The notes beneath the pieces were generated by a model. That model saw nothing but the letters and a program-made list of their open reading frames with translations. It searched no databases and was not told where the DNA came from. From positions 1 through 25,070 of the IMG/VR virus record IMGVR_UViG_3300032284_000079: 25,070 bases of DNA; one strand, 5' to 3'. Both the position numbers and the translations under genes were made by a program. The stretch comes from a virus. Positions 1 to 25,070 of the stretch are shown piece by piece. The first letter of the stretch is position 1; each line of letters opens with the position of its first letter.

Positions 1-206
1 GTTGTTGGAAATAAACCCTTGCGATTAAGTAATCCATGTGATTTCTTTTCAAGTTCGGCAGCTAACCTGATCATCTGACCCTCTGGAATGTTGGTTGTTC
101 GCCAATGTGTTACGGCAGCTTGACTAACCTTAGCCATCTTAGCCACGTTCTTAGTGCCACCAAGCAAGTCTACAATTTGAGAATGAGAGAGTTTAAATGT
201 GTCCAT
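1..206 (-). CDS. Cro/CI-like HTH repressor (C-terminus beyond window edge)
   Basis: At least 68 codons, open to the left edge. The product begins MDTFKLSHSQIVDLLGG and has a compact helix-turn-helix over residues 10-45 (IVDLLGG, NVAKMAKVSQAAVTHW, then IPEGQMIRLAAEL). This is the layout of small phage Cro or CI-type repressors, where the QAAVTHW stretch would be the recognition helix. It is the only minus-strand gene in the control region and is transcribed divergently from the early operon, as expected for a lysis/lysogeny or early-gene switch. ATG at 206 has no Shine-Dalgarno sequence; a candidate promoter would start transcription almost on the ATG, which suggests a leaderless mRNA. Whether it is the Cro-like or CI-like partner cannot be decided, because no second repressor is visible. 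Confidence 0.8.
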   Translation of the reverse strand, partial: MDTFKLSHSQIVDLLGGTKNVAKMAKVSQAAVTHWRTTNIPEGQMIRLAAELEKKSHGLLNRKGLFPT

Positions 207-214
207 ATACAACA

Positions 215-243
215 ATCTTAACAGATTTAAATATATTTTACAA
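215..243 (-). promoter_or_regulatory. Candidate repressor promoter (leftward), leaderless type
   Basis: On the minus strand a -35 TTGTAA (243-238) is followed after 17 bases by a -10 TAAGAT (220-215). The expected start lies about 7 bases further on, near 208, only two bases before the repressor ATG at 206. No purine-rich ribosome site precedes the ATG. Boxes and spacing are seen directly; promoter activity is inferred. Confidence 0.5.
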
Positions 244-248
244 GACTG

Positions 249-277
249 TTGACATTTCACTTTAGATAAGTTAATCT
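249..277 (+). promoter_or_regulatory. Early rightward promoter
   Basis: A perfect -35 TTGACA (249-254), a 17-base spacer and a -10 TAATCT (272-277) form a near-consensus sigma70 promoter. The predicted start is near 284, about 37 bases before the first early ATG at 321. It faces the repressor promoter, with the two -35 boxes only a few bases apart. Confidence 0.75.
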
Positions 278-320
278 GTTTATACGTCATGTTGACGTGA
301 TAACTTTAGGAGAAACTCAA

Positions 321-563
321 ATGAGTGAACAAGATCAGCAACAGTATCAAGACCAGCATCAATTAGAGCAACAACTCGAAGAAATATTTGACTATTTACT
401 TGATGGGGTAGCCTTAGATAACGAACAGATAGATTTGCTTCGTTATGGCTGTGGATTACCAAAAATCAATTACAACAAAAAATTCCTGTCCGATGTGTTT
501 AAAGACATGGGTGACGCATTTACACGCTTTGATAAAGCAACTCAATTTGGAGAAAGAAAATGA
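321..563 (+). CDS. Early hypothetical protein, Gln/Glu-rich N-terminus
   Basis: 80 residues and the first gene after the early promoter. The start is ATG 321 because AGGAG lies eight bases upstream; the in-frame GTG at 297 falls inside the 284-298 dyad and has no ribosome site. Residues 1-25 are very rich in Gln, Asp and Glu and probably helical. The rest has a short hydrophobic helix (FDYLLDGVALDNEQIDLL) and a basic stretch near KINYNKKF. I do not recognise the family. It overlaps the next gene by ATGA, so the two are probably translated together. The first position in an early operon suits a small regulatory or host-takeover protein, but nothing in the sequence proves this. Confidence 0.75.
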   Translation: MSEQDQQQYQDQHQLEQQLEEIFDYLLDGVALDNEQIDLLRYGCGLPKINYNKKFLSDVFKDMGDAFTRFDKATQFGERK

Positions 564-1006
564 CTTTTATATCAGCAATAGAAATATCAAAAAAATATGG
601 ACATTCTAATAGACGTGGTGTAGCAGTTAGTAGAAGCGACATTCGTATAGGAACAGATAAATCAACGGTTAAAAAAACCAATCAAATAACTTATTCTTTA
701 AGAATTAGTATTTCTAACGATATTATTAAACAAGCTCGATTTATTGACGGAGATAAAGTAGATGTTTTGTTTGACTTGGAATCTACTCCTAAGCGGATGT
801 TAATTACTAGAAGCCTAAAAGATGGTTGGACTTTGATTGCAAATGGCAAAACAAAAGACAGTCGCTTTGGATTTAAAATAACTCATAGACCTGAGATGCC
901 ATCATTTTTTGAGGGTGTAGATTGTGATGCGGTAGTTACATCCGAGGGTATTTTGTTTGATATTCCATCAGTTGCCGTTTATGGCAAAAATGCGAGGGAA
1001 GAATGA
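560..1006 (+). CDS. Early hypothetical protein upstream of SSB-like gene
   Basis: 148 residues, with ATG overlapping the previous stop (ATGA) and GGAGAA upstream. Family not recognised. The sequence looks mainly beta: an N-terminal third ending in YSLRISISNDI, a middle stretch ARFIDGDKVDVLFD that resembles the hairpin of AbrB/SpoVT-type swapped-hairpin proteins only loosely, and a C-terminal region with EGVDCDAVVTSEGILFDIP. The protein is basic in the first 60 residues. It is co-translated with the putative single-stranded DNA-binding protein (ATGA overlap at 1003) and shares an operon with a RecB-like nuclease, so a role in DNA binding or recombination is the best guess from context. No catalytic motif is visible. 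Confidence 0.8.
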   Translation: MTFISAIEISKKYGHSNRRGVAVSRSDIRIGTDKSTVKKTNQITYSLRISISNDIIKQARFIDGDKVDVLFDLESTPKRMLITRSLKDGWTLIANGKTKDSRFGFKITHRPEMPSFFEGVDCDAVVTSEGILFDIPSVAVYGKNAREE

Positions 1007-1629
1007 TTATTTCAGACACACAAAAAGATTTTAAGATAGCTCCTGCTGGGTTACACATGGCACGTTTGTATAGTGTTATTGACTTAGGTCACCAGTCGGT
1101 TGAATGGTCTGGTGAAACCAAGATTATGCACAAGGTTGTGCTGACCTTTGAATTGCATGGTGATGATAACGAGGGTAAACCACTCAAGACCGATGATGGT
1201 AAGCCATTAATCGTATCTAAACGCTATACAGTCAGTCTTGGAGATCAAGCGACCTTGCGTAAGGACTTAGAGTCTTGGGCCAACAAAAAGATGTCTGCTA
1301 CCGACAGGGTTAACTTTGACCTCAAGACGCTGTTAAACAAGTTCTGTATGGTCAATATCAGTCACTCAGAGGATGGTAAATACGCTAATATCTCAGGTAT
1401 CAGCCCTATCCCTTCAGCTCTTAAAAACGCTGTGCCTGATGGGATTAATCCAATTAATCATTTTTGGTTACACGATTATGATCAAACTAAATTTGACGCA
1501 TTGCCTAAATACTATCGTGAAAAGATTATGGAATCCTCAGAATGGCGAGGCAGTAAGAAAAAAGTTGAAGAAGTTGACGGTTTTCCCAAGTCGTTAGCCG
1601 ACATTCCCGATGATGAAGTACCATTTTAA
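1003..1629 (+). CDS. Putative single-stranded DNA-binding protein
   Basis: 208 residues. The body carries a pattern frequent in small phage replication or ssDNA-binding proteins: a beta strand HKVVLTFEL, then KPLIVSKRYTVSLGDQATLR and KDLESW at about residues 65-90. The last residues, DIPDDEVPF, closely match the acidic C-terminal tip of bacterial SSB (DDDIPF type), which recruits replication and repair proteins. The tail is preceded by a charged linker rich in Lys and Glu. The gene overlaps its upstream neighbour (ATGA), has GAGGGAAG as ribosome site, and lies two genes before a RecB/Cas4-like nuclease, which fits a recombination or replication cassette. The fold itself cannot be verified by eye; an OB fold is the expectation. 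Confidence 0.65.
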   Translation: MIISDTQKDFKIAPAGLHMARLYSVIDLGHQSVEWSGETKIMHKVVLTFELHGDDNEGKPLKTDDGKPLIVSKRYTVSLGDQATLRKDLESWANKKMSATDRVNFDLKTLLNKFCMVNISHSEDGKYANISGISPIPSALKNAVPDGINPINHFWLHDYDQTKFDALPKYYREKIMESSEWRGSKKKVEEVDGFPKSLADIPDDEVPF

Positions 1630-1638
1630 GGAGCTGAC

Positions 1639-1848
1639 ATGAAAGCATTTCCGAACCCTCATTTTAATGATGATAATCATGGAATGGATTTAAGAGATTA
1701 CTTTGCTGGTCAAGCAATGGAAGCAATAATTACTAATGATATTTTATTGCGACAAGCTTCTGAATACCATGACGCAGGATCAGAAGAATCAATAGCAATA
1801 CTTGCTTATGAACAAGCTGACGCAATGATGGAGGCAAGAAAAAAATGA
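1639..1848 (+). CDS. Small conserved phage early protein
   Basis: 69 residues, ATG 1639 preceded by AAGGAG. The core MDLRDYFAGQAMEAII and the C-terminal LAYEQADAMMEARKK form a pattern common among short phage and prophage proteins of unknown function; both stretches should be helices. Acidic overall with a basic C-terminal tip. It overlaps the nuclease gene start by ATGA (1845-1848), so the two may be made in fixed ratio. No membrane segment or catalytic residue set is seen. Its conserved place beside recombination genes suggests an accessory part, but its function is not known. Confidence 0.75.
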   Translation: MKAFPNPHFNDDNHGMDLRDYFAGQAMEAIITNDILLRQASEYHDAGSEESIAILAYEQADAMMEARKK

Positions 1849-2591
1849 TAGTAAAAGAAAAACTCACCGAGGGAGGCCATTGGTACACTCCCAAAGGTGA
1901 GCCGTTTTACACGATGATGGGTGCTAATGGTGAACAACGCAACACTACCCTGAGAGATGCTCGCAAACTTGGGTTATTGCCTAGCGTTACCACTATTAAC
2001 GGTATGTTAGCTAAGGCAGGGCTTAATTCGTGGCTTCAGCAACAAGTTTTATTAGCTGCCTTAACCTTGCCCAGATTGCCAAATGAACCTGAAGATGACT
2101 GGTTAAAACGAGTGATGTCGGATTCAAAAGCTACTGGTCGGGATGCGGCTGAAAGAGGAGTTAAAATCCACGCTATTGTCCAATCCTACTTTGAGGGTGT
2201 TTATCACATAGAACCACCAGCGTATCTTCAGAACATTGAAAACGCTTTAAAAGATGCATTTGGAAGCCAGCATTGGCTTGCAGAGAAGTCTTTTGCACAT
2301 CCGCTAGGATATGGTGGTAAATGCGATTTAATGTGTCCTAATGGCCTTGTGGTGGACTTTAAAACAAAAGACACACCTCTAGACAAGGTTGATGTATATT
2401 TCGAGCATGAGATGCAATTAGCTGCTTATCGTGAGGGCTTAGGTATGCCCTCAGCAAAGTGTGCCATTGTCTTTATTAACGGCATGACCAACGAAGTAAA
2501 ATTAATTAAGATTGAAGATGTTGCATTGCAAAAAGGTTGGGAATGCTTCCAACACTTGCTCAGGGTCTATCAGATTAAAAATGGAATATAA
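1845..2591 (+). CDS. RecB/Cas4-like PD-(D/E)XK nuclease
   Basis: 248 residues. The nuclease core is readable: RGVKIHAIVQSYF with His109, a Glu near 147 (AEKSF), GGKCDLM with Asp161, LVVDFKTK with Asp171 and Lys173 (the D-x-K pair), and HEMQLAAYREGL with Gln191 and Tyr195. This order (H, D, DxK, QxxxY) is that of PDDEXK_1/RecB-type exonucleases, including phage recombination exonucleases and Cas4. No cluster of four cysteines for an iron-sulphur site is seen (Cys160, Cys164 and only a few others), so it is nearer to the lambda-exonuclease or RecB type than to true Cas4. Last gene of the early operon, ending 25 bases before a terminator. A partner annealing protein would be expected and might be the SSB-like gene or one of the unknowns. 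Confidence 0.85.
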   Translation: MIVKEKLTEGGHWYTPKGEPFYTMMGANGEQRNTTLRDARKLGLLPSVTTINGMLAKAGLNSWLQQQVLLAALTLPRLPNEPEDDWLKRVMSDSKATGRDAAERGVKIHAIVQSYFEGVYHIEPPAYLQNIENALKDAFGSQHWLAEKSFAHPLGYGGKCDLMCPNGLVVDFKTKDTPLDKVDVYFEHEMQLAAYREGLGMPSAKCAIVFINGMTNEVKLIKIEDVALQKGWECFQHLLRVYQIKNGI

Positions 2592-2615
2592 TTTAATCTG
2601 ACTTCAAGTGAGTTT

Positions 2616-2640
2616 GGGATACTTCGGTATCCCTTTTTTT
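2616..2640 (+). terminator. Rho-independent terminator of early operon
   Basis: Seven-base stem GGGATAC/GTATCCC closed by the stable tetraloop TTCG (2623-2626), followed at once by seven T. It lies 25 bases after the nuclease stop codon and ends the first early transcription unit. Confidence 0.92.
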
Positions 2641-2651
2641 ATGTTGTTTTT

Positions 2652-2680
2652 TTGTTTACTAGGGTAAGTCCCTATAAAAT
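2652..2680 (+). promoter_or_regulatory. Candidate promoter with dyad in its spacer
   Basis: TTGTTT (2652-2657), 17 bases, TAAAAT (2675-2680). The spacer holds a perfect dyad, TAGGG-TAAGT-CCCTA (2660-2674), which ends exactly at the -10 box and could be an operator. The -35 overlaps the T-rich tail of the terminator. Weaker than the next candidate. Confidence 0.35.
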
Positions 2681-2685
2681 AATCC

Positions 2686-2714
2686 TTGCATACTTTAGAA
2701 AACTAAATTATTCT
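2686..2714 (+). promoter_or_regulatory. Candidate promoter for second early unit
   Basis: TTGCAT (2686-2691), 17 bases, TATTCT (2709-2714). The predicted start is near 2721, giving a leader of about 34 bases before ATG 2755. It lies directly after a strong terminator, so a promoter is needed here for the genes that follow. Confidence 0.5.
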
Positions 2715-2754
2715 ATATTTACTGCATGAGCAGTGTTAAATAAAGGGATAGAAA

Positions 2755-3054
2755 ATGAACGCAATAACAAACATCAACGCATTAACTGTAGATACTCTTG
2801 GTGGTTTATTAGCACAGATCGCTGAGTTAACTAAACAGGCTGATATGATTAAAGATGCTTTAAAAGACCAAGCTACTGCCCCAAATGGCTCTAAGGTGTT
2901 TGAGGGTGCATTATTTAAATCAACGGTAATTGAGTCTAACCGTTCCGTAGTCGATTACAAAGCACTCCTAGCCTCTTTGAATGTAGCTGATGATGTAATC
3001 GCCCAGTTCACCAAAACAACGGCTGTATTTGCCGTTAAAACGACTTCTAAATAA
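2755..3054 (+). CDS. Conserved phage hypothetical protein
   Basis: 99 residues, ATG 2755 with AAAGGGAT upstream. The N-terminal half is an amphipathic helix (TLGGLLAQIAELTKQADMIK, about residues 14-33) that may form a coiled coil. The C-terminal half has FKSTVIESNRSVVDYKALLA followed by a Thr/Val-rich strand. A similar helix-then-SNRSVVDYK pattern is found in small phage proteins without assigned function, often near recombination genes. First gene of the second early unit, behind its own candidate promoters, so it may be expressed independently of the nuclease operon. No enzyme motif is seen. Confidence 0.78.
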   Translation: MNAITNINALTVDTLGGLLAQIAELTKQADMIKDALKDQATAPNGSKVFEGALFKSTVIESNRSVVDYKALLASLNVADDVIAQFTKTTAVFAVKTTSK

Positions 3055-3064
3055 GGAGATTTTT

Positions 3065-3262
3065 ATGAGAACATTTAAATGGATTGTTGAGTTTGAAGTT
3101 ACAGAAAATTGGGTGGAAGACGGTTTTAACATTACAGAAGATAGAGCAAATGACATGATTGCAAATGCTTTACCTTATGCTTATGGATCAGAATATAAAG
3201 CTACTGTAATTAAATCTCCAAAAGCTACGTTAATTGCCAAAACTCAAGGAGAAACAGTATGA
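3065..3262 (+). CDS. Small acidic hypothetical protein
   Basis: 65 residues, starting MRTFKWIVEFEVTENWVEDG. I chose ATG 3065 because AAGGAG (3053-3058) is at ideal spacing; an upstream in-frame TTG would run back into the previous gene and has no ribosome site. The pattern is beta strand, helix (EDRANDMIANAL), beta strand, helix-free tail, and could be a small alpha/beta fold. Not recognised. It overlaps the next gene by ATGA. The first 12 coding bases are identical to the first 12 of the following gene, which suggests that the start region was duplicated. Confidence 0.72.
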   Translation: MRTFKWIVEFEVTENWVEDGFNITEDRANDMIANALPYAYGSEYKATVIKSPKATLIAKTQGETV

Positions 3263-3345
3263 GAACATTTATGGAAGCACTTATTTGGGCAGCAATTGCC
3301 TTTGGTATTCCGCTAGTTGTTTGGGTATTGGTGACAGGATGGTAA
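3259..3345 (+). CDS. 28-residue single-span membrane peptide
   Basis: A very short frame: MRTFMEALIWAAIAFGIP, followed by LVVWVLVTGW. Nearly all of residues 6-27 is hydrophobic and would cross the membrane once, with Trp at 10, 22 and 28. It starts inside the preceding stop (ATGA), has AAGGAG at good spacing, and its end overlaps the start of the next gene by seven bases, so it sits exactly in the chain of coupled small genes. That placement is the main reason to believe in it. Function unknown; small membrane peptides in early phage regions can act in superinfection exclusion or host membrane effects, but this is only a possibility. Confidence 0.6.
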   Translation: MRTFMEALIWAAIAFGIPLVVWVLVTGW

Positions 3346-3512
3346 ATATTATTGCCCTGTTAACTGCCACATTTATTTGTGGCTTTGTTATCTTCCTTGT
3401 CGAACTCAATCACAAACCTATTAAATACGATTGTCGCATGGCAACGTATCCTACCGCAGTAGATGTACCCATCGATGTTATTGAACAATGTAGAAAATTA
3501 AAGGAGAAATAA
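3339..3512 (+). CDS. Small membrane-anchored hypothetical protein
   Basis: 57 residues from ATG 3339. An N-terminal hydrophobic span (IIALLTATFICGFVIFLVEL, about residues 4-23) is followed by a 35-residue soluble tail with two cysteines (YDCRMA and IEQCRKL) and a charged end. It could be a signal anchor with an outer or inner tail. The TM-then-short-Cys-tail pattern is shared with small phage proteins of unknown role. Upstream in-frame starts would lie in the previous genes without ribosome sites, so ATG 3339 is preferred; GACAGGATGG gives only a weak Shine-Dalgarno, consistent with translation by coupling. It ends on the first base of the next start (TAATG). Confidence 0.65.
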   Translation: MVNIIALLTATFICGFVIFLVELNHKPIKYDCRMATYPTAVDVPIDVIEQCRKLKEK

Positions 3513-3709
3513 TGGAAACTCAACATCAAATCATTGTAAAACTTGCTCGTAGACGTTGGATTAGCCCACTAGACGCATTTAAAGAGGGTGGTGGTATGAA
3601 ACTATCAACTCGTGTTGGAGAGCTTCGTAAGGCTGGCTATTTGATTTTAGACAAATGGCATATATCTAAGAAATTTAAACTGTATCGTGTTATTGGAGAA
3701 CCAAAATGA
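3512..3709 (+). CDS. HTH_39-like DNA-binding protein
   Basis: 65 residues, ATG 3512 with AAAGGAG upstream. The sequence WISPLDAFKEGGGMKLSTRV, followed by GELRKAGYLI and a terminal strand KLYRVIGEP, is a small winged-helix pattern like the phage helix-turn-helix family HTH_39 (typical core: W-I-T-P-L-D-A, then R-I-x-x-L-R-x-x-G). Basic overall (many Lys and Arg), consistent with DNA binding. Position in a short operon of early genes suggests a transcriptional regulator, perhaps of late genes or of its own operon; the target is not known. It overlaps the next gene by ATGA. Confidence 0.78.
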   Translation: METQHQIIVKLARRRWISPLDAFKEGGGMKLSTRVGELRKAGYLILDKWHISKKFKLYRVIGEPK

Positions 3710-3858
3710 CCCCAGCAAAAATATTAGATCCTAGACGTTTTCAATGGATTAAACCTGAATCAACCGATATTTTAAAAAGGTTTGAATCTTTAGGATGGAT
3801 ACCACCAAGTAAAAATCCCCATTTTATTCAAAAATGGAAACAATATAAATTAACCTAA
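3706..3858 (+). CDS. 50-residue basic hypothetical protein
   Basis: Starts MTPAKILDPRRFQWIKPEST and ends with FIQKWKQYKLT. ATG overlaps the preceding stop (ATGA), which supports it despite its length. Rich in Lys, Arg, Trp and Pro; no membrane span. It is the last gene of the rightward unit and its final nine bases overlap the end of the endolysin gene on the other strand. Not recognised. Codon use is like that of the neighbours. A short nucleic-acid-binding protein is possible from its composition only. Confidence 0.6.
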   Translation: MTPAKILDPRRFQWIKPESTDILKRFESLGWIPPSKNPHFIQKWKQYKLT

Positions 3859-4386
3859 CATTTGATTGGCTACGGCTTGAACATCAGCAACACGTTTGAG
3901 CCAGCCAGTACCATACACGTTGAAATTACCTAAACTTTTATAAAATGTTGTTTTAGCGTCACTAAATTTTTGTATTAATTCTTTAGCGTCAGCCTCATTA
4001 ATTGCTTTTAAAGTATTAGGCCCAATCGAACCATCAGCAACTACACCAAGCGCACGTTGAATCATTTTTCTTGATGCTACTGGCCCAGCATTTATTGCGA
4101 AATCGAACGCGGCGTAGTCCACTCCACTTGGGAGTAAATCACCAGATACTGCATCCCAGTAGTTCTTTTTATATAAAGGTTTAACATCATCTTTAGTCAG
4201 CTTTTTCATATCATCTTGAGTAACCTTATGACCGATATACGCTTCCCAATTAGCCTGAGTACATCCGAGCATCGTAGAACCTTGTCTACCGTCAGGTAAA
4301 TGGTTTCCTGAGTCACGTTGATCGTTAGTAAAGCCACCTTCATGTGCCAATACCATGTCGCAAGATTTATCCCAATTTTGAATCAT
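3850..4386 (-). CDS. Endolysin: GH108 muramidase with peptidoglycan-binding domain
   Basis: 178 residues. The N-terminal half has the glycoside hydrolase 108 signature: HEGGFTNDQRDSGNH with the probable catalytic Glu16, then GSTMLGCTQANWEAY and YKKNYWDAV. The C-terminal part, from about residue 95, is the linked predicted peptidoglycan-binding domain (AINAGPVASRKMIQRALG, then DGSIGPNTLKAIN). The enzyme should cleave the glycan backbone of the cell wall at the end of infection. No signal peptide is seen, so it needs a holin to reach the wall. It overlaps the holin gene by ATGA and is the last gene of the late operon. The usual TKYGIT segment is altered to STMLGCT, but the Glu is intact. Length is normal for the family. 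Confidence 0.92.
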   Translation of the reverse strand: MIQNWDKSCDMVLAHEGGFTNDQRDSGNHLPDGRQGSTMLGCTQANWEAYIGHKVTQDDMKKLTKDDVKPLYKKNYWDAVSGDLLPSGVDYAAFDFAINAGPVASRKMIQRALGVVADGSIGPNTLKAINEADAKELIQKFSDAKTTFYKSLGNFNVYGTGWLKRVADVQAVANQMLG

Positions 4387-4790
4387 TTTGATGCAACTCC
4401 TTGAACCTTTTCAAAAGTTCTTAGTCCACCCATGCCAAGCATACCCATCATCAGTTGCCAAAGATTATCATCAAGTCCTACCATTGGGGGTAAATTGTAT
4501 CCAGCTACAGATGCACCCCAAGTCATTAAAGGTTTAAATAGATACTGATAAGCCAAAGCTAATGCACATACCCAACCGATTGCTGGACGCCATCCAGATA
4601 CAAATACAGATCCATTAGAAGCTTCTGTTTTATTAATGTCGGTCTGAGCCGTCATAATGGCAAGTTCGCCATTTTGTTGCAATTCTAAAAGTTTAAGTTT
4701 AGCTTCAGATGCTTGTGCAGGATCAGGAAATATTTTATTGATTAAGGTTGTACCTAAATCAAGTGCCGCAGAAATGGGATCAAGTGACAT
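4383..4790 (-). CDS. Holin, GTA/3TM family-like
   Basis: 135 residues. The segment FVSGWRPAIGWVCALALAYQ and the following LFKPLMTW (residues 63-91) is the conserved core of the phage holin family with three membrane segments (GTA_holin_3TM). Hydrophobic spans are seen at about 69-86 and 108-124 (WQLMMGMLGMGGL), and an N-terminal amphipathic part (ISAALDLGTTLINKIF) may be the third. The N-terminal 60 residues contain a charged helix. It should form the membrane lesion that lets the muramidase through. It starts on the stop of a 48-residue membrane protein (TAATG) and its stop overlaps the endolysin start, so all are translated as a set. Confidence 0.85.
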   Translation of the reverse strand: MSLDPISAALDLGTTLINKIFPDPAQASEAKLKLLELQQNGELAIMTAQTDINKTEASNGSVFVSGWRPAIGWVCALALAYQYLFKPLMTWGASVAGYNLPPMVGLDDNLWQLMMGMLGMGGLRTFEKVQGVASK

Positions 4791-4936
4791 TATTTTTTAT
4801 TCCAAAGGTCAAATAACGTTTTAACTTTATCTTCTAATACTGATACTTTTAAATCAATTTTAGCTAGAACAATAACCAAAGAAATAAAAGCAAGCAAAAG
4901 CGGCCATATCTTTGCCAATATATCTAAGGTATCCAT
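4790..4936 (-). CDS. 48-residue membrane protein of lysis cassette
   Basis: Starts MDTLDILAKIWPLLLAFISL and continues VIVLAKIDLKVSVLEDKVKT before ending LFDLWNKK. One membrane span (about residues 8-26) is followed by a short heptad-like helix (IDLKVSVLEDKVKTLFDL) and a basic end. This is the layout of small accessory holin or XhlA/antiholin-like proteins. The start overlaps the stop of the upstream gene and its own stop overlaps the holin start (both TAATG); AGGAAA precedes the ATG. Its place between two other membrane proteins supports it as a real gene. Whether it is holin, antiholin or spanin-like is not clear; no lipobox is seen. Confidence 0.7.
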   Translation of the reverse strand: MDTLDILAKIWPLLLAFISLVIVLAKIDLKVSVLEDKVKTLFDLWNKK

Positions 4937-5148
4937 TATTTTCCTATAATAGTTTTAACAATATCTGCAATCATATCTTTACCAAAAAATACGGAAATAA
5001 TCACAGCATATAACAGATATTCAATCCGTTGCATACGCTTAGATCCATTATCAAACGACTCTAAAATAGCGTTGTAGCGTTGCTCACACACAGCCTCGTG
5101 TACCGATAACCGCTTATCATTCTCAGCTATGGTAGCTTCCATATCCAT
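4936..5148 (-). CDS. XhlA/hemolysin-like small membrane protein
   Basis: 70 residues (67-68 if the second Met at 5142 is used). A soluble N-terminal helix, IAENDKRLSVHEAVCEQRYN, followed by charged residues, leads to one C-terminal membrane span (IEYLLYAVIISVFFG, about residues 42-56) and a short tail. A helix with heptads followed by a terminal anchor is the design of XhlA-type haemolysin proteins that work with holins. The ribosome site is weak. The gene is the first of four in the lysis cassette, coupled to the next by TAATG and separated from the fibre genes by 37 bases. Identification rests on layout and place, not on a strict motif. Confidence 0.65.
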   Translation of the reverse strand: MDMEATIAENDKRLSVHEAVCEQRYNAILESFDNGSKRMQRIEYLLYAVIISVFFGKDMIADIVKTIIGK

Positions 5149-5185
5149 TACTCGTAAAGGATGTTAATTGAACCAGCGATAATCA

Positions 5186-5548
5186 TTATCTTAACTCACA
5201 CCAACTTTGGATTGAATTTACTGTGCCAGCCGCCCTATAAGTATTTCCACTAGGAATAATAGCTGACAAACCACCGTGACCGTTAGTTGTATAACCGCTT
5301 GAACTATAAAGAACAACAGAGCCATTAATAGTTAAAGTTAACTGACCATCAGCCGTGCTTGCCGCAAAAGCAATTACAACCATTATTGGATAACCAGTAG
5401 AATTTGTATAAGTAGTTGATAATGCCCTGCTTGCAGTTAAATCTTGCCAAGTTTGAGCTGTTGCTCCTGTGCCTATTCCCGCCCCTTGAATTTGCGTAGA
5501 AGCATTAGGAAAAGTTACACCATTAGTTCCATCAACAATAATCGACAT
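5186..5548 (-). CDS. Small tail/fibre-associated protein
   Basis: 120 residues, starting MSIIVDGTNGVTFPNASTQI, an N-terminus found in many phage tail-fibre parts. Residues 35-120 look like one beta-sandwich: STTYTNSTGYPIMVVIAF, LTLTINGSVVLY, a Gly-rich loop, then SAIIPSGNTYRAAG and the terminal IQSWCELR. Such a jelly-roll with a W-x-E-L end is seen in small phage tail proteins. It may be a receptor-binding or fibre-tip domain encoded as its own gene. AAGG precedes the ATG, and only one base separates the gene from the upstream stop. Low-complexity Thr/Ser-rich composition matches the neighbouring fibre genes. Confidence 0.68.
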   Translation of the reverse strand: MSIIVDGTNGVTFPNASTQIQGAGIGTGATAQTWQDLTASRALSTTYTNSTGYPIMVVIAFAASTADGQLTLTINGSVVLYSSSGYTTNGHGGLSAIIPSGNTYRAAGTVNSIQSWCELR

Positions 5549-5549
5549 A

Positions 5550-5951
5550 TTAAACCTTAATGGCTCGTAAGCCTTCTAATGTAGTTACAGGGTCAACTAA
5601 TTTAGTAATATCACGCAGTCTTTGTTTTTCCGCAACAATCGCAGTTGTATCAGCACTTGATTCTTGCGCACGTTGAAATAATACATCTTGTGCTTTTAAT
5701 AAAGGTTCACGTTCAGCACGAAGTCTAGTCTTAGTCATTGCCTTAGCCTTGTCTAAATTAACGCTTACAGAGCCGTTGCTGAGTTCCCACGCATCAAAAA
5801 AATCATTATCTGCTTGTGGGAGTGTAGCGTCATCCACGATGATTGCACCTGATGGACAATCTTTTGCTAAAACTTGCTCAATAGGAAGTTCACCTGTAGG
5901 TACGCAAACAGAAACTCCACCGTTTGTATTACTAAATATAATTACGTTCAT
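5550..5951 (-). CDS. Conserved fibre-region protein, possible fibre-assembly factor
   Basis: 133 residues from ATG 5951, chosen because AAAGGAAAT lies at good spacing; an in-frame extension upstream would run into the neighbouring fibre gene. The N-terminal half (MNVIIFSNTNGGVSVCVPTG, then FFDAWELSNGSVSVN) is beta-rich. The C-terminal half is a charged helix (KAKAMTKTRLRAEREPLLKA) ending in a region with VAEKQRLRDIT. This half resembles small phage proteins placed next to fibres, some of which act as fibre chaperones. Unlike its neighbours it is rich in Lys, Arg and Glu. It sits between two fibre genes, so a part in fibre assembly is the most economical view; not proven. Confidence 0.6.
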   Translation of the reverse strand: MNVIIFSNTNGGVSVCVPTGELPIEQVLAKDCPSGAIIVDDATLPQADNDFFDAWELSNGSVSVNLDKAKAMTKTRLRAEREPLLKAQDVLFQRAQESSADTTAIVAEKQRLRDITKLVDPVTTLEGLRAIKV

Positions 5952-5967
5952 TTTTATTTCCTTTAAA

Positions 5968-6396
5968 TTAGTTACCAAATACAACAACAGATACATAAGT
6001 TGCAGATTGTGCGCCCACAGCATAAACACCTGTATTAACTCTAAATGCCGTAGTTGTTGGTGCTTGATTTGCAGAACTTGATAAAATAGTATTAATTGTT
6101 CCTAAAACAAAATTACTTGAACCAGTTGAAGAACAAGAAATTACAGGCGCATAATTAATATCAGTCGTTGCATTGGTTAAATTTACCGTAAAATCGCCAG
6201 TAGCATTAATAGTTACAGAAGTAACATTGTATGATGAACGAATTGTTGCCGAACCTGAACTACCTGTACCGTTAAAATTTACCCATGCCAAAGCATTAGT
6301 AGTTACACCGTTTGACTGCACTTTAAGGATTCCACTCGCATCAGCAGTTGATACGATGCCATTAGAACTAATACTCGCATTTATGATTGAGGTCAT
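5968..6396 (-). CDS. Tail fibre protein, paralogue B
   Basis: 142 residues, rich in Ser, Thr, Asn and Gly, without charged clusters. Motifs in order: ALAWVNFNGTG, then YNVTSVTINATGDFTVNLTN, then DINYAPVISC, and the terminal YVSVVVFGN. The same order is found in the gene just upstream (6407-6802), so the two are tandem paralogues. The beta-rich repeat-like composition and the Val/Gly-Asn end are typical of phage fibre tips. AAAGGAT gives a good ribosome site. It is followed by the probable fibre-assembly gene. A role in host surface binding is inferred from place and composition. Confidence 0.72.
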   Translation of the reverse strand: MTSIINASISSNGIVSTADASGILKVQSNGVTTNALAWVNFNGTGSSGSATIRSSYNVTSVTINATGDFTVNLTNATTDINYAPVISCSSTGSSNFVLGTINTILSSSANQAPTTTAFRVNTGVYAVGAQSATYVSVVVFGN

Positions 6397-6406
6397 TGTT
6401 TATCCT

Positions 6407-6802
6407 TTAATTTCCGTAAACCACAACAGATGTGTAAGTAAATGCCGTTGGAGTTGTATTAAAATAAGGAGTAATAATTCCAAATTGAGTTGTTGTTGGA
6501 GTTAAAACTGTCCAAGGTGAATTACTCATAATATTGACACCATAAGCCGCATTTGAACCATTAGGCGAAGCATTAGCAACCACAGCATAATTGATATTAG
6601 ACATTGCAGTTGTTAAATTAATTAAAAAACATCCTGTCGCAGAAACCGTAACCGAACTTACATTAAATCCGCTTCCATAAATTACACCGCCTGTACCATT
6701 AAAACTTACCCAAGCCTTTGCAATACCTGTCATTCCATTTTGAGTAGCTAATACTCCTGTGCTTGCAGTTAGCGTATCTACGTTAATTGTTCCGTATGCC
6801 AT
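6407..6802 (-). CDS. Tail fibre protein, paralogue A
   Basis: 131 residues. An N-terminal segment (MAYGTINVDTLTASTG) is followed by AKAWVSFNGTG, FNVSSVTVSATGCFLINLTT, NINYAVVANASP and the terminal YTSVVVYGN. These match the downstream paralogue block by block, while the N-terminal 25 residues and the central loops differ, as expected for diversified receptor-binding modules. AAAGGAAAT precedes the ATG. The 39 bases before it contain no promoter I can recognise. It is co-oriented with all late genes and probably forms part of the tail fibre or spike complex. Confidence 0.72.
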   Translation of the reverse strand: MAYGTINVDTLTASTGVLATQNGMTGIAKAWVSFNGTGGVIYGSGFNVSSVTVSATGCFLINLTTAMSNINYAVVANASPNGSNAAYGVNIMSNSPWTVLTPTTTQFGIITPYFNTTPTAFTYTSVVVYGN

Positions 6803-6841
6803 ATATTTCCTTTACTTTTTTCTATTTTAAAGTAGTTTTCA

Positions 6842-7453
6842 TTACAATACTACCCATCTTTGACCGCTAGGAATAGTGACCGTAACGCTTGCATTAATGG
6901 TAATAGGCCCTACAGATTCAGCATTTTTATTAGTTGAAAGTGTATAGTTAGCAGTTACAGTCTGACCATTCTCAACAAATACCTGATCGCCACCACCACC
7001 TGTTGCACCACCACCAAGCTGTCCCCATGCACCATTAGCATAGCCCTCAAACTGGTTATTGTCGGTGTTATAGCGAATTTGACCAGCTACAGCAACCGCA
7101 GGGCGTTGAGCAGTAGTTCCTTTAGAAACTAATACAAAACCTGTGCCTTGAAATGTGCCGTTACCTGTAACCGTTAAATCACCCACAATAGTTGGGCTAA
7201 CTAACAATGCGGCTAATTGACTGTATTCAACAGAATCACCAGTAGTAGTACCAACAGCCAAGCCAGTTAGCTTGTTGCTATTCATCTGCAATGAACCTGT
7301 AATCGGTGTCTGACCGTCAGCAGATATAGACTGGGTAAGTCCATTAGCAATGTCTGAAAGCGTTGTATTTGCCCATGTAGAACTAATGGTAGTCCCTGAA
7401 ACAACAGGATTACCAGCAGTTAAATTAAAAGTACCTGATCCGTTGCGACTCAT
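6842..7453 (-). CDS. Tail fibre protein with shared SGQRWVVL end
   Basis: 203 residues. The N-terminus MSRNGSGTFNLTAGNPVVSG and the following ISSTWANTTLSDIANGLTQS is a common virion-attachment domain of phage fibres (residues 1-50). The middle holds a fibre shaft motif (QMNSNKLTGLAVGT, then TIVGDLTVTGNGTF) and the segment AVAGQIRYNTDNNQFEGYAN, a frequent fibre module around residues 120-140. After a Gly-rich hinge (GGGATGGGG) the last 45 residues end in SVGPITIN and SGQRWVVL, almost the same as the end of the 60-residue protein at 18914-19096. Start overlaps the previous stop (ATGA) with AAGGAA upstream. It probably anchors the small fibre modules that follow. Confidence 0.82.
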   Translation of the reverse strand: MSRNGSGTFNLTAGNPVVSGTTISSTWANTTLSDIANGLTQSISADGQTPITGSLQMNSNKLTGLAVGTTTGDSVEYSQLAALLVSPTIVGDLTVTGNGTFQGTGFVLVSKGTTAQRPAVAVAGQIRYNTDNNQFEGYANGAWGQLGGGATGGGGDQVFVENGQTVTANYTLSTNKNAESVGPITINASVTVTIPSGQRWVVL

Positions 7454-9054
7454 GGTTGTGTTCCTTGTGTTGATTGTTGCAACATTAACATTTTTGCTAA
7501 ATTTTGATTAGGCTCATTAGCAGCAGGTTGAATTAATCTATTTTGAATTATTGGCGATAATGCTAATGATCTTGCTGTTGGTCTTAAAGCAAGAGTTGCT
7601 AATGCTGCTGGGTTTGTTATTGATGATAATATTCCAGCAGCTCCCACATCTAAAGGATTAATTTGTGGTCTACTACCCATCATTTCAGTAGTTTGTGAAG
7701 CTTTTGGAAATTGACCTGCAAATTCAGCAACAGTTTTTAATTCATTTGTTAAGGGTTTGCCTTTTTTCAATTCTGAAGCTAATTTTCTAGCATCAATAGT
7801 TCCTGAAGTTGGATTTAGTGCTTTTTCTACAGTATAAGTTTTAGCTATTAATTGACGAGCATCTCTGAATTGTTGTAATAATTCAGGTTTTTCAATATCA
7901 ATTAAATGTTTTTCAATAGCATCTTCTATAACATTAGCCGCTTTTTTATTAACATTTCCTAAAGACGAATCACCTTGAGCATACGCTTTATTAGCATCAG
8001 CTCTTAATGTTTTAATTTTTGCCAATGCAGAATTAACTTCAAAAGATTTACTTTTTAAAGACTCTATAAGATCAACTTCAGGACGTAATTTATCTTGAGG
8101 AAAATCTTTTTCTATTGCTCTAAAATCTTTTACAACATTATCTAAAGCCTCGTGATAACTTTTATCTGGTGTTACACGACCTGATAATTTTAATTTTTCA
8201 TAAGCACTTCCAGCCCCAGTTCTTATGTTTTCTAATATATTTGGTGTAATTACTTCTTTTTCAGGCAATCCTAATGCTTTAGAAACTAAATCATGTGTAA
8301 TTTGTTGATTTTTAGCACTTGCATTTTGTTGAGTAGTTACTTTACCTGATGTCCCTTCTAAAATACGATTTATTAAAGATTCTCGTGCTTGAGTAGGAGG
8401 AATAACATAACCAACATCACGAGCTTTTTCAACGGCATTTGCCATTTGTGGAGTTTGTTCAGGGCCACGCAATAAACTAGCAATTTTAGAACCTGCGGCA
8501 GTTAAACCACCACTTACTCCAGCATTTAATAGAGCAGATTTACCACGCTCAATTAAAGAATCAGGAGTTGTTAAAAATCCTAATGCACCACCTACACCAG
8601 CATTTTTAGTAATTAAAGCTGGTAAAGTTTTAGATGCTGATATTAATTCAGCACCTTTATTTAAAGCACTTACTGGTGAAAAATATGACCCTATTTGACC
8701 TATTGTTCCCATCACAGGATTAGCCTCATTAGCCACATTTGTCATTGCTTGACCAAATTGCGTAATAGGTTTTCCGTATTTAGGACTTGCTAATTCTGTA
8801 ACAGCACCTATATTTTTAATGGTTTCACCACCTAATCCAGCTAATGCACTGCCCATAATACGTTTACTTTCAGGCACATTTTGCATTGCCTCACGCATAT
8901 TTGCTTCATAAGGATTTATTGGTGTTTGAGGTGCTATGTTGTTATTGGATGAAGTCCAATTTGATTTAAAATGTGCTAATGCTTGAGTTTCAGTACCCGA
9001 TCCTTCAACTTCATAAGTCTTGCCATCAGGAGCTGTAATTTCATAAATAGGCAT
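7450..9054 (-). CDS. Probable internal virion / DNA ejection protein
   Basis: 534 residues. The N-terminus MPIYEITAPDGKTYEVEGSG recurs in podovirus ejection and internal proteins. Residues 55-195 are Gly/Ala-rich with hydrophobic helices (GSALAGLGGETIKNIGAV, NAGVGGALGFL), followed by a long charged helical region (about 215-420) and another hydrophobic segment (DVGAAGILSSITNPAALATL, about 470-490). This mix of amphipathic helices suits a protein packed in the virion and put into the cell envelope at infection, as with P22 gp16/gp20 or T7 core proteins; direct homology to those cannot be claimed by eye. It is coupled to both neighbours (TAATG upstream, ATGA downstream). Confidence 0.7.
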   Translation of the reverse strand: MPIYEITAPDGKTYEVEGSGTETQALAHFKSNWTSSNNNIAPQTPINPYEANMREAMQNVPESKRIMGSALAGLGGETIKNIGAVTELASPKYGKPITQFGQAMTNVANEANPVMGTIGQIGSYFSPVSALNKGAELISASKTLPALITKNAGVGGALGFLTTPDSLIERGKSALLNAGVSGGLTAAGSKIASLLRGPEQTPQMANAVEKARDVGYVIPPTQARESLINRILEGTSGKVTTQQNASAKNQQITHDLVSKALGLPEKEVITPNILENIRTGAGSAYEKLKLSGRVTPDKSYHEALDNVVKDFRAIEKDFPQDKLRPEVDLIESLKSKSFEVNSALAKIKTLRADANKAYAQGDSSLGNVNKKAANVIEDAIEKHLIDIEKPELLQQFRDARQLIAKTYTVEKALNPTSGTIDARKLASELKKGKPLTNELKTVAEFAGQFPKASQTTEMMGSRPQINPLDVGAAGILSSITNPAALATLALRPTARSLALSPIIQNRLIQPAANEPNQNLAKMLMLQQSTQGTQP

Positions 9055-10337
9055 TATTTTTTCTCACGAATGGTAAAACCATCATTATTAGATTGTGGTA
9101 TTAATTGAGCATTAGGATTAATTCTAGTGCCTTTTTCTAAATCATTTAAATATTGATTAAATCCGTTTAATTTTGCAATAATTTGTTTATCTGTATCTTT
9201 TGTACTTGGCATAAATGAATTAATACGTTGCATTTCTGATGCACTTTGAGCAGTACCAGCACGTTCTTTTATAACAGCAGATACATTATTAAATACATAA
9301 GCTCTAGCTTGAGTAGCTTCAGGAGATTCATATCTTCCTGCGATTGTTTCTCCTGCTGGCAAGTTTTGTGCTAAACCACGACCAAAACTAAATGCTTTTG
9401 GATTTTGTTTTACAGCATCAATAGCACCTTGAATAGTTGCTCTTTGTTGATTTACTCCAACAATATCTTTAGTTTGTTCAGCACCTAATTTTGGAGCAAT
9501 TGCTTGACCATTTGCCATAACTGGTGTAGCTTGACCTGTATATGTATTAACTAACATTGGGCCATTAGCTGTTTCAATTACTTGTGGTGCATGAGGGGCA
9601 AATACATGATGTTTAGCAGTGCTATAAATAACTTTTCCTGTAAGTGGGTCTACAAATCGTATTTCTGTTCCTGTGTCAATTTGAACAGGTTTATCTTGAC
9701 CTTTATAAACTTCTTTACCATCAACAATTAAACTATTGCCAACAACGTGAGCTTTACCACCGCCACTAGCAATTTCTATAGATTCTCCATTAGCCCCTTT
9801 TCTAAATCGCTTTTGACCTTCATTTAAATTAAATTCTTCAGGTGGTTTAACCATTTCTGTAATTAATGTATTAGCAATATTTGCAGCAATTGGGCTTGTA
9901 GATTTTAATGCTTTCATTAAAGCTAAATCTTTATTTCCTGCTATTGCTGCAACAGGTGCTTTATATTCTCCAACAGGTTCTTCAATTGATCCAATAGCTT
10001 GTGTAGAACCTTGTAACGGTAAATTTCCAACTTGTGCTGGTGTTCCTCTTAATGTTCCAACAATATCTTGAGCTTCTGTTGCATTTCTATTACGAATAGC
10101 CTCGGCTAATGCAGCAGCTCTTGTATCACCTTGTTTAGCAAGATAAGCACCTGTCAACATATTAGCAACAGGTTGTAAATTTTGAAAAAAGCTAGGCGCA
10201 ACAAATCGACCACTTACCATTTGACCTTGTGGTTGTTGATTTTGACTCATTAACATTTCAGCCATTTTTTGCTGACGGTTAATCTGTTGTTGTTGTGCGT
10301 ATTCTTCGGGTGATAAATTGCCGTATTGATCTGCCAT
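9054..10337 (-). CDS. Probable internal virion protein, Gln-rich N-terminus
   Basis: 427 residues from ATG 10337, which overlaps the upstream stop (TAATG) and has GGAG nearby; a start four codons earlier lies inside the upstream gene. Residues 1-45 are Gln/Met-rich (SPEEYAQQQQINRQQKMAEM). A hydrophobic helix follows (FFQNLQPVANMLTGAYLAKQ), then a segment RAAALAEAIRNRNATEAQDI. The middle (about 170-280) is beta-rich with Gly turns (VGNSLIVDGKEVYKG, RFVDPLTGKVIYST), and the end is helical. It lies between the Q-rich protein and the larger ejection-type protein, so it is probably part of the same internal complex. No enzyme domain is recognised. Confidence 0.65.
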   Translation of the reverse strand: MADQYGNLSPEEYAQQQQINRQQKMAEMLMSQNQQPQGQMVSGRFVAPSFFQNLQPVANMLTGAYLAKQGDTRAAALAEAIRNRNATEAQDIVGTLRGTPAQVGNLPLQGSTQAIGSIEEPVGEYKAPVAAIAGNKDLALMKALKSTSPIAANIANTLITEMVKPPEEFNLNEGQKRFRKGANGESIEIASGGGKAHVVGNSLIVDGKEVYKGQDKPVQIDTGTEIRFVDPLTGKVIYSTAKHHVFAPHAPQVIETANGPMLVNTYTGQATPVMANGQAIAPKLGAEQTKDIVGVNQQRATIQGAIDAVKQNPKAFSFGRGLAQNLPAGETIAGRYESPEATQARAYVFNNVSAVIKERAGTAQSASEMQRINSFMPSTKDTDKQIIAKLNGFNQYLNDLEKGTRINPNAQLIPQSNNDGFTIREKK

Positions 10338-10711
10338 TATGAACTCCATCCAGCATTAGGATTGTAACTATCGCCATAAAATTGTTGTGCAGTTGTTGCA
10401 GCTTGACCAATATCAGGTTGTAAAGGATCACGTCCAAATTTAGAATTCATCCATGCTTGTGCATTTTGAACTGGTGTAACTGCATTAGGATCTGTTTTTC
10501 TTAATGCTTGTGCTAAAGCTAACGCATTACCACCACCTTGAGGTGTAGTCTGTCCAGCTTGTTGTACTTGTTGATTCTGTTGTGCAAGTGCAGCGTTTTG
10601 ATTAGCTTGTTGTTGCGCCATATTTTGAAAAACAGGCGATAAACCTTGTTGATTCTGATCAAAGCCAGTTGGCATATACATTGATGTGTACGGATTTTGC
10701 ATATTATCCAT
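10337..10711 (-). CDS. Small Gln/Asn-rich virion-associated protein
   Basis: 124 residues, ATG 10711 with GGAG six bases upstream. Residues 15-60 are very low in complexity (GLSPVFQNMAQQQANQNAAL, then AQQNQQVQQ). The C-terminal half has ALAQALRKTDPNAV, QAWMNSKFGRDPLQP and the end YNPNAGWSS. No charged catalytic residues and no membrane span. It overlaps the upstream gene by eight bases and the next by one. In such phages small Q-rich proteins lie next to ejection proteins; a structural or head-filling role is likely, but I do not recognise a named family. Confidence 0.65.
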   Translation of the reverse strand: MDNMQNPYTSMYMPTGFDQNQQGLSPVFQNMAQQQANQNAALAQQNQQVQQAGQTTPQGGGNALALAQALRKTDPNAVTPVQNAQAWMNSKFGRDPLQPDIGQAATTAQQFYGDSYNPNAGWSS

Positions 10712-11762
10712 TTAACGCTCCATAGTTAACCATTTTGTATCCATCAGGTCGTGTTATAACCGCTTCAGGCATAATTTTTTCAACTTCTTGAGCCATTACA
10801 CCAATAAACTTGCCATGTCCAGCTTCAGCTTTCCATTCAGGCTTGTATTCGTATTCATAAACAGGTAAGCCTTTAAATAACCATCCTAAAGGCACAATGT
10901 TTTCTTTAGTGCGAATATCGGATATTAACGCAGCAGCACCTAATGTGCCACCTAATCCCATCAATCCACTATTAAAGTTAGATTGTGCAGCGTTAGCAGC
11001 GTTAAATCCACCCATTTGAGCGTTGTAACCCATTTGTGCTGCGCCCAATATATCAGGGCCAGCAGTTGTAGCTTGTTGAGGTACATTTTGAAATGTAGGA
11101 TTTTGAACTTGTGCGCCTGTACGCAATGAACTTAAAGTGTTTAGTGGCATATTGTAATTAGTAAGAGCTTGATTATAAGCCTGTTGATTTGCTGATAAAC
11201 CTGTGCCAAATCCTTGTGTTGTTGCAGCAGCCAACAAATCATTTTCTTTTTGACCTTGTGTCATCATTGCTCTGTTATACGCTTCAGAACCTACAGGTAT
11301 TCCAGAATTTGCCAATTGATTATTTAATGCTTCACGACCTTGCTGAATCTGTGGATTCAGACGTTGCATATAAGCATCTTGATACGATTGTCCTGGGTTT
11401 ATGCCAACTGATGGTAAATTAGGATTAAATCCTTGACCCATCGTGTTTTGCACTTGTCCAAGTTGTGAATTGATTGTGCCACCCAAACCTAAACTTGTTT
11501 GATTTTGAGTATCTAAAAGTTTTTGACCGACATCTGATAATGATGTTGTGGCAGTCCAAGTTGGATTGCCATATTGGTCTGTACCATTTTGGGTGTAATC
11601 TAAATTACCATACGGTGTGACTTGATTAACACGATTGGCAGCCGCAGCAGCTCTCGCAGCGTCTAAATTTCCTGTTGCCGTAGCTTGTGCTGCTCCCACA
11701 TAATCAGGCGCAGCAGGTGCTTGAGGAGCTGGTCCTAATCCTAAAAATCCACCACCACCCAT
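10704..11762 (-). CDS. Ala/Gln-rich virion protein with C-terminal S74 chaperone domain
   Basis: 352 residues. Residues 1-275 are rich in Ala, Gln, Asn and Gly (AAQATATGNLDAARAAAAAN and similar), partly helical, and end in a Gly/Ala segment (GLMGLGGTLGAAALI). From residue 281 a peptidase S74 intramolecular chaperone domain follows: SDIRTKENI with Ser281 and a Lys five residues on (the Ser-Lys dyad spacing), LPVYEYEYKPEW, FIGVMAQEVEKIMPEAV and DGYKMVNY. These domains trimerise fibres and cut themselves off just before the Ser. Here the passenger does not look like a beta fibre and the gene lies among ejection-type proteins. AAGGAG precedes the ATG. The domain is about 70 residues, on the short side for the family. 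Confidence 0.82.
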   Translation of the reverse strand: MGGGGFLGLGPAPQAPAAPDYVGAAQATATGNLDAARAAAAANRVNQVTPYGNLDYTQNGTDQYGNPTWTATTSLSDVGQKLLDTQNQTSLGLGGTINSQLGQVQNTMGQGFNPNLPSVGINPGQSYQDAYMQRLNPQIQQGREALNNQLANSGIPVGSEAYNRAMMTQGQKENDLLAAATTQGFGTGLSANQQAYNQALTNYNMPLNTLSSLRTGAQVQNPTFQNVPQQATTAGPDILGAAQMGYNAQMGGFNAANAAQSNFNSGLMGLGGTLGAAALISDIRTKENIVPLGWLFKGLPVYEYEYKPEWKAEAGHGKFIGVMAQEVEKIMPEAVITRPDGYKMVNYGALNG

Positions 11763-11763
11763 A

Positions 11764-12207
11764 TCATTCTCCTTTTAACTTTCTAAGAGGACATTGAATG
11801 TCTAAGTACCGACAATCTTCTTTCCTCATCGCCATAATCACCAAATCCCCATCCATATGAGCATCTGGTATTTCAGCCACAATTTTAAAGCCTAAGTGTC
11901 GGTTTAACCTTAGTGCATCTGTGTTATTAGCACAGATTTGTCCTAGTATAACCTTAACACCTAATTTATTAAAGGGGTAATCAAAAGTTGCCCACAATAA
12001 ATCTTTATTAATCCAATTTACTTCACTAACCGCACCAATATGTATCTGACAAGCATTTGGCATAAAGTTATTAAATCCCACCACCGCCACCAAATTTCCA
12101 TCTATTTCCTGTCCTATACATACCGTTTCTTCAGGTAATGGATGGTTCATTATTCGTACCAACCAATCACCCATATACTGTTGATTTTCAGTCGTAACTC
12201 TCCTCAA
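11764..12207 (-). CDS. GNAT-family N-acetyltransferase (phage type)
   Basis: 147 residues if TTG 12207 is used; this start overlaps the upstream stop (TTGA) and has GGAGG at six bases. A longer frame from TTG 12249 would overlap the upstream gene by 46 bases with no better ribosome site, and the first ATG is well inside the domain. Core motifs: DGNLVAVVGFNNF, the acetyl-CoA region around YPFNKLGVKVILGQICANNT, and DALRLNRHLGFKIVAEIP, which is the classic N-x-x-A-x-x-L-x-x-x-L-G-F end of GNAT motif B. Substrate unknown. Similar genes are often found among podovirus structural genes. The C-terminal tail is short and basic. Confidence 0.82.
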   Translation of the reverse strand: MRRVTTENQQYMGDWLVRIMNHPLPEETVCIGQEIDGNLVAVVGFNNFMPNACQIHIGAVSEVNWINKDLLWATFDYPFNKLGVKVILGQICANNTDALRLNRHLGFKIVAEIPDAHMDGDLVIMAMRKEDCRYLDIQCPLRKLKGE

Positions 12208-13973
12208 AGAACCCCTCCATTCTCCATAACATAATCGACTGAAGCCCAATGGAAGTCGATGCCCTGAGAAGCTACGTTAAGATTAATTGCACCTGAGAAT
12301 CCTAGTCCTGTGACACCCTGCCAATACTTAGTAACAATTAAACCACCACCCCAATTTGTTTGATCCCATTTACCAGTATCCCAAACACCAACATTACTAT
12401 TTGCTGGGTTAAACGCTAATTGATTGGTTAATGGTATGGTTTCAAAGTCGGTACTTACTCCGCATAAAACCGTTGGTAATCCATTATCTGTTTGGAAGAT
12501 AGGTCGTACTAAGGTAAATCGTTTTAATTGACCTTGAGTGCCAAAATAATTAAATGCTTGCTGACAAGTTGCATTAATGTTTGCACCATTATCGGAATAT
12601 CCCTTAAAGAATTGACCGACATAACCATTACCACCAAAATACATATTTTCATCACCTGCCACTACAAAGCAATTAGCACTAATTCCTGTAAACCTAGCCC
12701 ACGACTTATTAATCGTGTTCATAACGTACTGTTCCGTACCGTAATTCGTAGGGATGTTAAATATCAGCATATTAGCTTCAGCAAGATAGTTAATTTGCCA
12801 TCCATAATTAGCAAAATAGACGCTACACGCTAATGAAACGGCATAAAATATCTTGTCGGTCAGATTAATTCTTGGGTCTAATCTGCTTGATTGAAGCGCA
12901 GCAGTCAAAGGAACAAGACCATCTTGTGTCAATAAGAGTAAATCTCCTCCCCATTTAAAAAAGCATTTACGAGCAAAAGTTTGACCCATTTGCCATAAAC
13001 CAACCATTGACCAGTTATTAGGATCGCTAGGATCAAATCCTTTATAAACAAGAACTTCACCCATTGAGGTGACAAATACAATAAAATCATCTACACCGTA
13101 ACCAGCGTCTAATGTCCATGTACCAGCCGCTTGTAAGTACCCACCATTACGGAAGAATGCACCTAAAGCAAACTCAGTAGCGACTCCTGATATGGCTTCA
13201 ACATCAAGATACCAAAAACTTAAACTATTGTTTTGACAAAAATATAATCGATTTTTAAATAAATTGACGTTAACAAATGTGTTACTGTTTACTCCTGTAA
13301 TGCCATTGACGGTATATATTCCTACTACTGTGGCATTACCGCTAGGTGCAGTAGCCATCGTATAAGTAAAGGTTGTTGTACCTGTTACCGTAATTGCATA
13401 CGTTCCATTAAATTGTGTTGGTGTTGCACCCGATATAGATACTCGATTGCCTGTAATAAGTCCATGAGCTGAAGCCGTTGTTACCGTAGCAGTTAAGTTG
13501 CCTGTACCGCCCCTAGTAATACTTAATATAGTTTGGGCGGTTGATGTTGTAGCCATGTAAGCCCAAAATGAGCCATCATAGATAAGAACAGGGTTTACAC
13601 CATTACAAGCAATAATAAAATTACCACCTGCCGTTGTTATATTGACAAACTGCCACTTAGAGTTGCTAAGTCCGCTAAATACTACAGTTGCCGTAGAGCC
13701 AGTTGCATCATAAATATTACCATTAGCAAAAGCAAATAATTGAAATCCTGAACTGGTTGGATAGTTAATAATCGTATTAACTTGACCTGTTATACCTGTA
13801 GAAGTTTTTATCCAACCCTTGCGTAAAGTAACATCAGTCGGTGTTGGAAAAAAATTAACCATCTCAACAGCATCAAGAGGAGGCATTTCTGCCAAAGAAT
13901 CACGATTATTCCATCCTCCAATGGCTGCTGCCATCGATGTTGTTGCTGCATTTCTACGTTGGGCTTGTGCCAT
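12204..13973 (-). CDS. Tail hub / DNA stabilisation protein (P22 gp10-like)
   Basis: 589 residues from ATG 13973, two bases after the upstream stop; a TTG start 13 codons earlier would overlap that gene. N-terminal PPLDAVEMVNFFPTPTDVTL followed by RKGW, repeated beta strands with aromatic turns (FQLFAFANGNIYDATG, LIYDGSFWAYM, NRLYFCQNNSLSFWYLDVEA, GEVLVYKGFDPSDPNNW) suggest the beta-propeller-like fold of podovirus tail hub proteins. Near residues 149-221 there is an inserted beta-domain (TASAHGLITGNRVSISGATP, then FNGTYAITVTG) of the kind annotated as E1-FCCH-like in phage tail proteins. It follows the gp4-like adaptor gene, the same order as in P22-type tails, and should close the portal channel after packaging. 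Confidence 0.75.
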   Translation of the reverse strand: MAQAQRRNAATTSMAAAIGGWNNRDSLAEMPPLDAVEMVNFFPTPTDVTLRKGWIKTSTGITGQVNTIINYPTSSGFQLFAFANGNIYDATGSTATVVFSGLSNSKWQFVNITTAGGNFIIACNGVNPVLIYDGSFWAYMATTSTAQTILSITRGGTGNLTATVTTASAHGLITGNRVSISGATPTQFNGTYAITVTGTTTFTYTMATAPSGNATVVGIYTVNGITGVNSNTFVNVNLFKNRLYFCQNNSLSFWYLDVEAISGVATEFALGAFFRNGGYLQAAGTWTLDAGYGVDDFIVFVTSMGEVLVYKGFDPSDPNNWSMVGLWQMGQTFARKCFFKWGGDLLLLTQDGLVPLTAALQSSRLDPRINLTDKIFYAVSLACSVYFANYGWQINYLAEANMLIFNIPTNYGTEQYVMNTINKSWARFTGISANCFVVAGDENMYFGGNGYVGQFFKGYSDNGANINATCQQAFNYFGTQGQLKRFTLVRPIFQTDNGLPTVLCGVSTDFETIPLTNQLAFNPANSNVGVWDTGKWDQTNWGGGLIVTKYWQGVTGLGFSGAINLNVASQGIDFHWASVDYVMENGGVL

Positions 13974-13975
13974 GA

Positions 13976-14881
13976 CTAAGACCCATAGCCAGTATCTGGA
14001 ATATTTGCCCAACCGATAAGTACTGCGCTTGGTTGTGGAGCAAAGGACAATGTAGCAGAACCCTTATCATTCGCCTTGGCAATATTTAAATAACGCATAT
14101 AGTCTGATTGCAAAGACGTTGTATCGAATGATTTAATTTGAAAATATTTAAGTTTAGTTGCTAAAACCATGATGGTACTATCTAACACCGTTGTGTCAGT
14201 ATCAGCACTAAAGCTATTTAATACATCTCCTGCTACGTTTCTAACAAAACCTTTTGATCTATACTCAAATCCTAAATATTCTTGTGTGTTGTATGGAGGC
14301 CATATCTGAAATTCACTTCCTAAAATTCTCCAACGAACACGAGGGCCTGTAGATATATAACCCGATTTAAGCCATTGCCATTGTTGAGCATCAACTGGGC
14401 CTAACATTTGCCAATGTTTCGTTTTGTCCCAATGCGTATTATCGGTAATGGTTTCGTAATCAGGAGGTAAATCGTATTTAGTCTTACTAAATGTCACCGA
14501 TCCACCAATAGATGTTGCTGAAGATAATTGAGTTGTTGTTATGCTATGCGAATCAATTACTGTTTTTACATAAGTATCTTGGGGAATGCTTGTTCCAACA
14601 ATAGAATAAGTGTTATCAAGACCTGTAGTATCGGGAATGCCAGTTAATGTATAAGTGCCATTTACAGTATTACAGGTCGTGGTTATCGCTGTTGTGTAGA
14701 ACCGATATTCTAGTTCTAATGCTTGCCAATCATACTCCTTAATCAAGTCGTAACCAGATCGATTCATCAAAGCTAGGATTTGTTGCACATCCTGACTTGG
14801 ATTACCGATAACATACGTTGGTACGGCTAGATTAAGTTCACTAGTTACCTGTTGAACCATTTGGAGTAGATTGTATGACAT
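13976..14881 (-). CDS. Head-to-tail adaptor (P22 gp4-like)
   Basis: 301 residues. The N-terminal helices LLQMVQQVTSELNLAVPTYV and ILALMNRSGYDLIKEYDWQA are followed by LPPDYETITDNTHWDKTKHW, DAQQWQWLKSG, PRVRWRILGSEFQIWPPYN and EYRSKGFV, a pattern typical of podovirus adaptor proteins that sit between portal and tail hub. An extra beta-domain is inserted at about residues 67-133 (TYTLTGIPDTTGLDNTYSIV, GTSIPQDTYVKTV). The C-terminal helices contain MVLATKLKYFQIKSFD. It is placed exactly before the gp10-like gene. Not a lysozyme-bearing version: no muramidase motif is seen. One base separates it from the upstream gene. Confidence 0.78.
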   Translation of the reverse strand: MSYNLLQMVQQVTSELNLAVPTYVIGNPSQDVQQILALMNRSGYDLIKEYDWQALELEYRFYTTAITTTCNTVNGTYTLTGIPDTTGLDNTYSIVGTSIPQDTYVKTVIDSHSITTTQLSSATSIGGSVTFSKTKYDLPPDYETITDNTHWDKTKHWQMLGPVDAQQWQWLKSGYISTGPRVRWRILGSEFQIWPPYNTQEYLGFEYRSKGFVRNVAGDVLNSFSADTDTTVLDSTIMVLATKLKYFQIKSFDTTSLQSDYMRYLNIAKANDKGSATLSFAPQPSAVLIGWANIPDTGYGS

Positions 14882-14882
14882 A

Positions 14883-15530
14883 TTATGCTTCCTCTGTGGC
14901 TACCGTTTTTCTTCGGGGTTTCTTTTCACCAACAGCAGCAAGTATAGAGGCCATTTGTTCTTGCATTAATGCCATCTTCGCATCTGTTTCTGCTTTTATT
15001 TTAGCATTTTCTTCAGCTTTTTTGGCAAGTTCTTCCTTTAATTCGTTAATTTCTTGTGTTCTTTTGTCTGTTTCTGCTGAATCTAAGGCTAAATTTAAAA
15101 ATGACTTTGCTTTATCCCTAAATGCGTAGGGTGACATTCCTGCTGCCATACCCATACGTTGCAGTTGTTGATCAGAAGCTCCAGCAATTGATTCTACGGT
15201 ATAAAATTTCATCGCTCGTAGTTCTTCAGCCTGACTTTTAGATACTAAAGGCCACTCTGCTACTGGTGTTCCAACAACTTCTTGATCGTCTTTTCCAATC
15301 CTATTTTGATAATTTGCCCATTGAATCGGAAATCTAGTCTTATGGCTTTGTAGCACATAAGTGTCAATTTCTGTCAAAGTATCGCCAGCTACACAAATAT
15401 GCACAAAATCAAATTCTTTGTATATTGGTCTGCCAGCAGCTAATGTTTCAGCTTCTTGTTGAACAGGTCGTTTATAAAATCGTACTTGCAATCTTGAATC
15501 TGCATTGTTTTCATCGCTAGGTAATGCCAT
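14883..15530 (-). CDS. Conserved head-region protein with C-terminal coiled coil
   Basis: 215 residues, ATG 15530 with GAGGAG upstream. The N-terminal 125 residues carry a pattern conserved in many podoviruses: RLQVRFYKRPV, GRPIYKEFDFVHICVAGD, TRFPIQWANYQ, GTPVAEWPLVSKSQAEEL and YTVESIAGASDQQLQRMGM. Residues 140-205 form a charged coiled coil (TQEINELKEELAKKAEENAK and on), ending in a basic tip KKPRRKTV. In related phages it lies between capsid and connector genes; function not established, perhaps head-associated. It is the first gene after an internal terminator, so its level may be lower than that of the capsid genes. Confidence 0.78.
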   Translation of the reverse strand: MALPSDENNADSRLQVRFYKRPVQQEAETLAAGRPIYKEFDFVHICVAGDTLTEIDTYVLQSHKTRFPIQWANYQNRIGKDDQEVVGTPVAEWPLVSKSQAEELRAMKFYTVESIAGASDQQLQRMGMAAGMSPYAFRDKAKSFLNLALDSAETDKRTQEINELKEELAKKAEENAKIKAETDAKMALMQEQMASILAAVGEKKPRRKTVATEEA

Positions 15531-15560
15531 TTTTAAATCTCCTCAAGGAATTAAGGGGGT

Positions 15561-15590
15561 TAAAGAAAAGGGAAGCCGAAGCTTCCCCTT
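15561..15590 (-). terminator. Internal late-operon terminator after capsid genes
   Basis: On the minus strand the stem GGGAAGC (15587-15581), loop TTCG and GCTTCCC (15576-15570) is followed by TTTTCTTTA. It has the same TTCG design as the early terminator. It lies between the putative decoration gene and the next head gene, where no new promoter is seen, so partial readthrough is likely. Confidence 0.85.
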
Positions 15591-15614
15591 ATTATGCTAC
15601 AAAACTACTGTAAA

Positions 15615-15911
15615 TCAAACACTTGCTTTGCTGAAAAACGCTACTTGACCGCTTACTAAAGCATATGCTACTGATGTGTAAGAACCACCAGTTGCTGTTG
15701 CTAAAAATGTTGCAGGATCAATAGAGCAAACTGCTGTAGAAGCAGGAATTGAAGCATTAGCTTGTGCCAATACATACAATTTACCGTCTGAACCAAATAC
15801 TTCTAAACCTAATGGTCCAACAGCAGGTACATTAGTACCAGCAGAGTTTGGATTAGTTGCTACAGCTTGGGTCAAATCAAGACCAGCTAAGGGGGTTACT
15901 GAATAAGCCAT
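15615..15911 (-). CDS. Putative head decoration protein
   Basis: 98 residues, ATG 15911 with AAGGAA upstream. Sequence order: MAYSVTPLAGLDLTQAV, GPLGLEVFGSDGKLYVLAQA, NASIPASTAVCSIDPATFLA and the terminal ALVSGQVAFFSKASV. It is nearly all beta with no charged clusters. The same pattern is seen in small proteins coded right after this type of major capsid protein, where a decoration or stabilisation role is suspected. It sits 25 bases after the capsid gene and before the terminator, so it should be made in amounts similar to the capsid protein, as needed for a shell component. Confidence 0.72.
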   Translation of the reverse strand: MAYSVTPLAGLDLTQAVATNPNSAGTNVPAVGPLGLEVFGSDGKLYVLAQANASIPASTAVCSIDPATFLATATGGSYTSVAYALVSGQVAFFSKASV

Positions 15912-15936
15912 GATAATTTTTCCTTATAAAAATGGA

Positions 15937-16917
15937 TTAAGAGCCTGTTAAGACACCTTGTAAGAATGAGTTAGAGCAAGTAAGATTACCAGCCCAGCCA
16001 TATAACTTAACAATAGCATCTTGGTTAATAGACTGACGTTCGCCACCGATAGGAACAAAATTACGTTCTTTGTGTGGGCGCAAGAAGATGTAGTTTGTGT
16101 TGAGCAAGTACATATAAGTTGCAGTTTCTTGTGCGCCATAACCGCCTCCTAATACTACGTCAGCAGACATACCACCACCGTAGAACTTCAATGATGCAAA
16201 ACCTGCTGCGCCTTCTTCAGTACCAGCGATACGCTGAATAGCTTGTAAAGAAGCAACATAGTATTGATACAAAGTGTTACCAGCTACGATTAAGTCTACC
16301 TTATCAGTACCACGAACAGACTTGATAGCAGCAGTAGTCATTGCAGCTTGGATAGTTGTGGAAGAAGTAGCACCTGTTGTCGCTTGATTCTGCCAAAATG
16401 TCCAGTTTGCACGATTAATACCACCGTAAGTACCGCTAGTTGGTGAAGTTGATACAGCAGCAGCCAAACCAGTAATGTTTTTACCACCGTTACCTGTACC
16501 GTCACCATAGATGTCAGTAGAAATACGGTTTAACAAGCGAGCTTCAGAAACTTGCATACGACCATCTAACAGGTCAATGATTTGTTCCTTAGAGCTGTTT
16601 TGCAACATTTCTAGACCACTCATTGTTACGCTATCTGCGTACTGAGTAATAGAGAACTGAGCAGCACTAATTGGGCTATCAGGAGTGATGTTAAGAACTT
16701 CGTAGCCTGAATAACTATTAGCGTTGTTCGTATTCGGGTCGTTATACATGATTTCTTCCAAAATCACATTACCGCCTGAGAATGGGCGAACATTGCCCTT
16801 GCTATTTAAGCGTTGAAGAATTGCGTTGTTTTGTGTTAAGTTATCTGCCAATACTCCGCTACGACTTTGAATGGTTGTAGCGATAATATCGGTGATTGCG
16901 CTATTTGCGAATGCCAT
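15937..16917 (-). CDS. Major capsid protein (BPP-1 type)
   Basis: 326 residues. The start MAFANSAITDIIATTIQSRS, the segments GNVRPFSGGNVILEEIMYND, ISAAQFSITQYADSVTMSGL, EMLQNSSKEQIIDLLDGRM and GIDxA-like GGINRANWTFWQNQ, and the C-terminal PHKERNFVPIGGERQSINQD are the hallmarks of the major capsid proteins of Bordetella BPP-1-like podoviruses, which use an HK97 fold. It follows the scaffold gene and is followed by the putative decoration gene. A strong site AAGGAAAT precedes the ATG. No protease gene and no N-terminal delta domain are seen, so maturation probably depends on a separate scaffold. Confidence 0.9.
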   Translation of the reverse strand: MAFANSAITDIIATTIQSRSGVLADNLTQNNAILQRLNSKGNVRPFSGGNVILEEIMYNDPNTNNANSYSGYEVLNITPDSPISAAQFSITQYADSVTMSGLEMLQNSSKEQIIDLLDGRMQVSEARLLNRISTDIYGDGTGNGGKNITGLAAAVSTSPTSGTYGGINRANWTFWQNQATTGATSSTTIQAAMTTAAIKSVRGTDKVDLIVAGNTLYQYYVASLQAIQRIAGTEEGAAGFASLKFYGGGMSADVVLGGGYGAQETATYMYLLNTNYIFLRPHKERNFVPIGGERQSINQDAIVKLYGWAGNLTCSNSFLQGVLTGS

Positions 16918-16943
16918 AATATTTCCTTTTAAATTAAGTTAAG

Positions 16944-18014
16944 TTAAACCCGACCATCCATCGCTTGCCCTAATTGTTCGGCTAACAATGAACGTCTATC
17001 CTTTGCATCTCCCTTAGACACTTGACCACTAGGTGTAGATGATCGTGGACTAATAGCAGTTGCTTTAGCTCGTGCTACTTGTTGTGCTTTAGATGCTTGC
17101 ATACTGGTTGTTTTCAGGAGTCTATCCGTTTCCAACTTATATGCTTCATCGTTCATACGCACAGCTTTTGCATAAGCCGTTTCTAGGTCTTGGGCTAAAC
17201 CTCGCTCAAGGAGTTGAGCCATATCTTCCCGAACCATATCAAAGTGCGGAAACCGCTCTCTGTCACTACTAACCCGATTGATTTCATTGGTCAACCGAGC
17301 ATTTTCTTCTTGTTCCCGAATCGCTGACAGTTGCTGAACTTGTTGCTGGGTAGCTTGAAGTTGTTGCATTAACTGCTGTTGATACGGATCTACATATTGC
17401 TGTTCTGGCATTTGTATGCCGTCTTGATTCAATTGTATGCCATAATCCTGTGCAAGTCGATGAAACATTTGCACTTTTTCTTGATAAGGTGCTTTTGACA
17501 GTACCATATGCGCTCGACCAAGATTATTAATCCATGCTACAGGATGGATGCCTTGTTGTTGAAGTTCAGGTATGAATGGCCCGATAGCCTCAGTTAATTG
17601 TCTAGCATTATCAGCCTCAGCCTTGTATGCAGATACACCACGTCTATATTCGTTTTCACGTTGATTGGCATAATCAGCAAACTTAACAAAATCTTCACGA
17701 TTGAGCTGTTCACCCTTCTCCATCTTGTCCCAAATATCTCGGTATTCTTTTTTCCAAGTAGTCGGTTTTTTTACTTCTTCATCAGGTTGATTAGTGTCAG
17801 CAACCAGTTCTTCTTCAACATTATCTTCTTGAGATTTAAAACGACCTTTTTCGTCACGTTCTTTTGATTCTTCTTCGTTAGATTCTTGTTCGGCTTGGAT
17901 TGGATCGTCATTTACCTCAATTTCTTTTTCTTCAGGTGCTTCTAAAGTACCTTCTTCAGCTTGTTCCAAAGCGGATTCAAGCATATCCCGTCTACTTTCT
18001 AATTCTTCAGCCAT
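16944..18014 (-). CDS. Scaffolding protein
   Basis: 356 residues, acidic in the N-terminal 90 (LEQAEEGTLEAPEEKEIEVN, EQESNEEESKERDEKGRFKS), then WKKEYRDIWDKMEKGEQLNR, a helical core with a Gln-rich coiled coil at about 205-240 (QQQLMQQLQATQQQVQQLSA), and a basic C-terminal end (AQQVARAKATAISPRSSTP) that could bind the shell. This acidic-start, coiled-coil, basic-end design and the position directly upstream of the major capsid gene identify a podovirus scaffold. The acidic stretch resembles a flexible region. AGGAAA precedes the ATG. It should leave the procapsid when DNA enters. Confidence 0.87.
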   Translation of the reverse strand: MAEELESRRDMLESALEQAEEGTLEAPEEKEIEVNDDPIQAEQESNEEESKERDEKGRFKSQEDNVEEELVADTNQPDEEVKKPTTWKKEYRDIWDKMEKGEQLNREDFVKFADYANQRENEYRRGVSAYKAEADNARQLTEAIGPFIPELQQQGIHPVAWINNLGRAHMVLSKAPYQEKVQMFHRLAQDYGIQLNQDGIQMPEQQYVDPYQQQLMQQLQATQQQVQQLSAIREQEENARLTNEINRVSSDRERFPHFDMVREDMAQLLERGLAQDLETAYAKAVRMNDEAYKLETDRLLKTTSMQASKAQQVARAKATAISPRSSTPSGQVSKGDAKDRRSLLAEQLGQAMDGRV

Positions 18015-18022
18015 GTTATTTC

Positions 18023-18421
18023 CTATCTATAAGTAAGTTTTGAGTATGCAATTTCCGCTATTTGACGCTTACGAGCTTCATGTTCTTTAGTGCTAAATTC
18101 ATGCTTTTTTTGTGTTAAAGGTACATCATTACCAATTTCAATACAGTTATTGCGTTTAAGGTTCTCACGATGTTTAGATCGACTAGACACCCAAGAACCA
18201 TCAGCCATCGATATATGACCATCAATGTCGGATATAACATCTGGTGCTTTTTGAGGTTGCATGGCTTGTTTTTCTGCCCAAGCTAATTCAGCTTCAGGAG
18301 TACCAAGTTTATAATTCCAATATAAAAGATATTTTTCTTTGTCGCTGAGTTGAGTTTCATCAACTTCAACGTAATCACTTTTGCACAATGGACAACATTT
18401 GTGTACTTTTACAATCGCCAT
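18023..18421 (-). CDS. Conserved phage protein with N-terminal Cys motif
   Basis: 132 residues. Begins MAIVKVHKCCPLCKSDYVEV: one Cys-Pro-x-Cys knuckle as in zinc ribbons, but no second pair is seen (only Cys at about 93 in RNNCIEIG), so a metal site, if any, would need partners from another chain. The conserved part is SDIDGHISMADGSWVSSRSK followed by HRENLKRNNCIEIGND, a pattern shared with phage proteins of unknown role. The C-terminus is basic and helical. GAGG lies before the ATG. It is located between the coiled-coil protein and the scaffold, so it may work in head assembly. Function unknown. Confidence 0.72.
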   Translation of the reverse strand: MAIVKVHKCCPLCKSDYVEVDETQLSDKEKYLLYWNYKLGTPEAELAWAEKQAMQPQKAPDVISDIDGHISMADGSWVSSRSKHRENLKRNNCIEIGNDVPLTQKKHEFSTKEHEARKRQIAEIAYSKLTYR

Positions 18422-18431
18422 TCGATTTCCT

Positions 18432-18914
18432 CTACATTAAAAACAATATGGTTTCTTCATCGTCTAATTCCGCTAGACGTTTAGCTTCCAATGTCCTTAA
18501 ATGCGCTTGTAATCGAGCGAATTCTTGTCTTTGTGCTATCGTCTGTTGGAGATTATCCAATTGTCGTTCAAGGTAGGCGATAGACCGTTGTAATTCTTCT
18601 GTTTCAGCTAACGGTATATCAGCTTTAACCTCTTGTTTTAATTGTACTTTACTTTGCTTAACTTTAGCAACAGGTTTAGGATCAACCAAGTTGCGTATAG
18701 CATTTTTACGATTAGAGTTAGCATCTTTTGCAGATTGTTCTAATTTATGTTGACGTAATGCTATCTTTTGTTGAATTTTTTGTATTCTGCGTAATTCTTC
18801 TTTGGATATCCAAGCATTATCGCCACCAACAACAGTAGGTGTAGGAGTAGGGCCTACAACAATTTGAAAGGCATTATTTTGAAATGCATTTGCTTGGAAT
18901 GCTGTTGCAAACAT
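18432..18914 (-). CDS. Coiled-coil structural protein with AFQ repeats
   Basis: 160 residues. Begins MFATAFQANAFQNNAFQIVV, a triplicated A-F-Q-x-N unit that recurs at the start of many phage proteins near head or fibre genes. After a Pro/Thr linker (GPTPTPTVVGG) residues 35-75 and 105-150 form charged helices (EELQRSIAYLERQLDNLQQT, QRQEFARLQAHLRTLEAKRL), likely a coiled coil. It ends DDEETILFLM. The start overlaps the stop of the fibre stub gene (TAATG). The position between fibre and scaffold suggests a virion or assembly part; I know of no assigned function. Confidence 0.7.
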   Translation of the reverse strand: MFATAFQANAFQNNAFQIVVGPTPTPTVVGGDNAWISKEELRRIQKIQQKIALRQHKLEQSAKDANSNRKNAIRNLVDPKPVAKVKQSKVQLKQEVKADIPLAETEELQRSIAYLERQLDNLQQTIAQRQEFARLQAHLRTLEAKRLAELDDEETILFLM

Positions 18915-19096
18915 TAGAGAACTACCCAGCGTTGCCCACTAGAAATCGTAACGGTTATACCGCTATTGATGGTGATTGGCCCAACAGACATAGCATTTTG
19001 TCCTGAAGCTATAGTCGATGATACGGTGACTGTATTGTTATTAACAGTAAGTCCGTTATTACCTAATACCTGCGGAAGTTGTGTAATGATTGTCAT
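18914..19096 (-). CDS. Fibre stub protein with shared SGQRWVVL end
   Basis: 60 residues from ATG 19096, which overlaps the stop of the large fibre gene (TAATG); an earlier in-frame start adds three codons inside that gene. Begins MTIITQLPQVLGNNGLTVNN, then a run of beta strands, ending with NAMSVGPITIN and SGQRWVVL. The last 30 residues match the end of the fibre at 6842-7453, so it is either a free-standing fibre tip or a remnant of a larger fibre. No signal or membrane span. Tight coupling on both sides suggests that it is translated rather than decayed. Confidence 0.7.
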   Translation of the reverse strand: MTIITQLPQVLGNNGLTVNNNTVTVSSTIASGQNAMSVGPITINSGITVTISSGQRWVVL

Positions 19097-22000
19097 TATG
19101 CCCATGTTCCTATGCTTGTATTAGAGCCTGATGCACTCATTGGGGATAGTTTAAAGTAACTTCCTATAGCTGTGGTGTATGGCCCAACAGATACACTTGT
19201 TGTGTATTGTGGAATAAATGTCCCACCTGCATTAATAGAAACTGTGCCTTTCATAAATACCGTTTTATATACCGTTGCTGCACTTGGGCCAGCTATTGTT
19301 GTAGCTGTGGCAGTTTGTATAAATCCTGTATATACAGCACCATTTGAAGTGTCATTAAAAGAAGTAATTCCTGAAACAGGTTGATAATATTCGTATGAAA
19401 TATTATTAATTGTTGCCGTTCCACCAAAACCTAACTGAAAGTTATGTGAAGAAGCTGTTGCTGTTTTTGATACAGCAAATAATCCTTCAAACTGATATAC
19501 GGTAGAACCACTTACAGTTACTCCTACACCTAAAAATGATTGTGCAGATGTTGATGCACTTCCTGTGTAAGAAGACTCTAAACGATAAATTAATTCAGCA
19601 GGTATTAATCCTGTACCGTTATATGGTGTTTTAACTAAATTACTATTTTGTCCATAAAACGATGTAATTGTAGGTGTTGCAATAGTTGGAGATGTTCCTA
19701 ATACAACAGAACCGCTACCTGTAGTCGCTAAGTTTCCAACAACTCCTGCATTGTTATATAAAACATAACCACTTGTCCCACCTTGTACTAAACTTGTTCC
19801 TACAGATAAATTAGTTGGAGTTACTGTGCCTGTAGCAAATGCAATCGTTTCAACAATATCGTTTGTAGCACGACCTACTGCTAAGACTACGCTTGTACCA
19901 TTGGTTGCCGTATAGTCAGCTCCGTTTAGTAATACACCGTTGACATAAACTTCAACATATCCAACCGTATAACTAACTGTAAATGTAGTCTGTCCTGCCG
20001 TTGCCGTAAATGATGTTCTTGTGTAAGCATTAGTGCTACCACCTGTTGACCAAGTTGGTACACCACCTGCTACGGTTAGGATTTGACCTGTTGTGCCTAT
20101 ACCAAGTCTTGTTCCTGCTCCACTTGTTCCACCATAAATGATGTCACCAGCAGTAGTCATTGGGCTTAGTGCATTAAACGCTGCACTTGCCGTTGTCTGA
20201 CCAGTTCCACCATTAAGAATCGGTAGAGCCGTTCCTGAGTAAGTTAATGCTAATGTGCCTGAACTTGTTACTGGGCTACCTGTAACGGTAAATATAGATG
20301 GTGCAGTTAAGGCTACCGATGTAACCGTTCCTGATCCTTTTCCATTAAATGTATTCCAGTCAGTAGATGTCAAATAACCATTGGTAGTCGTATTAGCGGC
20401 CGCCATGCTAATTGCTGGAGTTGCACCACCTGAAGATACAACAGGGGCTGTACCAGTTACAGAAGTGACCGTTCCCTGTGGATTAGATGCAGTTGTAATG
20501 CTAGTCACTCGCCCATAAGTGTCGATTGTGACTACTGGAATAAGGGTAGATGAACCAGTTGTTCCTGCTGTTGCAACACCTGAAGCAAGATCAATTACAG
20601 GAGTTGTACCACCTGTTGAAGTTATACGACCTGTTGTTCCACTTACTGAAGTTACTGTTCCTGATCCTTTGTTATTAAAGGTAGTCCAATCGGTAGAGCT
20701 TAAATATCCATTAACAGATGATGTTGCAACAGGCATACTTATTACAGGAGTTGTACCACCGCTTGATACAACAGGACTTGTGCCTGTAACACTTGTGACT
20801 GTACCTACACTAATTGATCCACCAAGACTTGTGCTTGTGCCATTGATAGTAATTGCTGAATTGGCTAATTGTGCGTTGCTAATCGTTCCTGATAAATCTG
20901 TAGTAGGAATAGTGCTTGATGCTGTCATCACACTTGTTCCGCTACCTTTAACATATCCTGTAAGAGTTGATGCACCTGTTCCACCATTTGCAACAGCTAC
21001 TTGACCAACAATATTGCCAGCTTGAACTGATAAATTGCTTTTATTAATATAAATTGCACCTGCAGATGAATTCACATATGCAACAGTTCCTAATTTAACT
21101 GCATATCCTGTTGGTGGAATAGTGTTTTGATAAAAACCAGCAGAATAAGGAGATAAATAAAGCGTATCACCCACGGTATAACTACCAGTATTAATACCTT
21201 GAATTAAACCAATTGTTGTTACATAGCCAGCATTTCCACTAGAAATAGCTTGATTTGCAAGACCAATAACATTTGATGTTGTTAAAGTATTGGCAATAGC
21301 TAATGCCACATTCGGATAAGTTTGACCACTACTTGTTCCAGTTATATAAACAGGTTGTCCAATATTAATAGTCGAACCTGTATTATTTATAACTTTAAGT
21401 TGTATTTCTTCTCCAAGATGAACAGTATTGTTGGTAACATCATTAAATTGAGCTAATGTGTGATTTACTGAATCAAACCATACACGACCTTCTTGATAAG
21501 ATGGAGGAGTTGTAGAGGTAAATATTTCGTAATCACTAATTGTTGGGTGTGCTTGTGTCGCACCTGTGGCCAATACGACATTTCCTGAACCTGTTGTGCT
21601 AGTAGCAGGAAAAGCACCTACATCTGTGTATGTTAAATTAACCGTTCCTGTATAACCGTTGACTGACGTTACAGCATCTGTATTATCTATCTTTTGCCAT
21701 GCAGAACCGTTATATACCGCCCAATCACCGACTTGCCAATCAGTAATGCCGTTAAGATTAGTAGAACCAGCGACATTGACAACATAATAATAACCTTTAG
21801 TACCAACAGAGGAAGTAAGAGTAGGGGTATTAGTAGATGCATTCCATGTTCCTTGATAACTTAAAGCACCAATAACGGCAGCAGGTAACTGGCTAATAGG
21901 TACAGTTCCACTATTGTCTAACGTTGCTACACCATTTGCTACACCTGCGTCTTTAGTTGATGCCGTTCCTAAACCTGTTATATCCGTATTTGGAATGGTT

Positions 22001-22194
22001 GCATTTGCCGTCATTGTTGACGTGCCATTGCCTTTTACATAACCAGTCAGAGTTGAAGCACCAGTTCCGCCATTAGTAGGAGGAACAGTACCGCTTAATT
22101 GATGATCATCATTCCAATTAGACGGTTGAACAATTGTCGTATCCCCAGCGTCAGGAATAGCACTAACAAATTTATGCTTTACGGTTATAGCCAT
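19096..22194 (-). CDS. Large repetitive tail fibre protein
   Basis: 1032 residues. N-terminal MAITVKHKFVSAIPDAGDTT and a NWNDDHQ segment act as a virion-attachment domain common in phage fibres. Two copies of NGGTGASTLTGYVKG (residues 41 and 403) and four copies of GTVTSV (464, 512, 574, 622), each heading a unit like VVSSGGTTPVIS and NGYLSSTDW, form a long fibre shaft. Residues 726-786 are a common fibre beta-domain (TSFTATAGQTTFTVSYTVGY, VNGVLLNGADYTATNG). The last 180 residues (FEGLFAVSKTATASSHNFQL to GSNTSIGTWA) are probably the receptor-binding head. It is coupled to the portal gene by TAATG, so it is placed inside the head module rather than with the other fibres. Confidence 0.88.
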   Translation of the reverse strand: MAITVKHKFVSAIPDAGDTTIVQPSNWNDDHQLSGTVPPTNGGTGASTLTGYVKGNGTSTMTANATIPNTDITGLGTASTKDAGVANGVATLDNSGTVPISQLPAAVIGALSYQGTWNASTNTPTLTSSVGTKGYYYVVNVAGSTNLNGITDWQVGDWAVYNGSAWQKIDNTDAVTSVNGYTGTVNLTYTDVGAFPATSTTGSGNVVLATGATQAHPTISDYEIFTSTTPPSYQEGRVWFDSVNHTLAQFNDVTNNTVHLGEEIQLKVINNTGSTINIGQPVYITGTSSGQTYPNVALAIANTLTTSNVIGLANQAISSGNAGYVTTIGLIQGINTGSYTVGDTLYLSPYSAGFYQNTIPPTGYAVKLGTVAYVNSSAGAIYINKSNLSVQAGNIVGQVAVANGGTGASTLTGYVKGSGTSVMTASSTIPTTDLSGTISNAQLANSAITINGTSTSLGGSISVGTVTSVTGTSPVVSSGGTTPVISMPVATSSVNGYLSSTDWTTFNNKGSGTVTSVSGTTGRITSTGGTTPVIDLASGVATAGTTGSSTLIPVVTIDTYGRVTSITTASNPQGTVTSVTGTAPVVSSGGATPAISMAAANTTTNGYLTSTDWNTFNGKGSGTVTSVALTAPSIFTVTGSPVTSSGTLALTYSGTALPILNGGTGQTTASAAFNALSPMTTAGDIIYGGTSGAGTRLGIGTTGQILTVAGGVPTWSTGGSTNAYTRTSFTATAGQTTFTVSYTVGYVEVYVNGVLLNGADYTATNGTSVVLAVGRATNDIVETIAFATGTVTPTNLSVGTSLVQGGTSGYVLYNNAGVVGNLATTGSGSVVLGTSPTIATPTITSFYGQNSNLVKTPYNGTGLIPAELIYRLESSYTGSASTSAQSFLGVGVTVSGSTVYQFEGLFAVSKTATASSHNFQLGFGGTATINNISYEYYQPVSGITSFNDTSNGAVYTGFIQTATATTIAGPSAATVYKTVFMKGTVSINAGGTFIPQYTTSVSVGPYTTAIGSYFKLSPMSASGSNTSIGTWA
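20332..20805 (-). repeat. Fibre shaft repeats B (GTVTSV units)
   Basis: GTVTSV begins units at residues 464, 512 and 574, with a fourth start at 622 just past this span; spacings are 48, 62 and 48. The first and third units (464-511 and 574-621) are close copies, both with VVSSGG, ISM, NGYL and STDW in order; the second is diverged. Confidence 0.78.
20887..20988 (-). repeat. Fibre repeat unit A, copy 2
   Basis: Codes residues 403-436 of the large fibre, starting NGGTGASTLTGYVKG and ending TIPTTDLSG. It is a near copy of 21973-22074, 362 residues further on. Confidence 0.8.
21973..22074 (-). repeat. Fibre repeat unit A, copy 1
   Basis: Codes residues 41-74 (NGGTGASTLTGYVKG to TIPNTDITG). The two copies differ at only a few residues in 34. 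Confidence 0.8.
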
Positions 22195-24464
22195 TACTGG
22201 ACTCCGATAATTTTACCGTCTGCGCCTCTTATTACTTGTTTAGGTCTATTTTGATTTTCACTCATTGTTTGCATAATTTGACCTAGTGCCTGTGTCATTT
22301 GTTGATTACCTTTATCAATAGCGTTAGCAATTGGTGCTAATGGATGTTCCATCGCTTGAGCCATATCTTCTTCAGTCATATATGCTTGTAATCCATCATC
22401 AACACCGGCAGATATACGAGCAGTTTCAATCTTAGCACCGTTATTGATGTGTGCAAGTAAGACCTGAGTATTGCGTTCAGTCATCATCTTCATCTGGGCA
22501 ACCTTCAAGTCCATCTCGGCTTGTTGACGGTTACGTTGATCTTCCAACTGGAATTTAAGCTGATTTTCCTGTGCTTGATATGTCTGTTTAGCTTTCTCCA
22601 ACTCCATTTGCATCTGAATTTTTTGTTGTTCAAACTGTGCAACTTGTTGTGCTTGTTGTGCATTAGCTTGCATCTTAGCCTGTTCAAGTTGCATCTGAGC
22701 TTGAAGTTTCTGTTGTTCAATAGACGGTGGTTTAGGTTGACCCTCAGTCTGTTTAGCTTGTTCCCTAAACTTATCGGCAGTTTCGTCAATAATTCCTTCA
22801 AGACCCTTACCAGCTTTGTAGGCTGTTACAGCAAACTTGACCATCTCCATCAACATCGGTGTCATCTCAGGTACGGCTTGAGCAGCAGGAATAACTTGTT
22901 GCATAAATTGACCAATAGCCGACAAGAATTCCATGCGATTCTGTTTCTCAGCCTGTTCATCCTGATAAATCATGGAGTCAGAAGTTACTTCAATACGGAA
23001 GTTCTTAGCTGGTTCATCTTTTAACAGGGCTAATGCTTGAGGAATATACTGTTTATCGGTATCAGATAGCTGATTTGCACCTGAAATCTTTAAGATAGTA
23101 TCTTCGGTAAAGTGATTACAGATAATTTGAGCTTTTATTGATAACAAGGTAGTCGCAAAGTTAACAACATCGTGTTGCATCGTCTTTAATCGACCTGAAG
23201 CGTTGTTAGACTTGATAATTTGTGCGCCAAGTGTTTCATTAGGGTCTGTTTGACCCCTCTGAATATCAGCAATCCCCATAATCTCGTAGATTTGGTTCTT
23301 AACCTGATCCATCGCAGTATAAGATGACTGTAATGCTGAGGCAATTGGAGTTATATCGACAAGATTAATTGCTCCTGCCATACCCTGTTTTTCAGCAAAT
23401 GCACCCCAATTCTTAATCGGGAGCAATGTATTGTTCTCACCTTCAGTAAATAGACGCTGTAAGCTAGGTTCAGATGCGTCATAGACTCCACGCACTTTAA
23501 GAGCCTGTATAAAGCCATCTATACGGTCAGCAAGCGTATCTAACTGTCTAGCTTGGTCTTGATATAAGGCAAAATCAGGTACAGGAATCAATGAATCTGT
23601 TGTGATTGTTGCGTATAAAGGTTTAGGACAAGGCCAAAAGTTTTCTAACTTCAATGGATCGGGCTTCGTATCGAGGATTTTACCCATCGACTTAGATAGC
23701 CAAATCACCTCACCAGTTGTCTTATCCCAAATCTCATAGATACAGGCTTCATGTGCGCCCTCACCCATCTTTTCATTGTAAGACTTTGATGTTTCAGGCT
23801 TAGTATCTAAAGGAATCTTACCGCCTAATTCTTCACCAAAGCGTTCAACAAGGGCAGGTCTACCAAGATAAACTTTGCGCCAACAAGCAGTTACTTCTTC
23901 CCAAGTCCTAGCGATGGTATGACCGAAATCCCTCCATGCAACATAATCAACTGGAGCGCATTCGTACTCAATGCGTTCTTGATCTTCACGATGCATACCA
24001 CCTTCGGTTTCAGCATCATCAATATCTTCTGTAATTTCCCATCCATCATCAGGTTCATCATCAAGTTTACCGCCAGTAATATGAGGTTCATAACGCACCC
24101 AAGATGTACCACGACCACCGAGTAATCGATCAAGAACTGCTGATTTCATGGCTGAATTGTAGTCACCATAATGCTCAATTTCGTACTCTAAGGCACGTTC
24201 AAGCATCATTGAGGCTACCCTACCAACTGGGTCATTATCTCTAAATCTACGGCTTACATCGGGTCTAGGAAGCCTAGCAAAGATGGCAGGAGTAATGGTT
24301 TGTACGTTTGACCATAAGATATTGAACTTAGCGTTGGGATTGTTTCTTGAGCGTTGATCATCACGATACCGCTTGACGATTCTATCGCTACGATCTTCCC
24401 AAGTCTTATAAGTTCTTTCGTACTGGGCAATACAGTTGTACCAATCTTGGTATGTATGTTCCAT
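22194..24464 (-). CDS. Portal protein
   Basis: 756 residues, similar in length to podovirus portals of the P22/BPP-1 type. N-terminal EHTYQDWYNCIAQYERTYKT, NILWSNVQTITPAIFARLPR and PDVSRRFRDNDPV, then LLGGRGTSWVRYEPHI, CAPVDYVAWRDFGHTIARTW, DFALYQDQARQLDTLADRID and GIADIQRGQTDPNETLGAQI, are typical portal segments (wing, stem and clip order). Residues of about 580-680 are a Gln-rich coiled coil (QQKLQAQMQLEQAKMQANAQ), the helical barrel that extends into the head in such portals. It should form the 12-fold ring for DNA entry and exit. AGGA precedes the ATG two bases after the TerL stop. Confidence 0.9.
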   Translation of the reverse strand: MEHTYQDWYNCIAQYERTYKTWEDRSDRIVKRYRDDQRSRNNPNAKFNILWSNVQTITPAIFARLPRPDVSRRFRDNDPVGRVASMMLERALEYEIEHYGDYNSAMKSAVLDRLLGGRGTSWVRYEPHITGGKLDDEPDDGWEITEDIDDAETEGGMHREDQERIEYECAPVDYVAWRDFGHTIARTWEEVTACWRKVYLGRPALVERFGEELGGKIPLDTKPETSKSYNEKMGEGAHEACIYEIWDKTTGEVIWLSKSMGKILDTKPDPLKLENFWPCPKPLYATITTDSLIPVPDFALYQDQARQLDTLADRIDGFIQALKVRGVYDASEPSLQRLFTEGENNTLLPIKNWGAFAEKQGMAGAINLVDITPIASALQSSYTAMDQVKNQIYEIMGIADIQRGQTDPNETLGAQIIKSNNASGRLKTMQHDVVNFATTLLSIKAQIICNHFTEDTILKISGANQLSDTDKQYIPQALALLKDEPAKNFRIEVTSDSMIYQDEQAEKQNRMEFLSAIGQFMQQVIPAAQAVPEMTPMLMEMVKFAVTAYKAGKGLEGIIDETADKFREQAKQTEGQPKPPSIEQQKLQAQMQLEQAKMQANAQQAQQVAQFEQQKIQMQMELEKAKQTYQAQENQLKFQLEDQRNRQQAEMDLKVAQMKMMTERNTQVLLAHINNGAKIETARISAGVDDGLQAYMTEEDMAQAMEHPLAPIANAIDKGNQQMTQALGQIMQTMSENQNRPKQVIRGADGKIIGVQ

Positions 24465-24466
24465 AT

Positions 24467-25070
24467 TTATATCCTACGGTGCGTTATTTTTGGTGTTTCT
24501 TTCCACATTTCATTAAGTGTTACGTCTGTTTCCCCGACATGAAGTCCTTTAATGCGATTATCTTTGAGGATAGGAGTATCTTCATCTTGCCAAACGATAC
24601 TGAGATAGCGCATTGCGTCTGCTGAATGGCTAGTCCAATCGTGTTTTGGGCGATCCCTAAATACTTTTTTATCATCATCCCATTCCCTTTGATATTGACG
24701 CAAACATTCGATGAGTTCTTCTGTCTTATTATCGAACCAACTGCGAGTTAATGCAAGTCTTGTTGCTTGGATTCCATCTTGTAATGACAAGTTTGGCACG
24801 ATTTTTAGATGTTTTATGTCAATTTTTGCAGAAATTTGCTCGATTATGCTTCTTCCGTTACTTGCTAGTGTTTTTGCACGAGCGTCATGGGGTAGCCAAT
24901 GTGTGCCGTATTTGTACCCAAATTCTTCTTCTTTTTGTTTTATCAAACCTGTATAAAATGGAATAGCCTGACCGTTAGAAGAGTGATGATCGAGGATTCT
25001 AATCTCACCAAAAACTACTTGAAACCAAATAATACTTGTCGAATCATTGAAGCCCAAGTCCCAAGCAGTA
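24467..25070 (-). CDS. terL: Terminase large subunit, C-terminal nuclease part (gene runs off window)
   Basis: 200 residues are visible; the frame stays open to the right edge, where the first codons read TAWDLGFNDSTSIIWFQVV. An internal TTG in this frame is not the real start. WDLGFNDS carries the first Asp of the RNase H-like nuclease and is preceded off-window by the expected ATPase part. LPHDARAKTLASNGRSIIEQ and HDWTSHSADAMRYLSIVW (the H-x-A-D-A-x-R-Y end) match terminase nuclease domains. The enzyme cuts and pumps genome DNA through the portal. The small subunit and the packaging site would lie to the right of the window. Confidence 0.92.
   Translation of the reverse strand, partial: TAWDLGFNDSTSIIWFQVVFGEIRILDHHSSNGQAIPFYTGLIKQKEEEFGYKYGTHWLPHDARAKTLASNGRSIIEQISAKIDIKHLKIVPNLSLQDGIQATRLALTRSWFDNKTEELIECLRQYQREWDDDKKVFRDRPKHDWTSHSADAMRYLSIVWQDEDTPILKDNRIKGLHVGETDVTLNEMWKETPKITHRRI

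Follow-up and report, generated by a model that had tools for sequence, protein, structure and literature searches.

The start of the viral DNA analysed here (hereafter the window: 25,070 nucleotides, positions 1 to 25,070 of IMG/VR record IMGVR_UViG_3300032284_000079) probably holds the early control region, with divergent promoters, of a tailed phage. We consider it likely that its leftward gene, a Cro-family regulator, is expressed from a leaderless transcript (with a leader of 2 nt in the window), a reading well supported by the comparison of related loci. The mRNA of the operon on the opposite arm appears, judging by predicted starts and covariation, to begin with a conserved hairpin.

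Leftward promoter and predicted transcript start

On the minus strand, the candidate promoter is laid out as a -35 hexamer TTGTAA (243-238), a spacer of 17 nt and a -10 hexamer TAAGAT (220-215; extended as TGTTAAGAT, a trait overlooked by the initial annotation), and 8 nt (TGTTGTAT) lie between TAAGAT and the ATG at 206-204. Both hexamers were confirmed by a coordinate check, and the -10 is conserved in relatives as well. Every position that the initial annotation had given for TTGTAA-17-TAAGAT and for the ATG at 206 proved exact. The divergent regulatory region that it described was supported, and its proposal of a transcript start some two bases ahead of the ATG agrees with the A at 208, which lies 7 nt past the end of the -10 and leaves a predicted leader of 2 nt (207-208, minus strand). 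The regulator transcript would probably read 5'-AUAUGGAC, opening with AU-AUG.

By consensus this promoter is weak (8/12), and it was not reported by the promoter scan of the window (threshold 9/12); no further minus-strand pair above 7/12 was found within 200-420. Promoter pairs of at least 8/12 that end 6-8 nt upstream precede 16 of the 923 ATGs in the window (1.7%), and the window promoter alone could be a chance occurrence in AT-rich DNA; among 29 hand-picked gene starts of the window, the one at 206 alone has such a pair. The claimed absence of a Shine-Dalgarno sequence at this start was borne out: none of the other 28 has an anti-Shine-Dalgarno duplex as weak as this one (-1.4 kcal/mol, against -2.5 to -9.3 kcal/mol). 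Among relatives, 35 of 38 distinct 20-mers gave duplexes of -2.4 kcal/mol or weaker, the exceptions being L018 (-7.0), L012 (-4.5) and L015 (-3.4), in which the letters around the -10 resemble a Shine-Dalgarno sequence.

Conservation of the -10/ATG spacing

Relatives were drawn from two scans of viral_contigs (80 of the 128 relatives of the second scan were taken in), from two more scans with divergent members and from two named phage records. The family set obtained among the matches listed comprised 100 loci with a readable start (window included), corresponding to 57 distinct upstream sequences, 56 of which had the 45 nt required for scoring (L078 did not and went unscored for the -10 spacing). 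We left out one truncated, startless locus (L073), one unrelated frame (L104), four duplicate records (L097, L098, L105 and L106) and L001, which is the window itself.

A -10 hexamer ends 6-9 nt ahead of the ATG in 55 of the 56 distinct upstreams (among the matches listed), the gap being 6 nt in 40, 7 nt in 12, 8 nt in only 2 (L007 and the type of the window and L002) and 9 nt in 1 (the L075 type); the sole exception, L094, has its Cro ATG internal to a fusion. The hexamer reads TAAGAT in 48 of the 55, TAAAAT in 4, and TAGGAT, TAAGCT and TATACT in one each. As a background, a hexamer scoring 4/6 or better stands 6-8 nt ahead of 808 of the 12,303 other ATGs of the same loci (6.6%).

The relatives share ancestry and the counts across upstreams are therefore non-independent, so that the strongest points are the subfamilies in which the letters changed and the spacing was kept (L095/L099-L103, with TTGCAA-17-TAAAAT-N6-ATG, and L075/L076, with TTGTAA-17-TATACT-N9-ATG). 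Moreover, TTG(T/C)AA stands at exactly 17 nt in 15 of the 15 upstreams lacking the extended TG (L094 aside), and the -35 reaches only 4/6 in 10 of the 40 upstreams that have it. A full -35 where the TG is absent and a poorer one where it is present are as expected if the promoter matters; the pattern also tracks subfamily lines. The spacing kept in 55 of 56 upstreams thus strengthens the earlier claim of a leaderless or near-leaderless regulator mRNA, the start itself being a predicted one.

Seven loci (L035, L040, L050, L051, L061, L063 and L070) have the inter-promoter stretch swapped for another segment and retain TGTTAAGAT-N6-ATG; in most of the seven, the swapped segment carries a CTCAA..TTGAG inverted repeat.

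A Cro-type regulator and its genomic surroundings

The leftward gene (3-206, minus strand) is predicted to encode a Cro-family DNA-binding regulator, as indicated by its relatives and by matches to P22_Cro, YdaS and 1rzs. It is cut by the window edge, with 68 codons inside (78 in the closest relatives among the matches listed). The window protein scores below the cut-offs of both Pfam families (P22_Cro, E 1.5e-6, 28.4 bits vs 30.2; YdaS, E 1.4e-4, 22.1 bits vs 30), the L095 protein exceeds both, and all 16 records examined contain a P22_Cro match (above the cut-off in 6). Compared with solved structures, profile A1 matched 1rzs (P22 Cro, the best solved relative; E 1.8e-5), 8co2 (1e-4) and 3bd1 (7.4e-3). 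By these profile matches the regulator is classed as a single-domain, Cro-type protein of the Cro/YdaS group, not as a CI.

The initial annotation had suggested that the gene may use the same scheme as lambda cI; this likeness was not upheld, given the Cro/YdaS affiliation of the protein and the 16 records (possibly incomplete), in which neither integrase (PF00589) nor resolvase (PF00239) nor a CI-like repressor of the HTH_3 type was found. The records exceed 30 kb in 14 of the 16 cases, and none is certified complete. A lambda-like lysogeny switch was rejected on the same grounds, together with a scan of bacterial genome contigs by short patterns (which can miss relatives) that matched 424 stretches and recovered no relative. 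That these phages are lytic is no more than a guess.

Several loci differ in the organization or annotation of the cro-like gene. L094 (4698-5216) encodes an HNH_3 endonuclease domain (E 1.1e-11) fused in frame ahead of the Cro-like domain, and TAAGAT is found 5 nt ahead of an ATG that heads the fused frame. In the public annotation of MW202674.1 (L095, 4038-4250), cro has no entry, and the cro-like frame is overlain by a hypothetical gene on the minus strand. A contig of 33,963 bases (G011) carries a cro-like gene at either end (L067 and L069), which suggests end redundancy.

The major capsid protein encoded in the window (15937-16917) shares about 50% identity with its counterparts in Myxococcus phage Mx8, Stenotrophomonas phage BUCT555 and Bradyrhizobium phage ppBjS10J-1; as the capsid relatives are spread over these three host genera and others, no host follows from them. 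Downstream of the cro-like gene, 5 of the 25 distinct sources searched contain the Betaproteobacteria-1 RNA (RF02932; L011, 3956-4077; L013, 5389-5511; L016, 5384-5506; L018, 5688-5814; L020, 5514-5639), which gives no more than a hint that the host is betaproteobacterial and that the leftward transcript includes a structured RNA. L096 (222-288) and L030 (213-279) have minus-strand matches to the int-alpA RNA (RF02996) that reach the gathering score. Within the first 450 nt past the cro stop, 63 of 71 distinct downstream stretches are linked by blastn (e.g., L005, L013, L027), and several of them resemble, by eye, structured RNAs with terminator-like T-run ends; the window is cut before that region.

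Rightward promoter and the proposed hairpin of the opposing mRNA

The rightward promoter (plus strand) consists of a -35 TTGACA (249-254; kept in relatives) and a -10 TAATCT (272-277; TAATCT, TAATAT, TAAAAT or TAAAGT in relatives). It is followed by a Shine-Dalgarno sequence AGGAGAA (308-314; duplex -7.3 kcal/mol) and by the first rightward gene (321-563, plus strand; 80 aa), which has no known family according to the open reading frame list and family searches. In the window, the facing operon includes a nuclease-like gene (phrog_298); in relatives it has ERF and SSB genes. The exonuclease-like gene of the window operon is followed by an intrinsic terminator-like hairpin with a T run (2616-2633).

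The new element at this locus is that the rightward transcript should, by its predicted start, begin on a short hairpin. In the window the hairpin (ACGTCA-TGT-TGACGT, 284-298, plus strand) is marked by pairing and covariation; its first base, the predicted rightward start, is the seventh past the -10, and its last base is exactly where the interval of the initial annotation ended (298). All 57 distinct leaders (among the matches listed; L094 and L078 were excluded from the hairpin and operator counts) form a 5-bp stem with G-U allowed, and in all 57 this stem begins after 5-8 nt past the -10, relative to which the rightward start is predicted. With Watson-Crick pairs only, at least 5 bp form in 47 of the 57, vs 4.2% of mononucleotide shuffles. 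There are 14 distinct arm pairs, with loops of 3-6 nt, and arms re-dealt at random (10,000 trials) paired in 52% of cases on average and in 80% at maximum, vs 100% for the real ones, the stems tested in this way having been chosen for pairing. Compensated changes separate the close record pairs L075/L076 and L100/L102. The 10 leaders with a non-Watson-Crick pair all have G-U on the rightward strand and none is better read as A-C; they are of two kinds, and the independent events may be few. The window hairpin by itself is not unusually stable (z -0.65), and a longer stretch of the window (284-345) favours a different fold. In the 25 distinct sources compared with Rfam, neither the hairpin nor the leftward start matched a known family.

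The hairpin would most likely serve to protect the 5' end. An ompA-type 5'-terminal stem-loop was reportedly described in E. coli by Emory and by Bouvet in 1992; the likeness is that of a short stem-loop at the 5' end (at a predicted start here), and the differences are that the stem in the phage has only 5-6 bp and that its stabilising effect is putative.

Operator-like sites

In 61 of 71 distinct upstreams, a 14-bp dyad (TT.AG.T..(C/G)T.AA) spans part of the rightward spacer and the -10; the window version, TTTAGATAAGTTAA (261-274, plus strand), overlaps the -10. The pattern was derived from these same sequences, so that its fixed letters are fixed by construction; the free letters are T at position 3 in 58 of the 61, T at position 12 in 55 and C at position 10 in 53. 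The 10 unmatched upstreams include L066 (off by one letter) and two stretches cut too short (L079 and L084), and the 7 true non-matches are L095, L099, L100, L102, L103, L075 and L076. On the leftward side, an operator-like site with a single good half-site, TTAAGAT (208-221, minus strand), covers the -10 and the start point. Of the 71 distinct upstreams, 64 have the corresponding half-site TTA(A/G)G(A/C)T over the leftward -10, immediately ahead of the ATG, and it has no well-kept second half. These putative operators are most naturally read as sites through which the Cro-like protein would repress both promoters. As TAAGAT falls within an operator-like site of a kind that the rightward promoter also has, its conservation need not be purely that of a promoter.

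Alternative explanations

The same overlap invites the main alternative, in which TAAGAT owes its conservation chiefly to an operator half-site and the true leftward promoter lies elsewhere, giving a leader devoid of a Shine-Dalgarno sequence. We regard this as quite unlikely: TTAAG.T-like half-sites do occur in the dyad-like sites of both promoters, but the hexamers of L095/L099-L103 (TAAAAT) and L075/L076 (TATACT) are not half-sites and still have a -35 exactly 17 nt upstream, and no alternative leftward pair above 7/12 is found near the gene. That the letters at 215-243 are an AT-rich coincidence with no promoter at all is scarcely credible, as the arrangement is conserved in 55 of 56 distinct upstreams, even though 8-of-12 pairs do stand ahead of 1.7% of the window ATGs. 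It is also very improbable that the regulator starts at another codon on a leadered mRNA, for instance at the in-frame ATG at 290. The window frame is open as far as that ATG (96 codons from there), and 9 of the 57 distinct upstreams have no in-frame stop within 45 nt, but such a stop is present in the other 48, very close relatives show frame shifts between -10 and ATG (gaps of 6, 7 and 8 nt), and protein conservation begins at the chosen ATG (MDTF/MKDTF/MNTT). ATG is the start at 206 and in 57 of 57 distinct upstreams (it was required during start picking), and the start at 290 was discarded because of the frame breaks in relatives.

A further alternative bears on the hairpin part only, and takes the palindrome at 284-298 for a DNA operator instead of an RNA hairpin. 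The perfect 6-bp dyad adjoining the promoter in the window would fit such a site; the half-site letters and the loop length (3-6) nevertheless vary over the 14 arm pairs, a compensated pair separates L075 from L076, whose proteins are nearly identical, and the wobble pairs of the 10 leaders are specific to the rightward strand. The operator reading is disfavoured by this variation and strand-specificity, and we hold it to be rather unlikely.

Proposed model and relation to known systems

Under the preferred reading, a leftward sigma-70-type promoter would start transcription at or within about 2 bases of the AUG of the Cro-family gene, yielding a leaderless mRNA that may be translated weakly or in a state-dependent manner. 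The rightward promoter, predicted to be strong, would drive a Shine-Dalgarno-led operon (the nuclease, with ERF and SSB in relatives) whose first bases fold into the short hairpin. The Cro-like protein probably binds the dyad at the rightward -10, together with a weaker site spanning the leftward -10 and the start codon, and in doing so may damp both promoters, its own included. One could speculate that the opposite 5' ends (a bare AUG vs a capping hairpin) tilt the phage between the two arms after transcription, driven by changes in host ribosomes (70S initiation, MazF-type stress) and by 5'-end-dependent RNA decay; we consider this extension doubtful.

The dependence on host state and the 70S initiation put forward in the initial annotation reflect traits of leaderless mRNAs at large, and are putative for this locus. 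Kasugamycin reportedly leaves leaderless transcripts uninhibited (PMC5230787). The lambda cI gene, transcribed from PRM (the lysogenic arm), provides the familiar case of a leaderless regulator mRNA; the locus described here resembles it in that respect (by prediction), and differs from it in that CI is another protein than the Cro-type regulator and PRM serves lysogeny. A closer parallel is the Yersinia telomere phage PY54, for which the available portions of the report place the cro and cI transcript starts at the AUG by RACE (PMC4488713). A leaderless phage cro, measured in PY54, is what we predict here, whereas the PY54 immunity region (as portrayed in those portions) contains both CI and Cro, and here a single Cro-type gene faces a recombination operon and a CI of the HTH_3 type was not found in the records. 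Leaderless cro is thus already on record, and the present switch is, as far as those portions go, unusual and not unprecedented.

According to the sections available for E. coli O157:H7 prophage CP-933P (PMC8630535), paaR2 and ydaS are divergent genes 97 bp apart, the CI-like paaR2 is leaderless by RACE and N-terminal sequencing, and the Cro-like YdaS protein binds over both promoters. The divergent layout, the leaderless regulator and the Cro/YdaS-type protein are shared (on our side as deduced from sequence), whereas the leaderless gene there is the CI analogue and the locus belongs to a prophage. The C protein of the AhdI restriction system has a leaderless transcript, assumed in the accessible text to be five times less translated (PMC5333194); it is likewise a small autoregulatory protein with a leaderless transcript (both traits being predicted here), and differs in serving restriction-modification control rather than a phage. 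In Burkholderia cenocepacia, transcriptional regulators are enriched among leaderless transcripts, as stated in the available part of that study (PMC4603805). Among the open papers listed by our searches, none showed a leaderless regulator together with a covarying hairpin at the 5' end of the opposing mRNA.

The leaderless phage regulators that we found in print were described phage by phage. Here, the spacing between -10 and AUG can be read across 57 distinct sequences from several subfamilies, and the fact that the -10 letters change while the spacing stays points to selection on the spacing. With its covarying hairpin on the bases predicted to be transcribed first, the opposing mRNA would offer a simple model of how 5' ends shape early control in phages.
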